Source of the DNA: Oscillospiraceae bacterium
GTDB lineage: Bacteria; Bacillota; Clostridia; Oscillospirales; Ruminococcaceae
Reading direction: 5' to 3'
Assembly: GCA_017991935.1 (NCBI GenBank)
Contig: JAGOPP010000008.1
Location: 1-64,000, forward strand
Length of the DNA stretch: 64,000 bases
The position numbers were made by a program, and so were the translations under genes. The notes beneath the pieces are model-generated. The model was not told where the DNA came from, did no database searches, and worked only from the letters and a program-made list of their open reading frames with translations. Below are positions 1 to 64,000 of this stretch, piece by piece (positions within the stretch are counted from its first letter, which is position 1; every line of letters starts with the position of its first letter).

Positions 1-59
1 CGTGGGAATATGGGCGTAGATTCACAAGTCGGTATCAAGCATATAAACTAAAAAAAACT

Positions 60-88
60 TTGCTTTTTTGCCTTTCTCATATTATACT
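60..88 (+). promoter_or_regulatory. Putative sigma-A promoter of the sortase/filament operon
   Basis: A TTGCTT box at 60-65 and a TATACT box at 83-88 are separated by 17 bp, about 85 bp before the first start codon. The first 100 bases are clearly AT-rich and hold no gene that I can see. It is the only promoter-like site seen before the run of co-directional genes ending at 6244. Confidence 0.5.
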
Positions 89-174
89 AATATATACCGA
101 TCTCTTTGTCAATCTTTTCGCTTTTTTCAGCGTGTTACTTTTTTCCTTTATCTGCCACTTTTAAGGATGATGAT

Positions 175-918
175 ATGCATTTTTCTTTTAAAAACACGCA
201 GGGGACATCCCGGCGCGGCGTGCTTACCTACACGCTGATTGCGGCGGGCTGCTTGCTTTTGATTTATGATATCGCGGTACGCCTTTCCGGCGGCCCGGCG
301 CCCGAGGAACCGAATATTCGAATCGACCCCGTGCCCACCCCGTCCTCGTCTTCCTCGTCCGAGCCGGAACCCGAGTCCACCCCGAGCTCCCCTCTTGCCG
401 ATTATGTGGGCAAGCTTGTCATCACGCAGGAAAGATCGGCCTACTCCGAGGGCGAAATGAAGCTGATTGTCCCGCGTTTAGAGCTGGAATCCCTTGTAAT
501 GAACGGTGAAACCAACGAAAGCATGGCAAAAGGCGTGGGGCTTTATAACTATTCCCAGCTGCCCAATGAGGAAAACGGCAATGTCAGCATTGTCGGGCAC
601 CGCGACATATACGGCAAGGAATTCTATTATATCGACACCATCACCGACGGCGATTTGCTTTATCTGGAATACAAGGGTATGCTATATACCTATGAATACA
701 TGGAAACCACCGTGGTAGAGGCCGACGATTGGGACCCCATCCGCGTGAAGGATGCGCCGCGTTTGACCCTGACCTCCTGCCATCCCATCGGAACCACCAA
801 AAACCGTATCGTCGTCACCGCGTCGCTCAAAGAGATTGCGCCGATTTCCGCGCCCTCGGACGCTGACGTTTCGGGAAAGGATGAACCGCATGTCCCTGAA
901 AGGCCCGGCGAACCATAA
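175..918 (+). CDS. Sortase (class D/E-like), membrane anchored
   Basis: Cysteine transpeptidase of the sortase family, expected on the outer face of the cytoplasmic membrane, where it cuts a C-terminal sorting signal and joins the protein to an acceptor amine. The 247-residue product has an N-terminal membrane helix (about residues 17-38), a Pro/Ser/Glu-rich spacer, and a sortase core with the catalytic His in VGHRD (about H142), Cys in TLTSC (about C202) and Arg in KNRIVV (about R211). The ATG at 175 was chosen because AAGGAT lies 6 bp before it; an in-frame ATG at 106 has no ribosome site. The 3' end overlaps the next gene by 29 bp, suggesting coupled translation. No LPxTG-type substrate is encoded nearby, so the target is unknown. 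Confidence 0.88.
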   Translation: MHFSFKNTQGTSRRGVLTYTLIAAGCLLLIYDIAVRLSGGPAPEEPNIRIDPVPTPSSSSSSEPEPESTPSSPLADYVGKLVITQERSAYSEGEMKLIVPRLELESLVMNGETNESMAKGVGLYNYSQLPNEENGNVSIVGHRDIYGKEFYYIDTITDGDLLYLEYKGMLYTYEYMETTVVEADDWDPIRVKDAPRLTLTSCHPIGTTKNRIVVTASLKEIAPISAPSDADVSGKDEPHVPERPGEP

Positions 919-2167
919 AATTCAAGCGTGCTTAGCCGGCGCTTTTGTCCTGTTTTGCGCCCTTGCGCTCATTTTCAGGGGCGTACAGGACACTTCCGCC
1001 GTTTCCAGCCCGGCATCCAGCGCGGTTTCGTCGGAAGCTTCATCCTTATCGGAAGCTTCATCCTTATCGGAAGCTTCATCAGAGCCGGAGGTTTCCTCCT
1101 CGTTCCCGGAAGCATCGTCAGAACCCGAAGCTTCGTCTTCCTCTTTGGCGGCTTCCTCAGCGCCGGCGGTTTCGTCGGAGGCTTCGTCTTCATCGGCCGC
1201 TTCTTCAGAGCCCGAGGAGCCTTCCTCTTCGGCCGCGGCCGTTTCTTCTTCCGCATCCGAGGCGGCGGTATCCTCGCAGGCGGAGGAGCCTGCGCCGTCT
1301 CAAGCCGAGTCCGAACCGGCCTCCGCGCCGGAGCCGCCCAAAGACGCGAAGCCGACCGTTTACGTGCTGGCCCCCTCCGCCTCGGGAACGGTCACATACG
1401 ACGGCAACAGCGCCACAATCGACGCGTCCAACACCGCCGAGGGCTATGTGATGGCCAAGTATGAAGGCTCCGTTTCAAAAATCAAGATCCAGATTACCGG
1501 TCCAAACGACGTGACCTATACATATAACCTGCATCCCGGCTGGGGATACGAGACTTTTCCGCTCACCTCGGGAAGCGGCGGCTACACCGTAAATATATTG
1601 GAGAACATTTCCGGCACGCAATACGCCCTCGCGCTTGGGCAATCCATCAGCGTATCGCTGAGAAGCTCCCTGCTTCCCTATCTCTATCCCAGCCAATACG
1701 TCAACTTCAGCTCAAAATCCACCGCCGTCTCAAAAGGCGCGGAGCTGACCCGGGGCCTTACAGGCGAGCTTGAAAAGGTGCAGAAGGTTTATAATTACGT
1801 CGTCAAGAACATCAGCTACGACTTCGACAAGGCCAGCACCGTGACGTCCGGCTATCTGCCCTCTCCGGATTCTACGCTGAGCGCGGGCAAAGGCATCTGC
1901 TTTGATTATGCCGCGCTTATGGCGACGATGCTGCGTACACAGGCCATCCCCACGCGCCTTGAAATCGGCTATGTGTCCGGCGGTATTTACCACGCATGGA
2001 TCAGCGTATACACGAACGAGCAGGGCTGGATCAACGGCATCATCCAGTTTGACGGGCAGGACTGGAAGCTGATGGACCCCACCTTCGCCTCCAGCGGAAA
2101 CTCCAGCGGCGAAATTATGTCGTTTATCGGAAACGAAAGCAATTACAGCATAAAATATATCTACTGA
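890..2167 (+). CDS. Exported transglutaminase-like protein with Ser-rich stalk
   Basis: A 425-residue protein with an N-terminal membrane helix (about residues 10-32), a long low-complexity Ser/Ala/Glu/Pro stalk (about 35-150), a beta-type region, and a C-terminal transglutaminase-like domain. The Cys-His-Asp triad is visible as GICFDYA (about C337), YHAW (about H368) and LMDPTF (about D396). Such domains act as cysteine peptidases or amide cross-linkers; which applies here is not decidable. The stalk and helix place the domain outside the membrane. The ATG at 890 follows GGGAAAGG by 11 bp; the ATG at 881 is too close. It overlaps the sortase gene, and the pairing suggests both act on surface proteins. 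Confidence 0.85.
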   Translation: MSLKGPANHKIQACLAGAFVLFCALALIFRGVQDTSAVSSPASSAVSSEASSLSEASSLSEASSEPEVSSSFPEASSEPEASSSSLAASSAPAVSSEASSSSAASSEPEEPSSSAAAVSSSASEAAVSSQAEEPAPSQAESEPASAPEPPKDAKPTVYVLAPSASGTVTYDGNSATIDASNTAEGYVMAKYEGSVSKIKIQITGPNDVTYTYNLHPGWGYETFPLTSGSGGYTVNILENISGTQYALALGQSISVSLRSSLLPYLYPSQYVNFSSKSTAVSKGAELTRGLTGELEKVQKVYNYVVKNISYDFDKASTVTSGYLPSPDSTLSAGKGICFDYAALMATMLRTQAIPTRLEIGYVSGGIYHAWISVYTNEQGWINGIIQFDGQDWKLMDPTFASSGNSSGEIMSFIGNESNYSIKYIY

Positions 2168-2186
2168 TTTTTGAGGAGGACGGGAC

Positions 2187-3233
2187 ATGGCATCTTCACG
2201 GCGCATGTTATCCGCTGAGGAAACTTCCGCCTTCTGCGCGCAGACCGCGATGATATTGAAGGCGGGCATCCCCCTTGCGGAAGGGCTTTCCATCATGCGG
2301 CAGGATACCCCCTCAGGGGACGGGCGTGAAATTATGGATGTGCTCGCGAAGGCGGCGGACGCCGGCGCGCCCCTGCATGAGGCGCTCGAGGCGGCGGGCT
2401 GCTTCCCCTCTCATGTGGTGGAAATGGCGCGCATCGGCTCCGAATCCGGGCGGCTCGACGAGGTTATGGATTATTTGGCCCAATACTATGAGCGCGAAAA
2501 TTCCGTCGCCAAAAGCGTCCGGAGCGCCGTTACTTATCCGCTGGTGATGATTGTGATGATGCTGCTGGTCATCGGCGTGCTCATCATTAAGGTTATGCCC
2601 ATTTTCCGTCAGGTGCTCACGCAGCTCGGCGGTGAAATGGCCCCCTTCGCGCAGGGCGTGATGGAGCTCGGGGCGGCGGCCGGCAAGTATTCCGCCGTCA
2701 TCGTCGCGGTGATTGCGGCGGTTGCGCTGCTGCTCTGGGCCTTTACGAAATCCCAAAGCGGAAGAGAGCGCCTCGCGCGTTTCCGCGCCTCCTTTTTCGC
2801 GACGCGCGGCCTGTCCGAGCAGATCTCCTCCGGGCGCTTCGCTTCCGCGATGGCGCTGATGCTTTCCAGCGGCCTTGACACCGACCGTTCCGTGGAACTT
2901 TCCCTCGGGCTGATCGATAATCCCCGCGTGCACGCTAAAATAGAGGAGATCCGCAGCCTGATGGCGGGCGGCTCTCCCTTTTCCAAGGCGCTTGAGGCTA
3001 CGGGCGTATTCTCCGGCGTTTATTCCAGAATGGTATCTGTGGGCTTCAAAACGGGCTCCATGGATGCCGTCATGCGCAGGCTTGCCGACCGGTATCAGGA
3101 GGAGACGGATGCAAAAATTACCGGACTCGTCGCCATGATCGAGCCCTCCTTGGTGGCTGTATTTTCCGTGATTGTGGGGATGCTGCTGATCTCCGTTATG
3201 CTCCCGCTCATGGGGATCATGTCGTCCATCTGA
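2187..3233 (+). CDS. Type II secretion/type IV pilus inner-membrane protein, GspF/PilC family
   Basis: Polytopic membrane protein of the GspF/PilC family, the platform that connects a cytoplasmic ATPase to pilin assembly. The 348 residues show the usual two-repeat design: a cytoplasmic helical domain (residues about 12-105, with the AGIPLAEGL and GSESGRLDEV motifs), a membrane pair near 110-190, a second cytoplasmic domain (about 215-310, again with a GFKTGSMDAV motif) and a C-terminal helix. It is shorter than the usual roughly 400 residues because the N-terminal extension is missing. The start follows GAGGAGG by 7 bp, 19 bp after the transglutaminase gene, so it is co-transcribed. Confidence 0.92.
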   Translation: MASSRRMLSAEETSAFCAQTAMILKAGIPLAEGLSIMRQDTPSGDGREIMDVLAKAADAGAPLHEALEAAGCFPSHVVEMARIGSESGRLDEVMDYLAQYYERENSVAKSVRSAVTYPLVMIVMMLLVIGVLIIKVMPIFRQVLTQLGGEMAPFAQGVMELGAAAGKYSAVIVAVIAAVALLLWAFTKSQSGRERLARFRASFFATRGLSEQISSGRFASAMALMLSSGLDTDRSVELSLGLIDNPRVHAKIEEIRSLMAGGSPFSKALEATGVFSGVYSRMVSVGFKTGSMDAVMRRLADRYQEETDAKITGLVAMIEPSLVAVFSVIVGMLLISVMLPLMGIMSSI

Positions 3234-3257
3234 CGGCGTTAGGAAAGGTGCGGCAAA

Positions 3258-3617
3258 ATGAAGCGATTTTCCATGCCGGGCAATCCATATCGGCACGCGC
3301 GGGGCGCCGTACTTTCGGCGGCCTTCTTCGTGCTCGTATTCATGCTGTTCCTGTACGGGCTCGGCTCCGTGTCGAGGACGGCGGAAGCAGAACGCATCAA
3401 ATCCCTGCGCAGCGCCGTGTCCCGCGCCGCCGTACACTGCTACGCGGCCGAGGGCTTTTATCCCCCCACCCTTTCCTATCTGGAAAGCGCGTACGGACTC
3501 CAGATCGACCATGAAAAATATATGATCGACTACCGGTGCTTCGCGTCCAACATCATGCCTGAAATTACCGTTCTGCCGCGCCACATGTCGCCGGTTGGAG
3601 AGGGGGGCGCGGCATGA
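3258..3617 (+). CDS. Small single-pass protein, pilin-like
   Basis: A 119-residue protein with a short basic N-terminus, one hydrophobic helix (about residues 17-37) and a helical segment rich in Arg/Ala/Ser continuing into a globular part. The stretch after the membrane helix (ERIKSLRSAV..CYAAEGFYPPTLSYL) resembles the alpha-1 helix and first loop of type IV pilin-like proteins, where a YPPTL-type motif is common. The classic prepilin cleavage motif with Glu at position 5 is not evident, so I do not call it a processed pilin. It lies 24 bp after the gspF-like gene and overlaps the next gene by 4 bp. Confidence 0.7.
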   Translation: MKRFSMPGNPYRHARGAVLSAAFFVLVFMLFLYGLGSVSRTAEAERIKSLRSAVSRAAVHCYAAEGFYPPTLSYLESAYGLQIDHEKYMIDYRCFASNIMPEITVLPRHMSPVGEGGAA

Positions 3618-4111
3618 AGCTGATTGCAAAGCCCCGGGAGCATTTGATCGACGTGCTGTTCTCTCTGGCGCTTTTCTGCGTATTTGCCGTTTCCGCGCTC
3701 GCCGTGGTCATCATGGGCGCGGACGTGTACGCCGGTATTACGGAAAATATGGACCGCAATTTTACAACGCGGACTTCCGTCGCCTACCTATCCGAAAAAA
3801 TCAGGCAGAACGACACGTCCGGCGGGGTATCCATCGGCGAGATGGACGGCGGTACCGCTCTGGTGCTTGAGCAGAGCTACGACGGTGTCGCGTATCAGAC
3901 GTGGATTTATCTGCATGATGGCAGCCTCATGGAGCTTTTCATCCGTAAGGGAAGCGCTTTTTCTCCTGAAAACGGCAACGCGATCATGGAGCTTCGCGCC
4001 TTTTCCGCCGAGCTCGACGGGAAGCTGTGCAGTTTTACGGTCACCGGCGCGGGCGGGCATACCGCGGGCGCTTCCGTCGCCTTGAGAAGCAGTCAAGACC
4101 GGCTCCCATAA
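3614..4111 (+). CDS. DUF4860-like single-pass protein of the filament operon
   Basis: A 165-residue protein with one membrane helix (about residues 13-38) and an exported beta-rich remainder. The arrangement and wording (YLSEKIRQND near residue 58 and EQSYDGVAYQTWIYLHDGSL further on) recall the DUF4860 family of Clostridia, which is found next to type II secretion/type IV pilus genes; this is from memory and was not searched. The start codon overlaps the stop of the previous gene (ATGA), so translation is coupled. A role as a minor pilin or assembly factor is inferred from context only. Confidence 0.7.
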   Translation: MKLIAKPREHLIDVLFSLALFCVFAVSALAVVIMGADVYAGITENMDRNFTTRTSVAYLSEKIRQNDTSGGVSIGEMDGGTALVLEQSYDGVAYQTWIYLHDGSLMELFIRKGSAFSPENGNAIMELRAFSAELDGKLCSFTVTGAGGHTAGASVALRSSQDRLP

Positions 4112-4195
4112 ACGCGAGAGCTTATTTTCCGGCTCATTTTACGCCGGACTGCATCCGATTTCCCTGAAATAAAATACGCAAAAGTTACGGCGGTG

Positions 4196-4630
4196 ATGAA
4201 TTTGGCAAAATTACAGGGACGCCCGGTATCCGGCTCCAGCCTGTTTCTGACCGAGCTGATTATTGGTATTCTGTTTTTCTCGTTCGCGGCGGCTATCTGC
4301 GTCCAGCTTTTTGTCAAAGCGCACCTCATCAGCGTCAGCGGCGACGAGCTCAGCGCCGCCGTCAATATCGCGCAGACCGCCGCCGAAAGCTTCTCCCTTT
4401 CCGGGGACGCAAAGGGCACGGCGCGGCTGCTGGATACCGAAGCCTCCTCCCCCATCACGGTCGGCTACGACGAGAATTGGGAGCGCGCTTCTCAGGACGG
4501 CGAGACTGCATACAAGCTGCTGATTGCCGTGGACGAATCCGCCGCCCTGCGCAGCGCGGAGATATCGGTGGAAAAGGCCGGCGGAGAAGTGATTTACAGC
4601 ATCCGCGCCGTAAAATACGCCGGTCAATAA
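4196..4630 (+). CDS. Pseudopilin-like single-pass protein
   Basis: A 144-residue protein with a hydrophobic N-terminal helix carrying TELIIGILFFSFAAA, close in style to the TLIELLIVIAI helix of type IV prepilins, followed by a helical and beta region. A Gly several residues before the helix could be a prepilin peptidase site, but the spacing is not canonical. The start is ambiguous: ATG at 4196, or GTG at 4193 directly before it; no strong ribosome site is visible. An 84 bp gap separates it from the previous gene. No prepilin peptidase is encoded in the window. Confidence 0.68.
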   Translation: MNLAKLQGRPVSGSSLFLTELIIGILFFSFAAAICVQLFVKAHLISVSGDELSAAVNIAQTAAESFSLSGDAKGTARLLDTEASSPITVGYDENWERASQDGETAYKLLIAVDESAALRSAEISVEKAGGEVIYSIRAVKYAGQ

Positions 4631-4649
4631 GGGATAAGGAGGACGCGTC

Positions 4650-5156
4650 ATGAGAAAAAACGGAATCAACGTCGGCACGTCTTCCATCTTGATGATATTT
4701 GTGCTGCTGTGCCTGACGGCCTTCGCCACGCTTTCCATGGCGTCGGCAAACGCGGACTATAAGCTCGCGCAGCGGGCCGCGCGCTCCGTTTCGCTCTACT
4801 ATGAGGCGGACGCCAGAGCGCAGGCAATGCTGGCGCGGATAGAGGATATGTTAATCAAGGCCGCGGACCTGCCGGATGACGCCTATACCGAGCTGTTTGC
4901 TTCGGACGCGCTCTACGAAAAGGGCGGCGGAAGCATACAGCTCCGTACGGAAACGGAGGATACCGCCGTATGGATCGCATACCAAATACCCATTGATGAC
5001 AACAGGACGCTGAGCGTCTCTCTGGAAGCTCCGCGGCCCTATACCGACGGCTCCGCGTACAAAATCACCGCGTGGCAGGTGCTCTTCACCGGCGAATGGG
5101 AGGCCGACGAAGGCATAGACGTATGGGGCGGAAGCAGCCCGGACGCTCAAAAATAA
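4650..5156 (+). CDS. Single-pass pilin-like protein of unknown function
   Basis: A 168-residue product with one N-terminal membrane helix (about residues 11-32, preceded by GTSS) and an exported remainder that begins with a long helix (ADYKLAQRAARSVSLYYEADA) of the type seen in PilX or GspK-like minor pilins. AAGGAGG lies 7 bp before the ATG. The gap to the previous gene is 19 bp and to the ATPase gene 23 bp. The family is not one I can name securely. Position and architecture argue for a structural component of the filament-like apparatus. Confidence 0.65.
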   Translation: MRKNGINVGTSSILMIFVLLCLTAFATLSMASANADYKLAQRAARSVSLYYEADARAQAMLARIEDMLIKAADLPDDAYTELFASDALYEKGGGSIQLRTETEDTAVWIAYQIPIDDNRTLSVSLEAPRPYTDGSAYKITAWQVLFTGEWEADEGIDVWGGSSPDAQK

Positions 5157-5179
5157 GCCTTGGTTTGGGGAGAAGAAAT

Positions 5180-6244
5180 ATGGATATCATGCAGATATTG
5201 GAGGACGCGGTCAGGCGGCGTGCGTCGGATGTATTCATCGTGGCGGGCCTGCCGGTATCCTATAAGATAAACGGCGCTATTACGCGATGTGATTTGAAGA
5301 GCCTCTCCCCCGGCGACACCGAGGATTTGGTGCGCGGCATTTACGCGCTGGCGGGGCTGCGGGATATATCCCGTGTCTGCCTGTGCGGCGACGACGATTT
5401 TTCCTTCTCCGTCAGCGGGATCTCCCGCTTTCGGGTAAGCGCCTATAAGCAAAGAGGCTCGCTCTCCGCGGTGATACGCATCGTCACCTTCGATATGCCC
5501 AACCCGGACGAACTCGGCATCCCCGGCACCGTCATGTCCCTCGCCGACAGGACAAGGGGGCTGGTGCTTGTCACAGGCCCCGCGGAAAGCGGCAAATCGA
5601 CCACGCTCGCCTGCATCATTGACCGCATTAACTGCTCACGCAGCGCGCATGTGATTACCCTTGAGGACCCGCTGGAATACCTGCACAGGCATAAAAAAAG
5701 CATTGTCAGCCAGCGCGAAATCAATACCGACACCGAGAGCTACGCCAAGGCCCTTCGCGCTTCCCTGCGCCAGTCGCCGGATGTCATCCTGCTTGGCGAA
5801 ATGCGTGATTATGACACCATCAATGTCGCGATGACCGCCGCGGAGACAGGGCATCTTGTCTTTTCCACCCTGCACACCGTGGGCGCCGCAAACACCATAG
5901 ACCGCATCATCGACGCCTTCCCGCCCGGCCAGCAGTACCAGATACGCGTACAGCTCGCCATGGTGCTGCAGGCTGTGGTGTCCCAGCAGCTTGTCCCGAC
6001 CGTAAACGGAGACATGGCCCCCGCCTTTGAGATCATGCTGGTCAATGACGCCGTGCGCAATATGATACGCGAATCAAAAATACACCAGATCGACAGCGTG
6101 ATCCAGTCCTCCGCCCCGGCGGGGATGCTTGCCATGGACGCCAGCCTGCTGAGCCTCTTCAAGGACGGAATCATATCGGAGCGCGAGGCTCTGATCTACA
6201 GCTCCTATCCCGAGCAGATGAAAAAAAGGATGGCGGCCGGCTGA
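5180..6244 (+). CDS. pilT: PilT-type secretion/retraction ATPase
   Basis: Hexameric P-loop ATPase of the secretion superfamily, PilT branch; in type IV pili this protein powers filament retraction. The 354 residues contain an N-terminal PAS-like domain, Walker A at 133-141 (GPAESGKST, with Ala-Glu where GPTGSGKST is usual), an Asp-box/Walker B region ending in LLGEMRD (204-210), the His box around 225-233 and the PilT signature AVRNMIRE (291-298). The ATG at 5180 was chosen because it begins the PAS domain; GGGGAGAAG precedes it. No PilB/GspE-type extension ATPase is present, so this may be the only motor of the cluster. Confidence 0.9.
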   Translation: MDIMQILEDAVRRRASDVFIVAGLPVSYKINGAITRCDLKSLSPGDTEDLVRGIYALAGLRDISRVCLCGDDDFSFSVSGISRFRVSAYKQRGSLSAVIRIVTFDMPNPDELGIPGTVMSLADRTRGLVLVTGPAESGKSTTLACIIDRINCSRSAHVITLEDPLEYLHRHKKSIVSQREINTDTESYAKALRASLRQSPDVILLGEMRDYDTINVAMTAAETGHLVFSTLHTVGAANTIDRIIDAFPPGQQYQIRVQLAMVLQAVVSQQLVPTVNGDMAPAFEIMLVNDAVRNMIRESKIHQIDSVIQSSAPAGMLAMDASLLSLFKDGIISEREALIYSSYPEQMKKRMAAG

Positions 6245-6267
6245 TCGTTAAGATAGAAAAACAAAAA

Positions 6268-6305
6268 ACGGAACGGCTCGTTTTGAAGCGGCCGCTCCGT
6301 TTTTG
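6268..6305 (+). terminator. Rho-independent terminator after the filament operon
   Basis: ACGGA-x-CGGC on the left pairs with GCCG-x-TCCGT on the right and is followed by TTTTTG. It lies 24 bp after the ATPase stop codon and closes the plus-strand operon. A few mismatches are present in the stem. Confidence 0.75.
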
Positions 6306-6544
6306 TTTGAGCCGTCCGGTTTGAATCCGGGACAGCCGGGGCTTGGTTCTTCTCTATTCCGCGCATACTATCGCCCATGACGCTTTTTCCATCCGGCGAA
6401 ACCACGGACTCTGGAGCCCTCCGTCCGACGGAAACGGTTCCGCGCCTCGCGTCCCCCGTGGGCGCAAAACCCGCCCAAACATTTTGAGCACGAAAACAGC
6501 GCCGCCCGAAAAGGCGACGCTCCCATGTTTCGCTCGGAACGTCC
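6306..6544. other. Intergenic region without recognisable feature
   Basis: About 240 bp between the filament operon terminator and the 3' end of a minus-strand small gene. I see no convincing reading frame, RNA gene or long repeat. A tRNA T-arm-like string at 6319-6336 has no matching acceptor stem. Confidence 0.4.
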
Positions 6545-6727
6545 TCAGCGGATGACGCCGTACTGCTTCATCATATCGCGGAGCTTTTCGACCATCTCGG
6601 CGGCCATCGCGGAGAACTCGTCGGCGGCGCCGCCGTCGCTTCTGACCTTATGGATCTGGGACTCGATATAATCGGCAGTCTTTATCATAACGGTAGAATT
6701 GTTGATCTGATCTTCGATACTAAGCAT
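6545..6727 (-). CDS. Small protein of unknown function (60 aa)
   Basis: A 60-residue hydrophilic, probably alpha-helical protein starting MLSIEDQINN and ending KQYGVIR. The ATG at 6727 is preceded by GGGGAGG at 9 bp; an upstream in-frame ATG would run over the promoter. There is no membrane helix or cysteine motif and I do not recognise the family. It is a monocistronic gene with its own extended -10 promoter, and 94 bp separate it from the ABC permease stop codon upstream on the same strand. Confidence 0.65.
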   Translation of the reverse strand: MLSIEDQINNSTVMIKTADYIESQIHKVRSDGGAADEFSAMAAEMVEKLRDMMKQYGVIR

Positions 6728-6758
6728 AGTGATAGCCTCCCCGGTTTGTGATGACGTC

Positions 6759-6767
6759 ATTATAACA
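6759..6767 (-). promoter_or_regulatory. Extended -10 promoter of the 60-aa gene
   Basis: On the minus strand TGTTATAAT (TG-n-TATAAT) sits about 32 bp before the start codon, with no good -35 box. This is a textbook extended -10 element, and it supports expression of the small gene independently of the upstream ABC operon. Confidence 0.6.
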
Positions 6768-6821
6768 TATAGAATTGCCAATTAAAAGGTACTTTTTATA
6801 AATTTTTGATTGATTTTACTT

Positions 6822-9800
6822 TTATTCCACCGATTTCATGGACTCGACCATGCCGATCTTTTTGAGCCGGAAATACATGATCCAGTCGACCAGCAGCGTA
6901 AACACGATCGTCGTCGCGAACGCCGCGAAGTAGCACCACGCGGGCAGATCCCGGCCGAACATGATGGCGTCCGTCTCGGCGACGCCGATGATGAACCGGT
7001 GGAGGTAGACGCCGAGCCCGAGGCCGACGGCGTCCCCGATCAGGGAGAGCACCAGACTCTCGCGGAACACGTAGGCCGAGGTCTCCCGGTCGTAAAAGCC
7101 GAGCACCTTGAGCGTCGCGATCTCGCGGATCCGCTCCGTGATATTGATATTCGTCAGGTTGTAGAGCACCGTCAGGGCGAGGGCCGCCGCCGAAAGGATG
7201 ATCAAAACCACCACGTAGTTGAGATTTTCCACCGTCTCGGCGAAGGAGTCCCGCGAATCCCTCACGAAGGTCAGCCCGAGCACGGCGTCCTTTTGGATCA
7301 GGTCCGAGGCGAGCGCGTTCTGCGCCTCCGGCCCGGGGTCGCTCATGATCGTGAGCACGAGGTTCGGCTCCGGCATCACCCCGTCGTAGCGCTCCCAGCA
7401 GGTCTTTGTCATGTAAATGAAATGAAATACATAGTTTTCCGTGATGCCGGTGATCGGGGCCGTGATCCGCTCCCCGTCCGCGGTGAAGGTGATCGGGTCC
7501 CCGACGGAGAGGCCGAGCTCCTCGGAGAGCTTCTCCGTGATGAGCACGCCGTCGTCCGACAGAGCGAGCTCCTTGCCCGAGACGCGCTCGTGGAAGCTGA
7601 TAAACCGCGAGGCCGCGCCCCCGTCCTCAAAGGCGAGGAAATAGGCGTCCGGGACGCCGTCGATCTCCGCGCTTTTTTCATAGACCGGCAGGTTGTTTGC
7701 CGCGATCGGATTTTGCCCGAGCGCGTCGTAGAATTCCTTCCTCTCCGCCTCCGTCGCGTTCTCGTCGAGCGCGGTGGTCAGGTCGTAGAGAAAGACGCCG
7801 GAATACTGGCGCTCCATGATCCGGCTGATCGAGGAGTAAAGCCCGAAGCCGGTCAGCGTCAGCGCCGTGCAGCCGGCGATGCCGATCACCGTCATCAGCA
7901 TGCGCCTCTTATAGCGGAAAAGGTTCCGCACCGTGACTTTTTTGAGGAAGCTCAGGCGCTTCCAGATGAAGCCGACGGATTCGAGGAAGACGCGCTTGCC
8001 GGGTTTCGGCGCGCGCGGGCGCATCAGCTCCGCGGGCGCCGCCCGGAGCTCCAGATCGCAGGCCCAGATCGCCGCGAGCGCCGTGCAGGCGAGGCAGACC
8101 AACGTGACCAAAATCCAGAGATTCCAGTCCGGCACCAGCTTCAGCCCCGGCATCAGATACCGCAGCGCGTAGGCGTTATAAATGACCTCCGGGAACACCA
8201 CCGTCCCGGCGGCGATCCCCGCCGCCGCGCCGGTGACGCTCGCCGCCGAGGCATAGATCAAAAATTTGGAGGCGATCTGCCCGCGGCGGTAGCCCAGCGC
8301 CTTGTAGGTGCCGATCTCCGTGCGCTGCTCCTCGACCATCCTCGTCATCGTGGTGAGGCACACCAGCACGGCGACCAGAAAGAAAAAGACCGGAAAGACG
8401 CTCGCGACCGCCTCGATGCGGTGGGAATCGCCGTCATAGGTGCTGTATCCGTCGTCCTCGCTCCGGTCAAAGACGTACCAGACCGGCTTTCTGAGGTCCG
8501 CGAGCTCCTCCTTCGCGTCGGCGATCTTTTCCCGCGCGTCGGCAAGCTCCTCGTCGGCGTCCGCCTTCGCCTCCTCGTAGTCCTCGCGGCCGTCCTCATA
8601 TTTCTTTAAGCCCTCGGCGTAATCCTCTTCTCCCTCGGCCAGCTCCTCGTAGGCGTCCGCGAGCTCTTTTTCCGCGTCGCCGATCTCCTCTTGGCCCTCG
8701 GCGCGTGCCTCCTCGAGATCGAGGCGGCCCTGCTCCCATTCCTCTTCCGCGTCGCGCAGCGTCCTGCGCGCCTCCGAGAGCGCGTCCTTCGCCTCCTCAA
8801 GCTCGAGCTCCCCGTCGCGGTATTCCTCCCAGCCGGCGTCGATCTCGGCCTGCGCGGACTGCATCGTGCCGAGGCTCGAAAAATAGCCGGAGAGCTCGGC
8901 CTGCGCCGCGTCGAGCTGCCGCCGGTACCCGGCGATCTCGGCGAGGGAGGCGTCCAGCTCCGCCTCGCCGATGAGCCCCGCGGCATAGGCCTGCCGGACC
9001 TGCGCCTCTTGGAGATCCAGCTGCCGCCTCTCGGCGTCCAGTGCGCCCTGTTGGGCGTTCAGGTAACCCTCGAACTCGGCAAGGCTCGAAAAGCCGGCCG
9101 CGGCGACGCCGGCGTCCAGCTGCGCTTGGGCGTCCTCGAGCTTCTCTTTCGCCCGCTCGAGCTTTTTAAGGCCCGCTTTATATTCGTCCAGCCCGTCGTG
9201 ATATTCGTCCCAGCCGTCGTCGAGCTCCTCTCTCCCGTCGGCGAGCTCCTCTTCGGCGTCGGCGATCTTTTCGGCGAATTCCTCTTTCGCGTCGGCAAGC
9301 TCGGCTTGGCCGTCATGGTACTCGGCCCAGCCGTCGTAGAGCTCGACCCGCGCGTCCTGAAGCTCCCGCTTCGCGTCGTAGAGCGCGACCCGCGCGTCGC
9401 GAAGCTCCGCGTTGGCCGTGAGTTCCCCGCCCTCCAGCTCCCGCTCGGCGTCGGCGAGCTTTTCGTCCGCCTCCTCGCGGATCTCCGCGTAGCGCTCCAC
9501 CTCGCGGACGTCGGCGAGGGCCTCGAAGAGATCCTTGCCGTGCTCCACCGCGTCCTCGTACGCGTCGGAAAACGCGGAGACGCCCTCCGTATCCGCGAGC
9601 GTGACGCTGACCTCCGTGAAGACGTCGGAGGTGAAATTCTCCGCGTTCACCATGATGTAGGTGTCGAGCGCGCCGTTGCCGATGTCGGTGCCGCCGCGCT
9701 CAAAGCTCAGATAGCGCGGCGAGCGGACCACGCCGACGACCGTGAAGCTCGTGCGGGCGAGGCTGTCCTCCGGCGGGTCGTCCGGGTCGTTCGTGTAGAC

Positions 9801-10277
9801 CGTTAGGACGTCCCCGATCTCGAAATCCACGGGCATCTGGGCGTTTTTTTCGATGACGCACTCGTCCGCCGACTCCGGCAGGCGGCCCTCGAGCAGGTCG
9901 GCCCGGTTGACGGAGGCGTCGGTATAGTCCGGCAGCGTGCCGTCGGGCAGGGCCATGACCCTTGCGAGGATGTTGGCGTTGCCGTTGTTTTTGATGAAAA
10001 CGTCTTTAAAATAAGAGGGCTGCACGCCGCGGACGCCCGGGACGCCGCGGATGGCCTCCAGATCCTTTTCGCTGAAGCCGTAGGTGGAGACAAGGCGGAT
10101 GTCCAAAAGATTTTGCTCCGCGAAATAGCTGTCGCCGGTGGCGAGCATATCCGGGCAGGTGGCTTTGAGCCCGGCAAAAAATCCCGCGCCGAGCGCGACG
10201 ATCGCAAAAATGGAGAGGAACCGGTTGCTGGTGCGCCGGATCTCCCGCAGAATATCTTTTACGGCCGCGGATCTCAA
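6822..10277 (-). CDS. ABC transporter permease, FtsX/MacB type with giant coiled coil
   Basis: Large FtsX-like permease of about 1150 residues. Order: an N-terminal membrane helix (RFLSIFAIVALGAGFFAG), an extracytoplasmic MacB-like domain with the RGVPGVRGVQPS segment, a coiled-coil block of about 370 residues made of heptad-like DGWxEYxDG and ELxDAxxEL units, then an FtsX block of three helices (from FPVFFFLVAVLVCLTTM), a second extracytoplasmic domain and a final FtsX block ending near residue 1140. Start: TTG at 10277 has GGAAGGGGGG about 9 bp upstream and matches the family's usual N-terminus; in-frame ATGs at 10325 and 10304 lack ribosome sites. It is encoded directly after its ATPase. 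The substrate is unknown; such pairs often act as mechanotransmitters rather than importers. Confidence 0.9.
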   Translation of the reverse strand: MRSAAVKDILREIRRTSNRFLSIFAIVALGAGFFAGLKATCPDMLATGDSYFAEQNLLDIRLVSTYGFSEKDLEAIRGVPGVRGVQPSYFKDVFIKNNGNANILARVMALPDGTLPDYTDASVNRADLLEGRLPESADECVIEKNAQMPVDFEIGDVLTVYTNDPDDPPEDSLARTSFTVVGVVRSPRYLSFERGGTDIGNGALDTYIMVNAENFTSDVFTEVSVTLADTEGVSAFSDAYEDAVEHGKDLFEALADVREVERYAEIREEADEKLADAERELEGGELTANAELRDARVALYDAKRELQDARVELYDGWAEYHDGQAELADAKEEFAEKIADAEEELADGREELDDGWDEYHDGLDEYKAGLKKLERAKEKLEDAQAQLDAGVAAAGFSSLAEFEGYLNAQQGALDAERRQLDLQEAQVRQAYAAGLIGEAELDASLAEIAGYRRQLDAAQAELSGYFSSLGTMQSAQAEIDAGWEEYRDGELELEEAKDALSEARRTLRDAEEEWEQGRLDLEEARAEGQEEIGDAEKELADAYEELAEGEEDYAEGLKKYEDGREDYEEAKADADEELADAREKIADAKEELADLRKPVWYVFDRSEDDGYSTYDGDSHRIEAVASVFPVFFFLVAVLVCLTTMTRMVEEQRTEIGTYKALGYRRGQIASKFLIYASAASVTGAAAGIAAGTVVFPEVIYNAYALRYLMPGLKLVPDWNLWILVTLVCLACTALAAIWACDLELRAAPAELMRPRAPKPGKRVFLESVGFIWKRLSFLKKVTVRNLFRYKRRMLMTVIGIAGCTALTLTGFGLYSSISRIMERQYSGVFLYDLTTALDENATEAERKEFYDALGQNPIAANNLPVYEKSAEIDGVPDAYFLAFEDGGAASRFISFHERVSGKELALSDDGVLITEKLSEELGLSVGDPITFTADGERITAPITGITENYVFHFIYMTKTCWERYDGVMPEPNLVLTIMSDPGPEAQNALASDLIQKDAVLGLTFVRDSRDSFAETVENLNYVVVLIILSAAALALTVLYNLTNINITERIREIATLKVLGFYDRETSAYVFRESLVLSLIGDAVGLGLGVYLHRFIIGVAETDAIMFGRDLPAWCYFAAFATTIVFTLLVDWIMYFRLKKIGMVESMKSVE

Positions 10278-10409
10278 CGAACGCCGCCCCCCTTCCTCTA
10301 ACATTTGCCAAAAAAACCGCCGCATGCGGCCCACGGCCGGACGGCTCCCCGAGGCCCTCGGTCCGTGCTCAAAAAGCCGTCCCGCGGCCGGGCCTCCGGC
10401 CGGACGCCG

Positions 10410-11114
10410 CTACCACTCGATCTCTTCGATCGGGGCGGGGCACGCGTTTTGCTCGATGCTTGTCACCTTGCTGCTGTTGATGTGGATGACCCGGTCGGCC
10501 ATCGGCGTGATCGCGAGGTTGTGGGTGATCAGCACCACAGTCATGCCCTCCTCGCGACAGCAGTCCTGAAGCAGCTGCAGGATGCTCTTGCCGGTGACGT
10601 AGTCGAGCGCGCCGGTCGGCTCGTCGCAGAGCAGCAGCTTCGGGTTTTTGGCGAGCGCCCGCGCGATCGCGACGCGCTGCTGCTCGCCGCCCGAGAGCTG
10701 GGAGGGGAAGTTGTTGGCCCGGTCGGCGAGGCCGACCTTTTTGAGCACGGCCGCCGCCTTCGCCGGGTCCCGGCAGATCTGCGACGCGAGCTCCACGTTC
10801 TCCTCCGCGGTCAGGTTTTGGATCAGATTATAAAACTGGAACACGAAGCCGATGTCGTGGCGGCGGTAGTCGGTCAGGCGCTTGCCCTTGTAGGCGCTCA
10901 CGTCCTGCCCGTCGACGAGGATGCTGCCCTCGTCGCAGGTGTCCATGCCGCCGAGGATGTTGAGGATTGTGGTCTTCCCCGCGCCGGAGGGACCGACGAT
11001 GACCGCGAACTCGCCTTTTTCGATGGCGAAGCTGACGTGATCCGATGCGGTGATCGTCACCTCGCCCATCCGATAGCGCTTGCAGACCTCCCGCAATTCG
11101 ACAAAGCTGCCCAT
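10410..11114 (-). CDS. ABC transporter ATP-binding protein, MacB/LolD type
   Basis: A 234-residue ABC ATPase of the MacB/LolD/FtsE class, expected to power the neighbouring FtsX-type permease. Walker A is GPSGAGKTT, the signature is [15 protein letters not shown], Walker B is [13 protein letters not shown] and the H-loop is LITHN. The ATG at 11114 follows GGAGG by 6 bp; the frame is open further upstream but that part is not protein-like. The permease starts about 130 bp later, and both are probably one transcript. Confidence 0.93.
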
Positions 11115-11350
11115 GTCCGTCCTCCGTTTGGATAGATTGTATTTTTGGAGAAAAAGTGATAGAATTATAAAAATATGAGAATAAAAAACGGCCCTCCCGG
11201 GTGCCGCCAAGACGGGCCCCGGGGGAGAAAAAGCGCCCCGCGGCGCCCGCTTTGGATCCGGGCGGGCGAAACCCCGCCGCCATTCCCCATAATTTCGCAG
11301 TATAACGGTAAAATATGAACTTTTCAACCGAGCCGAAAGGAGCGTGTTCG

Positions 11351-11974
11351 ATGATGCTCATCGGATACTACAACTACACCGTCATTTTGACCTACGCCGG
11401 GGGGGTGGCTTCCATCTTGGGGGTCTATTTCGCCGTCTCCGGGAGCAGCTTCTGGGCGGTCATCTGCCTGCTCCTTGCGGGGCTCTCGGACATGTTTGAC
11501 GGGAAAATCGCCTCCACGATGGATCGGAACGAACAGGAGAAATTGTTCGGCATCCAGATCGACTCGCTGTGCGACCTCGTGAGCTTCGGCGTGCTGCCGA
11601 CGGCGATCGGCTGGTCGCTGGGCCTGCGCGGAGCGCTCTTTTTTCTCTCCGCGCTCTTCTTCATCATGAACGCGATCATCCGGCTCGCCTATTTTAACGT
11701 CGACGAGACGCTGCGCCAGCGCACGGAGACCGGCCGCCGCAAATTTTACTGCGGGTGCCCGGTCACGGTGTCGGCGCTCTTGTTTCCGCTGATCTACGGC
11801 CTGTCCGACCTGCTCGGCGGCGCGACCCCCGCGGTCTATCAGATGGCCATTTTCGTCCTCGGCACGCTGTTCGTTTTGAAATTTTACATACCGAAGCCCG
11901 AAAAAGCCAGCCTCTACCTCTTTCTCGGCATCGGCCTGCTGACGACCGTGCTGGTGCTCACCGTGGGCCTCTGA
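11351..11974 (+). CDS. pssA: CDP-diacylglycerol-serine O-phosphatidyltransferase
   Basis: Membrane enzyme of the CDP-alcohol phosphatidyltransferase family, most likely making phosphatidylserine from CDP-diacylglycerol and serine. The 207 residues carry about six membrane helices and the family motif D-x2-DG-x2-A..G-x3-D-x3-D as DMFDGKIA..GIQIDSLCD near residues 47-77; the Arg that usually follows Ala is Ser here. The ATG at 11351 follows AAAGGAG by 8 bp. The spacing of the motif and the LVSFGVLP segment fit the PssA subgroup rather than PgsA. It is monocistronic, divergent from the ABC genes and convergent with spoIVA. Confidence 0.85.
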   Translation: MMLIGYYNYTVILTYAGGVASILGVYFAVSGSSFWAVICLLLAGLSDMFDGKIASTMDRNEQEKLFGIQIDSLCDLVSFGVLPTAIGWSLGLRGALFFLSALFFIMNAIIRLAYFNVDETLRQRTETGRRKFYCGCPVTVSALLFPLIYGLSDLLGGATPAVYQMAIFVLGTLFVLKFYIPKPEKASLYLFLGIGLLTTVLVLTVGL

Positions 11975-12114
11975 GTCGGGTTTTCACAAAATCGACACGA
12001 AAAGACCCGGAAATGTTCATTCCGGCTTCACGGATTTTTTGCAATGACGAGGTAAGATGGAAACAAGCAAAAGATTTTTTCGTACTTTTTCCATTTTTGT
12101 TTTCTCTCTTCCTA

Positions 12115-12162
12115 AACCGGAAAAACGGCGGGCCCCATTTGAGGCCCGCCGTTTTTCCGGTT
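12115..12162. terminator. Bidirectional terminator between pssA and spoIVA
   Basis: A 20-bp perfect stem (AACCGGAAAAACGGCGGGCC and its complement) with a loop of about 8 bases; the strand read by pssA ends in a T run and the A run on the other side serves spoIVA. It is placed between two convergent genes. Confidence 0.9.
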
Positions 12163-12171
12163 TTTTAACGA

Positions 12172-13656
12172 TTAAAGGATGATGCAGATCAGCCCGGAAC
12201 AGCCTTCGTTGATGATGCGCTCGATGGTCTCCTGCAGCCGGAGCCTTGCCTCCTGCGGCATCCGGCTCAGCTTGTTGCGCAGGCCCTCGTTGACCAGCTC
12301 GTGCAGGGACTTCCCAAAAATGTTGGACTGCCAGATCTTCGTCGGGTCCTCCTCGAATTCCTTCATCAGGTAGTTGACCAGTTCCTCGCTCTGTTTCTCG
12401 CTGCCGACGATCGGGGAGACCTCCGTCGTGATATCCGCCCGCATCATGTGGATGGACGGCGCGGACGCCCGCAGCCGGATGCCGTATTTTCCTCCCCGGC
12501 GCACGATCTCCGGCTCCTGCAGCGACAGCTCCTCCATGGTGGGCATGACGATCCCGTAGCCCGCCGCCTCCACCTGATCGAGCGCGCCCTTGATCCGCTC
12601 GTATTTCCGCTTGATGGCGGCCAGATCGATCATGCACGGCATCAGGCCGTCCTCGCCCGCGATGCCGAGCCCGGTCTTTTCTTCCAGAATCTTATAAAAT
12701 AATTTTTGCGGCAGCGCGATCGCGACGGAGGTGCTCCCCTTGCCCAGATCCGTCTCGCCCCGGAACACGTTCTCCACAAATTCGGTCCCGGAGAGGCGGC
12801 CGAGCTGCGGGCCGATGTCGCCCATTTTCTTGAGGCTCCCGGCGAAATCCCGGATGCACGCCATCACGGCGCAGCGCGCCGGGTGCTCCTTCTCGAGACC
12901 GACCAGCCATCCCGGCAGGTCGAGCCCCACTTCGCGCACCGGGAACTGGTTGAGCGTCAGGCCGAGGATCTCCTTGATCTCGTCCTCGCCCATTTTCAGG
13001 CAGCTGACCACGGCCACCGGCACGCCGTATTTCTCATGCAGCCGGTCGCGGAGCTGATGGGCGGCTTTCGTGTCCGGGTCCATGCAGTTGAGCACGATGG
13101 TGAACGGTTTGTCGATCCGCTTGAGCTCGTTGATGACGCGCTCCTCGGATTCCTCGTATTCCGCGCGGGGGATGTCGGTGAAGGAGCCGTCGCTGGTGAC
13201 GACGACGCCGATCGTGGAATGCTCGGTGATGACCTTCTGCGTGCCGACCTCCGCCGCCATGTTGAACGGGATCTCCTCGTTATACCAAGGCGTCATCACC
13301 ATGCGGGGCATGTCGTTTTCAAAATATCCGATAGAGGAGGGCACGATATAGCCGACGCAGTCTATGAGACGGACCTTCAGCTTTACGCCTTCCTCCGGAC
13401 TGATCTCCGCCGCCTCCTCCGGGATAAATTTCGGCTCCGTCGTCATGATGGTTTTCCCGGCGGCGGACTGCGGCAGCTCGTCGGTGGCGCGCGCCTTCCG
13501 AAATTCCCCCGGGATCTTCGGCAGGACAAGCGTTTCCATAAATTTCTTAATAAAGGTCGATTTTCCCGTGCGCACCGGCCCGACCACGCCGATATAGATG
13601 CTGCCGTCGGTCCGTTTCGCGATATCCGCATAGACCGCGCTGCTTTTTTCCGCCAT
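12172..13656 (-). CDS. spoIVA: Stage IV sporulation protein A (spore coat morphogenetic ATPase)
   Basis: SpoIVA is the ATPase that polymerises on the outer forespore membrane and forms the base layer of the spore coat. The 494 residues match the family length. The N-terminal P-loop is GPVRTGKST (about residues 26-34), followed by the conserved MTTEPKFIPEEA segment and the VRLIDCVGYIVP switch region; the C-terminus ends in GLICIIL, the membrane/SpoVM-binding end of the family. GGAGGAGGGGGAGG precedes the ATG. It is monocistronic. Its presence is strong evidence that the organism forms endospores. Confidence 0.97.
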   Translation of the reverse strand: MAEKSSAVYADIAKRTDGSIYIGVVGPVRTGKSTFIKKFMETLVLPKIPGEFRKARATDELPQSAAGKTIMTTEPKFIPEEAAEISPEEGVKLKVRLIDCVGYIVPSSIGYFENDMPRMVMTPWYNEEIPFNMAAEVGTQKVITEHSTIGVVVTSDGSFTDIPRAEYEESEERVINELKRIDKPFTIVLNCMDPDTKAAHQLRDRLHEKYGVPVAVVSCLKMGEDEIKEILGLTLNQFPVREVGLDLPGWLVGLEKEHPARCAVMACIRDFAGSLKKMGDIGPQLGRLSGTEFVENVFRGETDLGKGSTSVAIALPQKLFYKILEEKTGLGIAGEDGLMPCMIDLAAIKRKYERIKGALDQVEAAGYGIVMPTMEELSLQEPEIVRRGGKYGIRLRASAPSIHMMRADITTEVSPIVGSEKQSEELVNYLMKEFEEDPTKIWQSNIFGKSLHELVNEGLRNKLSRMPQEARLRLQETIERIINEGCSGLICIIL

Positions 13657-13697
13657 ACGGATCCTCCCCCTCCTCCGTTTTTTTAATTTCTCATAAA

Positions 13698-13705
13698 ACT
13701 ATATG
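13698..13705 (-). promoter_or_regulatory. Possible sigma-E-type -10 box of spoIVA
   Basis: On the minus strand CATATAGT, about 42 bp before the spoIVA start, fits the sigma-E -10 pattern CATAnAnT. spoIVA is sigma-E controlled in Bacillus. No clear -35 element is visible, so this is suggestive only. Confidence 0.35.
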
Positions 13706-13789
13706 CGAAGATTTTTTTTTCAGAACGTCATGGACATATTCCAAACCGTTTCGGGCAAACTTATACCAAACCAATCAGGAGGTATAAAA

Positions 13790-13957
13790 ATGAACGTTCG
13801 CGCCAATAAATGCATCGGCTGCACCGTCTCCGACTGTGCCTATCACAGCAAAGAGGAAAATTACTGCTCGCTCGATAAGATCGAAGTCGGCTGCCACGAA
13901 TCCAATCCGACCGTCTGCGAATGCACCGACTGCCGCTCCTTTGTCCGCAAATCCTGA
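13790..13957 (+). CDS. DUF1540-like small cysteine-rich protein
   Basis: A 55-residue protein with eight cysteines in the pattern CIGCTVSDC..C..GC..CECTDC, typical of the DUF1540 family of small metal-binding proteins common in spore-forming Firmicutes. Function is not established. CAGGAGGT lies 7 bp before the ATG at 13790. The gene is divergent from spoIVA and convergent with spoVB, so it is alone on the plus strand. A GAAA-capped hairpin (13968-13983) and a T-rich terminator follow. Confidence 0.8.
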   Translation: MNVRANKCIGCTVSDCAYHSKEENYCSLDKIEVGCHESNPTVCECTDCRSFVRKS

Positions 13958-14010
13958 CGGCCACTCAAGGGCGAAAGCCCTTACATAGCGTTCTGCCGAT
14001 AACCGCAAAG

Positions 14011-14048
14011 ACCGCCGCCCGAAGAAAGCTTTTTTTCGCGCGGCTTTT
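14011..14048. terminator. Terminator region between the DUF1540 gene and spoVB
   Basis: CCGCC near 14011 can pair with GCGCGG near 14040 around an AAAGCTTTTTTT element, followed by an eight-base T run on the plus strand. Two convergent genes end here. The pairing is imperfect. Confidence 0.5.
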
Positions 14049-14050
14049 TT

Positions 14051-15592
14051 TTATTTTCGGAAGACCTCCGCGAACAGCGCGAGGTCTTTTTGCGTCAGGG
14101 TGCCCGTCGCGCGCAGGACGGCGTAGTAGAGCAGCAAAAACACCGCGCAGACGATCAGAATCCCGCTGGCTCGCGCGACGTCGATCCCCAGCAGCGCGGC
14201 GCCGTATTTCGCGGCAAAGATCGCGCCGAACGCGCCGAGGAACGGCACGACCGCCCAGCGCGGCATATCCGCGTGGAAACCGGTGACATAGACGAGCCTG
14301 CCGGCGCTGAGGATCATATTAAAAATTTCGCTGATGACGATCATCATCAGGTACCCCCGCAGCCCGAACAGCGGCACCAGCAGCCACACCAGCACGACGC
14401 AGATGGCCGTGTCCACCACGTTGATCCTGACCACCGCGACCTGCTCGCCAAGCCCTTTCAGCACGCCGTCCACGGAGCTGTCAAGATACATGACGATCAC
14501 CAGCGGCCCCAGCGCCCGGATGTAGGCCGCGGATTCCTCGCTGCCATAGAGCAGGACCGCGAGCTCCTTGGAAAAGACGGTCAGCAGCGCCGCGACCGCG
14601 ACGGAAAAGATCAGCGTCAGCCGGATCGTGTAGCCGATCACGAAAAAGATGGAGTTCTTGCGGCCCAGCTCCTTATAGCGGGCGATCTCCGGCACCAGCA
14701 GGTTTGAAAAACCCAGCAAAAAGGCGCAGGGGGAGATCAGCACCGGGATCACCATGCCGCCGACGATGCCGTACGACGAGAGCGCCGCCTCCTCCGTCAG
14801 GCCGAATCTTTGCAGGGAGGCCGGGACAAGCAGGTGCTTCACCGTGCTCAGGGCCGAGCGCAGCACCGCCGACGCGCCCACCGGCATCGCGATCCCGACG
14901 ACGCGCCGCCACATCTCCAAACGCTTGGGCGGGTCCCCGCCCGCAAACGGGTGCCGCCGCCGGTCGGTCCGGTATAAAATCCAAAAAATCAAAAAGGCCG
15001 CCGCCTCGGAGACGCTGCTGCCGGCCGCCACGAGCACGCAGCCCTTCGCGAGCGTATCCGGTTTGAGCACGGCGAATACGGCGACCGTGAACGCCATCTG
15101 CGAAAGCTGCTCGAAGATCTGCGCGAAGGCCGCCGGCGTCACCCGCATGACCGCGGTGAAATAGCCGGTAAACGCCGCGGAGACGCCCACGAACGGCAGG
15201 CTCAGCGCAAGAATCCGGAACGGCTCCTCCGCGCGCGCGTCGCCGACCCAGCCGTTGGCCGCCGCGCCGCTGAAAAGGTAGAGCAGCGCCATGCCGCCGA
15301 AGCCGAACAGCAGCGCGTACAAAACGGTCTTTCGCATGGCGGCGGCCGCGCCCCGGCCGTGACCGATCGCCGTCTCCTCCGCGACGATGCGCGTGGCCGC
15401 GAGCCCCGAGCCGGAGGAGGCGAACGTCACCGACAGCCGGTAGACCGCCATCATCAAAGAGAAAAGGCCCATGCCGGCGGAGCCGAGGTTCCGCGTGAGC
15501 CAAGCGTTATAGATCACACCGGCTGCTCCCAGCGAGAGCGAGGTCAGCGTCAATACGCTGGCGTTGACCGCGAAGGTACGGATTTTGGACAC
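14051..15592 (-). CDS. spoVB: SpoVB-like polysaccharide/lipid flippase (MOP superfamily)
   Basis: Membrane protein of the MATE-like/PST family with about 14 helices in 513 residues. SpoVB is required for spore cortex synthesis and is thought to flip lipid-linked peptidoglycan precursors. The N-terminus (TLTSLSLGAAGVIYNAWLTRNLGSAGMGLF) and the GLGEQ region near residue 350 fit SpoVB. The GTG at 15592 is chosen because AGGAGG lies 7 bp upstream. A CATAGAAT box at 15611-15618 resembles a sigma-E -10 sequence. Other MurJ-like or export flippases cannot be fully excluded, but the sporulation context favours SpoVB. Confidence 0.85.
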   Translation of the reverse strand: MSKIRTFAVNASVLTLTSLSLGAAGVIYNAWLTRNLGSAGMGLFSLMMAVYRLSVTFASSGSGLAATRIVAEETAIGHGRGAAAAMRKTVLYALLFGFGGMALLYLFSGAAANGWVGDARAEEPFRILALSLPFVGVSAAFTGYFTAVMRVTPAAFAQIFEQLSQMAFTVAVFAVLKPDTLAKGCVLVAAGSSVSEAAAFLIFWILYRTDRRRHPFAGGDPPKRLEMWRRVVGIAMPVGASAVLRSALSTVKHLLVPASLQRFGLTEEAALSSYGIVGGMVIPVLISPCAFLLGFSNLLVPEIARYKELGRKNSIFFVIGYTIRLTLIFSVAVAALLTVFSKELAVLLYGSEESAAYIRALGPLVIVMYLDSSVDGVLKGLGEQVAVVRINVVDTAICVVLVWLLVPLFGLRGYLMMIVISEIFNMILSAGRLVYVTGFHADMPRWAVVPFLGAFGAIFAAKYGAALLGIDVARASGILIVCAVFLLLYYAVLRATGTLTQKDLALFAEVFRK

Positions 15593-15830
15593 GGCGCCAC
15601 CTCCTCGCAAATTCTATGCGGGAAAAATCAGTTTCAGCAGAAAACGCCGCCTCTTTCGCCGGCGGGAACGATAAAAAAACCGCGTCCCGGGACGAAACCC
15701 GGAGCGCGGCAAATGGAGTGGGCAAATTTTGACTTTGGGGGGAAAAGTGCGCGCCTTGCGCCCCGCCGCGAAACGCCTTCGCGGGAGGGTGATCCGGCGG
15801 CGAAACCCTCCGGCCGTTTTTTAAAAAGGC

Positions 15831-16191
15831 GGATTCCGGCACAGATACCCGGCGCGGCCTTAGGTTGCGCGAAAGCGGGCCGGACGGGAGCGATCCCCCG
15901 TGGCGGGCCGAGATCGTCACGCAAGAGAGATACTCCCGGCGTGCCAAGCGGGGCGGGGCACCGCGCCTTTCAGCGCGGGATTCCGGCACAGATACCCGGC
16001 GCGGCCTTAGGTTGCGCGAAAGCGGAGCGGGCGAAGGCGATTCCCCGTGGCGGGCCGAGATCGTCACGCAAGAGAGATACTCCCGGCGTGCCAAGCGGGG
16101 CGGGGCACCGCGCCTTTCAGCGCGGGATTCCGGCATAGATGCCCGGCGCGGCCTTAGGTTGCGCGAAAGCGGGCCGGACGGGAGCGATCCA
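15831..16191. repeat. 147-bp intergenic tandem repeat, about 2.5 copies
   Basis: The unit beginning GGATTCCGGCA recurs at 15831, 15978 and 16125, exactly 147 bp apart; the third copy is cut near 16191. Copies differ by a few substitutions (for instance GGCCGGACGGG against GAGCGGGCGAA). The period is a multiple of three, so open frames run through it on both strands, but these lack ribosome sites and look like by-products. The preceding 15593-15830 is gene-free, GC-rich and has no other feature I can name. Confidence 0.85.
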
Positions 16192-16197
16192 AAGCCC

Positions 16198-16458
16198 TCA
16201 CGCGGCGTTGGGACAGTCCTTCGCCCCGCAGCGGGCGGGGCGAAGCCCGGCCTCCCGCGAAGCCTCGAGCGCCCGGTCGCAGACCATCGCGCCGCGGGTC
16301 CCGGCAAAGGCAAGGAACGCGCCGAATCCTCCGCGCAGGAAGAGCTCCCCGTTGCCGATCAGGCCGAGGTCGCTGGCGCCTGCGCAGCCGAGAACCATCA
16401 GGATGCCGACGGCGGCCGCCGCGGCAAACAAAATTCTAAAAACATACGTTCTCTTCAT
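16198..16458 (-). CDS. Small membrane protein or lipoprotein, unknown
   Basis: An 86-residue product with a basic start (MKRTYVFR), a hydrophobic helix and a VLGCAG segment near residue 25 that could be a lipobox, followed by a second moderately hydrophobic stretch and a Cys-containing tail. The ATG at 16458 follows AAAGGATG by about 12 bp and a good promoter lies upstream (16543-16570). The 3' end abuts the tandem repeat array, so the C-terminal residues may have been altered by it. The family is not recognised. Confidence 0.5.
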   Translation of the reverse strand: MKRTYVFRILFAAAAAVGILMVLGCAGASDLGLIGNGELFLRGGFGAFLAFAGTRGAMVCDRALEASREAGLRPARCGAKDCPNAA

Positions 16459-16542
16459 TTCTTTTTCCCATCCTTTCCGTTCCGGCGGGGGGCCTCCCTC
16501 TGCCGCAGACAAAGCGAACATCCGTTCGCATCTTCTGGTCTT

Positions 16543-16570
16543 ATTATATCGCCCCTTTTGAAAAATGCAA
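16543..16570 (-). promoter_or_regulatory. Sigma-A-type promoter on the minus strand
   Basis: On the minus strand TTGCAT and TATAAT are separated by 16 bp, about 85 bp before the small membrane protein gene. It is the best reason to take that gene as expressed. Confidence 0.6.
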
Positions 16571-16654
16571 GGGGTTTGGAGAAAAAAATCGAACAGTTGT
16601 TCTTTGATGGTATTATTTTGTCCCATCTGGTGGGTTCCCCGGCATGGCGCGCCC

Positions 16655-16683
16655 TTGCTTTTCTTTTAAAAAAAGGATAAAAT
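16655..16683 (+). promoter_or_regulatory. Sigma-A-type promoter of the MATE gene
   Basis: TTGCTT and TAAAAT with a 17-bp spacer lie 27 bp before the MATE start codon; TTGGAGG provides the ribosome site. The leader would be about 20 bases. Confidence 0.6.
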
Positions 16684-16710
16684 GATGTCATTCTGTTTTT
16701 TGGAGGAACT

Positions 16711-18099
16711 ATGCTCGCACCCGTCAAGGAAAAACCGTTTTACAAAGCTCTGTTTTCCATCGCCGTCCCGCTGGCGGCGCAGAATATGATCACGTTTGCC
16801 GTCTCGCTCGCGGACACCGTCATGCTGGGACAGCTCAGTGAAACCGCGCTCTCCGCGGCCAATCTCGCCAACGAGCTCTACTTTGTGCTGATGATTATCG
16901 GCTTCGGCATCACGTCCGGGTCGACGGTCTTCGCCGCGCAGTACTGGGGCAAGCGCGACACCGCCTCGATCCGCAAGATCATCACGATCATGCTGCGCAT
17001 CACGCTGGCTTTCTCAATCCTCGCGACCTGCGTCGCGGCGTTTTTGCCGGAGACGTTCATGCGCCTGTACAGCGACGACGAGGCCGTCATCGCGCAGGGC
17101 GCCGAATACCTGCGCATCATGGCCTTCGGCTATCTCTTTTATAGCGTCGCCAACGCGCTTTTCAGCATCCTGCGCACGGTGCGCACCGTCAAGATCTCGG
17201 TGATCGCCTACCTGATCTCGCTCTGCGTCAACATCTCGCTCAACTGGGTCCTGATCTTCGGGCACCTCGGCTTCCCGGCGATGGGCGTCCGCGGCGCGGC
17301 GATCGCGACCGTCATCGCCCGCTTCACCGAATTCGCCATCGCCGTCGCCTACATCCGCTTCAAGGAGGACAAAATCCGCTACCGGTTCCGGGAATTTTTC
17401 GGCTCGGTCAAGGGATACTCCGAGGCGTTTTGGAAGATCGGCGCGCCGGTGGTCCTCAACGAGTCCCTCTGGAGCGTCGGCGCGACGGTGCTCTCCATGG
17501 TCATCGGCCATATCAGCACCCAGTTCGTCGCGGCCAACAGCATCGCCACCGTGGTCTGGCAGTTCTTCTGGGTGGCCATGTCCGGCATGGCCAACGCCAC
17601 CGCCGTGATGATCGGCAACGCCATCGGCGAGGGGGACAGCCGGGAGCTTGTGCAGCGCAAGGCCGACACCGTCACCTATCTCGCGCTGGGGCTCGGGCTC
17701 GTCTCCTGCCTGCTGATGCTGCTGGTCCGGCCGTTCGCCGTCCAGCTCTTCGCGGTCTCCGAGGAGACGAGGAAGCTCGCCATGGATCTCTTGGTGACCC
17801 GCGCGATCCTGATGATCAGCCAAGGGGCGACCTGCCAGTCGATCGTGGGCATTCTGCGCGGCGGCGGCGACACGCGCTTCGCCATGCTCGTGGATGTCTT
17901 CTTTCTCTGGACGGTTTCGATCCCGCTCGGCCTCTGCGCCGGATTCCTCTTCAAATGGAGCCCGCCGCTGGTCCTTTTGGCGCTGCGCTCCGATGAGATC
18001 ATCAAATTCCTCGTCGCCACCGTGCGCATCCAGCGCGGCAAGTGGATCCGCGACGTGACCGTGACGGTCCCCGGCGTCTCGGAATGCGGCTGCGTGTAA
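16711..18099 (+). CDS. MATE family efflux transporter
   Basis: A 462-residue protein with about 12 membrane helices in two homologous halves, each starting with the MATE pattern (PLAAQNMITFAVSLADTVMLGQL in the first, PVVLNESLWSVGATVLSMVIG in the second). These antiporters export cationic drugs, metabolites or dyes in exchange for sodium ions or protons. The segment GILRGGGDTRFAMLVD near residue 385 is characteristic. TTGGAGG precedes the ATG and a promoter is visible. The C-terminal tail of about 50 residues is basic and hydrophilic. The substrate cannot be deduced. Confidence 0.92.
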   Translation: MLAPVKEKPFYKALFSIAVPLAAQNMITFAVSLADTVMLGQLSETALSAANLANELYFVLMIIGFGITSGSTVFAAQYWGKRDTASIRKIITIMLRITLAFSILATCVAAFLPETFMRLYSDDEAVIAQGAEYLRIMAFGYLFYSVANALFSILRTVRTVKISVIAYLISLCVNISLNWVLIFGHLGFPAMGVRGAAIATVIARFTEFAIAVAYIRFKEDKIRYRFREFFGSVKGYSEAFWKIGAPVVLNESLWSVGATVLSMVIGHISTQFVAANSIATVVWQFFWVAMSGMANATAVMIGNAIGEGDSRELVQRKADTVTYLALGLGLVSCLLMLLVRPFAVQLFAVSEETRKLAMDLLVTRAILMISQGATCQSIVGILRGGGDTRFAMLVDVFFLWTVSIPLGLCAGFLFKWSPPLVLLALRSDEIIKFLVATVRIQRGKWIRDVTVTVPGVSECGCV

Positions 18100-18203
18100 A
18101 ACCTTCTTTTTGGGGGCGGTTTCCGCGCGCGGCGGGCCCGTTTTGGACGCCGCGAAGGCCTCCCAGACGGAAAAATTTTACTTTTTGAACCGCGAGTAGT
18201 TTC

Positions 18204-18231
18204 TTGACAGACTAAAATAATATGTTAGAAT
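18204..18231 (+). promoter_or_regulatory. Strong sigma-A promoter of the sigH-like gene
   Basis: TTGACA at 18204-18209 and TAGAAT at 18226-18231 are separated by 16 bp, with TG one base upstream (extended -10). The start codon is 40 bp downstream. Confidence 0.8.
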
Positions 18232-18270
18232 GATAACGACTGGTTTCCAAGTTCCGAAGGGGTGAGGCAG

Positions 18271-18849
18271 ATGGCGGCCGGCGAAAGGGATGTTTTCATC
18301 GAAGAGGCGGTTCGCTCCGCCCGCTCCGGTGAGGAGGAGGGCCTCGAAACACTGATCCGCCGCTGCGTCTACATCTCCCCGAGAACGGTCGAGACCGGCG
18401 CCGGATTGGGACTCGAATACGACGACCTGCATCAGGAGGCCGTCATCGCCCTGCTCAAGGCGCTCCACTCCTACGGCTCCGCCGCGGGGGACGCGTCGTT
18501 CCGGACCTATTCCGCCGTCTGTATCCGGCGAAGGCTCTCCTCGGTGATCCGCTCCGGCCTGCGGCAAAAAAATCTGCCGATGGTCGGCTACCTTTCGATC
18601 GACGGGAACTTTCCGCTGGAACCGGGCACCGACCCGGAGGCCGCTTGGATCGAAAAGGAGGATTCCTCCGCGGCGGTCCTACGGCTGCTCTCCCGCCTCT
18701 CAAAGCTCGAAAGCTCCGTCCTGCGGCTCTATCTCGCCGGAAGCTCCTATGAGGAAATCGGCATGGCGCTCTCTATTTCGGCAAAATCCGCCGGCAACGC
18801 GATGGAACGCGTCCGGCAAAAACTCCGGTCGGAAAGCGGCCGGAGGTGA
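18271..18849 (+). CDS. sigH: Sigma factor, SigH-like
   Basis: A 192-residue sigma-70 family factor. Region 2 holds YDDLHQEAVIALLKALHSY and the FRTYSAVCIRRRLSSVIR recognition helices; region 4 holds LSRLSKLESSVLRLYLAGSSYEEIG and the SAKSAGNAMERVRQKL helix. The spacing and phrases such as RQKNLP and YLSID parallel Bacillus SigH, the factor for entry into sporulation. The ATG at 18271 follows GAAGGGG by 8 bp; a GTG nine bases earlier overlaps that site. The assignment as SigH rather than another sporulation-type sigma is inference from these local matches. Confidence 0.8.
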   Translation: MAAGERDVFIEEAVRSARSGEEEGLETLIRRCVYISPRTVETGAGLGLEYDDLHQEAVIALLKALHSYGSAAGDASFRTYSAVCIRRRLSSVIRSGLRQKNLPMVGYLSIDGNFPLEPGTDPEAAWIEKEDSSAAVLRLLSRLSKLESSVLRLYLAGSSYEEIGMALSISAKSAGNAMERVRQKLRSESGRR

Positions 18850-18978
18850 TCGTTTCGGTATGCGGCCCCGCGTGGGGCTGGATATACGCATGCCCCGGGG
18901 CAAACAGGCAACATCTATAAAAACTTAGCGGTTGTGGTGAACCAAGGGCAAATACAATCCATTGAAAGAGGTAAAATC

Positions 18979-19260
18979 ATGTACCAAGACAAGACCTTAG
19001 TGTGCAAAGAGTGTGGACAAGAGTTCATCTTCACCGCTGGCGAGCAGGAATTCTATGCGGAGCGCGGATTTGTCAACGAACCCCAGCGCTGCAAAGATTG
19101 CCGCGACTCCCGTAAGAACAAACTGAAAACCCAAAAAGAGATGTACACCACGACCTGTGCCGCCTGCGGCGGAGAAGCGAAAGTCCCGTTTAAGCCCCGC
19201 GAGGACCGTCCGGTCTTTTGCAGCGAGTGCTTTGCCAAGATGAAAGCCCAACAGGAATAA
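18979..19260 (+). CDS. Zinc-ribbon protein (two CxxC pairs per half)
   Basis: A 93-residue protein with two zinc-ribbon units: CKEC..CKDC at the N-terminus (about residues 9-39) and CAAC..CSEC at the C-terminus. This fits the short zf-trcl/probable zinc-ribbon family of Firmicutes, whose role is unknown. GAAAGAGGT lies 7 bp before the ATG at 18979. It is 129 bp downstream of the sigH-like gene on the same strand; read-through is possible but a separate promoter cannot be excluded. A terminator follows at once. Confidence 0.82.
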   Translation: MYQDKTLVCKECGQEFIFTAGEQEFYAERGFVNEPQRCKDCRDSRKNKLKTQKEMYTTTCAACGGEAKVPFKPREDRPVFCSECFAKMKAQQE

Positions 19261-19269
19261 AAAACCGAA

Positions 19270-19300
19270 AACGCTCGAGCTTACCGCCCGGGCGTTTTTT
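19270..19300 (+). terminator. Rho-independent terminator after the zinc-ribbon gene
   Basis: AACGCTCG pairs with CGGGCGTT (one T:G pair) and is followed by a T run. It lies 9 bp after the stop codon. Confidence 0.8.
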
Positions 19301-19498
19301 ATGCCCTGCGGCTCCTCCGGTTCACGCACGGTTCACGAAGCGGCGGTAAGGTAAGATCGGAAACTTATAAACAGGGGCCGCGCCGTTTTTTGCGCGCCAA
19401 CCGCCAAAGAAATCCGCCCCGGCCTTTTTCCGTCTTCCGGCCGTTTTGTTTTTCCGGGCGGCGGGAACCGGCCACGCTGAGAGAGGGGGGAACCCTCC

Positions 19499-20716
19499 GT
19501 GAGAGAGGCATTCAAAAAGAAAAACCGCTGGGCGCATCTTCTGATCTGGACGCTGTTCAAGCTGCCGCTGCGCCTTTTGCTCAAATGGAAGCTCGGCTAT
19601 CGGTACGAAAAAGTCGACAACCCGCCCGAGCCGTGCTTTGTCGTCTGCAACCACACCTGCAACTGGGACCCGCTGCTGGCGGCCCTGCCCTTCCGGCGGC
19701 AGATGTACTTCGTCGCCGGGGAGCAGCTCTCCCGGATGGGGTTCGCGAGCCGGCTCATCGGCCTGCTGGCCGACCCGATTTACCGGCTGAAGGCCCGGAC
19801 CGAGGCCCGTTCCGCGGCCGAAATCTTGCAGTGCGTCCGCGCGGGATACAGTGTCTGTATGTTCCCGGAGGGAAGCTGCACGTGGGACGGGCGCACCGCC
19901 CCCGCCTACGCAGGGACCGGCAGGCTCGTCCGGAAATGCGGCGTCCCGCTCTACATCTACCGCATCGAGGGCGGCTATTTTACCCTGCCCCGCTGGTCGA
20001 AGTCCATCCGAAAGGGCAATCTTGAGGGCGCGCTCGCGGCATGGTATCCCGCCCGGGAGCTCGCCGGCATGACGGACGAGGAGATCGACCGGCGGATCGC
20101 CGAACACCTCGCCGCCGACGCGTACGCCTACGAATCGGCGCACCCCGGCGCGCGAAAATGCGGCCGCCGCGCGGAATCCTTGGAGGCGGCGCTCTACCTC
20201 TGCCCGGCCTGCGGCAAGATGGGCGCCTTTCGTTCAAAGGGCGACCAACTCGTCTGCTCGGCGTGCGGCCTTACCCTGATCCTCGACGAACAGATGAAAT
20301 TTAAGACGGCGGGCGGAGGCGAGCCGCCGTTCCCCGACATCGGGGAATGGGTCCGCTGGCAGAAGGCCCGCACCGCGAAGATCGGGCCGGAGCTTGCGGA
20401 GCTGCCCCCGGAGACCTGCCTCACCTCGGACTCCGGCGTCACGCTGCGCACCTATCTGCCCGGCGCGCCGCAAAAATCGCTCGGGTCGGGGACGCTCTCG
20501 CTCTACCCGGACCGGCTGGCGTTCGCGGCGGAGGGCGGCGAGACTTTCTCGTTTCCGCTTTCCGAGCTCAGCGACATCTCGACCATGCTGCAGTGCCGCT
20601 TGGAATTTTGCTGCGCCGGGATCTATTACGAAACCCTGCCCGAGGCCCCCTACTCCGCGCTCAAATACGCCCAGTTGGCCGGCGCGATGAACGAAAAGAC
20701 GAGGGTCATGATCTAA
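19499..20716 (+). CDS. PlsC-like acyltransferase fused to a zinc ribbon
   Basis: A 405-residue protein. Residues about 15-200 form a glycerolphosphate-acyltransferase-type domain with the NHxxxxD motif (N51 H52 to D57) and the PEGS motif (123-126), the signature of 1-acylglycerol-3-phosphate acyltransferases. Residues 235-256 form a CPAC..CSAC zinc ribbon, and the last 140 residues form a separate domain with a beta-rich look (SLGSGTLSLYPDRLAFAAEGG) resembling a PH-like fold. The reaction would be acyl transfer to a lysophospholipid-type acceptor; the extra domains make the true substrate uncertain. GTG at 19499 with GAGAGGGGGG upstream is the start. A perfect terminator follows. Confidence 0.8.
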   Translation: MREAFKKKNRWAHLLIWTLFKLPLRLLLKWKLGYRYEKVDNPPEPCFVVCNHTCNWDPLLAALPFRRQMYFVAGEQLSRMGFASRLIGLLADPIYRLKARTEARSAAEILQCVRAGYSVCMFPEGSCTWDGRTAPAYAGTGRLVRKCGVPLYIYRIEGGYFTLPRWSKSIRKGNLEGALAAWYPARELAGMTDEEIDRRIAEHLAADAYAYESAHPGARKCGRRAESLEAALYLCPACGKMGAFRSKGDQLVCSACGLTLILDEQMKFKTAGGGEPPFPDIGEWVRWQKARTAKIGPELAELPPETCLTSDSGVTLRTYLPGAPQKSLGSGTLSLYPDRLAFAAEGGETFSFPLSELSDISTMLQCRLEFCCAGIYYETLPEAPYSALKYAQLAGAMNEKTRVMI

Positions 20717-20727
20717 AAACGAAGATA

Positions 20728-20766
20728 AAGCCCTGCCCGGGGCGGCCGCCCCGGGCAGGGCTTTTT
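20728..20766 (+). terminator. Terminator after the acyltransferase gene
   Basis: AAGCCCTGCCCGGGGCGG and its complement form a near-perfect stem followed by TTTTT, 12 bp after the stop codon. Confidence 0.92.
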
Positions 20767-20800
20767 GATCGTCATTTTACGGAAAACGCTTTTTGATACC

Positions 20801-21179
20801 GGAGGCCATCCGGCGGCATGGGGGGCAACGCCAAAAAAGCATCCCCGCCGCGCGGAGCGGGCGGCGTCTATCCGATCGCCTTCTCGCAGTCCGAGGAACT
20901 TCGACCGCGCGCCCACGAAAAACGGGTTATATCCCGGAAAGCTCTTTTTGACGCCGGAGGCCATCCGGCGGCATGGGGGGCAACGTCAAAAGTCATCCCC
21001 ACCGCGCGGAGCGGGCGGCGTCTATCCGATCGCCTTCTCGCAGTCCGAGGAACTTCAACCGCGCGCCCACGAAAAACGGGTTATATCCCGGAAAGCTCTT
21101 TTTGCCGCCGGAGGCCATCCGGCGGCATGGGGGGCAACGTCAAAAGCCATCCCCGCCGCGCGGAGCGGGCGGCGTCCTT
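20801..21179. repeat. About 154-bp intergenic tandem repeat, 2.5 copies
   Basis: A unit beginning GGAGGCCATCCGGCGGCATG recurs at 20801, 20956 and 21110 (periods 155 and 154). The one-base difference in period lies in an A run after GGCAACG. Each copy holds a CCGGAGGCCATCCGG hairpin and the string CTTCTCGCAGTCCGAGGAAC. The array lies between the acyltransferase terminator and the 3' end of the DHHW gene. Frames through it are in different phases in different copies and lack ribosome sites, so I do not call genes here. Confidence 0.85.
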
Positions 21180-21238
21180 TTTGACGGCTGACCCGGCGGC
21201 CGAGGGCGGCAAAATGGGGTCCGGGACCGCCCGAATCT

Positions 21239-22342
21239 TCACTCGGCGAGCGACGTCAGGCGGCCGAGGCCGGCCCCCTCCAAAAACGTTTCGGCGCTGT
21301 ACGCGAAGAGGACCTGCTGGTAGTCGGAGACCCGGATCGCCGCGAGCATCCCGTCCGTGGCGGCGCCGAGGTCGACATAGGTGATATGCGCGTAGTGGTT
21401 CGCGAGAAACGGCAGCCAGCTCTTCGCCGTCGCGTCGCCGAAGACGAGCAGCCACTCCTCGTACGGGCCGTCCGTCTCGATCTCCGTGACCGGGGCAAGC
21501 CCGCCGAGCAGGACGTCCGTGGGGTCCTGCGAGGCCGTCTGCCGGTCGTACAGGCCCTGCTGCTCCGTGCGGACACCGTCCGCGGACGTGTGGGCCACGG
21601 AATATTCGCGCTCGTACTGCGTGTACGCGTACATGGCGACGAAATCGCCGGCCGCGTAATCCGCGAGCACGCCCTTCGCCAAGGAGCCCTTGAAACCGTG
21701 GGCGGCGTAGGCGACGTTGAAATCGGAGATCGGCTTCCCGCGCAGATTTAAGGCGGAGGCGTATTCGCTGTAAACGTAATACCCGCCCAGCGCGGTCAGG
21801 TTCTCCTCCGTGTTGTAATAGATATACTCGCCGCGGTGGGCGAAAAGGGACTGGTAGACGTCGGCGGTCACGGCCTTGCCAGAGAGCGTCGCGTACGCCT
21901 CGGAGATCATGTGGCGCTGGTTGTAAAGGCGGTCCGCGGCCGCGCTGTTGATCTCCTGCTGCTTGATGACGGCGGCCGTCGGGATCAGCATGACGCAGGC
22001 GCCGACCCGGTGATCCGAAACAAAATTCCCGATCGCCTCCGCCGAGGCGGCGGTGACGTCCGTCTCCGGCGGCTCGATATTTTTGAGCAGGGAGCCGTCC
22101 TCGCCGAGAAAGACGCCGTCAAACTCGCGGCGGCCGGAGAGATAGAGCAGGCGGTCCGCCAACAGGGAGAGCTCGTCCCGCCCGGGCAGGTTTTTGGAGA
22201 AAAACGACTCCATCCCGGCGGAAAAATCGCCCGACGAGAGCGCCCCGAAGCTCGGGATCGGGAAATCCGTCCCATGAAGCAGCGCGAGAATCCCGGAAAC
22301 CGCGAGCGCGGAAGCCAAAAACAGGGCTACGATTTTTTTCAT
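21239..22342 (-). CDS. DHHW/AlgX-like exported protein with degenerate active site
   Basis: A 367-residue protein with an N-terminal signal anchor (residues 3-22) and the fold order of the DHHW family, SGNH-like O-acyltransfer partners of MBOAT proteins. The segment that normally reads DHHWT..GAYYAY appears as EENLTALGGYYVY (E179-Y190), and the segment that normally reads KDSYAN..PFL appears as GDATAKSWLPFL (302-313), so the catalytic Asp, His and Ser are all replaced. The rest of the fold is well kept. AAGGAGG precedes the ATG. It follows the MBOAT gene by 35 bp. It is probably non-catalytic, perhaps a scaffold; this rests on my recollection of the family motifs. Confidence 0.8.
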   Translation of the reverse strand: MKKIVALFLASALAVSGILALLHGTDFPIPSFGALSSGDFSAGMESFFSKNLPGRDELSLLADRLLYLSGRREFDGVFLGEDGSLLKNIEPPETDVTAASAEAIGNFVSDHRVGACVMLIPTAAVIKQQEINSAAADRLYNQRHMISEAYATLSGKAVTADVYQSLFAHRGEYIYYNTEENLTALGGYYVYSEYASALNLRGKPISDFNVAYAAHGFKGSLAKGVLADYAAGDFVAMYAYTQYEREYSVAHTSADGVRTEQQGLYDRQTASQDPTDVLLGGLAPVTEIETDGPYEEWLLVFGDATAKSWLPFLANHYAHITYVDLGAATDGMLAAIRVSDYQQVLFAYSAETFLEGAGLGRLTSLAE

Positions 22343-22377
22343 GGCGGCACCTCCTTTCTTAAAATAACGGGCCCCGG

Positions 22378-23697
22378 TCAGAGCAGATAGGCCGTGCAGA
22401 GGGCGAGCAAAACCGTGCTCACGACGAGGTCGCTGGCGCCCGCGGCGGCGGGGCTGCGGCGGCGCAGGCGGTGGATGAGCATGCTCATAAAATTGGTCAG
22501 CAGGATGGCGCCCGCGACGAGCGGGATCATGCTGCCGGAGAGATCGTAGGCGGTCTCGGCGGTGGAGAAACTCGCGCCGAGCCCGAGCATCGCCCCAAAA
22601 TAGCGCGGGACTTTCGTCAGGGAATCCGCGGAGAAGATGACCATCGACAGCATCGTGACGCAGAAGGTGTAGATGCCGGCGAAAAACTTCGGGATCCGCT
22701 CAAGATAGCGCCCGAGGAACCATTTTTCCAGCAAAATGAACGCCGCGATGTAGACGCCCCAGACGATGAAATTCATCCGGATGCCGAACCAGACCCCGGC
22801 CAGCATGCAGACGAGCGACGTGTTGACCGCGTATTGCAGCGGCGTCGGCTTTTCGGATTTGAGATTATCATAGACGTAATAATGGAAAAATTCCGTCACC
22901 GTCATGTTGAAGCGGGAAAAAAACTCCGTGACCGAGCCGCTCTGGAACGGAAACCAGAAGTTTTTGGGCAGCTCGAGGCCGAAGCAGAGCCCGAGCCCGC
23001 GCGCCATGTCGCAGAAGCCCGAGAGATCGAAGAAAATTTTCATCGCGAAGGTGATCATCACCATCCACGCGCCGACCACCGTCAGCTCGTCCGCCGCCTT
23101 GAGCTCCGCGCAGACCTTGCCGATCGGCACCGACAGCAGCAGGTATTTCGCGAGGCCGCGGATGAATTTCGCGAGGCCGTCGCCGATCTGCGAGAGCGTC
23201 GTCTCGGGCGAAAGCGGCTTTTTCCAGAGGTTGTCGATCCGCACGAGCGGCCCGCGGTAAAGCTTGGCGAAAAAGCCGAGAAACAGTCCGAAACGGAAAA
23301 AATTCGTCTCGTATTCCGCGTCATATTTATAGACGTCCACGAGATACCCGAGCGACGTGAAGGCGACGACCATCGTCCCAAGCGGAACCGCCTGCCCGGT
23401 GATTTGATTGAGCGCGGAAAACCAGATCATCACGGAGGCGTTCGCCACGATCCCGAATATGTAGAGCGACTTGCGCAGCCTCGGGCGCGCCTCCGCCCTG
23501 CGCATCCCCTCGGAGAGCGCGTAGGAAAGCGCGAGCACCGCGCAGAACATCGGAAAATGGCCCGGCTGCGCCAAAGCGTAGAAAGCGGCGGAGATCCAAA
23601 ACAGCGCGGCGCTTCTCCATCTCGCGGGCACGATCAAAAAGAGCGCCAGAGAGACCGGCAGAAACAGGTATAGAAATGTAAGGCTGTAAAGCTGCAC
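22378..23697 (-). CDS. MBOAT family membrane protein (AlgI/DltB-like), catalytic His missing
   Basis: A 439-residue polytopic protein with about 11 helices, similar in layout to AlgI/DltB O-acyltransferases. The segment LVCMLAGVWFGIRMNFIVWGVY (residues 295-316) matches the AlgI core LLCGLWHGA..NFVLWGLYHG, but the invariant His is Phe (F304), the second conserved His position is Ile (I317), and the RRWHIS motif reads SRFNMT (262-266). The rest aligns well, including YRGPLVRI and DLSGFCDMARGLGLCFG. The GTG at 23697 has GGAGGG 5 bp upstream. It is paired with the degenerate DHHW protein downstream. Either both have a new function or the pair is non-catalytic. Confidence 0.82.
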   Translation of the reverse strand: MQLYSLTFLYLFLPVSLALFLIVPARWRSAALFWISAAFYALAQPGHFPMFCAVLALSYALSEGMRRAEARPRLRKSLYIFGIVANASVMIWFSALNQITGQAVPLGTMVVAFTSLGYLVDVYKYDAEYETNFFRFGLFLGFFAKLYRGPLVRIDNLWKKPLSPETTLSQIGDGLAKFIRGLAKYLLLSVPIGKVCAELKAADELTVVGAWMVMITFAMKIFFDLSGFCDMARGLGLCFGLELPKNFWFPFQSGSVTEFFSRFNMTVTEFFHYYVYDNLKSEKPTPLQYAVNTSLVCMLAGVWFGIRMNFIVWGVYIAAFILLEKWFLGRYLERIPKFFAGIYTFCVTMLSMVIFSADSLTKVPRYFGAMLGLGASFSTAETAYDLSGSMIPLVAGAILLTNFMSMLIHRLRRRSPAAAGASDLVVSTVLLALCTAYLL

Positions 23698-23847
23698 AGG
23701 CGCCCTCCTTTTTAATAAGATTCCGGCCTGGGCCGGGGATACGGCACACGCCGCCGGCGAGGGAGAATCGGAAAAAATCGCTTCATCCTCGCAATCTGAG
23801 CGGGGTATAGACTTGTAGCTCCCTGTGAGGGTGTGATGCCAATCGTA

Positions 23848-23878
23848 ATTTCAATCCACACACCCCGCGAGGGGTGAC
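23848..23878 (-). CRISPR. Solitary CRISPR-like repeat (type I-C style)
   Basis: On the minus strand the 31 bases begin GTCACCCCTCGCGGGGTG and end GTGGATTGAAAT, which matches the form of type I-C repeats (GTCGC-type start, small GC hairpin, GTGGATTGAAAT end). Only one copy is present, so it is not an array. A weaker partial likeness (CCCTGTGAGGGTGTGA) lies about 40 bp away. No cas gene is in the window. Confidence 0.6.
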
Positions 23879-23942
23879 TCCCAGCGCCGCGCCGGTTTCT
23901 CCATGAGGATTTTGTTTCCATTCACGCCCGCCGAAGAAAAAA

Positions 23943-24617
23943 TCACTCCTCCGCGGAGGGCGGCTCCCCCGCCCCGGCGCGCAGCTCCCCCGCCTCGGCG
24001 CGGAGCTCCTCCACCGCGGAGCGAAGCTCCTCCGCCGTCGTCAGGACGGCGAGGACCTCCCCGAGGGATTTGGCCGAGAGGCGTTTGGGCAGGCGGTAAC
24101 GCTCGCAGACCCTCTCCCGGAGCAGACGCGAGCCCCTGCCGCCGGAGAGGCCGAGCGCATAAAGAAACGCCTTCGTGAGCGGCGCGGGCCGCTCCTCCGA
24201 GCCGGGGCGCTCCCCGGCGGCGTCCTCCCCGAGGCCGGCCGCCTCGAACGCATGGCACAGCGTCTCCGTGTCCATGCCCTCCACGCCGAGCAGACCCGCC
24301 TTCCCCGCGTGCGCCTTGCGCCGCTCCTTCCCGGGGATGTCCGGGATATAGATCTGCCGGATCTGCTCCGCCGGGATCGCCGAGGCGAGGTAATGACGCA
24401 GCTGGAACCCGGCCGGGTCGGAGTCCGTCAGCACGGCGATCCCGGTCTTCGCGGCGAGGGCGCGGATCATGGCGAGGCGCTCCTTATCGTTATAAATCCG
24501 GAAGCCGTCGAGCGCGAGAATGTTTCCCTCCACAAGCTCCGAGAGCCGGATTTTGTCGTATTTTCCCTCCACGATGAGGGTCTCTCTCAGCCGAAACGGG
24601 CCCCGAAATCGTTCCAA
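23943..24617 (-). CDS. rnmV: Ribonuclease M5-like Toprim protein
   Basis: A 224-residue protein with an N-terminal Toprim domain: the VEGKYDK motif (about residues 16-22) and DSDPAG (about 65-70) carry the metal-binding acidic residues. RNase M5 removes the 3' and 5' tails of 5S rRNA precursor, and this C-terminal layout (a Pro/Glu-rich end after a DUF4093-type helical domain) is the common Clostridia form. The C-terminus has AEELRSAVEELRAEAGELRAG repeats. The start is TTG at 24617 with GGGGGAA upstream, 2 bp after the holA stop. Coupled to holA and comEC. Confidence 0.82.
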   Translation of the reverse strand: MERFRGPFRLRETLIVEGKYDKIRLSELVEGNILALDGFRIYNDKERLAMIRALAAKTGIAVLTDSDPAGFQLRHYLASAIPAEQIRQIYIPDIPGKERRKAHAGKAGLLGVEGMDTETLCHAFEAAGLGEDAAGERPGSEERPAPLTKAFLYALGLSGGRGSRLLRERVCERYRLPKRLSAKSLGEVLAVLTTAEELRSAVEELRAEAGELRAGAGEPPSAEE

Positions 24618-24618
24618 A

Positions 24619-25683
24619 TCAGTTCCCCCGTCCGATCAAAAATAATCTGCCGACGGCCTCCTCGAGAACCGTCCTCGGGTCCGTGCCCGTGCTCTTGATC
24701 TTCCTGTCCGCCGCGAGCAGGACGTCGAGCATCCCGGAGAGCGCGGCGGCGCTGTAAAGAGCGCGGTTTCGCATCGCGCGCTCGGCAACGAATTCCCGCC
24801 CCGCGTAGGACTGCGGCCAGTCCTTCGCGAGATCCGACTTCGTCTTGCCGCAGGCGGCGGCGCACCTTGCCCGGAGCAGGTCGACATAGGTCCCGGAGAG
24901 ATTCGCAAGGATCGAGGAGGGCTCCTCCCCCATTGCGCAGAGCTCGTCGATCAGCGAAAACGCGCCCGCGAAATCGCCGCCCCGTACCTTGTCGGCGAGG
25001 TCGTAGATCCGCGCGTCCGGCGCCTCGCAGGTCACCTCCGCGACGATCCGCTCCGTCACTTTGCCATCCTTCGCGTACTCGGCGGCCTTTTTGGCCTCGT
25101 TTCGCACCGTGGCGCTGTCCGTCCCGCAGCGGGCGACCAGCGCGTAGGAGACCCCGCGGTCCATCGAGACGCCGTGAGCCTCGGCCTCCGCCTCCGCGAG
25201 CCTGCAAAGCTCGGCGGTGGTGTACGGCGCGCACAAGACGACGCCTCCGCCCTTTTTGTCGATCAGTTTGCGGAAAGAAACGTATTTTTCAAGTTTTTTC
25301 TTATCTTTTTTCGGCTCGGCGTCAACGGCGCTGTAAAGAAAGACGGCTGTCGCGCCGTTTTCGGCGCAGAGCTCGGTGACGAACTGCTCGAGCTTGCCGC
25401 GCTCTGTCTGGCTCAGCTTCTCGAGCGGCAGGTCCTCCGCGAGCACGCACCGCCGCCCGCCGTCGAAGGAGATCTCAAAGGCCGCGTCCGCGAGCGTGTC
25501 CGCCGAAATATTGCCGCTAAAGATGTGAAGGCCGGGCCCGACCTTTCCGCCCGACGCGAGGCTCGCGAGCGCGTCGGCAAATTTGCGCTTGCGGGCGGCG
25601 TCGCTGCCGTAAATAAAATAGACGGGCAAGGGGACCCCTAAGCGGATATGCCGCTGAAGTTCGTCGGCGGTTTTAAAAATCAA
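24619..25683 (-). CDS. holA: DNA polymerase III delta subunit
   Basis: The delta subunit of the clamp loader, which opens the beta sliding clamp. The 354 residues match the family: an N-terminal AAA-like domain (starting VYFIYGSDAARKRKFADAL), the middle lid domain and the C-terminal helical collar with the ARIYDLADKVRGGDFAGAFSLIDEL segment. The start is TTG at 25683 with AAAAGGGG about 10 bp upstream, 4 bp after the comEC stop. comEC-holA-rnmV order is usual in Firmicutes for the first two genes. Confidence 0.9.
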   Translation of the reverse strand: MIFKTADELQRHIRLGVPLPVYFIYGSDAARKRKFADALASLASGGKVGPGLHIFSGNISADTLADAAFEISFDGGRRCVLAEDLPLEKLSQTERGKLEQFVTELCAENGATAVFLYSAVDAEPKKDKKKLEKYVSFRKLIDKKGGGVVLCAPYTTAELCRLAEAEAEAHGVSMDRGVSYALVARCGTDSATVRNEAKKAAEYAKDGKVTERIVAEVTCEAPDARIYDLADKVRGGDFAGAFSLIDELCAMGEEPSSILANLSGTYVDLLRARCAAACGKTKSDLAKDWPQSYAGREFVAERAMRNRALYSAAALSGMLDVLLAADRKIKSTGTDPRTVLEEAVGRLFLIGRGN

Positions 25684-25687
25684 GCGC

Positions 25688-27853
25688 TCAGCCCCTTTTC
25701 ACGGTCTTCCCGCGGCAATAAAACGTCAGCCTGCCGGAGCCCGCGGGGACGATCTCCGCGGCCCCGCCGAACGTGCCGCCGCACCCGATGGTGACGAGGG
25801 AGCCGCACCGCAAAACGGAGAGCTCGTCCATCGACACCTCGCGGACCACGGCGATGTCCGGCCGGCGGTATTTCGCTTCGATGTCCATTATATCACATCC
25901 GCCGGAATAATATAAGATGGTGGCGTCCTCGGTCTCGACGGCGAAATCCTCCCCGCTGAAGAAGACCGCGCGGCCGCCGTTTCCGAGCACGACCTCCATC
26001 GGATAGGAGGCCGCCTGCGCCCCGGCGCGGGAGACGGAGGCGGCGTCCGAGAGCACCGCGAGCTCCGGGGCGTAGGCCTCCACGAGCCGGAGCTCCGCCG
26101 CGGCGTCCCCCTCGCCGGCCGAGACGAGCGCCGTGACCTCGCCGTCATACCCGGCGATCTTTCGGACGGAAAACACGTCGTCATAGCTAAGGTTCTCCGC
26201 GATCAGCAAGGTCCTGCCGCGCGCCGTGCAGGAGATCGCCGCGCCGTCCGAAAGCGGGACGACGCGGATCTCCGTGAGATCCTTTTTGAGCACGGACTCG
26301 CTGACGAGCCCCACGCAGAGCGCCGTCAGGGACAAAAGCGCCGCCAGTCTGCGAAAGCGCAGGCGCGTGTGAAACAGCCTCGGCATCAAAAAAAGCAGCG
26401 CGCTCCCCGCGATCCAGAGGTAGATCCAGCCGCTCTCCGCCGGGGCGATCGTGTCGGGTATCGCGGCAAACAGCCTCGCGACGCCGATGAGCACCGTGGA
26501 GAGGGCCCCCGCCAGCTTCGCGGACAACAGGCCGAGGCCGCCGAGCGCGGGCACCCCGCCGAGCACGGCGGCCGGAATGCTCAGATACATGGCGAGCATC
26601 GCGACCGGCCCGGCGACAAGGTTGGAGACAAGCCCGGCGAAGCTGACGCTGCCGTAAAACGCGGCGCAGACCGGCGCGGTGAAGCTCCACGCAGAGACCG
26701 AGACGCCGATATTCTGCAAAAGGAGGTCCGCCCGGCGGCGGGCCGCCCGGGTTTTAGAAAAGGAGCCCGGAATGAGCCTCCATAGCAGCCGCGCCAGCGG
26801 CTCCGCGCAGGTGACGATGCCGAGGCTGCCCGCCACGGACATCAAGAAGCCGCAGTCGCAGGCGGCCGCCGGGTCGACGAGCACCACAAGCGACGCGCCG
26901 AACGCGAGCGAGCTTGGGGGATCCGTCTCCGAGTCGGTGAGCACCGCGACATACCGCGTGAGCGTCATAGACGCCGCGCGCAGGACGGACATGCCGAGCC
27001 CGGCCGCCGCCGCGTAGAGAACGGTCACAAGGATCAGCAAAACGGCCTTCTTTTTCTCCCCCATATGCGAAAGGGAGAGCAGTCGCTCCGCGAACCACGC
27101 GATCGCCACCATATTCATGCCCGAGACGGAGAGCACGGCCGACATGCCCGCCCGGCGAAACGCGTCCGTGATGCCCGCGTCGAGATCGTCCCCGATGCCC
27201 AAAACCATCTCCTCGAGCAGATGGAGCGGGTCCCCGGATAGGTATTCGCCCAGCGAGTCCGCAAACCACCGCCGATAAGCGGCGAGCGCCGTCGCGGGCG
27301 TCACGCGATTTTCCTCTAAGACCGTCGGCTCCCCGACGAAGGAGGCGTAGGCCTTGATCCCGAAGGCGCGCTCCGACGTGCGCTCGGCAAACGTGCCGCT
27401 CTCTTCCTCCTGCCCGTAAAACAGGGCCGTCCCCGCGATCAGATCCCCGGGCTCCACGTCGTAATCCCCGTAGCCGCTCACCCGGACCCGGATGCCCTGC
27501 GGCGCGCCGTGCGCCGCGACGGAGCGCGTGCCGACCGTGAAGCGCGTGCGGCCGCTGTCGCTCTCGGCCTCCTCCACCACGCCGGTGAAGGCGATCTCCC
27601 GCCCGGCGAGGGAGCGGACCGGGTAATAAAACAGGCCGAGGTAGCCCGAAATCCACAAAAACGCGGCCGCCGCCGAGAGCGAAACCGCGAGCGCGCGCTT
27701 TTGCCTCCAGACAAAGCGAAAAAAGACGGACAAAAACAGCGCCGTCGCCGCCGCCGCGAGATCCACGGTCAGACCGAGGAAGGACGCGGCAAATGTGCCG
27801 GCCAAAAACGAATATCCCGTCCAGCAGAAAAGACGCCGGATCGGCCGTTCCAT
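25688..27853 (-). CDS. comEC: ComEC/Rec2 DNA-uptake channel protein, C-terminal domain degenerate
   Basis: Membrane channel for transport of single-stranded DNA during natural transformation. The 721 residues show an N-terminal membrane pair, an OB-like extracytoplasmic domain, the competence domain with VLSVSGMNMVAI (about residues 238-249) and several helices up to about 520. The C-terminal domain (about 545-715) has the shape of the metallo-beta-lactamase part but the metal motif normally written HxHxDH reads SAGEGDAAAE; the histidines are gone. It therefore probably cannot cut DNA itself. The ATG at 27853 follows AAAGAGGGT. Promoter at 27887-27915. First gene of comEC-holA-rnmV. Confidence 0.87.
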   Translation of the reverse strand: MERPIRRLFCWTGYSFLAGTFAASFLGLTVDLAAAATALFLSVFFRFVWRQKRALAVSLSAAAAFLWISGYLGLFYYPVRSLAGREIAFTGVVEEAESDSGRTRFTVGTRSVAAHGAPQGIRVRVSGYGDYDVEPGDLIAGTALFYGQEEESGTFAERTSERAFGIKAYASFVGEPTVLEENRVTPATALAAYRRWFADSLGEYLSGDPLHLLEEMVLGIGDDLDAGITDAFRRAGMSAVLSVSGMNMVAIAWFAERLLSLSHMGEKKKAVLLILVTVLYAAAAGLGMSVLRAASMTLTRYVAVLTDSETDPPSSLAFGASLVVLVDPAAACDCGFLMSVAGSLGIVTCAEPLARLLWRLIPGSFSKTRAARRRADLLLQNIGVSVSAWSFTAPVCAAFYGSVSFAGLVSNLVAGPVAMLAMYLSIPAAVLGGVPALGGLGLLSAKLAGALSTVLIGVARLFAAIPDTIAPAESGWIYLWIAGSALLFLMPRLFHTRLRFRRLAALLSLTALCVGLVSESVLKKDLTEIRVVPLSDGAAISCTARGRTLLIAENLSYDDVFSVRKIAGYDGEVTALVSAGEGDAAAELRLVEAYAPELAVLSDAASVSRAGAQAASYPMEVVLGNGGRAVFFSGEDFAVETEDATILYYSGGCDIMDIEAKYRRPDIAVVREVSMDELSVLRCGSLVTIGCGGTFGGAAEIVPAGSGRLTFYCRGKTVKRG

Positions 27854-27886
27854 GGCTCCGACCCTCTTTCGCGCTTATTTGACATA

Positions 27887-27915
27887 ATTATACAAAAAAA
27901 TAGGGCTTTCCGCAA
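27887..27915 (-). promoter_or_regulatory. Sigma-A-type promoter of comEC-holA-rnmV
   Basis: On the minus strand TTGCGG and TATAAT are separated by 17 bp, about 34 bp before the comEC start. The -35 box lies inside the hairpin of the upstream spoVG terminator. Confidence 0.65.
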
Positions 27916-27928
27916 CGCGAAAAACCCC
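27893..27928 (-). terminator. Probable terminator of spoVG
   Basis: On the minus strand GGGGTTTTTCGC and GCGGAAAGCCC form a stem with G:T pairs, followed by ATTTTTTTG. It lies about 20 bp after the spoVG stop codon and overlaps the comEC promoter. Confidence 0.6.
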
Positions 27929-27947
27929 GTTTCTAAAAAATATCCGT

Positions 27948-28241
27948 TTATTCCTGAGCGTTCAGCTCCTCCTCCGCCTTGAGCTGCGCGAGGTGCTCCT
28001 GATAGGCGGTGAGGATGGCCTCCTCCATCGCGTGCCTCGCCTCCGGCGTGATCGGATGTACGATGTCCCGGAAGACGCCGCCCTCGTCTTTTCTGCTCGG
28101 CATGGCGACGAAAAGGCGCTCCGGCCCCTCGATGACTTTTAAATCGTGGACGGCGAGGTCGTGATCCACCGTCACCGAGACCAGCGCCTTGAGACGGTCG
28201 TTTTGGTAAGTCTTTCTGATGCGGATGTCCGTGATGTTCAT
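27948..28241 (-). CDS. spoVG: Septation/RNA-binding regulator SpoVG
   Basis: SpoVG is a small nucleic-acid-binding regulator that affects sporulation, cell division and gene expression in Firmicutes. The 97 residues start MNITDIRIRKTYQNDRLKAL, include the DLKVIEGPERLFVAMPSRK segment and the FRDIVHPIT motif that define the family. TAGGAGGAG lies 8 bp before the ATG. It is a single gene flanked by a terminator and, upstream, by a 10-bp inverted repeat over its likely -10 region. Confidence 0.97.
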   Translation of the reverse strand: MNITDIRIRKTYQNDRLKALVSVTVDHDLAVHDLKVIEGPERLFVAMPSRKDEGGVFRDIVHPITPEARHAMEEAILTAYQEHLAQLKAEEELNAQE

Positions 28242-28259
28242 CGTTTTGCTCCTCCTAAA

Positions 28260-28290
28260 ATGATTCTGCTATAGTATTTGGCAGAATCAT
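28260..28290 (-). promoter_or_regulatory. Inverted repeat over the spoVG promoter region
   Basis: ATGATTCTGC at 28260-28269 and GCAGAATCAT at 28281-28290 are perfect 10-bp arms around an 11-bp spacer that reads CAAATACTATA on the minus strand, containing a TACTAT -10-like box. It is 18 bp upstream of the spoVG start. It could be an operator or, if transcribed, a leader hairpin. Confidence 0.55.
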
Positions 28291-28568
28291 CCGGGTTATG
28301 CAAATCCGGGAAGGCCGGGGCGAATTTGCGAAAACGCGAAAATCGCGCGCCCGGCGCGGCCGTTTCTTCCACAAAAAAGCCGCCGGGCCGATCGCTCATT
28401 ACCCCGCTCTTTCCGCATCGTTTTCCGAAAAACGGGCCATGCCGCTCCGCGCCGGAGGGGAGAAATCCAAAAATAGATGTTTCTTTTTCCCCCGATTTGC
28501 AATATAATGTAGGATAAGAATTTATGGGCGGTTTTTTGCCGCCTTTCCGATAGAAAGCGGGCGATTTT

Positions 28569-29948
28569 GTGACGATGGATGAAGAAACGCTGAAGCGGTG
28601 CAGGCATCTGCACTTTATCGGCATCGGCGGCTCCGGCATGTTCCCGCTGGTGCAGATCCTCCACCGGGAGGGCTACTACATCACCGGTTCGGACAACAAC
28701 GAGACGGAGACTACCCGCGTCGAGCGCGAGCTGGGCATCCCGGTGACGTTTGGTCAGGCCGCGGAAAACATCGCGGGGGCGGACCTCATCGTCCACACCG
28801 CCGCCATCATGGACGACAACCCCGAGCTGATCGCGGCGCGGGCCTCCGGCGTGCCGTGCCTCGAGCGCAGCGAGATGCTGGGCCTCATTTCCCGCCGCTA
28901 TAACCGGGCGATCTGCGTCTCCGGCACGCACGGCAAGACCACCACCTCCGGCATGATCGCGCAGGTTTTGCTGGAGGCCGGGCTCGATCCCTCCGCCTTC
29001 ATCGGCGGGAAGGTCAAGGCCCTCGGCGGCAGCGGCCGGTCCGGGGACAGCGACATCATCGTCATCGAGGCCTGCGAGTTCCGGGACACGTTCCTCCATC
29101 TCGCCAACGACATCTCCGTGATCCTCAACATCGACAACGACCATCTGGATTATTTCGGCACGATCGAAAACAGCATCCGCTCCTTCCGCACATTCGCCGA
29201 GCACAGCTCCGGCCCCGTGATCGTCAACGGCTGCGACGCAAATTCCATGAAGGCCGTCGAGGGCCTTTCGAAAGAGATCATCACCTTCGGCTGGGACGAT
29301 TCCTGCGATTACTGGCCCGCGGACGTCCGGTCCCTCGGCGGCGCGAAGAGCGCCTATACCTTGATGCGCGGGGGCGAGGCTCTGGCGGAGGTCACCCTCT
29401 CCATCCCGGGGAGGCACAACATCCTCAATTCCCTCGCCTGCGCGGGGGCCTGCATCTGCGCGGGGGCCGACCCGAAGGTTGTCGCCGAGAAGATCGGCCA
29501 TTTCCCCGGCGCGGGCAGGCGCTTTGAGATCCTCGGCGAGGTGGGCGGCGTCACGATCGCGGACGACTACGCCCATCACCCGGCGGAGGTCAAAGCCACG
29601 CTCAAAGCCGCTAAGGAGATGGATTTCGGCGAGGTCTGGGCCGTGTTCCAGCCGTTTACCTATTCCCGCACCGCGATGCTGCTGGACGATTTCGCGGACG
29701 CGCTCTCGGTCGCCGACCATGTGGTCATGAGCGAGATCATGGGCAGCCGCGAAAAAAACACCTATCATATTTATACGAAAGACCTCGCCGCCAAGATCCC
29801 GGGCAGCGTCTGGTTTAACACCTTCCGCGAGATGGCGGATTACACCCTCGCCCGCGCCAAGCCCGGCGACCTCGTCATTACTCTGGGCTGCGGCGACGTC
29901 TACAAATGCGCCTACCTGATGGTCGGCCGCCCGGCGAACGGCGTGTGA
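28569..29948 (+). CDS. murC: UDP-N-acetylmuramate--L-alanine ligase
   Basis: First amino-acid ligase of peptidoglycan precursor synthesis: ATP-dependent joining of L-alanine to UDP-MurNAc in the cytoplasm. The 459 residues carry the Rossmann GIGGSGM motif (residues about 17-23), the ATP-binding GTHGKTTT (about 118-125), the central ligase motif around NIDNDHLDYFG, and DDYAHHPAEVKATL. The GTG at 28569 or the ATG at 28575 may be the start; neither has a strong ribosome site. It stands alone here, with the next gene 76 bp downstream. Confidence 0.95.
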   Translation: MTMDEETLKRCRHLHFIGIGGSGMFPLVQILHREGYYITGSDNNETETTRVERELGIPVTFGQAAENIAGADLIVHTAAIMDDNPELIAARASGVPCLERSEMLGLISRRYNRAICVSGTHGKTTTSGMIAQVLLEAGLDPSAFIGGKVKALGGSGRSGDSDIIVIEACEFRDTFLHLANDISVILNIDNDHLDYFGTIENSIRSFRTFAEHSSGPVIVNGCDANSMKAVEGLSKEIITFGWDDSCDYWPADVRSLGGAKSAYTLMRGGEALAEVTLSIPGRHNILNSLACAGACICAGADPKVVAEKIGHFPGAGRRFEILGEVGGVTIADDYAHHPAEVKATLKAAKEMDFGEVWAVFQPFTYSRTAMLLDDFADALSVADHVVMSEIMGSREKNTYHIYTKDLAAKIPGSVWFNTFREMADYTLARAKPGDLVITLGCGDVYKCAYLMVGRPANGV

Positions 29949-30024
29949 CACGCGCCGCCGCCGCCAAATCGCCGAAACGAGAAGATGAAAAAAAGGACAC
30001 CCTGTAAGGAAAGGATGAGCAGAG

Positions 30025-30411
30025 ATGAAGCCGCTTGGGAGAGCGCTGGATGAGTTCCGCGCCTATATCGCCGGGCAGAAGATGGATGCCGCCGAGACCG
30101 TCGGCACGCTGATCGAGAACGGCCAAAGCGACGAGGCCGCCGTCGAAAAGGCGAAAGTTACCGTGAGCGACGTCTTTCTCGCCTATCTGCAGCAGGCGGA
30201 GAAGGCGCACGGGCGGGAGGGCTACGCGGGCCTTGTGAAGGCCTACGCCGCGGCGCTGACCCCGCAGGTCCGGGATTGGAGGCGCCGCAAGGAGAGCGCG
30301 GAGGCCGACGGCCATGAGTCGCAGGCCCTGATCGGCGCGGCGAAGCTCGACAAGGCCGAGGAGCTGCTGACCGTCTTCGCCGAAATCATGGAGAACGCGC
30401 AGGGGGCGTAA
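30025..30411 (+). CDS. Hypothetical helical protein (128 aa)
   Basis: A 128-residue, charged, mostly alpha-helical product without membrane helix, signal peptide or Cys motif. AAGGAAAGG lies about 10 bp before the ATG at 30025. It is 76 bp downstream of murC on the same strand and could be read from the same message. I do not recognise a family. Confidence 0.6.
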   Translation: MKPLGRALDEFRAYIAGQKMDAAETVGTLIENGQSDEAAVEKAKVTVSDVFLAYLQQAEKAHGREGYAGLVKAYAAALTPQVRDWRRRKESAEADGHESQALIGAAKLDKAEELLTVFAEIMENAQGA

Positions 30412-30686
30412 ACCCCGCCGCGCGCCTCGGCTCGCCGAATCAGAGGCCGCCCTCACGGAAGGGGATCCGTTTCCCGAATGCCCTGTTTGCCAGCTTCACC
30501 GTACCGCCCCGCCCGCACTGGGGGATGCATTCTCACAGCGGCGCAGGGAAGCGCCGCCGGGTTTTCTTTGGGGCCCCGCGGGGCCCGCGCGGGCATTTTC
30601 GCCGCCTCTTTCTCGGGACATCCTTGAGCGATTTTTCGATGCTCATGCGGTGTTTTGATCGGGTTTCACAAAAAAGCAAAAAAATA
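30412..30686. other. Intergenic region with one terminator
   Basis: No gene is visible. GCGGCGC-agggaa-GCGCCGC at 30538-30557 is followed by GGGTTTTCTTT and probably terminates the plus-strand transcript. The rest is GC-rich without recognisable structure. Confidence 0.45.
30538..30569 (+). terminator. Rho-independent terminator on the plus strand
   Basis: A 7-bp perfect stem GCGGCGC/GCGCCGC with a six-base loop and a following T-rich run, 127 bp after the hypothetical gene. Confidence 0.65.
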
Positions 30687-30712
30687 ACCCCCGGAGGGAG
30701 AACCCCCGGGGG
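30676..30712 (-). terminator. Terminator of the hrcA-prmA operon
   Basis: On the minus strand CCCCCGG and CCGGGGG-type arms with a loop of about 11 bases are followed by TTATTTTTTTG. It lies downstream of the duplicated prmA tail. Confidence 0.75.
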
Positions 30713-30729
30713 CTTTCTTTTTTCTCAGA

Positions 30730-30885
30730 GCCGCAGCAGCATGGCGACCCAGCCGCCCTCCTCGACGCGGGTTTCGACACGGAAACCGGCGTCCAGACAG
30801 GCCTTTATCGAAGCCGCAGCAGCATGGCCACCCAGCCGCCCTCCTCGACGCGGGTTTCGACACGGAAACCGGCGTCCAGACAGGC
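30730..30885. repeat. Tandem duplication of the prmA 3' end (83-bp period)
   Basis: 73 bp at 30730-30802 recur at 30813-30885 with a single G/C change, separated by 10 bp. The upstream copy (higher coordinates) is the end of the present prmA frame; the downstream copy carries the same tail with an alternative stop, TGA instead of TAA. Confidence 0.9.
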
Positions 30886-31731
30886 GCTTTCGGTCTCGTC
30901 CGCGCGGGTGTCGATGATGCCGGAGACGATCCACGCGCCGCCCGGCGCGAGAAAGTCCTTCACCGTGCCAAGCAGCCGCAGGATCACGTCCGCGACGATG
31001 TTCGCGGTGACGATCTCAAACCGGCCGGAGACGGTTTCGGTCAGATCCCCGCAGACGAACTCCGTGACGCCGGAAACGCCGTTTAAGGCCGCGTTCTCCT
31101 TTGCGACCCTCACGGCCACCGGGTCGATGTCGACGCCGAGCGCGCGGGGCGCGCCCAGCAGCGCCGCGCCGACCGCGAGGATGCCGCTGCCGGTGCCGAC
31201 GTCGAGGAGCTTCGTCTCCCCGGTCACGCATTGCTCCAAAAGGCGCAGGCAGAGCCGCGTCGTCTCATGGGTGCCGGTGCCGAACGCCATGCCTGGGTCG
31301 AGCCGGATCACCTTTTCGCCGCCCTCCGGCTCGTAGGTCTCCCAAGAGGGGCAGACGGCCAGCTTTTCGCCGATCTTTTGCGCGTGGTAATATTTTTTCC
31401 AGTTGTTCGCCCAGTCCTCCTCGCGCACGCCGGCGGTGCGAAGCTCGTAGGAAATTCCCTCGGCGGAAAGCCGCTCCTTGAGGAATTCCACGGCCTGTGC
31501 GAGCGCGCGCTCCTGCTTGAGATAGAGGTGGATCAGGGTATGCGCGCGGTCCTTTTCCAGAAGATCCTCCTCGATCAGATCCACATGCGCGATCTCCCGC
31601 ACCTCGGCCTCCAGATCGGAGTAATCCTCAAGATAGATCCCGGCGTCCGCGACCATCGAGCAGATCGCCGCGGCGCAGTCGGTGTCCTTGGTCGGGATCT
31701 TCACGGTCAGCTCGTTCCAGCCGTCGTCCAT
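30805..31731 (-). CDS. prmA: Ribosomal protein L11 methyltransferase
   Basis: S-adenosylmethionine-dependent enzyme that methylates ribosomal protein L11. The 308 residues have the PrmA N-terminal domain, the motif DPGMAFGTGTHETTRLCL (about 144-161), the SAM-binding LLDVGTGSGILAVGA and the catalytic-site NIVADVI. The start is 3 bp after the dnaJ stop, so it is the last gene of the heat-shock operon, a usual position in Firmicutes. The last codons were created by a tandem duplication: the frame now ends ..MLLRLR while the second copy ends ..LLRL, probably the ancestral end. Function should not be affected. Confidence 0.94.
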   Translation of the reverse strand: MDDGWNELTVKIPTKDTDCAAAICSMVADAGIYLEDYSDLEAEVREIAHVDLIEEDLLEKDRAHTLIHLYLKQERALAQAVEFLKERLSAEGISYELRTAGVREEDWANNWKKYYHAQKIGEKLAVCPSWETYEPEGGEKVIRLDPGMAFGTGTHETTRLCLRLLEQCVTGETKLLDVGTGSGILAVGAALLGAPRALGVDIDPVAVRVAKENAALNGVSGVTEFVCGDLTETVSGRFEIVTANIVADVILRLLGTVKDFLAPGGAWIVSGIIDTRADETESACLDAGFRVETRVEEGGWVAMLLRLR

Positions 31732-31733
31732 GC

Positions 31734-32897
31734 TCAGTCTCCTTTGAAAGAATCTTTGACTTTATCGAAGAAGCTCTTGCGCTTCGCGTAGTTGCGGTCC
31801 GTCACGGATTTTTCAAAATCCCGCAGCAGGTCCTTCTGCTTGTTGGAGAGATTCTGCGGCACCTCGACGACCACGCGGACGTACTCGTCGCCGCGCCCGC
31901 GGTTGTTGACGTAGGGGATGCCTTTGTTGCGCAGGCGGAACGTCGCGCCGGACTGCGTGCCCTCCGGGATGTCGTATTTCACCTTGCCGTCGATGGTCGG
32001 GACCGTGATCTCGTCGCCGAGCGCCGCCTGCAAAAAGCTGATCGGGATGTCGCACCAGACGTCGAAGCTGTCCCGCTGGAAGATCGCGTCCTTCTGGACG
32101 GAGACCGTGACGTTGAGGTCCCCGGCGGGGCCGCTGTTCGCGCCCTCGTCGCCCTGTCCGCGCACCGCGAAGGTCTGGCCGTCGTCGATGCCCGCCGGGA
32201 TGTCCACGGCGATCCTGCGGTTGTGGCGCACCCGGCCCATGCCGTTGCAGGACGGGCAGGGATCGCTCACGATCTTGCCGCGGCCGCCGCAGCGCGGGCA
32301 GGTCTTGGTCGTCTGGATCACGCCGAACGGGCTGCGCTGCTGTACCGTGACTTGGCCCCTGCCGCCGCAGTCCGGGCAGGTCTCGGGCTGCGTGCCAGGC
32401 TTCGCGCCGCTGCCGCCGCAGTCCCCGCAGCGCTCGAGGCGCTGGATCGGGATCTCGCGCCGGCAGCCTTTGGCCGCGTCCATGAAGCTCAGCTGGATGC
32501 GCACGCCGACGTCGTTGCCGCGGATCGGGCCGCTCGGGTTCCTCGCCCGGGTGGAGCCGCCGAAGCCGAAGCCTTGGCCGAAGAGATCGCTGAAGATGTC
32601 GCCGAAATCCCCGAACCCGCTAAAGCCGCCGAAGCCGCCCGCGCCGGGCCCCCCGGCCCCGTAGGACGGGTCGACGCCCGCGTGGCCGTACTGGTCGTAC
32701 CGGGCGCGCTTCTGCGGGTCGGAGAGGACGTCATACGCCTCGCCGACCTCCTTGAATTTGGCTTCCGCGGTGGGGTCGCCCGGATTCAGGTCCGGATGGT
32801 GTTTTTTTGCCAAGGCGCGGTAGGCTTTTTTGATCTCTTCCTCCGAGGCGCCTTTTTCGATGCCCAGCACCTCGTAGTAGTCGCGCTTCTCCGCCAT
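31734..32897 (-). CDS. dnaJ: Chaperone DnaJ (Hsp40)
   Basis: Co-chaperone that delivers substrates to DnaK and stimulates its ATPase. Residues 1-70 form the J domain with HPD in [10 protein letters not shown], then a Gly/Phe-rich stretch (about 75-120), four CxxCxGxG zinc repeats (about 150-215: [32 protein letters not shown]) and the C-terminal substrate-binding domains. Length 387, normal for type I. GGGTGAAG precedes the ATG. It is 79 bp after dnaK with a hairpin between. Confidence 0.98.
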
Positions 32898-32924
32898 ATT
32901 TCTTCACCCTTTATGTCTTCTAAT

Positions 32925-32958
32925 ACGGCAAAAAGCGGGGATGCCCCCGCCCTGCCGT
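32925..32958 (-). terminator. Intercistronic hairpin between dnaK and dnaJ
   Basis: CGGCA pairs with TGCCG and CGGGG with CCCCG across a four-base loop. No T run follows, so it is more likely a processing or stabilising hairpin, or a weak attenuator, than a full terminator. Confidence 0.5.
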
Positions 32959-32976
32959 TTCACCCCCTCGCGGGGA

Positions 32977-34827
<1,851 letters not shown>

Positions 34828-34904
34828 AATGTATTCCTCTAATATCAGTCGATATCATAATAAGCGATTCGTTTTGTATCTGACCGGGCCGCGCCCGGGG
34901 GATT

Positions 34905-35540
34905 TCAGTTGACAACCTTCACCATCGTGAAGCGGAGCACCCGGTCGCCGAGCCGGTAGCCCTTGCGAAAAACCTCCGCGATCATGTTTTCGCCCGCGCC
35001 CGGATCCTCCGCGTGAAGCACCGCGTTGTGCAGGTTCGGGTCAAAGTGTTGGTCCTCCGCCGGGATCTCGGCGACGCCGAGGGAGGCGAAGGACTCCTCG
35101 ACCGAGTTGCAGATCATGTCGATCCCCTTCTTGAAATTTTCGTCGGCGCAGGGATATTCCCTCGCCCGCTCGAAGCTGTCGAGGATCGGCAGCAGCTTCG
35201 CGACGGCGTCCGCGATCGCGTCGCCGTAGATGGCGTCCTTTTCGCGCTGGGTGCGCTTGCGGAAATTGTCGTACTCGGCCAAGGCGCGCAGATACCGGTC
35301 GCCCAGCTCGTCGCATTTCTCTTGGAGCGCGTCCCGCTCGGCCTTGAGGCCCTCGAGCTCCGCTTGGAGCTTCGTGGCCGCCATGGGCTCCGTGGCGAGG
35401 GAATCCGCCGGGACGGAATTTCGCTCAGCCGGAGTCTGTACTCCCGCCGTGCTCCCCGTTTCGGGCGCCGGGGCCGCCGCTTCCGCCGGCTGCGGCGTCT
35501 TGCTTCGTTCTTTTTTATCTTCATTCTTCATCTTCGTCAC
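34905..35540 (-). CDS. grpE: Nucleotide exchange factor GrpE
   Basis: Exchange factor that releases ADP from DnaK. A 211-residue protein with a disordered Lys/Pro/Ala-rich N-terminus (about 1-55), the long dimer helix (QAELEGLKAERDALQEKCDELGDRYLRALAEYDNFRKRTQREK) and the C-terminal beta domain with VAEIPAEDQHFDPNLHNAVL and VFRKGYRLGDRVLRFTMVKV. The frame overlaps the end of hrcA by 20 bp; GTG at 35540 or ATG at 35531 may be used and neither has a strong ribosome site, so translation is probably coupled. Confidence 0.96.
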   Translation of the reverse strand: MTKMKNEDKKERSKTPQPAEAAAPAPETGSTAGVQTPAERNSVPADSLATEPMAATKLQAELEGLKAERDALQEKCDELGDRYLRALAEYDNFRKRTQREKDAIYGDAIADAVAKLLPILDSFERAREYPCADENFKKGIDMICNSVEESFASLGVAEIPAEDQHFDPNLHNAVLHAEDPGAGENMIAEVFRKGYRLGDRVLRFTMVKVVN

Positions 35541-36570
35541 CCGTTTCTTGTTGATATGTGATGGAGAGGAGTTTCCCCAATTTTTCGGCGAAATACCGCA
35601 GGTGCGGGATCAGCTTCGCGTAATCCATGCGCACCGGGCCGATCAGCCCGATGGCCCCGCAGTCGTTTTCGCCGATGCGGAAGCGCGCGACGATCAGCGA
35701 GCTGCCGCAGAGCTCCGAAAAACAGTTCTCCTTGCCGATAAATACCTGAACGCTGCCGGCGCCGCGGTCGAGCAGCGGGCCCATCTCCTCGCGCCGGTTG
35801 AGCAGCTTCATGATCTCCAGCGCCTTGCCGGAAAATTCGTTATAGGTCAGGAGCTTCTCCTGCCCGCCTAAATAATACTGGCCGTCGTAGACCTCCTTGC
35901 AGAGCTCGTAGATGCCGACCATCAGCGGGTTGAACACCCGCGAGTACTCGCCGAGCTGGACGGAGACCGACTGGATGTACTCGGCGCTGATCTGCTTGAG
36001 CGTCATGCCGGCGAAGCGGTCGTTTGAAAATTTCTTGAAAAAATCCGCGATGCCGGGGTTGATGCGAAAATTCAGGCGGCAGACCTTGCTCCGAATCACG
36101 CCGTTTGAGGCGATCATCATCAGCACCACCGTAAAGCTGTCCGCCGGGACGATGTCGATGTGGTTGACCGTGACGTGCGCGGGCGTGGTGGTCGCCGCGA
36201 TGGTCGCGCAGCCGGTGTATTCCGCCAAGGTCTCCGCCGCATCCTCCAGAAGCTTATCGGGATCGGGGTCGCGCACGTTAAAGAGCGCGTCGATGTCGTC
36301 CTTCTCCTCCTCCGTGAGCGGCCGGAAGTCCATCAGGCGGTCCACATAGGTGCGGTAACCGAGATGGCTCGGCACCCTGCCGGCCGAGGTGTGCGGCTGC
36401 TCGAGAAAGCCCATATTAAATAAGAGCGCCATCTCGTTGCGGATCGTCGCCGGCGAGACGCCGATCCCCGGCAGCCGGGAAAGCGTCTTGGAGCCGACGG
36501 GCTCGCCGGTACGGATATAGGTCTCCACGATGGCGGCAAGGATCCTCTGCTTTCGATCGTCGAACTGCAC
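35521..36570 (-). CDS. hrcA: Heat-inducible transcription repressor HrcA
   Basis: Winged-helix repressor that binds the CIRCE element and shuts off the operon at normal temperature, with help from GroEL in other bacteria. The 349 residues begin with a helix-turn-helix region (RKQRILAAIVETYIRTGEPVGSKTL..SPATIRNEM), followed by the GAF-like and dimerisation parts. Start is GTG at 36570 with AGGGAGG 7 bp upstream. It is the first gene of hrcA-grpE-dnaK-dnaJ-prmA, so it autoregulates. Confidence 0.97.
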   Translation of the reverse strand: MQFDDRKQRILAAIVETYIRTGEPVGSKTLSRLPGIGVSPATIRNEMALLFNMGFLEQPHTSAGRVPSHLGYRTYVDRLMDFRPLTEEEKDDIDALFNVRDPDPDKLLEDAAETLAEYTGCATIAATTTPAHVTVNHIDIVPADSFTVVLMMIASNGVIRSKVCRLNFRINPGIADFFKKFSNDRFAGMTLKQISAEYIQSVSVQLGEYSRVFNPLMVGIYELCKEVYDGQYYLGGQEKLLTYNEFSGKALEIMKLLNRREEMGPLLDRGAGSVQVFIGKENCFSELCGSSLIVARFRIGENDCGAIGLIGPVRMDYAKLIPHLRYFAEKLGKLLSITYQQETGDEDEE

Positions 36571-36597
36571 GCGCCCGCCTCCCTGCGTTTTGTTGGA

Positions 36598-36624
36598 TTA
36601 GCACTCCGATTGTCTGAGTGCCAA
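36598..36624 (-). promoter_or_regulatory. CIRCE operator (HrcA binding site)
   Basis: TTAGCACTC-N9-GAGTGCCAA, one mismatch from the consensus TTAGCACTC-N9-GAGTGCTAA. It is placed 8 bp after the -10 box of the hrcA promoter, so it covers the transcription start. Confidence 0.97.
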
Positions 36625-36631
36625 CATGTAT

Positions 36632-36660
36632 AATATACCCAATCGAGCTTCGGCTGTCAA
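36632..36660 (-). promoter_or_regulatory. Sigma-A promoter of the hrcA operon
   Basis: On the minus strand TTGACA and TATATT are separated by 17 bp, directly upstream of the CIRCE element. Confidence 0.88.
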
Positions 36661-37090
36661 TAGGGTTTTCAAAAAGTTCATAAAAATTTCAGCAGTCCGG
36701 CGGGCGGTCTGCCGGATTCATTGTTTCCGAAATCCCAACCTTCATACCTTTTTTAAGAAGCGGGCGGGAGAGCGGATGGGTAATCCGGCTCCTCTCCGCC
36801 GAACCGGGGCGGGCCGGGCATATGTGGAAAAGCGGCGCGCGGCAAAAAGTGAAGCCTCGCCAAAGCGGGGCGGGGACGGCTGGCCGCCGGGCAAAAATCC
36901 CGCCATGACGGGGCCTTTCCGCGGGCGCGCATAGAAAAGCCCCCTCCCGAAGGAAGGGGGGAATACGACATTTTTTGCTTCAAAGCGGCGCGAAAGAGCC
37001 ATCCGCCGCAAGGCCCCGTGTGATGAGCACCGAATTTTCCCGCACGACGCAGGACCCATGCGCCTTTCGGTGGCGGGGCCGTTGCGCCCG
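36661..37090. other. Intergenic region, no gene recognised
   Basis: 430 bp between the hrcA promoter and the 3' end of the LUD gene. Open frames exist on both strands because the DNA is GC-rich, but none has a ribosome site or a protein-like sequence. A short GC hairpin (CCCCCTCC..GGAGGGGG type, near 36941-36962) is the only structure noticed. Confidence 0.4.
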
Positions 37091-37711
37091 TCAGTAGCCG
37101 AGCGGCTCGCCGACCAAGATGACCTTGATCCGGCCCGGGACGCGCTGGAACCCGAACGCCGTGTAGACGCAGCAGATGCGGTCCGGCGAGAGGCAGTCCT
37201 CGCACTTGCCCGTCACGACGCAGGGCGTCTTTTTTTCGAGGCGGACGGCGTTTTTGGGCGCGGCGATGGCGCGGACGCGCTCCATGGCGGCGTCCAGATC
37301 CGGCACGAGCTTGTTGATCCCGGCGACGATCAGCACGTTCTTCGGCCCGAAGATCATCGGCGCGACCCGGGTGCCCGCGCCGTCGACCTGATAGAGCCAG
37401 CCGTCCTCCGTGACCGCGTTGGCGCTCGCGAGCAGCCAGTCGGCCGTGAAATACTGGCGCTGCACCTCTTCTTTTTGCTCGCTCGTGAGGCCCTCCGCGT
37501 AGCGGTCGAGGAAAAGGTACTTCCCGGACCGGAGCAGGTCGATGACGCCGGCCTCAAACAGCGTCTCCGAGCCGCCGACCGCGGCGGAGGCGCCCTCCGG
37601 GATCAGCTCCTCGACAAGGGCGCGCGCCTCTTCTTTAGTGTCCACGTACATGGCGTCCATGCGGTTGCGCGCGAGCGCCTCCAGCACGGTGGAATAATCG
37701 GATTTGCCCAT
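37091..37711 (-). CDS. LUD domain protein (lactate utilisation/LutC-like)
   Basis: A 206-residue protein of the LUD family (LutC/YkgG-like). It holds GGSETLFEAGVIDLL, the ADWLLASANAVTEDGWLYQVDGAGTRVAPMIFGPKNVLIVAGINK core and a C-terminal CEDCLSPDRICC cluster (four Cys) that is typical of the DUF1121/LUD subgroup and could bind metal. LUD proteins take part in lactate oxidation complexes in Bacillus, but the isolated subgroup has no proven role. GAAAGGAG lies 7 bp before the ATG at 37711. It follows the HAD gene by 13 bp. Confidence 0.85.
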   Translation of the reverse strand: MGKSDYSTVLEALARNRMDAMYVDTKEEARALVEELIPEGASAAVGGSETLFEAGVIDLLRSGKYLFLDRYAEGLTSEQKEEVQRQYFTADWLLASANAVTEDGWLYQVDGAGTRVAPMIFGPKNVLIVAGINKLVPDLDAAMERVRAIAAPKNAVRLEKKTPCVVTGKCEDCLSPDRICCVYTAFGFQRVPGRIKVILVGEPLGY

Positions 37712-37724
37712 ACTCTGTCTCCTT

Positions 37725-38384
37725 TCAGCGAAGCAGCAGCTCTTGCAGCCCCGCGATGTCGCTCGCAAAAAATTCCGGACCGCAGGCCCGCAGGTCCTCG
37801 GCGCGGCCATATCCGTAGCCGACGGCCGCCGCCGCGATCCCTTTCTCGTGGGCCGCCAGAATGTCCATCTCCCGGTCGCCGACCATCACGGCCCGGCCTC
37901 TTTTTTCCTCGTCCAAGCCGAGCCTGCGCAGGGCCTCCCCGACGACCCACTCCTTGGTGTCGTGGCTCGGGTCGAACGAAGCGCCGACCGTCTCGTCAAA
38001 ATACTTTAGAAGATCGAAGTGCTCGAGGATGCGCACACAGAATTCCTCGGGCTTCGCGGAGGCAAGGCAGAGGACTTTCCCCGCCTCTATCAGCGCGGCG
38101 AGCAGCTCCGGCACGCCGTCGTAGACGCGGTTTTCGTAGATGCCGACCTCGCCGAAGCGCTCCCGGTATTTCTCGAGGAGCCGCTCCGCCTGCTCCGGCG
38201 TGACGCCGTAATTTTCGATATAGGAGGCGCGCAGCGGCGGCCCGATGATTTTATTTAGCGCGGCCCGGTCGGTCTCCTCCCGGTCGCACAGCGCCTTGAG
38301 CGCGTAGTTGAAGCTCTTGGTGATGCCCTCGAACGGATCGGTCAGCGTGCCGTCCAAGTCGAATAAAATATAGTCAAAAGACAT
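37725..38384 (-). CDS. HAD family phosphatase, phosphoglycolate phosphatase-like
   Basis: A 219-residue HAD hydrolase of the Gph/PpaX type. Motif I is DLDGTLTD (about residues 9-16), motif II is CLASAKPEEF, the Lys motif III is in HDTKEWVVGEAL and motif IV is VMVGDREMDI. The cap domain is helical, typical of phosphoglycolate or beta-phosphoglucomutase-like phosphatases; the true substrate cannot be read from sequence. GGAGG lies about 13 bp before the ATG. The next gene follows after 13 bp, so both are one operon. Confidence 0.88.
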   Translation of the reverse strand: MSFDYILFDLDGTLTDPFEGITKSFNYALKALCDREETDRAALNKIIGPPLRASYIENYGVTPEQAERLLEKYRERFGEVGIYENRVYDGVPELLAALIEAGKVLCLASAKPEEFCVRILEHFDLLKYFDETVGASFDPSHDTKEWVVGEALRRLGLDEEKRGRAVMVGDREMDILAAHEKGIAAAAVGYGYGRAEDLRACGPEFFASDIAGLQELLLR

Positions 38385-38481
38385 GTTTGGGTGATTTCCT
38401 CCATGTTAAATTCGGCCCTCCCCGCGGGTTTCTCCGCGGGGAGGTGGCAGGCCCCCGGCTTGACAGCGGGCGCGGCCCGTT

Positions 38482-38988
38482 TTAAGGCGTTCCGTTGCCC
38501 TCCGGCGTCTCTATGGGATAGTTTTCGGCAAGCGCGGCGGCGAGGCGCAGCGCCTCCTCCGCGGCCTGCCCGCGCACGGCCTCCCGGCCGCCGGAAAAAT
38601 GAAATTCCCTTGTCAGGCTGCCCCAGCCGGCGTCCGCGCCGACGTAGACGAGCCCCACGGGTTTCCCCTCGCCGCCCTCCGGCCCCGCGAGGCCCGTGAC
38701 GGAGACGCCGATGTCCGCGCCCAAAATCTTGCGGACGCCGGAGGCCATCTCACGGGCGGTCTCGGCGGAGACGGCGCCGTATTCCCGCAGCGTCTCCCCG
38801 CGCACGCCGAGGATCTTCTCCTTCGCCTCGTCGCAATAGGTGACGGCGCTGAAGCGGAGAACCTTCGACGCCCCGGGGACGGAGGTGACGCGCTGTGCCA
38901 CCATGCCGCCCGTGCAGCTCTCGGCCGCGGAGACGGTCAGGCCCCGCTCCGCCAGCAGGCGGACGAGCTTTTCCTCTTCCTTTTCCAT
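38482..38988 (-). CDS. pncC: CinA C-terminal domain nicotinamide-nucleotide amidase
   Basis: A 168-residue stand-alone CinA C-terminal (PncC-type) protein: AAESCTGGMVAQRVTSVPGASKV near the N-terminus (residues about 21-43), the FSAVTYCDEAKEKILGV segment and the SVTGLAGPEGGEGKPVGLVY core. PncC deamidates nicotinamide mononucleotide to nicotinate mononucleotide in NAD recycling. GGAGAGG lies about 7 bp before the ATG. A GC-rich hairpin (CCTCCCCGCGG/CCGCGGGGAGG, 38417-38444) separates it from the HAD gene. Confidence 0.92.
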   Translation of the reverse strand: MEKEEEKLVRLLAERGLTVSAAESCTGGMVAQRVTSVPGASKVLRFSAVTYCDEAKEKILGVRGETLREYGAVSAETAREMASGVRKILGADIGVSVTGLAGPEGGEGKPVGLVYVGADAGWGSLTREFHFSGGREAVRGQAAEEALRLAAALAENYPIETPEGNGTP

Positions 38989-39078
38989 CCCGATCCTCTC
39001 CGATCCGTATAATTTCTACAAAATAATACAAAAAGAGCGCCTTCCATGCAGAATCTGCGGTTCCGGCGCCCCATCCGT

Positions 39079-40875
39079 TTATTCCTCGGCCTTGCCTTTT
39101 TGATCGGGCACCACGGCGATGTGCAGCTCGTCAAGGGACTTCTGCTCGACCTCGCCGGGGCACTGCGTCATCAGCTCGGTCGCGGTCTGCACCTTCGGGA
39201 AGGCGATGACGTCGCGGATGCTCTCCTTGCCCAGCATCAGCATCACGAGGCGATCAAGGCCGAACGCCATCCCGCCGTGGGGCGGCACGCCGTATTGGAA
39301 GGAGTCGAGCAGGAACCCGAAGCGCTTGCGGGCCTCCTCCTCGGTGAAGCCGAGCCCCGCGAACATCTTAGACTGCACGACCGGGTCGCTGATTCGGATC
39401 GAGCCGCCGCCGACCTCGCACCCGTTCATGACCATGTCGTAGGCGCGGGCGTAGCAGTCGCCCGGATCGGAGATCAGGCGGTCCTCGTCGCCGGGGCGCG
39501 GGCAGGTGAAAGGATGGTGCATGGCCATCCAGCGGTTCTCCTCGTCGGACCACTCAAACTGCGGGAACTCGGTGATCCAAAGCAGGTCGAACGTGCCCTT
39601 CGGGATCAGGCCCAGCTCGTTCCCGAGCGCGAGGCGGAGCTGCCCGAGGCTCGTGCAGACGACGTCGTTTTTCGAATCGGCCACAAGGAAGAGGACGTCT
39701 CCGGGCTCGGCGCCAAGGCGCAGGCGGATCGCGGCTTTCTCCTCCTCGGTCAGGAATTTTTCATAGCTTGAGCTCTCGCCCTCCGGCGAAAGCCTCGTCC
39801 ACGCGAGGCCCTTGGCGCGGTAGGTCTTGACGAGCTCGGTCAGCTTGTCGATCTCTTTTCTCGTAAACTTCGCGGCCGCGCCCTTCGCGTTGACGCCGCG
39901 GACGGAGCCTCTGCCGCCCTCGAGCGCGCCGGAAAAGACCTTAAACTCGCAGGTTTTCAGCAGGTCGGAGAGATCCTCGATCTCGAGGCCGAAGCGGGTG
40001 TCCGGCTTATCGGAGCCGTACTTCGCCACGGCGTCGTTATACTTCATGCGCCGCAGCGGGAGCGCGACGTCGAGGTCTAAAATTTTCTTAAAGACGTAGC
40101 GGACGAAACCCTCGTTCACCGCCATGACGTCCTCCTCCTCGACGAAGCTCATCTCCATGTCGATCTGGGTGAACTCGGGCTGGCGGTCGGCGCGGAGGTC
40201 CTCGTCGCGGAAACAGCGGGCGATCTGCATGTAGCGGTCGCAGCCGGAGAGCATCAAGAGCTGCTTATAGAGTTGCGGGCTCTGCGGCAGCGCGTAGAAG
40301 CTGCCCGGATGGACGCGGGACGGGACGAGGTAGTCCCGGGCGCCCTCGGGCGTCGATTTGATGAGGCAGGGGGTCTCCACTTCGAGGAAACCGTTGTCGT
40401 CGTAGTAATCGTGCGCGCACTTGACGATCTTATGGCGCAGCATCAAGGCGTCCTGCATCTCCTTCCTGCGGAGGTCCAGAAAGCGGTACTGCAGGCGGAG
40501 CATCTCGCCGGCCCTGAGGTTGTCGGCGACTTCAAACGGCGGGGTCGCGCTCTTCGCGAGAATTTTCAGCTCGGTGACGAAGATTTCGATCTTGCCGGTC
40601 GGGATGTCGTTGTTGACGGATTCCCGGCGGCGCACGGTCCCTTTGACCGCGAGGACGAATTCCGCCCGGACGGAGGCGGCGTCCGCGAAGATCGCGCGGT
40701 CGGTGCCGTCGCCGAAGGCGAGCTGCACGATGCCGGTGCGGTCGCGCAAATCAATAAAAATCAGGTTGCCGAGATCGCGGGTCTTCTGCGCCCAGCCAAA
40801 GGCGGTGACCTCTTTGCCGATCTGTTCTTCCGTGAACTCGCCGCAGTAATCGGTGCGGCTCCATCCAAAAATCAT
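39079..40875 (-). CDS. aspS: Aspartyl-tRNA synthetase
   Basis: Class IIb synthetase charging tRNA-Asp. The 598 residues have an N-terminal OB anticodon-binding domain, motif 2 around FRDEDLRADRQPEFTQIDMEMSF, the bacterial GAD insertion (about 290-420) and motif 3 GMAFGLDRLVMLMLGKESIRDVIAFPK near the C-terminus. The bacterial-type length with GAD domain separates it from the archaeal form. GGAGGAAG precedes the ATG. It lies downstream of hisS in the same orientation with a 60-bp gap, a common aspS-hisS pairing in Firmicutes. Confidence 0.98.
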   Translation of the reverse strand: MIFGWSRTDYCGEFTEEQIGKEVTAFGWAQKTRDLGNLIFIDLRDRTGIVQLAFGDGTDRAIFADAASVRAEFVLAVKGTVRRRESVNNDIPTGKIEIFVTELKILAKSATPPFEVADNLRAGEMLRLQYRFLDLRRKEMQDALMLRHKIVKCAHDYYDDNGFLEVETPCLIKSTPEGARDYLVPSRVHPGSFYALPQSPQLYKQLLMLSGCDRYMQIARCFRDEDLRADRQPEFTQIDMEMSFVEEEDVMAVNEGFVRYVFKKILDLDVALPLRRMKYNDAVAKYGSDKPDTRFGLEIEDLSDLLKTCEFKVFSGALEGGRGSVRGVNAKGAAAKFTRKEIDKLTELVKTYRAKGLAWTRLSPEGESSSYEKFLTEEEKAAIRLRLGAEPGDVLFLVADSKNDVVCTSLGQLRLALGNELGLIPKGTFDLLWITEFPQFEWSDEENRWMAMHHPFTCPRPGDEDRLISDPGDCYARAYDMVMNGCEVGGGSIRISDPVVQSKMFAGLGFTEEEARKRFGFLLDSFQYGVPPHGGMAFGLDRLVMLMLGKESIRDVIAFPKVQTATELMTQCPGEVEQKSLDELHIAVVPDQKGKAEE

Positions 40876-40935
40876 ATGAAAACTTCCTCCGATTTTGATT
40901 GTCTATCCCGGGATTTTATCAAAAAGCCGCGCGAA

Positions 40936-42234
40936 TCAGATGTTTTCCAGCGCCTCGCACAGGCCGTCGATCCGCGTGTTGTAAAGATGATCGATCAAAT
41001 TCTCGAATTTGACCTTCTCCTCCACGCCGTCCTTCATGTTTTTGACGGAGGCCTCCCCCGCGGCGAGCTCGTTGTCGCCGAGGATACAGGAGAACGCCGC
41101 GCCGAGTTTATCCGCGTATTTCATCTGGGCCTTGACGCTGCGTCCGTTTAGGTCGCAGGCGGCGTAGAAGCCCTCGGCGCGAAGGCCCGCGCAGAGCTTG
41201 GCGGCCTCGATCCCGGCTTTTTGCCCCACGGAGCCGATGTAGATGTCGACCGGCGGCGCGGGCGGGAAGTCCGCCCCGGACGCCTCCATGACCAGCAGCA
41301 GCCGCTCGATGCCGAGGCCGAAGCCGATGCCGGGCGCGGGGCTGCCGCCGAGCATCTCGACAAGCCCGTCGTACCGCCCGCCGCCGCAGACCGTGCCCTG
41401 CGCGCCGATCTGCGTGGAGACGAATTCAAACACGGTCCTCGTGTAGTAATCGAGGCCGCGCACGATGCCCGGGTTGACGGCATAGCCGATGCCCATGGCG
41501 CTAAGGCGCGCCTTGAGATCCTCAAAATGCGCCTCGCAGTCGCCGCAGAGAAACTCCAGAATCGTCGGCGCGCCCTCCGCGGTCTCCTTGCACAGCGGGC
41601 ATTTGCAGTCGAGGATCCGCATCGGGTTGCGGTCGAGGCGGGTCAGGCAGGTCTCGCAGAGCCGGTCTTTGCGCTCGGTAAAATACGCCTTCAGCGCCTC
41701 GTGGTACCGCCCGCGGCACTCCGGGCAGCCGATGGAGTTGATCTCAAGCCGGAGCCCCTCGGCGCCAAGCTCGCTAAAAATTTGCGATGCTAATGCGATT
41801 ACTTCGGCGTCCGCGGCCGCGGTCTCGGTGCCGATGCACTCCACGCCGAACTGGTGGAACTCGCGTAGGCGCCCGGCCTGCGGCTTCTCGTAGCGGAAGC
41901 AGCTCGTGAGGTAGCTGAGTTTGAGCGGCAGCGCGCCGCCGAGCAGCCCGTGCTCGATCACGGCCCGCATGGCCCCGGACGTGCCCTCCGGGCGGAGCGT
42001 CAGGGAGCGGCCGCCCTTGTCGGTAAAGGTGTACATCTCTTTTTCCACCACGTCGGTGGAATCGCCGACGCCGCGGGCAAACAGCTCGGTGTGCTCAAAC
42101 GTCGGGAAGCGGATCTCCTTGTAGCCGTAAAGCTCGGCGACGGAGAGGACCGCGCGCTCGACGTGCTGCCACTTTCCGCTCTCGTCCGGCAGGACGTCCT
42201 GCGTGCCCCTCGGAGCCTTGGTCAGAATTGCCAT
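40936..42234 (-). CDS. hisS: Histidyl-tRNA synthetase
   Basis: Class IIa synthetase for tRNA-His. The 432 residues hold KAPRGTQDVLPDES at the start, motif 2 with FRYEKPQAGRLREFHQFGVE, the histidine-binding RGLDYYTRTVFEF and GGRYDGLVEMLGG segments, motif 3 GFGLGIERLLLVME and the C-terminal anticodon domain. An internal CxxC..CxxC insertion (CPLCKETAEG..LCGDCEAHF, about 200-232) is seen, a feature of several Clostridia HisS proteins. AAAGGAG precedes the ATG. Confidence 0.98.
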   Translation of the reverse strand: MAILTKAPRGTQDVLPDESGKWQHVERAVLSVAELYGYKEIRFPTFEHTELFARGVGDSTDVVEKEMYTFTDKGGRSLTLRPEGTSGAMRAVIEHGLLGGALPLKLSYLTSCFRYEKPQAGRLREFHQFGVECIGTETAAADAEVIALASQIFSELGAEGLRLEINSIGCPECRGRYHEALKAYFTERKDRLCETCLTRLDRNPMRILDCKCPLCKETAEGAPTILEFLCGDCEAHFEDLKARLSAMGIGYAVNPGIVRGLDYYTRTVFEFVSTQIGAQGTVCGGGRYDGLVEMLGGSPAPGIGFGLGIERLLLVMEASGADFPPAPPVDIYIGSVGQKAGIEAAKLCAGLRAEGFYAACDLNGRSVKAQMKYADKLGAAFSCILGDNELAAGEASVKNMKDGVEEKVKFENLIDHLYNTRIDGLCEALENI

Positions 42235-42261
42235 ACGATGAAACTCCTTTTTCGGAATGGA

Positions 42262-42657
42262 TTATTTGACGAGGTTGCGCCAGTCGAGGTCGCCGCGCTC
42301 CAGCGCGTGGATCAGCGCCTCGGCGGTGGCGATGTTGGTGGCGAGCGGGATGTTGTGCACGTCGCACAGGCGAATCAGGCTCGCCTCCCCCATCTCGTAG
42401 GAATTATAGGCCATCGGGTCGCGGAAAAACAGCAGCAGGTCGATCTCGTTGCATGCGATGCGCGAGGCCACCTGCTCGACGCCGCCTTGGGTGCCGCTTA
42501 AAAATTTGGCGATGTGCAGACCGGTCGCCTCCGAGACGATCTTCCCGGTCGTCGCGGTGGCGCAGAGCTTATGTTTGCCCAGCACGCCGCTGTAAGCGAT
42601 GCAGAACTGGACCATCAGCTCTTTTTTGCTGTCCTGTGCGATCAGCGCGATATTCAT
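42262..42657 (-). CDS. mgsA: Methylglyoxal synthase
   Basis: Converts dihydroxyacetone phosphate to methylglyoxal and phosphate, a bypass of lower glycolysis. The 131 residues start MNIALIAQDSKKELMVQFC, contain the catalytic Asp region (GTQGGVEQVASRIACNEIDLLLFFRDPM) and the HNIPLATNIATAEALI end, all typical of the MGS-like fold. The ATG at 42657 follows GGAAGGG by about 5 bp. It is 27 bp upstream of hisS in the same direction. Confidence 0.95.
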   Translation of the reverse strand: MNIALIAQDSKKELMVQFCIAYSGVLGKHKLCATATTGKIVSEATGLHIAKFLSGTQGGVEQVASRIACNEIDLLLFFRDPMAYNSYEMGEASLIRLCDVHNIPLATNIATAEALIHALERGDLDWRNLVK

Positions 42658-42706
42658 GGAACCCTTCCTTTCCACCCGGACCGATGTCCGGGCCGATTGA
42701 GCATCA

Positions 42707-43438
42707 TCATTTGAAATCCAGCGGCACCCGCTCGCCGCAAAGGCGGCTCGCGAGATCGGAAAACGCTTTTTTGTTGGGGCTGTCCTCCGGGAGCGGCGCG
42801 CCCGAGGCGGCCGAGGCTTTCGTCTTGGCGTCCTCCCAGATCACGCCGAGGAGCTGCACGCCGGCGCCGTCGATCACCTGATCGAGGTCCCGCAGCGGGT
42901 CGAGCTGCTTGGGCTTTTTAGGGCAGCGCTCGATGACGAGCCGCAGATCCGCGAGGCCGAGATTCTTGATCGCGTCGGCCGCGGCCCTCGCCCCGCGCAC
43001 GGAGGCGGGCTCCGGCGTGGCGACGATCAGCGCCTGATCCGACGCGACCGCCGCGTACGCGAGCTCGTAGCCGATGCCCGCCGGGCAGTCCAAGAGGATA
43101 AAATCATATTCGCCGGAGAGCTCCGCCGCGAGCTCCGAGATCGCCGTGGCCGGCACCGCCGCGGGTTTCGCCGCCGCGCAGATCACGGAGAGATCTTTTC
43201 GGAACGGGCAGGGGCGGATCGCCTCCCTTGTGGCGCAGGAGCCGCGCATCACGTCGCCGAGGTCGAAGACGAGGCCCTCCGTGACGCCGAGGGCGACGTC
43301 CAGCGCGCGGAGGCCGGAATCCAGCTCCACTAAGAGCGCGCGCCGGTTTTTCGCCGCCAAAGCCTGCCCCAAAAAGGCGCAGACCGTGGTCTTTCCGGCT
43401 CCGCCTTTGCCGCTCGCGACAAGGACCACCTTCGCCAA
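42707..43438 (-). CDS. MinD/ParA-like P-loop ATPase
   Basis: A 243-residue deviant Walker ATPase of the MinD/ParA class: GKGGAGKTT near the N-terminus (about residues 10-18), VELDSGLRALDVALG (switch I region), and YDFILLDCPAGIGYELAYA (Walker B and switch II). The C-terminus lacks the amphipathic membrane-targeting helix of MinD as I can judge it, so a MinD-like regulator or a spore/cell-wall-related ATPase is equally possible. No MinC or MinE is nearby. The start is TTG at 43438 with GGGGAGG 8 bp upstream; a TTG at 43465 lies before that site. First gene of the mgsA-hisS-aspS run. Confidence 0.8.
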   Translation of the reverse strand: MAKVVLVASGKGGAGKTTVCAFLGQALAAKNRRALLVELDSGLRALDVALGVTEGLVFDLGDVMRGSCATREAIRPCPFRKDLSVICAAAKPAAVPATAISELAAELSGEYDFILLDCPAGIGYELAYAAVASDQALIVATPEPASVRGARAAADAIKNLGLADLRLVIERCPKKPKQLDPLRDLDQVIDGAGVQLLGVIWEDAKTKASAASGAPLPEDSPNKKAFSDLASRLCGERVPLDFK

Positions 43439-43476
43439 AATCCTCGGCCTCCCCTTTTTCAGCAATTATTCAGTTT

Positions 43477-43505
43477 ATTATACCAATTAGAGGGAAAGTT
43501 ATCAA
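43477..43505 (-). promoter_or_regulatory. Sigma-A promoter of the MinD-like/mgsA/hisS/aspS run
   Basis: On the minus strand TTGATA and TATAAT are separated by 17 bp, about 40 bp before the MinD-like start. Confidence 0.75.
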
Positions 43506-43626
43506 TACCATTTCAAAAAACGGCCGGAGGGCGGAGACGCCCATTCGGTTTCAGCGCGGGGGAGCCTATCTTTTCGCCGGGCCCCGGGCAAACGGTGGAC
43601 GGGAGCTAAAAACCGCGCCGCGCTCG

Positions 43627-43655
43627 TTGACAAGAGGGAGATTTCAGTCTATAAT
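43627..43655 (+). promoter_or_regulatory. Sigma-A promoter of the alaS T-box transcript
   Basis: TTGACA at 43627-43632 and TATAAT at 43650-43655 with a 17-bp spacer, perfect in both boxes. The start site would be near 43662, just before the T-box leader. Confidence 0.9.
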
Positions 43656-43664
43656 ACAGAACAT

Positions 43665-43914
43665 AAAACTGAAAAAATCGCAGGCTGTGAAGGAAAGAAC
43701 CGTTTTTTTCGCGCATCGCAGAGAGCCGCCGGGAGCTGGGAAGGCGGCATGCGGGGAGCGGGGGCCGTTTCGGAGCCTCCGGGAGAGATCCCGGCGCGCT
43801 TTTCCGCGTTAAGGAAAAAAGAGCGGCCGCCGCATGGAACATGGCGCGGCAATGCGGGTGGTACCGCGGAGATGTTGTCTTCGTCCCGATTTTATGGGAG
43901 GAAGGCATTTTTTT
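43665..43914 (+). promoter_or_regulatory. T-box riboswitch (alanine), alaS leader
   Basis: A roughly 250-base leader ends with the T-box sequence AATGCGGGTGGTACCGCGG at 43851-43869, the hallmark element that pairs with the 3' end of uncharged tRNA. It is followed by the competing terminator CTTCGTCCC (43879-43887)/GGGAGGAAG (43896-43904) with a T run. The Stem I region (43675-43760) is GC-rich with a GCCGCC/GGCGGC pair; I could not decide the specifier codon by eye, and alanine is taken from the downstream gene. Confidence 0.93.
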
Positions 43915-43955
43915 ATCACCGAACGTAAGTTTATTGTTGAAAGGATTTGATCGTT

Positions 43956-46598
43956 TTGGAGTGGATGGGTCTCAACGATATTCGCGAGAGCTTCCTCAAA
44001 TTTTTTGAAAGCAAGGGCCACCTGCGCCTGCCGAGCTTCCCCCTGATCCCAAAGGACGACAAGAGCCTGCTGTTAATCAACTCCGGCATGGCGCCGCAAA
44101 AAAAATGGTTCCTCGGCCAAGAGGAGCCGCCCTGCCGCCGCACCACCACCTGCCAGAAGTGCATCCGCACCCCCGACATCGACAACGTCGGCAAGGACGA
44201 CCGCCACGGCACCTACTTTGAGATGCTCGGGAACTTCTCGTTCGGCGACTATTTTAAAAAAGAGGCCATCCGCTGGGCGTGGGAATATTTCACCGAAGTT
44301 ATTAAATTGCCGGCGGATAAGCTCTACGTCACCGTCTACGAGGACGACGACGAGGCCCACGACATCTGGCGCGACGAGATCGGCCTCTCCGAGGGGCGCA
44401 TCTCCCGCTTCGGCAAAGAGGACAACTTCTGGGAGATCGGCTCCGGCCCCTGCGGCCCCTGCTCCGAGATCTACTTCGACCGCGGCCCCGAGCACGGCTG
44501 CGGCAGGCCCGCGTGCGCCGTCGGCTGCGACTGCGACCGCTATATCGAGGTCTGGAACCTCGTCTTCTCCCAGTTTAACTCCGACGGCGAGGGCAACTAC
44601 GAGCGCATGGCGCACCCGAACATCGACACCGGCATGGGCCTCGAGCGCCTCGCCTGCGTGATGCAGGGCGTCGACAACCTCTTTGAGGTCGACACCGTCC
44701 AGAATATCATGAAGCACATCTCCCGCGTCGCGGGCATCGGCTACCACGACGACCCGAAAAAAGACGTCTCCCTGCGCGTGATCACCGACCACGTGCGCTC
44801 CGTCACCTTCATGATCGCCGACGGCGTCATGCCCGCCAACGAGGGCCGCGGCTACGTGCTCAAGCGCCTGCTGCGCCGGGCCGCTCGCCACGGGCGTCTT
44901 CTCGGCGTCAACGAGCCGTTCCTCTATAAGATCGTCGACACCGTCGTCGCGGAAAACAAGGCCGCCTACCCGGAGCTTGCCGAGCACGGCGACTATATCA
45001 AGAAAGTCATCCTCTCCGAGGAGGAGCGCTTCTGCCGCACGATCGACTCCGGCTTCGAGCTCTTGAACGCGGAGACCGCCGAGATGGAAAAGACCGGCGG
45101 CACCGTGCTCTCCGGCGACGTGGCGTTTAAACTCTACGACACCTTCGGCTTTCCGCTCGACCTGACCGAGGACATCCTCTCGGAAAAGGGCGTCACCGTG
45201 GACAAGGAGGGCTTCAAGGCCCTGATGGACAACCAGAAGCAGACGGCCCGCAGCGCCAGAGCCTCGGCCAACGGCGTGAGCTGGGTGGACGACGCGCTCT
45301 CCGTGCTCGGCTCCCAAAAGACGAAATTTGTCGGCTACAACCGCATGGACAGCGCCGCCCGGGTGCTCGCGATCCTCAAGGACGGCGAGCTCGCCGACGA
45401 GCTGCATGCGGGCGAGGAGGGCGCGGTCGTGCTCGACTGCACGCCTTTCTACGCCGAGATGGGCGGTCAGGTCGGCGACCGGGGCGCAATCTCCGACGGC
45501 ACCTCCACGTTTAGCGTGACCGACTGCAGGAGATCCCCGACCGGCCAGACCATGCACGTCGGCGTCATGCAGAGTGGCTCCCTGCGCAAGGGCGGCGAGG
45601 TCCGCGCCCGCCTCAACGAGGCGATCCGCCGCGCCATCATGCGCAACCACACCGCCTGCCACCTGCTCCAGAAGGCCCTGCGCGAGGTGCTCGGCGAGCA
45701 TGTGCATCAGGCCGGCTCCTATGTGGACGAGCACCGCTGCCGCTTTGACTTCACGCATTTCTCCGCGATGACCGCACAGGAGATCAAGGAGACCGAGGAC
45801 ATCGTCAACGACATGATCTTGCAGGCCCTCGACGTCGACATCAGCGAGATGCCGGTCGACGAGGCCAGAAAGCTCGGCGCGATGGCGCTTTTCGGCGAGA
45901 AATACGGCGACGTCGTGCGCGTTGTCAACATCTCCGGGCGCTCGATCGAGTTCTGCGGCGGCACGCATATCGAAAACACCAGCCGCATCGGGCTTTTTAA
46001 GATCCTCACCGAGACCTCCGTGGCCGCCGGCGTCAGAAGGATCGAGGCCACGACCGGCACCGGCGTGCTCGAATATATGGACCAGATGAACGCCATGATG
46101 TCCGAGACCGCCGCCACGCTGAAGGTCAACGGCCTCTCCGAGATCCCGGCCAAGGTCACGGCCCTCGTTTCCGAGCTGCACGGCCGCGAGAAGCAGATCG
46201 ACACCCTCAACGACAAGCTCGCGGAGCTGCGCGTCGAGACCCTGATCGCCGGCGCGAAGGACGTCGCGGGGCTCAAATTCATCGCCGCGAAGCTCGAGGA
46301 CGTCCTGCCGGACAGCCTGCGCATCATGGGCGACCACATCAAATTCAAATCCGAAAATTCCATCGCCGTGCTCTTCTCCGTCAACGGGGAGAAGGCCGCG
46401 GTCTACGTCGTCTGCGGCCTCGGCGCCCTGAAGATCGGCGCCAACGCGGGCAAGATCGTCCGCGAGATCGCCTCGATGTGCGGCGGCTCCGGCGGCGGCA
46501 GGCCCGACGGCGCGATGGGCGGCGGGAAGCCCGAGCTTGTCGACGAGACCCTCGCCTCCGCGGCGGAGATCGTCGAGACGCTGCTGCTCAGTAAATAA
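43956..46598 (+). CDS. alaS: Alanyl-tRNA synthetase
   Basis: Class II synthetase for tRNA-Ala. The 880 residues hold the catalytic core (GLNDIRESFLKFFESKGHLRLPSF at the start, TTTCQKCIRTPDIDNVGKDDRHGTYFEMLGNFSFGDYFK), the tRNA-recognition part, the editing domain (HTACHLLQKALREVLGEHVHQAGS and CGGTHIENTSRIG, with the HxxxH and CxxxH zinc residues) and the C-Ala domain. TTG at 43956 gives the usual MEWMGLN start; AAAGGA lies about 12 bp upstream. Regulated by the T-box. Confidence 0.98.
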   Translation: MEWMGLNDIRESFLKFFESKGHLRLPSFPLIPKDDKSLLLINSGMAPQKKWFLGQEEPPCRRTTTCQKCIRTPDIDNVGKDDRHGTYFEMLGNFSFGDYFKKEAIRWAWEYFTEVIKLPADKLYVTVYEDDDEAHDIWRDEIGLSEGRISRFGKEDNFWEIGSGPCGPCSEIYFDRGPEHGCGRPACAVGCDCDRYIEVWNLVFSQFNSDGEGNYERMAHPNIDTGMGLERLACVMQGVDNLFEVDTVQNIMKHISRVAGIGYHDDPKKDVSLRVITDHVRSVTFMIADGVMPANEGRGYVLKRLLRRAARHGRLLGVNEPFLYKIVDTVVAENKAAYPELAEHGDYIKKVILSEEERFCRTIDSGFELLNAETAEMEKTGGTVLSGDVAFKLYDTFGFPLDLTEDILSEKGVTVDKEGFKALMDNQKQTARSARASANGVSWVDDALSVLGSQKTKFVGYNRMDSAARVLAILKDGELADELHAGEEGAVVLDCTPFYAEMGGQVGDRGAISDGTSTFSVTDCRRSPTGQTMHVGVMQSGSLRKGGEVRARLNEAIRRAIMRNHTACHLLQKALREVLGEHVHQAGSYVDEHRCRFDFTHFSAMTAQEIKETEDIVNDMILQALDVDISEMPVDEARKLGAMALFGEKYGDVVRVVNISGRSIEFCGGTHIENTSRIGLFKILTETSVAAGVRRIEATTGTGVLEYMDQMNAMMSETAATLKVNGLSEIPAKVTALVSELHGREKQIDTLNDKLAELRVETLIAGAKDVAGLKFIAAKLEDVLPDSLRIMGDHIKFKSENSIAVLFSVNGEKAAVYVVCGLGALKIGANAGKIVREIASMCGGSGGGRPDGAMGGGKPELVDETLASAAEIVETLLLSK

Positions 46599-46815
46599 AT
46601 TACCGGGGACGGCTGATTCCGCGCAAGGAGGAATCGTGGGCGGCCTATGTGCGATTAGGAGATAACAGCACACCGGCTTTTCCCATGCGGAGGGCCGGAG
46701 CGGGGCACTCCCCGCCGACTTTGCCGCTTTGATTTTCCCCGCGCGGTGGAACCGGGCCCCGGCAAAAGAAGCTTTTCACATCGTCACCGGCGCTGCCGGA
46801 GAAAGGAGAATCCAA

Positions 46816-47154
46816 GTGGAGGACTGCTTATTCTGCAAGATCGCCGCGGGGGAGATCCCGAGCGACAAGCTCTATGAGGACGAACGGGTGCTTGCCTTCT
46901 ACGACATCCATCCGCAGGCGCCCGTCCATTTTCTCGTGATCCCGAAGGAGCACATCCACGGTGCCGACGAAATCACCGTGGAAAACAGCGGCACGGTCGC
47001 CTATATCTATGAAGTGATCGCCCGCCTGTGCGCGGAGCGGGGCGTCGCAAGCTTCCGTGTCGTCACCAACTGCGGCGAGGACGCCGGACAGTCGGTGCCG
47101 CACCTGCACTTCCATGTGCTGGGTGGCCGGGAACTCGGCTGGCCTCCGGGCTGA
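46816..47154 (+). CDS. HIT family nucleotide hydrolase/transferase
   Basis: A 112-residue HIT protein, expected to hydrolyse nucleotide phosphoramidates or adenylates. The family motif is seen as PHLHFHVLGG (catalytic HxHxH), and DCLFCKIAAGEIPS with the zinc-binding Cys pair is at the N-terminus. The start is GTG at 46816 with GAAAGGAG 7 bp upstream; upstream frame extension has no such site. It is 217 bp after alaS. Confidence 0.92.
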   Translation: MEDCLFCKIAAGEIPSDKLYEDERVLAFYDIHPQAPVHFLVIPKEHIHGADEITVENSGTVAYIYEVIARLCAERGVASFRVVTNCGEDAGQSVPHLHFHVLGGRELGWPPG

Positions 47155-47181
47155 ACGGAATCTCCGAAAAAAGCGCGCGAA

Positions 47182-47215
47182 AAGGCCGCCGGGCGAACAT
47201 CCGGCGGCCTTTTTT
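47182..47215 (+). terminator. Terminator after the HIT gene
   Basis: AAGGCCGCCGG (47182-47192) and CCGGCGGCCTT (47201-47211) form a perfect stem with an eight-base loop, followed by TTTT. Confidence 0.9.
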
Positions 47216-47325
47216 ATCCGTATATTTTCGCGCTTGGGGTGAAGGGCGGTGAGCAGGGAGCGGCGCGGAAGCGCCGGGCAACGGGAAAATTGCACGGATG
47301 TGTCGGTCGGCGCGAGAGCGTCGCT

Positions 47326-50094
47326 TCAGACGACGATCTCCACCGTGCTGCCGCCGCTGCGCTTTTTGCGGACGACGACCTGCCGGTCGATCTTATCCTT
47401 GAGCTCCTCCACATGCGAGATGATGCCGACGATCCGGCCGCTCTCCGTGATGCCGCAGAGCGTGCGGACCGCCTGCTCCAGTGAGTTGCCGTCCAGCGAG
47501 CCGAAGCCCTCGTCGACAAACATGCTGTCGAGCCGGACGCCGCCGGAGGAGGAGCGCACCTCGTCGGAGAGGCCCAGCGCGAGCGAAAGGGACGCTTTGA
47601 AAGATTCCCCGCCCGAGAGGGAGGCGGCGCTGCGGCGGGTGCCGTTGTAATGATCGACCACCTCCAGCCCGAGCCCGCTCTGGCTGACGAGATTTTCGGC
47701 CCCCGCCCGCGCGAGCTCGTATTGCCCGTCGGTCATCTGCATCAGCCGGATGTTGGCGCGGGCGATGACCTTATCAAAATACGCCGTCTGGACGTAGGTC
47801 TCCAGCGTGACCTTCTCTTTGCCGCTCACCATGCCGTTGGCGGTGCCGGAGAGCGCGTTCAGCGTGGCGCAGCGGCCCTCCGCCTCGTGGAACCGCGGGC
47901 AGAGCTCGCGCAGGCTTTTGCCGAGGCCCCGGTTTGTGTGGAAGCGGGCGACGGCCCCGTCCCTCGCGTCGGCAAGGGACTTCTTTTTCTCTTTTAGGGA
48001 GGCGATCCCCTCCTCCAGCGCGGCGGGGTCCGCCGGTTCCTCGCCGGAGAGCTGCTTTTTGAGCGCCTCCGAGGCGGCCTTTTTCTCCGCGAGCGTCCGG
48101 GAAAGCGTCTCCTTCGCGAGCCGGGCGTTCTCCAGCTCCTCCGCGGCGGCGGTTTTCTGCGCGTTCCACGCGGTGAGCTGCCGCCGCGCCTCCTCCTCCG
48201 AGGGGAAGGCGAGCCCTGCGGCGAGCTTTTGGATCTGCTCCCCTTTCGCGGCGAGCAGGGAGTCGTTCGCCGCGGCGGTTTTTTCCCGCTCGGCGACGCC
48301 CTCGGCGCATTTCTTCTGCTTTTCCTCCCGCTCCGGGATCTCGGTGGAAATAACTTTTTTGCGTGAGCATGAGGCTTCCAGCTTTTGGAACCTTGTTTTG
48401 AGCACGGGCTCGTTCTCCTGTTTTGTTTTGAGCACGGCCTTGGCCTCCGCCTCGATGTCGTCAAACGGGGCTTCGATGCCCGCGCTCTTTGCGGCCGAGA
48501 GAATTTCCTCCCGGAGCGCCGCCTCTTTCGCGGCGGCGGCCCCGGCCTCCGCGCTCTCGGCGTGGGCAAGGCGCTCCGTCGTGTCCCGCAGGGCCTTCGC
48601 CGCCTCGAGCTCGGTCTCCTTCGGGACGGTGTCCGCCTTTTTTGCCGGCGCCGGGTGATCGGCGGAACCGCAGACCGGGCAGGGTTCCCCCTCCCGAAGC
48701 TTCGAGGCGAGGACCCCGGCCTGCCCGTCCAGATAATCGCGCTCCATGGCCCGGCAGGTCTCCGAAGCGGCTTGATAGTCGTCCATCGCCCGGTGGTAGG
48801 AGGCCTGTTTTTCCGAGAGCGACTGCCCGGCCTCGGCGTGGTTTCGGATGCGCTCAAGCAGGCTCTCCAGCTGCTCTTTTGCGGCGGCGGACCGCTCGAT
48901 CTCCGCTTCACAGGCGACTTTTTCCGCCTCCGGCTCGCCGAGGGCGGCGAGCTCGGCCCTCTCCTCGTCCGTCTTTGCCGAAAAAGCGGCGAGTTTTTCA
49001 TTCGCCTCGGCGATCTCGTCCCGGAGCCGCTCGTTCTCGGCAAAAAGCCCGTCCGCCTCCTGCCGGAGCCTCGTCAGTTCGGCGTATTGCGGCAGCTCCG
49101 CCTCGGCCTCCGCGATCCGGCGTCCCAGCGCCTCCCGCTCCGGGGCCCGCGACGCGAGGCCCGCATACTGTTTTTCGAGGGACGCGAGCTTTGGCCCCTC
49201 CTCTAAAACCGTCTGTTCGACCTTTGCGATCTGCTCTCGCGTCTCGGCCTCCCGCTCCGCCGCGGCCTTTTGTTTTTCGGCCTCCGAAAGGGCGAATTCC
49301 GCCTCCCCGAGTTCTTTCGAGAGACGTTTCACCTCGGCGTCGTCCTTTTCCGCGAGCTCCTCGAGCAGCTCTGCCGCCTCCTCCGGCGAGACGAACGCCT
49401 TCGCCTCCCGCATCGCGGCCGCTCGAGGGTAGAGGGGGTCCTCCTCCGCGCAGACCGCGCCGGACGCGTACTGCATGACGGACTGTTTGAGCCGGTCGTA
49501 GAGCGCCCGCGCGGCCGCCGCCTCGTCTTTTAAAGAAAACTGCAGGTCGCGGTAGAGACCCGTCCGGAACAGATCCCGGAAGATGCGGCCGCGGCTCTCC
49601 GTGTCGGCGTTGATGAGCTTGCGGAAATCGTCCTGCGCGATCATCGCGATCTGTAAAAACTGCCCGCGGTCTACGCCGATGAGCTCCGCGACGGCCTTGG
49701 TGACGTCCTTCGATTTTGTGACCACACGCCCGTCCGGGTAGGTCAGCGCGGCGTCGGCTTTTTCGACGGTCGTGCCCTCGCCCTTGGTCTTGGGGCGCGC
49801 GTAGTCCGGGTTGCGGCGGACGGTGTACCGCCTCCCGCCGGAGAGGAATTCCATTTCTACATAGGTCGGCGTCTCGGCGTCCGCGTATTTGCTGCGGAGC
49901 ATATCGGGTTTCCGGTCGCCGCCGCTCGCCTCCCCGTAGAGGGCGAACGTGACGGCGTCGAAGATGGTGGTCTTCCCCGCGCCGGTATCCCCGGTAATTA
50001 AGTAAAGGCCGCTGTCGCCGAGCTTCGAGAGCTCGACGGCCGTCTCCCCGGCGTAGGGGCCGAACGCGGACATCGTCAGGTTTAACGGTCTCAT
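47326..50094 (-). CDS. sbcC: Exonuclease SbcC (Rad50-like)
   Basis: The large SMC-like subunit of the SbcCD nuclease, which cuts hairpins and DNA ends and helps repair. The 922 residues hold Walker A GDTGAGKTT at 35-43, two long coiled coils separated by the zinc hook CPVCGSADHPAP near the middle, and the signature SLSGGESFKASLSLALGLSD with Walker B LDSMFVDEGFGSLD near the C-terminus. The ATG at 50094 overlaps the sbcD stop in ATGA, and GGAGG lies close before it, so translation is coupled. Confidence 0.97.
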   Translation of the reverse strand: MRPLNLTMSAFGPYAGETAVELSKLGDSGLYLITGDTGAGKTTIFDAVTFALYGEASGGDRKPDMLRSKYADAETPTYVEMEFLSGGRRYTVRRNPDYARPKTKGEGTTVEKADAALTYPDGRVVTKSKDVTKAVAELIGVDRGQFLQIAMIAQDDFRKLINADTESRGRIFRDLFRTGLYRDLQFSLKDEAAAARALYDRLKQSVMQYASGAVCAEEDPLYPRAAAMREAKAFVSPEEAAELLEELAEKDDAEVKRLSKELGEAEFALSEAEKQKAAAEREAETREQIAKVEQTVLEEGPKLASLEKQYAGLASRAPEREALGRRIAEAEAELPQYAELTRLRQEADGLFAENERLRDEIAEANEKLAAFSAKTDEERAELAALGEPEAEKVACEAEIERSAAAKEQLESLLERIRNHAEAGQSLSEKQASYHRAMDDYQAASETCRAMERDYLDGQAGVLASKLREGEPCPVCGSADHPAPAKKADTVPKETELEAAKALRDTTERLAHAESAEAGAAAAKEAALREEILSAAKSAGIEAPFDDIEAEAKAVLKTKQENEPVLKTRFQKLEASCSRKKVISTEIPEREEKQKKCAEGVAEREKTAAANDSLLAAKGEQIQKLAAGLAFPSEEEARRQLTAWNAQKTAAAEELENARLAKETLSRTLAEKKAASEALKKQLSGEEPADPAALEEGIASLKEKKKSLADARDGAVARFHTNRGLGKSLRELCPRFHEAEGRCATLNALSGTANGMVSGKEKVTLETYVQTAYFDKVIARANIRLMQMTDGQYELARAGAENLVSQSGLGLEVVDHYNGTRRSAASLSGGESFKASLSLALGLSDEVRSSSGGVRLDSMFVDEGFGSLDGNSLEQAVRTLCGITESGRIVGIISHVEELKDKIDRQVVVRKKRSGGSTVEIVV

Positions 50095-51227
50095 TCCTCC
50101 GGCCTCCAAATTTTCTCGATCATGGGGGCGAGGAGGCTTTTTTCCGCCTCCGTCAGCTCCCGGTTGTTCTGCTTCTCAAAAAGCTCGCCGAACAGCGCGA
50201 GCGGCGTCTTTTTCTCCGGGTCCTCGGCCCGGCCGATCTCGCGCGCCGCGCCGGTGCGCAGATTTTGATAGTCGAGCTTCATGGCGTTGGGGTAGACGGT
50301 CTGGAGCCTCGCCATGGCCTCCGGGAGCTCCTCCTCGTCCGTCAGCGTGATATGCAGGTAGTCCTCCGTCGGCGTGCCGGCGTACTTGCGGCGGTCGGTC
50401 AGCTCCTCATAGGAGCCGCAGATCTCCCGCAGATCCCGCAGCGGCCGCAGCGGGAGCCGCCGAACCGAGAGGTTTCCCTTTTCGCGCAGCTCCACGACCG
50501 AGAGCGTCTTTTCGTCCCTCGCCTCGGAGAAGGAATATTTGAGCGGCGTCCCGCAGTAGCGGACGCGCTCCGCGCCGACGGTCTGGGCGGTGTGCAGGTG
50601 GCCGAGGGCGGCGTAATCGAACGCCTCGAAGGCCGACGCGCCGATCTGATCGAGCCCGCCGACCGAGAGTTCCTCGGAGTCGCAGCGGGCGGAGCCGGCT
50701 AAGAATTGGTGCGCGACGGCGACGTTGCGGGCGCTCGGGTCGAGCGGCAGCGCGCCGATCACGGCATGGTAGGCGCTGTCGTAGGAGGAGCAGTCCGCCT
50801 CCGGCAGCCTCGCGCGGACGGTCGTGGGCTTCAAAAACGGGATCATCCAGATAAAAACCGGGCCAAATTCGTCGGAGAGGGCGACCGGCTCCACGGTCCC
50901 GTCGTAGACCGGCGAAAACCAGACGCCTCGCCCGCTCATCAGCCGCGCGCCGAACGCCACCCGCTCCGCGGAGTCGTGGTTGCCGCTGATGACGAACACC
51001 TTGATCCCCCGGTCCGCGAGGCCGGTGACGAAACCGTCAAAGACGGCGACCGCCTCCGCCGGGGGAACGGGCTTATCGTAAATGTCTCCGGCGATCAGCG
51101 CGGCGTCCGGCCGTTCCGAATCCGCGAGCGCGAGGATCTCGGCGAGGACCGCCTGCTGGTCCTCCAAGAGGGAAAACTCGCTGAGCCGTTTGCCGATGTG
51201 CAGGTCGCCAAGATGAAAAAATTTCAT
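50091..51227 (-). CDS. sbcD: Exonuclease SbcD (Mre11-like)
   Basis: Metallophosphoesterase partner of SbcC. The 378 residues show the phosphoesterase motifs: FHLGDLHIGKR at the N-terminus (DxH), IAGDIYDKPVPP (GDxxD), VISGNHDSAERV (GNHD) and the His motif near AVAHQFLAG. The C-terminal cap fits the family. AAGGAGG lies 9 bp before the ATG at 51227 and a promoter is visible upstream. sbcD-sbcC order is standard. Confidence 0.97.
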   Translation of the reverse strand: MKFFHLGDLHIGKRLSEFSLLEDQQAVLAEILALADSERPDAALIAGDIYDKPVPPAEAVAVFDGFVTGLADRGIKVFVISGNHDSAERVAFGARLMSGRGVWFSPVYDGTVEPVALSDEFGPVFIWMIPFLKPTTVRARLPEADCSSYDSAYHAVIGALPLDPSARNVAVAHQFLAGSARCDSEELSVGGLDQIGASAFEAFDYAALGHLHTAQTVGAERVRYCGTPLKYSFSEARDEKTLSVVELREKGNLSVRRLPLRPLRDLREICGSYEELTDRRKYAGTPTEDYLHITLTDEEELPEAMARLQTVYPNAMKLDYQNLRTGAAREIGRAEDPEKKTPLALFGELFEKQNNRELTEAEKSLLAPMIEKIWRPEE

Positions 51228-51266
51228 CCGCAAAAACCTCCTTCCGCGGGACAAGCCGATAAGAAA

Positions 51267-51294
51267 ATTATACCTGTTTTTTCCCCGTTTGCAA
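51267..51294 (-). promoter_or_regulatory. Sigma-A-type promoter of sbcDC
   Basis: On the minus strand TTGCAA and TATAAT are separated by 16 bp, about 40 bp before sbcD. Confidence 0.7.
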
Positions 51295-51390
51295 CCGGCG
51301 CGAACGCGGGGACGGGGAAATTCCGAAGCTTATGGTTTGAAAAATAAAATTGCCGCCGGCGTGCCCGCGGGGACGGGGGATTTGTACTCG

Positions 51391-51750
51391 TAGGGTTTCC
51401 TCCCGGCCCCGGAGAACAGAAAAGGCCGCGTGGCGTGGCCTTTCGGCCTTTCATGGTGGATGTGATGCCCCGTAGGCTTTCCGCCCCGGCTTTGGAAAGC
51501 AAAAAAGACCGCGTGGCAGGGCCTCCCGGTCTTTCATGGCGAATGTGATTCCCCGCGGGGTTCCCTCCCCGGCCCCGGAGGGCAAAAAGACCGCATGGCA
51601 GGGCCTCCCGGTCTTTCATGGTGGATGTGATTCCCCACGGAGTTCCCGCCCCGGCCCCGGCAGGCAAAAAGACCGCGTGGCGGGGCCTTTTGGTCTTTTA
51701 CAAAGGATGTGATTTCTCTTGGAGGTTCTCGCCCCGGCCCCGGCGGGTAA
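51391..51750. repeat. About 82-bp intergenic tandem repeat with a conserved hairpin, 4 copies plus a partial
   Basis: Anchor sequences GRCCGCRTGG recur at 51424, 51507, 51589 and 51671 (periods 83, 82, 82). Each copy has an AAAGRCC..GGYCTTT hairpin around GCGTGGC, then ATGGTGGATGTGATTCCCC-type sequence and a CCCGGCCCCGG box. The first copy has GGCC on both arms where the next two have GACC and GGTC, a compensatory pair. The fifth, partial unit runs into the aminotransferase terminator. No gene is seen in 51295-51784. Confidence 0.85.
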
Positions 51751-51753
51751 AAG

Positions 51754-51777
51754 AAAAAGCCCCCCGCGGGGCTTTTT
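51754..51777 (-). terminator. Terminator after the aminotransferase gene
   Basis: AAAAAGCCCC and GGGGCTTTTT arms with a short CCCG loop; on the minus strand a T run follows. It lies 8 bp after the stop codon. Confidence 0.85.
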
Positions 51778-51784
51778 ATGTACC

Positions 51785-52999
51785 TCATTGATGGTAGCCG
51801 TCGAGGAAATCGCCGATGTCCTCCATCGCCCTCTTTAAAACCGGGGCCTCCGGCAGCAGGACGATGCGGAAATGGTCCGGCTCCGGGTAGTCGAAGCCGC
51901 TGCCCGGCACAATCAGGATGCGCTTCGCGAGAAGCAGGTCCCGCGCAAAGCGCCTGTCGTCCGTGATGCCGAATTTCTCTTTGGAGAGCTTTGGGAAAAG
52001 ATAAAACGCGCCGGTGTTTTTGACGAAGGAGAGGCCCTCGATTTTCTCGAGCGCAGCGGCCGCGGCCTCCCGCTGCTCGTAGAGCCGCCCGCCGGGGACG
52101 ATCATCGCGCGCGGCGTTTCCCCGTCGGCGAGCGCGGCCGGGATCACGACCTGCGCCAAGGCGTTGGAGCACAGGCGCATCGCCGCGAGCTGGACCAAGC
52201 CGTCAAGGACGTCCTCTCCGCGCTCGACCGCGCCGCTCACGCACATCCACCCGCAGCGGAAGCCGCAGACGGAGTGGGATTTGCTCAGGCCATTGAGTGT
52301 GACGCAGAAAAGATCCGGCGCGAGGGAGGCCGTGGAGATGTGCTCCTTCCCGTCCATGACGAGGCGGTCGTAGATCTCGTCGGAGATTAAAATCAGGCCG
52401 TATTCCCGGGCGAGGGCGACGATTTGCTCCAGCACCTCCCTCGGGTAGAGCGCGCCGGTGGGGTTATTCGGGTTGATGACGAGGATGGCCTTCGTCCGCG
52501 GCGTGATCTTCGCGCGCAGGTCGTCCGTATCCGGATACCAGCCGGCGCTCTCGTCGCAGCGGTAAAACACCGGCTTCGCGTCCGCGAGGAGCGCGCCGTT
52601 GCTCCAAAGCGAGTAATTCGGGGAGGGGAGCAGCACCTCGTCGCCGGCACAAAACAGCGCGGCGCAGAGCATCGGCGCGAGCTCGCTGACGCCGTTTCCG
52701 ATAAAAATATGGTCCGGGGAGAGATTGGGCAGGCCCTTTTTCGTCTCATATTCCCAGATCGCGTTGCGGGAGGCGGGCATCCCCTTGAGGTCGCAGTAGG
52801 CGGCCGTCTGATCGAGATTTTCGAGCAGGGCATGGCGGATGCTCTCCGGCATGTCGAAGCCGAAAACCGGCGGATTCCCGGTGTTGAGGCGCAAGACCTC
52901 GGCCCCGGAGGAGATCATCCGCAGCGCCTCCTGATAGACGGGGCCCCGGATGTCGGAGCGGACGGACGCGATCCGCTCGGAGCGCAGGATTTCTTCCAT
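51785..52999 (-). CDS. Class I/II PLP-dependent aminotransferase (AlaA-like)
   Basis: A 404-residue fold-type I enzyme. The PLP lysine is in LNGLSKSHSVCGFRCGW (about residues 233-249), the NPNNPTG motif is at about 175-181 and SDEIYDRLV carries the Asp that contacts the pyridine nitrogen. Length and wording (MISSGAEVLRLNTGNPPVFGFDMPESI) resemble E. coli AlaA, a glutamate-pyruvate aminotransferase; the substrate is inferred from that likeness. The ATG follows GGAGG by 7 bp and the promoter is visible. Confidence 0.9.
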   Translation of the reverse strand: MEEILRSERIASVRSDIRGPVYQEALRMISSGAEVLRLNTGNPPVFGFDMPESIRHALLENLDQTAAYCDLKGMPASRNAIWEYETKKGLPNLSPDHIFIGNGVSELAPMLCAALFCAGDEVLLPSPNYSLWSNGALLADAKPVFYRCDESAGWYPDTDDLRAKITPRTKAILVINPNNPTGALYPREVLEQIVALAREYGLILISDEIYDRLVMDGKEHISTASLAPDLFCVTLNGLSKSHSVCGFRCGWMCVSGAVERGEDVLDGLVQLAAMRLCSNALAQVVIPAALADGETPRAMIVPGGRLYEQREAAAAALEKIEGLSFVKNTGAFYLFPKLSKEKFGITDDRRFARDLLLAKRILIVPGSGFDYPEPDHFRIVLLPEAPVLKRAMEDIGDFLDGYHQ

Positions 53000-53032
53000 A
53001 TCGGTACCTCCGTGAAGAAAAAATACACTTCT

Positions 53033-53061
53033 ATTATATTGCGGCGCGGGAGATCCCGCAA
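53033..53061 (-). promoter_or_regulatory. Sigma-A-type promoter of the aminotransferase gene
   Basis: On the minus strand TTGCGG and TATAAT are separated by 17 bp, about 34 bp before the start codon. Confidence 0.7.
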
Positions 53062-53313
53062 GAAAATCCGACTAATTTTTTAGCGAATCCGAAAAGCCCC
53101 CGGATTTTTACACGGCGCCGGCGCGGCGGGGGCATCGTCCGCTTTGCTTCCCCGCCCCATGGTTTTTCGCGCCGGTTCGCGCCGATCTTATGGGCAAAGG
53201 TCTGCCGCCGGATGCGAAAAGGCGGCCGCCGGCGTCCCCGGAGGGGCCATCGTTGGGCTTCCTTTTTTCGCGGGGATCGGCGGGTTTCCCGTGCTCATGC
53301 TCGTGCTCATAGG
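53062..53313. other. Intergenic region, nothing recognised
   Basis: About 250 GC-rich bases between the aminotransferase promoter and the rubredoxin terminator. No gene or clear repeat; a short GTGCTCATGCTCGTGCTCAT string at 53291-53310 holds a small direct repeat. Confidence 0.35.
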
Positions 53314-53352
53314 AAAAGCGGCCCCCGCGCGTCCGCGCGGGGGCCGCTTTTT
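53314..53352 (-). terminator. Terminator after the rubredoxin gene
   Basis: AAAAGCGGCCCCCGCGC and its exact complement form a 17-bp stem with a four-base loop, flanked by A and T runs. It begins 2 bp after the rubredoxin stop codon on the minus strand. Confidence 0.9.
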
Positions 53353-53353
53353 G

Positions 53354-53509
53354 TCACTGCGCGGCAAAGACCTCTTTGGGCGCGCCGCACATCGGGCAGG
53401 ACCAGCCCTCGGGCAGGTCCTCCCATTTGGTCCCCGGGGCGATCTCGCTCTCCGGGACGCCGAGCTCCTCGTCATAGGTGTATCCACAGTACGGGCAAAT
53501 GTATTTCAT
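53354..53509 (-). CDS. Rubredoxin
   Basis: A 51-residue one-electron carrier with one Fe bound by four Cys: CPYCGY (residues 5-10) and CPMCGAPK (about 38-45), with the usual aromatic residues and WEDLPEGW between. Length fits the family exactly. GAGGGAGGG lies 6 bp before the ATG at 53509; the upstream frame has no protein-like content. Rubredoxins of anaerobes serve in oxygen and superoxide detoxification, but no partner reductase is in the window. Confidence 0.96.
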   Translation of the reverse strand: MKYICPYCGYTYDEELGVPESEIAPGTKWEDLPEGWSCPMCGAPKEVFAAQ

Positions 53510-53747
53510 CCCTGTCCCTCCCTCTATCGTTTCAGGCCTCCGCCTGAGTAAGAGCGGCTCTTTTTCCGGCGCGGCCGCGCGGCCGCGTTTGCGGCGGATC
53601 AAAGGCTTCCCGGCCGTCTCCCCTTTCCATCTCCCTTTTTCGCAAGGAGGCCCGGCGGGAGTTTCCATAAAAATCCGCCTCTATCATAGCAAAAGCGCCG
53701 CCGGGCTGCAAGCCTCCCACGCGGCGCTTCTTCTTTTTTTCGCGGGG

Positions 53748-55112
53748 TCACTCCCTGCGGATGGCCTCGATGGCGCTGATCTTCACGGCGCGGTTCGCCG
53801 GATAGAATCCGGAGACGAGGCCGACGCCGACCGCAAACGTCATCCCGAGCCCCACGAGCCAAAGCGGGATGACGGAGAGATTGGACTCTCCTCCCCCATA
53901 GTAGCCCATGGAGCCGCTGAGAATCATGTTTAAAATATACGATATAAGATAGGACAGCCCCACGCCGGCGATCCCGCCGCCGAAACCGATCAGGCCCGCC
54001 TCGCCGAGGAAGATCGTGCGGATGTTGCTCAGCTTGCAGCCGAGCACCTTCATGATGCCGATCTCCTTGGTGCGCTCATAGATGCTCATGACCATCGTGT
54101 TGGTGATGCCCAGCGCGGCGACCAGCATCGAGACGCCGCCGATGCCGCCGAGAACCAGCTGCACCGTCTGCATCTGCTTATTGATCTCGTCGCGCATGGA
54201 GGCCATGCTGGAGGTCTGGTAGCCCATATCCTTGATGGCCTGCTCCACGGTCTCCACGGTGTCCACCGAGGAGGCCTTGACATAGACGGTGTCGTAGGTG
54301 GCCTCTTTTGTGTTGGTAATGCGGATCCCGTTTTCTTTGTTGTAGATCTTTTGCAGCTCGGCCGCGTAGCGGATGTCGATGTAGACGCAGTAGGTCTTGT
54401 CGAACTGGTAGTTGGCCTGCTCATCCGGCATCAGGATACCGGTAACCTTCAGCTCCTCGTTGTCGGCCTTTTTCTGCGGGATGCTCTCCCAGTCGTAGTT
54501 GCCGTTCGTGCTGTTCACCACGTTGAAATAGAAATCGTCGCGGAGCGGGTCGACAAACGGGTTCTTAACTTTGCCGTTCGCGTCCGGCATGCCGTCGACG
54601 TAATTGTTGCGCTTGCGCTTCGTGTCGCGGAACTGGTAGGCGGCTTGCGAGCCGAACACGGCGGCGTATTGCCCGTCGGACGCCTCCGGCAGGCGGCCCT
54701 CCGCCGTCTGATAACCCAGCACATCCAGCGCGTCCAGATAGACGCCGTAGACGGAGCCTTCGTACTTGTAGCGATCGTCGTTTTGGAGGATCAGGGACCC
54801 CCACGAGTCCAGATAGACGAACGGCGTCGCGCCCGTCACGTCCTCCATCTTTTGCATCTGCTTGACCGCCGATTCGGTCAGCTCCACCTGTTCGCCGTCG
54901 CTGCTCTCCCAGTTTTTATAGACGGTGATGATCGTCAGGTCGCCCATGCTGTCGAGCCAAGAGAGCTGCTGCCGCGCCATGCCTACCCCGAGGGAGATCA
55001 TCACCACGATGGAGCAGGTGCCGATGACCACGCCGAAAATCGTCAGCAGGGTCCGCACCTTTCGCCTCCACAGGTTCCGGAGGCTGGACAAAAACAGATC
55101 CGATATTCTCAC
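53748..55112 (-). CDS. ABC transporter permease, MacB/FtsX type
   Basis: A 454-residue permease with the MacB plan: N-terminal helix (RTLLTIFGVVIGTCSIVVMISLGVG), a large extracytoplasmic domain (about 50-310), and three C-terminal FtsX helices (from VLGGIGGVSMLVAALGITNTMVMSIYERTKEIGIMKVLG to VGVGLVSGFYPANRAVKISAIEAIR). GTG at 55112 follows GGAGG by 6 bp. It is 12 bp downstream of the exported CARDB-like protein and completes an ATPase/exported protein/permease operon, probably for export or extraction of a peptide or envelope component. Confidence 0.93.
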   Translation of the reverse strand: MRISDLFLSSLRNLWRRKVRTLLTIFGVVIGTCSIVVMISLGVGMARQQLSWLDSMGDLTIITVYKNWESSDGEQVELTESAVKQMQKMEDVTGATPFVYLDSWGSLILQNDDRYKYEGSVYGVYLDALDVLGYQTAEGRLPEASDGQYAAVFGSQAAYQFRDTKRKRNNYVDGMPDANGKVKNPFVDPLRDDFYFNVVNSTNGNYDWESIPQKKADNEELKVTGILMPDEQANYQFDKTYCVYIDIRYAAELQKIYNKENGIRITNTKEATYDTVYVKASSVDTVETVEQAIKDMGYQTSSMASMRDEINKQMQTVQLVLGGIGGVSMLVAALGITNTMVMSIYERTKEIGIMKVLGCKLSNIRTIFLGEAGLIGFGGGIAGVGLSYLISYILNMILSGSMGYYGGGESNLSVIPLWLVGLGMTFAVGVGLVSGFYPANRAVKISAIEAIRRE

Positions 55113-55124
55113 AGAAAGCCTCCA

Positions 55125-56549
55125 TCAGATTTCATCGTCGGCCAACGCCATGGCTTTTTTCTTCTTCGCGCGCCGCACCAGCACCGCCGTCAGACCGGCC
55201 GCAGCCAGCACGCCGCCGCCGATAAAGTACCAGTAGGGCTTGATGCCGCCGGTCTCCTCCGTGGTCGGTTCCTCCGGGATCCACTCGCCGGGGTCGTCGA
55301 TATAGACCTCCTCGGCGTAGGCGGTGAAATCGCGGACGATCATCTTCTCCGTGCCGTCCTCGAGCTCATAGGTGATGGTCACGGTGCCGATGACGTCGCC
55401 GGACTGCATGGCCACCATCGGCAGCTCAAGCTCGTCTTTCGTGTTGGCGGCAAGCTGGCCGAAATACTCGGAGGCGCCGCTGTTAGAGAGCGCCGGGGAT
55501 TCGATCTTGCCCATGATGTTGTTGATCGGCGCGCTGCCCTTATTGATGATCGTAAAGGTGAGGTAGTTCTCCTCGTTGGGGTAGAGGTAGTCCGGTGTCT
55601 GCATATCGAGGATGTCGAAGCGGTCCTCTTTGGACTCCTCCTCCTCCTCGCTCCCGAAGAAGAGGCTCACGCTCTCGGCGTCCTCGCCGCCGATGTAAGC
55701 GTCGTTGGCCATATACTGGTAGGAGAACGAGACGCCGAGGGAGGAGAAGGCGCCCGTGACCGCGTCGTCGTCCGCGTAGAGGGTGAACGTCTGCGAGACG
55801 GTCTCCCCGGCCTTGATTTTTTCTATGTAGAAGTTGGTGCTCGCCTTGGGCAGCGTGAGGCCGGAGCCCGGGGCGACCGTCAGGATGATGTTCTCCAGCG
55901 GAATGTTTTTGCTGGTGTTTTTAAAATTGACGGTGACGCTGAAGTTTTCGTCCTTCGGCAGCTGCTGGCCCGCCGTGCTCACGGAGGTGATGACCAGATG
56001 CGGCGTCAGGACCGGATCCACCTCGTCCTCGTCCTCGGACTCGTCGTCGTCGTCACCGATGATCGGTTTGGCCGTGATCCTGACGTAGACGGAAGAAAAG
56101 GCGATCGTCGCGAAAGCATCTGGCTCTTCCTTTTTCAATTTTATGGCAAACGGATACTGAACGCCGCCGGCGGCAAGATTTTTATCCGCCGTGAGAGTTA
56201 AGGTAACCGTAAGTCTTTCTGTTGCCGAAACATAAGTAGAATTGACCTCAGAGGGGGTATCTGATGAACGTATAAATTTGTAAATGACTTTCCCTTGTTT
56301 TTCCTGAAAATTACTATTATCCAAGACCAAATAGCTTTCATCGAGATTCACCTCAGATGCAGCATGAAAAGTTAAAGTCAGGACAAACGTATTTCCGGCA
56401 TAGATCGTTGACTTATTACAGGTATACGATTCGAGATAAAAATCCGGGTCATCATCTTCCCCATCGGCGAACGCCGCGACGGGCAGCATGGTCACCATGA
56501 GCAGCGCGGCAAGCAAAATCGCAAATAGTCTGATACGTTCAGTTTTCAT
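55125..56549 (-). CDS. Exported CARDB-like adhesion/partner protein with C-terminal membrane anchor
   Basis: A 474-residue protein: signal peptide (residues 1-22, LFAILLAALLMVTMLPVAAFA), then two or three Ig-like modules with CARDB-style edges (LTFHAASEVNLDES, VNFKNTSKNIPLENIILTVAPG, LTFTIINKGSAPINNIMGKI), a linker and one C-terminal helix (WYFIGGGVLAAAGLTAVLV) with a basic tail. It is the middle gene of an ABC operon and may act like the accessory protein of MacB-type systems. The ATG at 56549 follows GGAG and overlaps the ATPase gene by 11 bp. The region 56120-56440, N-terminal third, is more AT-rich than its flanks. Confidence 0.82.
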   Translation of the reverse strand: MKTERIRLFAILLAALLMVTMLPVAAFADGEDDDPDFYLESYTCNKSTIYAGNTFVLTLTFHAASEVNLDESYLVLDNSNFQEKQGKVIYKFIRSSDTPSEVNSTYVSATERLTVTLTLTADKNLAAGGVQYPFAIKLKKEEPDAFATIAFSSVYVRITAKPIIGDDDDESEDEDEVDPVLTPHLVITSVSTAGQQLPKDENFSVTVNFKNTSKNIPLENIILTVAPGSGLTLPKASTNFYIEKIKAGETVSQTFTLYADDDAVTGAFSSLGVSFSYQYMANDAYIGGEDAESVSLFFGSEEEEESKEDRFDILDMQTPDYLYPNEENYLTFTIINKGSAPINNIMGKIESPALSNSGASEYFGQLAANTKDELELPMVAMQSGDVIGTVTITYELEDGTEKMIVRDFTAYAEEVYIDDPGEWIPEEPTTEETGGIKPYWYFIGGGVLAAAGLTAVLVRRAKKKKAMALADDEI

Positions 56550-57342
56550 CGGTGGTCTCCTTTTCGGGCGCGGGTTCCGCTTTGGGCGCGGGTTCCGCCG
56601 TATTTTTTTCGGAGCCGCGCGGCTCCGGGTTGAATTCCTCTTTGACGATCTCCCCGTCGCTGATCGTAAGGATGCGGTCCGCGTAGGCGGCGACGTTGCG
56701 GTCGTGGGTGACGAGCACCATCGTGCTGCCGTTTTCGCGGCAGGTGCCCAGCATGATCGACATGACCTCCGCCGAGGTTTTGCTGTCGAGGTTGCCGGTC
56801 GGCTCGTCGGCAAAGACAAGCTCCGGCTTCATCACAAAGGCGCGGGCGATGCCGACGCGCTGCTGCTGGCCGCCGCTCATCTCGGAGGGCCTGTGCCGCA
56901 TGCGGTCCTTGAGGCCGACGCGCTCGAGCATCTTTTCGGCGAGCCTCCGGCGCTTCGCGGGGGAGACGCCGCGGAATTCCAGCGGCATGGAGACGTTTTC
57001 CAGCGCGGTCATCGAGGAGATCAGATCGTAGGACTGAAACACGAAACCGATGTGCTTCTGGCGGAAAACGGCGAGCTGCGATTCGCTCATCTTGCTGATA
57101 TTTCTATCAAAAATCGTGACGCTGCCCCTTGTGGGCTTCTCAAGCCCGGCGAGCTGGTTCAGAAGCGTCGATTTTCCGGAGCCGGATGTGCCGAGGATGC
57201 AGCAGATCTCGCCCTTACGGATATCGACGTCGATCTTCTTGAGGGCGACGACCTTTTCCTGACCGATCCGATAGACTTTCCGCAGGTCGCGGATCCTGAT
57301 CGCGATCGCGGCCTCTGCGGGACGTTCCTGTGTGCGTTCCAA
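56539..57342 (-). CDS. ABC transporter ATP-binding protein, MacB/LolD type
   Basis: A 267-residue ABC ATPase: Walker A GTSGSGKST (about residues 51-59), Q-loop FVFQSYDL, signature MSGGQQQRVGIARAF, Walker B ELVFADEPTGNLD and H-loop LVTHD. The last 30 residues are a Pro/Ala/Glu/Lys-rich tail. The TTG at 57342 is the apparent start, with AAGGAAAGAG before it. First gene of the operon, preceded by a 5' hairpin and promoter. Confidence 0.93.
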   Translation of the reverse strand: MERTQERPAEAAIAIRIRDLRKVYRIGQEKVVALKKIDVDIRKGEICCILGTSGSGKSTLLNQLAGLEKPTRGSVTIFDRNISKMSESQLAVFRQKHIGFVFQSYDLISSMTALENVSMPLEFRGVSPAKRRRLAEKMLERVGLKDRMRHRPSEMSGGQQQRVGIARAFVMKPELVFADEPTGNLDSKTSAEVMSIMLGTCRENGSTMVLVTHDRNVAAYADRILTISDGEIVKEEFNPEPRGSEKNTAEPAPKAEPAPEKETTDEN

Positions 57343-57429
57343 ATCTCTTTCCTTACCTCCTCCAAGAAACGGCGGGCTCCGGGCGCCCCATGGATCCCCC
57401 CCGCCGTCTTCTTAGGAATTCGCTGTGCC

Positions 57430-57465
57430 GGTTTCCCGCCGCGCCGGGCGGCGCGGCGGGAAACC
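57430..57465 (-). promoter_or_regulatory. 16-bp perfect hairpin at the 5' end of the ABC operon transcript
   Basis: GGTTTCCCGCCGCGCC (57430-57445) and its exact complement (57450-57465) are separated by four bases. On the minus strand it begins about 11 bp after the -10 box, so it would be close to the 5' end of the message, about 90 bases before the start codon. Confidence 0.7.
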
Positions 57466-57475
57466 TTTGTCTTTA

Positions 57476-57504
57476 ATTATATCACAAAACGCTCATGATA
57501 CCAA
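57476..57504 (-). promoter_or_regulatory. Promoter of the ATPase/CARDB/permease operon
   Basis: On the minus strand TTGGTA and TATAAT are separated by 17 bp, and TGA precedes TATAAT, giving an extended -10. Confidence 0.75.
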
Positions 57505-57890
57505 CCCGAAACCGCGCGCCGGACTTTGTCCGTTTTTGCGGCGGGGCCGCGAACCTCTCCGGCAAGCGCGCCCCCGGGGACGGATTCCCGCTCCCGCGGC
57601 GTCTCGGACGTCCTATCTTTTTTATGATCGTTCTATGAAATTATGTGGCGATTTCTGCCGACTTTCCTGCGTTCCTCATAAAAAAATCTCCCGACGGGCG
57701 GCCCCGGGAGGCCGAGGTTTTCTCCCGTCGATGGATCTTCCATCCTATGGCGGTTTTCTCCCCTTTTTCTGCCGGAGACATAAAAAATCCCCCCGGCCGG
57801 TGGCCGGGGGAGGCAAACTTTTTTTAAAAAACTCCGGGCGCGCGCCCGGGCTTCGATTTCGCGCGGGCTTCGATTTCGCGCGGGCTTCGC
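57505..57890. other. Intergenic region with duplicated terminator-like modules
   Basis: No gene is visible. Two modules starting ATAAAAAATC and containing GC hairpins lie about 100 bp apart (near 57680 and 57780); the second is the likely terminator of the lipoprotein gene. GGGCTTCGATTTCGCGC occurs twice in tandem at about 57848-57881, and a third copy of its first part follows. Confidence 0.5.
57783..57817 (-). terminator. Terminator after the DUF3221-like lipoprotein gene
   Basis: CCCCCGGCC and GGCCGGGGG arms around a three-base loop; on the minus strand ATTTTTTATG follows. It lies about 75 bp after the stop codon. Confidence 0.7.
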
Positions 57891-58247
57891 TCAGCCCTCC
57901 GCCTCCGTCAGGTGGATCTCGTCGGCGTGGATCTGCGCCGGGTAGCTCTCGGCGATCAGGCCGTCGTAGACGATGCGGATCTCTTGGCCCTCCGAAAACT
58001 CCGGACGGTCGATCTCCTCCCCGCCGGCGTCAAAATAGAGGGCGTCCTGCTCCGAGACGCTGATGCGGTCGGAGGAACGGCGCTCGTCGGAATCCTCGGA
58101 CGGCTCGACTTCCAGATAGTCCTCCTCCGCGGCGAGGACGGTGGCGGTGAAGCTCGCGTTCTCCTCCTCCCCGGCCCCCTCTTTTACGCAGGAGCCGAAC
58201 ATGACGATCACCAAAGCCGCGAACAGAATGGCAAAACTCTTTTTCAT
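57891..58247 (-). CDS. DUF3221-like lipoprotein
   Basis: A 118-residue protein with a lipoprotein signal (MKKSFAILFAALVIVMFGSC, lipobox FGSC ending at Cys 20), an acidic linker, then a small beta-rich domain ending YDGLIAESYPAQIHADEIHL, which resembles DUF3221 (YobA-type) proteins where a YDG.IxESYPA motif is typical. Function is unknown. The ATG at 58247 follows GAGGAGG by 7 bp. It stands alone; the next gene is divergent. Confidence 0.72.
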   Translation of the reverse strand: MKKSFAILFAALVIVMFGSCVKEGAGEEENASFTATVLAAEEDYLEVEPSEDSDERRSSDRISVSEQDALYFDAGGEEIDRPEFSEGQEIRIVYDGLIAESYPAQIHADEIHLTEAEG

Positions 58248-58417
58248 CGGATTCCTCCTCTGCTTGGTTTCAATAGAAAGGTGCGCGGAAACGGAAAAAA
58301 TCCTGCGCCGCGCCTCTATTTTTCTCAAAAAAGCGGAAAGATATTCCATGCGCCAGAATCCGGGCCGCGCGGGGGCGGCGAGCGGCAAAAAAAAGAGCCG
58401 CCCGCCCGGGCGCCGCG

Positions 58418-58446
58418 TTGACATTCGCCCGCCCTTTTGTTAAAAT
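58418..58446 (+). promoter_or_regulatory. Sigma-A promoter of the methyltransferase leader
   Basis: TTGACA at 58418-58423 and TAAAAT at 58441-58446 with a 17-bp spacer. Transcription would start near 58453, about 250 bases before the start codon. Confidence 0.85.
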
Positions 58447-58452
58447 AGGAGT

Positions 58453-58641
58453 ATCATCTGATAGGAAGTGTCTGTTTGGAGTCGGTTCTGTAAGGAACGC
58501 ATCGCAGAGCATATGGCCCGGAGAGGCGGAGAGAAGCCGCTTTGCTTTGCTGTGCACGGAGGTTCCCATACGGAAACGGCGTCGGCGGGGCACGGATAAA
58601 AGGCTCTGCGGGGACGTCGCGTCATGCGCCGTCCCCTTTTT
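58453..58641 (+). promoter_or_regulatory. Unclassified structured leader with terminator (candidate riboswitch)
   Basis: The leader contains a hairpin GTTC/GAAC at 58474-58489, a long-range pair GCAGAGC (58504-58510) with GCTCTGC (58603-58609) enclosing about 90 bases, an inner GCGG/CCGC hairpin and a GTGC/GCAC pair. Directly after comes a terminator, GGGGACG (58610-58616) with CGTCCCC (58630-58636) and TTTTT. This is the layout of a transcription-attenuating riboswitch, but it lacks the T-box, SAM-I, TPP or cobalamin sequence boxes that I know, so the class and ligand are open. Confidence 0.5.
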
Positions 58642-58703
58642 GTATGGAGCCCCGGTTCCGTTTCTTTCCGGGCCGCAATGATTTGCCGAAAGGACGTTTT
58701 GCT

Positions 58704-59420
58704 ATGAACTATCAGAAAGCTGGAAAATACGAATTTTCTTTGATAAAAGACCTCATCATGGGGCCGAACCCCGTCAAGCTGGCGGAGGAGCTCCTGCTGG
58801 GCCACGACATCCCGGCGGGCGCGACGGTCATGGACCTCGGCTGCGGGCGCGGGCTGACCTCCGTTTTTCTCGCCAAAGAATACGGTTTCCGGGTCTTCGC
58901 CACCGACCTCTGGATCAGCGCCACCGAAAACAAGCGGTTTTTTGACCGCATGGGCCTCTCCTCGGAGGAAATCATCCCGATCCACGCCGACGCGACCGAC
59001 CTGCCGTACGCGGACGAATTTTTCGACGCGGTGGTCAGCGTCGACTCCTATCTCTACTTCGGGCGCGACCCGGACTACCTCGGCGCGCACCTGCTGCCCC
59101 TCGTGAAGCATGGCGGCTGTATTTATATCGCCATCCCCGGCATGAAAAAGGACTGCCACGACAACCTGCCGCCCGAGCTTTTGCTCTCGTGGACGCCGGA
59201 GCAGCTCGAAACCATCCACGACGCGGACTACTGGCGGGACATCCTCCGGCAGACGGAGGGGGCCGAGATCCTCTCGATTTGCGAGATGGAGGGCAGCGAG
59301 GAGTGCTGGAACGACTGGCTCGCCACCGACAACGAGTATGCCGTCGGCGACCGGAAATCCATGGAGGCCGGCGCGGGAAATTACATGAATTTTCTCGCGA
59401 TCGTCCTGCGCAGGAAGTGA
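58704..59420 (+). CDS. Class I SAM-dependent methyltransferase
   Basis: A 238-residue enzyme with the Rossmann SAM motif VMDLGCGRGLTSVFLA (about residues 43-58), acidic residue in VFATDLW (motif II) and DATDLPYADEFFDAVVSVD (motifs III-IV). It is similar to small-molecule or lipid methyltransferases, but the substrate is unknown. GAAAGG lies about 10 bp before the ATG at 58704; earlier in-frame starts would read through the terminator of the leader. It is controlled by the preceding structured leader, by position. Confidence 0.85.
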   Translation: MNYQKAGKYEFSLIKDLIMGPNPVKLAEELLLGHDIPAGATVMDLGCGRGLTSVFLAKEYGFRVFATDLWISATENKRFFDRMGLSSEEIIPIHADATDLPYADEFFDAVVSVDSYLYFGRDPDYLGAHLLPLVKHGGCIYIAIPGMKKDCHDNLPPELLLSWTPEQLETIHDADYWRDILRQTEGAEILSICEMEGSEECWNDWLATDNEYAVGDRKSMEAGAGNYMNFLAIVLRRK

Positions 59421-59437
59421 GCCGGGACCGGGCGTAA

Positions 59438-59618
59438 AAATGCGCCCCACGGGGCCCGGGCCATCCCCGGCCGGGCGGGGATACGGACCTTCGGCGCGGG
59501 AGGGGGACGCCCCGCAAAGAAAGGCGGGGGTATGCCGAAACCCGTTCTCCAAAAGACGCCCCGGCCGCCTTCTCTCGGGGCCCGGGCCATCCCCTGCCGG
59601 GCGTAAAAACGCCCCGGG
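59438..59618. repeat. Imperfect direct repeat after the methyltransferase gene
   Basis: GGGGCCCGGGCCATCCCC occurs at 59451 and again at 59577 (126 bp apart), each near an inverted GCCGGGCGTAAAAA-GCGCCCC hairpin. The rest of 59421-59635 is gene-free and GC-rich. Confidence 0.6.
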
Positions 59619-59635
59619 GAACCATCGACAAAAAA

Positions 59636-59667
59636 ACGGAGCTTCCGCGCGGAGGCTCCGTCTTTTT
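59636..59667. terminator. Bidirectional terminator between the methyltransferase and CPBP genes
   Basis: ACGGAGC (59636) and GCTCCGT (59655) arms with inner TCCGC/GCGGA pairing, A run on one side and TTTTT on the other. The two genes are convergent. Confidence 0.85.
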
Positions 59668-59734
59668 ATAAGGAATTCGGGGCCGCGATGGCGGACCAGC
59701 CGCCGAAAAAATCTTTTTCGTTCCAAGACCGCCC

Positions 59735-60400
59735 TCAGCTTCCGACCGCATTGATCGCAACGTGCAGCAGAAACGGCAGAAATGTGCTCCCGCTCTTCTT
59801 TCGCAGAAGGGCCAGCGCGGCACCGATACAAAACCCGGTCACGGCTTTCCAAAAGAGGACCTGCGCGAGATCGGCCTCCGGATGAAACAGGAAGATCCGC
59901 CAAGCAACCACATCCGCATAGCCAAGATGCCATAGGCCGAAGAGCGCGGCATTGAGGATCCAGCCGAATCGTCCGGCGTCCGCGCCGAGCTGTTTCCAAA
60001 CCAGCCCCCGGAACAGGATCTCTTCAAACATCGGCGTGACCAGCGCGTGATAAACAAGGCCGAGAAGCGCCTCCGTCCCCTCGCCCGCCGTGAAGAAAAC
60101 CGCCGAGGCAAAAAGCGCGGCGGCTACCACGGCCGACAAGATAAATTTCCACGTAAAGCGCTTCGGAAGCAGATCTGGCCCGAAGCCGCACCTCTCGGCC
60201 GACAAAAGGAGCCCTATCGCCGCTGCGGCCATAAACCCCATATTAAATAATGTATCGGCCAAAACGGTCCGCTCCGCGACGGAAAACGCCGCCGTTTCTA
60301 AACCGATGCGGCAAAGCTGAATGCCCGCAAGCTCAAAAAGGATTCGCCGGATTCCGATCCGCTTGGTACGATTTCCACCGGTTTCTACGGTTTGTATCAT
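59735..60400 (-). CDS. CPBP family intramembrane glutamic protease
   Basis: A 221-residue membrane protein with about six helices and the CPBP (Abi/RCE1-like) motifs: FEEILFRG (EExxxR, about residues 125-132), FGLWHLGY (conserved His) and FLLHVAIN (second His). Members process or modify peptides or prenylated substrates, or serve bacteriocin immunity; the target is unknown. The start codon overlaps the stop of the upstream HEAT-like gene by 4 bp (ATGA). Confidence 0.9.
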   Translation of the reverse strand: MIQTVETGGNRTKRIGIRRILFELAGIQLCRIGLETAAFSVAERTVLADTLFNMGFMAAAAIGLLLSAERCGFGPDLLPKRFTWKFILSAVVAAALFASAVFFTAGEGTEALLGLVYHALVTPMFEEILFRGLVWKQLGADAGRFGWILNAALFGLWHLGYADVVAWRIFLFHPEADLAQVLFWKAVTGFCIGAALALLRKKSGSTFLPFLLHVAINAVGS

Positions 60401-60837
60401 CTTTCGATCTGTTCCGCGGCGGCCGCGATGTCTTTTGCGATCAGGGGGCGCATGGTGTCTTTGTATTGAGAGAGATCCGCCGTTCCCAGCGCGCGAAGGA
60501 TCCGCTCCTTTAGCTCCGGTTTAAACTCCGCGAGCTCCGGGAGCGCCTGCACGCACTGGCGCGACGTGATGGGTTTTTCGTCCAAGATGTGCGCGAGGTA
60601 TCCGTCCAGCAGCGCGTCGATCTTCCCGGAGGCGTCCCATCTCGCGTTGGCCGCGATCAGCAGGAGCGCGCGCGTCCGCGCGTAGGAATTTTTGTGGTCC
60701 ATCATCTCCGCGAAACGATCAAAGTACGCGTACACCGCGGGCGACCGCCTGCTCTCCTCGAGCAGCTCCACGCAGGCGTCGTAGCCGGCGTAGGGGTCCT
60801 TCCCCGTCAGCAGGTCGATTTTTTCTGCGAGCTCCAT
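60397..60837 (-). CDS. HEAT-repeat-like protein of unknown function
   Basis: A 146-residue alpha-helical protein, built from repeats of about 35 residues (ACVELLEESRRSPAVYAYFDRFAEMM, NSYARTRALLLIAANARWD, KPITSRQCVQALPELAEFKPELKERILRAL). This matches small HEAT-like proteins annotated as SufBD-related in some Clostridia. GAGGG lies about 6 bp before the ATG at 60837. Its stop overlaps the CPBP start, so the two are co-translated. Function is unknown. Confidence 0.75.
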   Translation of the reverse strand: MELAEKIDLLTGKDPYAGYDACVELLEESRRSPAVYAYFDRFAEMMDHKNSYARTRALLLIAANARWDASGKIDALLDGYLAHILDEKPITSRQCVQALPELAEFKPELKERILRALGTADLSQYKDTMRPLIAKDIAAAAEQIER

Positions 60838-60942
60838 GTCTTTTCCCTCCGTCCCGAAACCGGGCCGGGCGGACCACCGCCCATGGCCGTAGGACGCGGC
60901 CATGGGGGAAAGCCCGGCCTCGTTTCTCTTAGTTCCTGATGC

Positions 60943-61935
60943 TCAAGCGTTTTCTTCGGGACCTCCCGGCCCCTCTCCCGCGGGGAAGGGATCCTCCTCC
61001 GTTTCGTAGGCCGGGCCCTCCTCGTCCGGGGAGAGGTCCTCGTCTATTTCATAAGGCCGCTCTTTCTCTGCCGGGAAAGAGCCGTCCTCCCATCCGTAAT
61101 CCCGCTCCTCCTCCACAGGGAAGGTCTCCTCCTCCGGCTCGTAAGCCGACTCCTCTTCCGCGATGGAGGGCTCCTCCTCCATCTCCCGGTAGGCCCGGCG
61201 CGCGAGGAACGCGATGCCTACGGTCATCACAAGGACGCCCAGCTCGATGACCAGAATGCTGCCGATCACATGGACGGAATACAGCACGGCAAAGCAGTCC
61301 ACCAGCGCGTGAAACAGGACCGCCAGCAGAAAGTCCCCGATCCGGCGCTCCCGCACGGCGCGGAAAACAAAGACGGAGAGCGCGATGTGCAGCGCGATGG
61401 CGATCACGCGCTCCAGCCCGCCGACCAGAAACAGGGCCGGAGGGGTCGTCTGATACGAGGAGATCAGCGCCGGGGCGTTCTCGCTTCCGACAAACGCCGA
61501 AAGCCCGGATTCCCCTTTTGTCATCAAAATGGCGATCAGCACAAGATTGGAGATCATGGAGACGCCGGTGATCAAGATCGCCTCGATCCCGCCGTGGCCG
61601 ATCCCGTAGGTGATCGCCGTCTCGCGCCCGCGCCGCCTCCTGAGCAGGAAGCGGAAGGCAAACCACCGGCCGGTCTCTTCAAAGATGCCCGCCGCGAAGC
61701 CGGCGTACAGGACATAGAGCGCCGTGTTCCCCGTGACCGCGGGCAGCTTCAGGACCACGACGTGCAGAAGCTGCTCCAAAACCAGCGCGAACAGGATGAA
61801 CGTCGCCGCGCCGACCATCGCCGGAAGCACGGAGGCATGCGTCCTCCTCCTCCAGTAGACTAACAGCGCCGCCGGTACCCCGATGGAAATCAGCGCGGAG
61901 ATTGCGACGCAAAGAATCAGGGAAAAATAGTCCAT
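60943..61935 (-). CDS. YhfC family putative intramembrane metalloprotease with acidic repeat tail
   Basis: A 330-residue protein. Residues about 5-250 hold seven to eight membrane helices and the YhfC motifs: FEETGRWFAF (EExxR, about residue 86) and GIGHGGIEAIL (GHGGxE), with a C-terminal HALVDCFAV (His). The last 80 residues form an acidic tail with four repeats of about 16-19 residues in the pattern Y-E-x-E-E-x-x-x-x-x-E. AGGAGG lies 7 bp before the ATG. It is the second membrane protease-like gene within 2 kb. Confidence 0.85.
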   Translation of the reverse strand: MDYFSLILCVAISALISIGVPAALLVYWRRRTHASVLPAMVGAATFILFALVLEQLLHVVVLKLPAVTGNTALYVLYAGFAAGIFEETGRWFAFRFLLRRRRGRETAITYGIGHGGIEAILITGVSMISNLVLIAILMTKGESGLSAFVGSENAPALISSYQTTPPALFLVGGLERVIAIALHIALSVFVFRAVRERRIGDFLLAVLFHALVDCFAVLYSVHVIGSILVIELGVLVMTVGIAFLARRAYREMEEEPSIAEEESAYEPEEETFPVEEERDYGWEDGSFPAEKERPYEIDEDLSPDEEGPAYETEEDPFPAGEGPGGPEENA

Positions 61936-62034
61936 AATAACCTCCTGTAAAGCCGCGCGGCGGGGGCCGGCGGCGGAATGGGCGGCGGGGCCGGGTTTCG
62001 GCGCGGCGGAGGCCCGCCGCGCCGAAACCCGGGG

Positions 62035-62712
62035 CTATACCCGGCTCCCGCCGAAAAGAAACCGTTCGAGCGCCTCCTCCGAGGCGAAATAGTAGTCGCT
62101 GCTCTCGCGCATGGAATCCCGGATCTCCGGGATCTCATAGGCCCACCCGGCCGCGGCGAACTTCACGCCGCAGCGGCAGGCCATCTTCGCGCCGGAGCCT
62201 TGGTCGTCCACGACGAGCAGCTCCGCGGGCCGGAGCCCGAGCCGCCGCATGATGTCCTCGAGCGGGAACGGCGAGGGCTTCCTCTGCTCCTCCGGCAGCT
62301 CCCAGCCGTAGACGAGATCCGGCTCCGGCAGGCCGTTCCCCCGGTAATCCCGCAGGATGTTCTGCCCGACCGAGTAGGAGGCGACGCAGACGAACCCGCC
62401 CTCCGCCTTCTGCCGCTCGATGATGCGGCGCATCGTGGGATAGGCCTCCGGGATATGCCGCTGCACATAGTCCTGCCAAATCCGGTATTCCAGCTCCGTC
62501 TCTTCCTCCGTCAGGCACAGCACGTCGCGGTAGTAGGACAAGAGGCCGGGGCGGAAATTGATCCGGTAGTAGTCCTCGAGCGTCATGGCGATCCCGGGGC
62601 GCAGGGCGTCCATGGCCTTGAGAAACGCCGGATAGTGGATCTCCCGCGTGCTGTCCATCACGGTGTCGTCGTGGTCAAAGACCAGACATCTGTATCGCAG
62701 ACCGTCCGCCAT
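62035..62712 (-). CDS. HAD family hydrolase
   Basis: A 225-residue HAD superfamily protein. Motif I is FDHDDTVMDS (about residues 12-21), motif II CVASYSVG, motif III in QRKPSPFPLEDI and motif IV VVDDQGSG. The replacement of the usual DLDGT by DHDDT keeps both aspartates. GAGGAGGG lies 7 bp before the ATG. A phosphatase or sugar-phosphate isomerase-type role is likely; no substrate is indicated. The distance to YhfC is 99 bp. Confidence 0.85.
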   Translation of the reverse strand: MADGLRYRCLVFDHDDTVMDSTREIHYPAFLKAMDALRPGIAMTLEDYYRINFRPGLLSYYRDVLCLTEEETELEYRIWQDYVQRHIPEAYPTMRRIIERQKAEGGFVCVASYSVGQNILRDYRGNGLPEPDLVYGWELPEEQRKPSPFPLEDIMRRLGLRPAELLVVDDQGSGAKMACRCGVKFAAAGWAYEIPEIRDSMRESSDYYFASEEALERFLFGGSRV

Positions 62713-62990
62713 CCGTTCCCTCCTCTCGCCATGCCGCGCGGCGCGCGGTGTCGTTTTGCGAAACCTCGCGGGGCCGGTCCGCGGCTTTGCCGCTCCCCGG
62801 CCCGGGGGCCTCCGTTCTTCTACTTTCTATCATAAGGGATGACCCCCCTCCGCGTAAAGATGTTTTGTAAAAAAATACCGCGCCGGGAGGGCTCCGGCGG
62901 CTCTCCGGCGGCCTTTTCGGCCCGGGCCTTTCCCGGCGGGCGCGAGTTCGTCACCCGAAAGGCGTTCCCAGAAAATGTTTGGGACGAATC
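62713..62990. other. Divergent intergenic region, upstream part
   Basis: About 280 GC-rich bases between the divergent HAD and prfC genes. I see no gene; a hairpin-prone run of GGCC-rich sequence lies around 62770-62930. Confidence 0.35.
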
Positions 62991-63019
62991 TTGTAAAACG
63001 CCCCTTCGCGTGGTATAGT
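62991..63019 (+). promoter_or_regulatory. Sigma-A-type promoter of prfC
   Basis: TTGTAA and TATAGT with a 17-bp spacer, about 35 bp before the prfC start codon. Confidence 0.65.
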
Positions 63020-63054
63020 ATTTTGGTTTGTATATGATTTTTGGAGGCGAAGCC

Positions 63055-64000
63055 ATGCCCACCCTGAAAGAAGAGATCTTCCGGCGCCGCACGTTTGCCA
63101 TCATCTCCCACCCGGACGCCGGAAAGACGACTCTGACCGAGAAGTTTTTGCTCTACGGCGGCGCGATCGCGCAGGCCGGAGAGGTCAAGAGCCGGAAGGC
63201 CAAAGCCGCGGCTTCGGACTGGATGGAAATTGAGAAGCAGCGCGGGATCTCCGTCACTTCCTCCGTTATGCAGTTTCAGCACGACGGCTTCTGCATCAAC
63301 ATCCTCGACACCCCGGGGCATCAGGATTTCTCGGAGGACACCTACCGGACGCTCACCGCGGCAGATTCCGCCGTCATGGTCATCGACGGGAGCAAGGGCG
63401 TGGAGCCGCAGACCCGCAAGCTCTTTAAGGTCTGCGCGATGCGCCATATCCCGATCTTTACCTTTATCAATAAGATGGACCGCGAGACCAAGGATCCGTT
63501 CGACCTCTGCGAGGAGGTGGAGCATGAGCTCGGCATCGAGACCTGCGCGGTCAACTGGCCGATCGGCTCGGGCAAGGAGTTTCAGGGCGTCTACGACCGG
63601 GAGAAAAAGCGCCTCCTTTTCTTTCAGGACGAGGGCCACGGCAACAAGGCCCCTATCTTGGAGGCGGAGCTCGGCGACCCCGAGGTCGGCGCGCGGATCG
63701 GCGAAAAACGCTGGAGCCAGCTTCGCGAGGACGTGGAGCTGCTCGGCGCGGGCCGGGAGTTTAACCTTGAGGAGGTCCGGGCCGGAACCCTCAGCCCCGT
63801 CTTTTTCGGCTCCGCACTGACGAATTTCGGCGTCGAACCGTTTCTGGAGGCGTTTCTCCAGATGACGACGCCTCCGCTGCCGCGCACCGCGGACTGCGGC
63901 GAGATCGACGTCTTTTCCCCCGATTTTTCCGCCTTTGTGTTTAAAATTCAGGCGAATATGAATAAGGCCCACCGCGACCGCCTCGCCTTCCTGCGGATCT
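63055..64000 (+). CDS. prfC: Peptide chain release factor 3 (partial, 5' part)
   Basis: GTPase that removes RF1/RF2 from the ribosome after termination. The 315 visible residues start MPTLKEEIFRRRTFAIISHPDAGKTTLTEKFLLYGG, with G1 HPDAGKTT (about residues 19-26), the RGISVTSSVMQF switch, DTPGHQDF (G3) and NKMD (G4), all diagnostic of RF3 rather than EF-G. TTGGAGG lies about 8 bp before the ATG at 63055. The reading frame is open to the window end, so about 40 percent of the gene is outside. Confidence 0.95.
   Translation, partial: MPTLKEEIFRRRTFAIISHPDAGKTTLTEKFLLYGGAIAQAGEVKSRKAKAAASDWMEIEKQRGISVTSSVMQFQHDGFCINILDTPGHQDFSEDTYRTLTAADSAVMVIDGSKGVEPQTRKLFKVCAMRHIPIFTFINKMDRETKDPFDLCEEVEHELGIETCAVNWPIGSGKEFQGVYDREKKRLLFFQDEGHGNKAPILEAELGDPEVGARIGEKRWSQLREDVELLGAGREFNLEEVRAGTLSPVFFGSALTNFGVEPFLEAFLQMTTPPLPRTADCGEIDVFSPDFSAFVFKIQANMNKAHRDRLAFLRI

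Follow-up and report, generated by a model that had tools for sequence, protein, structure and literature searches.

An MBOAT-SGNH protein pair without catalytic residues, conserved at one locus in Oscillospiraceae and probably retained for a non-catalytic role

Why would bacteria keep a pair of O-acyltransferase genes whose products have lost the residues for acyl transfer? Pairs of an MBOAT and an SGNH protein have so far been studied only as acyl-relay enzymes, in which an acyl group passes from acyl-CoA via the MBOAT His, a C-terminal Tyr and the SGNH Ser to an envelope polymer. In the 64,000-nucleotide stretch of an Oscillospiraceae genome analyzed here (the window), two neighboring minus-strand genes encode such a pair, and a first-pass annotation, made from the sequence alone, had proposed that both proteins lost their catalytic residues in one event and turned into a scaffold, a sensor or a transporter. 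The loss is real and larger than it stated: the missing C-terminal motif, a Gly at an otherwise conserved Arg and some 30 changed MBOAT columns, all described below, had been overlooked.

The MBOAT gene (22378–23697, minus strand) starts with GTG and encodes a catalytically dead protein of 439 residues that belongs to the MBOAT superfamily by both profile and fold. Pfam PF03062 scores 39.8 bits against a curated cut-off of 27, and the predicted model (pLDDT 83) has the DltB structures 6bug and 8jem as its best structural matches (6bug: E 1e-11, TM about 0.7); the NCBIfam dltB equivalog TIGR04091, at 98.2 bits, falls short of its cut-off of 375. As the first-pass annotation had it, Phe304 (codon 22786–22788) occupies the position of the invariant catalytic His (DltB His336), which is His in 48 of 48 live relatives and Phe or Tyr across the window's clade. 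The second His, however, had been misplaced. Ile317 (22747–22749), which was taken for it, stands in a column that is Phe or Tyr in intact relatives and His in AlgI-type MBOATs; the true counterpart of DltB His289 in the RWH motif is Asn264 (22906–22908), again His in 48 of 48 live relatives. At the C terminus (LLALCTAYLL and stop, 22378–22410), the acyl-shuttle motif FxYxxF, which all intact relatives have as NPFLYFRF, is missing because the protein ends about 25 residues early. About 30 further columns that are nearly invariant in live MBOATs are altered, among them Q114, S117, Q145, W260 and W263. In the related acyltransferase PatA, the Tyr of FxYxxF carries the acyl group, and auto-acetylation is lost when this Tyr is replaced by Phe or the catalytic His by Ala (PMC12148441). 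Neither FxYxxF nor a DltX-like microprotein was found in the window protein or near its locus; near 35 dead loci, likewise, no such microprotein that could supply the missing Tyr was seen, the scan of 569 kb yielding four chance-like matches, none of them consistent.

The partner gene (21239–22342, minus strand) begins 35 bp downstream of the MBOAT gene and encodes an extracytoplasmic protein of 367 residues with an N-terminal membrane anchor. Its membership of the DHHW family is equally clear from profile (Pfam PF14286, 72.6 bits against a cut-off of 25) and permuted SGNH fold, with a predicted model (pLDDT 80) that matches 4nzk (E 2e-18) and PatB1, 5v8d (E 9e-15). This protein, too, is catalytically dead. 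The alignments confirm the earlier reading of E179-E180-N181-L182 (21797–21808) at the D-H-H-W motif, which holds the catalytic Asp and His, and of Ala304 (21431–21433) at the nucleophilic Ser. They also place Gly326 (21365–21367) at the Arg of block II (DxRY), a column that is Arg in 98% of intact DHHW proteins and whose role in the oxyanion hole has been established in PatB1 (PMC9487903). No substitute His or Ser, the possibility that would have overturned the first-pass annotation, appears in either active site by DltB and PatB1 profile and predicted-fold matches. As the MBOAT has lost its His and the shuttle Tyr, and the SGNH protein its Ser, its His and the oxyanion Arg, every known step of the acyl relay would be disabled on paper, and none should be able to run.

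The same dead state, which the first-pass annotation had suggested looking for in relatives, is found across the genus and the family. The dead pair is found, in synteny, in each of the 15 species of the genus; in 14 of the 14 other species, an MBOAT with RFNMTV and WFGI and without FxYxxF lies beside a dead partner, and the genus copies share 46–51% protein identity with those of the window. Beyond the genus, dead pairs occur in more than 45 further Oscillospiraceae genomes, mostly at a comEC-holA-rnmV-MBOAT-DHHW locus, among them 20 family genomes from a wider profile search, 19 of which have the pair at this locus. Neither an error of sequencing nor one aberrant genome can explain the state, given the 15 genus species and the isolate genome of Merdimmobilis hominis, a named carrier. 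Our first set opposed 37 dead MBOATs (N/Q and F/Y at the His columns, no FxYxxF) to 48 live ones. Every dead MBOAT (37/37) is paired with a protein that lacks the His pair of DHHW, whereas none of the 48 live ones lacks either His or the Tyr motif, and Asp/His is present in those of their partners that were read. In an order-wide sample of 394 genomes, the profile scored more than 560 bits in three family members and at most 400 bits elsewhere; the core dead type therefore looks confined to the family. The window's genome itself also holds the second, intact pair that the first-pass annotation had proposed to look for, on contig C20, with WH, WHG, FLYYRF and DHHW. On another contig of this genome (C28, 160610–161353), a lone DHHW protein has an intact DHHW motif and an N-terminal half in which a Cys-containing sequence, CLVCGEVLAEAKGH, recurs several times; there was no MBOAT open reading frame in the 3.7 kb read near its gene.

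In the window, the pair lies behind rnmV (RNase M5-like, 23943–24617), holA (DNA polymerase III delta, 24619–25683) and a comEC-like competence gene (25688–27853), all on the minus strand, the names holA and comEC being assigned on the basis of the operon. Nearly all dead pairs sit behind apt-comEC-holA-rnmV. A functional link to ComEC was considered and dropped, as it would rest on synteny, which vertical descent can explain. Between rnmV and the MBOAT gene lies a lone CRISPR-like repeat, ATTTCAATCCACACACCCCGCGAGGGGTGAC (23848–23878), that looks like type I-C, and contig C33 of the same genome carries a 20-copy array of a variant with three mismatches. Two G+C-rich intergenic tandem arrays (20780–21176, 2.6 units of 154 bp; 15831–16190, 2.4 units of 147 bp) generate spurious open reading frames.

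But were the dead pairs once active at this very place? We located rnmV in 179 of 198 family genomes and read 80 further downstream stretches: 32 hold an intact pair and 25 a dead one (truncated at a contig end in two cases), 15 have no MBOAT, and the remainder are too short for judgement. As intact pairs occupy the same locus in 32 genomes, the dead pairs are in-situ orthologs of an active acyltransferase pair. The intact rnmV-linked pairs (for example at loci L024/L179, L185 and L245) are orthologous to the dead pair by position and sequence and differ from it in that all catalytic motifs are present.

How often catalysis was lost depends on the tree consulted. In the MBOAT tree, calculated without the motif columns, all dead copies form one clade (support 98), and the dead MBOATs sit on long branches. 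This single clade is at odds with the other trees and could reflect long-branch attraction or transfer. In a tree of comEC, holA and rnmV, used as a species proxy (81 genomes, 1160 columns), nine state changes are needed, at least eight of which are forced by well supported branches, and a single dead clade is rejected (AU p 4.6e-30), though not by rnmV alone (AU 0.056). The DHHW tree, again without the motif columns, nests L199, L253 and a seven-member L194/L206 group among live partners and forces at least four changes, a nesting that agrees with the species proxy. A single origin, favored by the MBOAT trees, was dropped after these two trees, and with it the claim of the first-pass annotation that the joint loss was one event. 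The best reading is that catalysis was lost repeatedly in place at one locus; transfer of dead copies between lineages is a possible alternative. For the fuller statement, that an acyltransferase complex turned independently at least four, and up to about nine, times at this locus into a conserved non-catalytic complex, we see the chances as even.

Half-dead intermediates show that the loss was stepwise and reached the MBOAT earlier than the SGNH protein. The MBOAT of L194 has N/Y and no Tyr, yet its partner retains D-S-H-W and Ser. At L240 and L246, the MBOAT ends in FYFFRF, a natural Tyr-to-Phe exchange at the acyl acceptor, as in the PatA variant that no longer auto-acetylates in vitro, and at L253 WHG is retained and the end reads FIMFQI. 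The replacements differ between lineages, with F, Y, L or M at the lost MBOAT His and E, D, R, G, A or Q at the lost SGNH Ser. Four core-type partners have Ser in the Ser column without His, and those of a few other lineages (L194, L202) retain Asp, His and Ser; judged by these residues, such partners may keep some SGNH activity. In genus g124 (L207, L209), the MBOAT at the rnmV locus is far drifted, with L and L, or L and M, at the catalytic columns, and unrelated open reading frames stand in place of the DHHW partner gene, a picture that suggests decay in this one lineage.

Could the pairs simply be pseudogenes on their way out? Selection on them is weaker than on live pairs, one genus has no partner gene, and some long-branch copies are far drifted, as decay would predict. 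For the window's genus, this is contradicted by full-length open reading frames with ribosome sites in 15 of 15 species, without a stop or frameshift in any copy; in the window, both frames are complete and both genes have a ribosome site, and the first-pass annotation, which had denied decay and named scattered frameshifts in relatives as the sign that would refute it, was right in this respect. Pairwise dN/dS within the genus is 0.11–0.25 for both genes, overall lower than for comEC and higher than for holA and rnmV; the other dead lineages range mostly from 0.06 to 0.3 (highest 0.41) and live pairs from 0.02 to 0.18, all rough values, as dS is often near saturation. Both dead genes are thus under purifying selection, weaker than that on live pairs, and decay strikes us as very improbable. 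Judged by their sequences, enzyme homologs that have lost their catalytic residues and remain under such selection are pseudoenzymes. Only slightly less remote is the possibility that the active site has moved and catalyzes a new reaction, for instance via Asn264 or the clade-specific Lys145. F263, N264, F304 and K145 are nearly invariant in the window's clade, so that the old chamber seems newly constrained, and other MBOATs tolerate Asn at the second position (PMC5831804). Independent lineages, however, have unrelated residues (L, M, Y, H) at these positions, the Ser and His columns of the partner are unconstrained, and neither protein has gained a new conserved His, Ser or Cys; substitutes that depend on the lineage are what lost catalysis, not new chemistry, would lead one to expect.

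A more serious contender, though still an unlikely one in our estimation, is that the dead pair exists to regulate, or to act as a decoy for, an intact MBOAT-SGNH pair encoded at another site of the genome, by competing for the same polymer or in mixed complexes. The idea takes up the likeness to HHATL, a His-less mammalian MBOAT said to regulate Hedgehog signaling negatively, and would suit the intact C20 pair of the window's genome. Among dead-locus genomes, 37 of 39 encode another MBOAT elsewhere; among live-locus genomes, 21 of 32 do (Fisher p 0.002, kinship ignored). This association fits a regulator of a live pair and equally a loss permitted by redundancy, which alone predicts it. In one genome (G179, 95% complete), the dead MBOAT is the only PF03062 match, and another (G160, 100%) has the locus copy only, with the Tyr lost and WHG kept. 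Regulation of an intact paralog in every case is weakened by the former, where no other MBOAT was found.

The reading that we consider probable is that the pair is a retained, non-catalytic pseudoenzyme complex of MBOAT and SGNH protein in the membrane, a scaffold or binding platform derived from an active O-acyltransferase. The loss of activity, the formation of a complex and the scaffold or binding role are all inferred from sequence. The ancestor would have been an active MBOAT-SGNH O-acyltransferase at the same comEC-holA-rnmV-MBOAT-DHHW place, and its complex may already have done something besides catalysis, for example bound a polymer or lipid of the envelope or held other envelope proteins; this second role alone would now be under selection. 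A non-catalytic role would be the simplest account of the kept fold, pairing, gene order and selection together with the repeated loss, and a membrane platform is proposed because the catalytic residues drift differently in each lineage, while fold, pairing and position persist. The scaffold of the first-pass annotation is thereby favored as the least demanding reading; there is no evidence for its sensor or transporter.

Finally, we would like to place the pair beside known systems. DltB-DltX-DltD, which serves teichoic acid D-alanylation, likewise combines an MBOAT fold with an SGNH protein, but in DltB both His are present, the shuttle Tyr resides on DltX, and the window pair has no dltA or dltC neighbors. 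PatA1-PatB1 of the Bacillus cereus group (SCWP O-acetylation) and PatA-PatB are also MBOAT and SGNH pairs; PatB1 belongs to the DHHW family, and the window partner shares a PatB1-like fold, whereas the His, the FxYxxF Tyr, the Ser, the Asp/His and the oxyanion Arg are missing in the window pair. Nothing in the open-licence literature searched describes a dead MBOAT-SGNH pair in bacteria or, HHATL apart, another MBOAT kept without the invariant His. HHATL has Leu at that position and is retained (PMC5831804); it is a single eukaryotic gene, whereas in the bacterial pair the extracytoplasmic transferase is dead as well and the losses are repeated and independent.

For the family, the finding means that genes at this locus are misannotated as 'O-acyltransferase' in a large share of genomes. 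The series from fully active via half-dead to fully dead pairs, at one locus of related gut bacteria, offers a comparison by which the catalytic and structural roles of the complex can be separated. If the proposed reading is true, MBOAT-SGNH pairs would have an unsuspected second function free of acyl transfer, one that may be general and present in active pairs as well.
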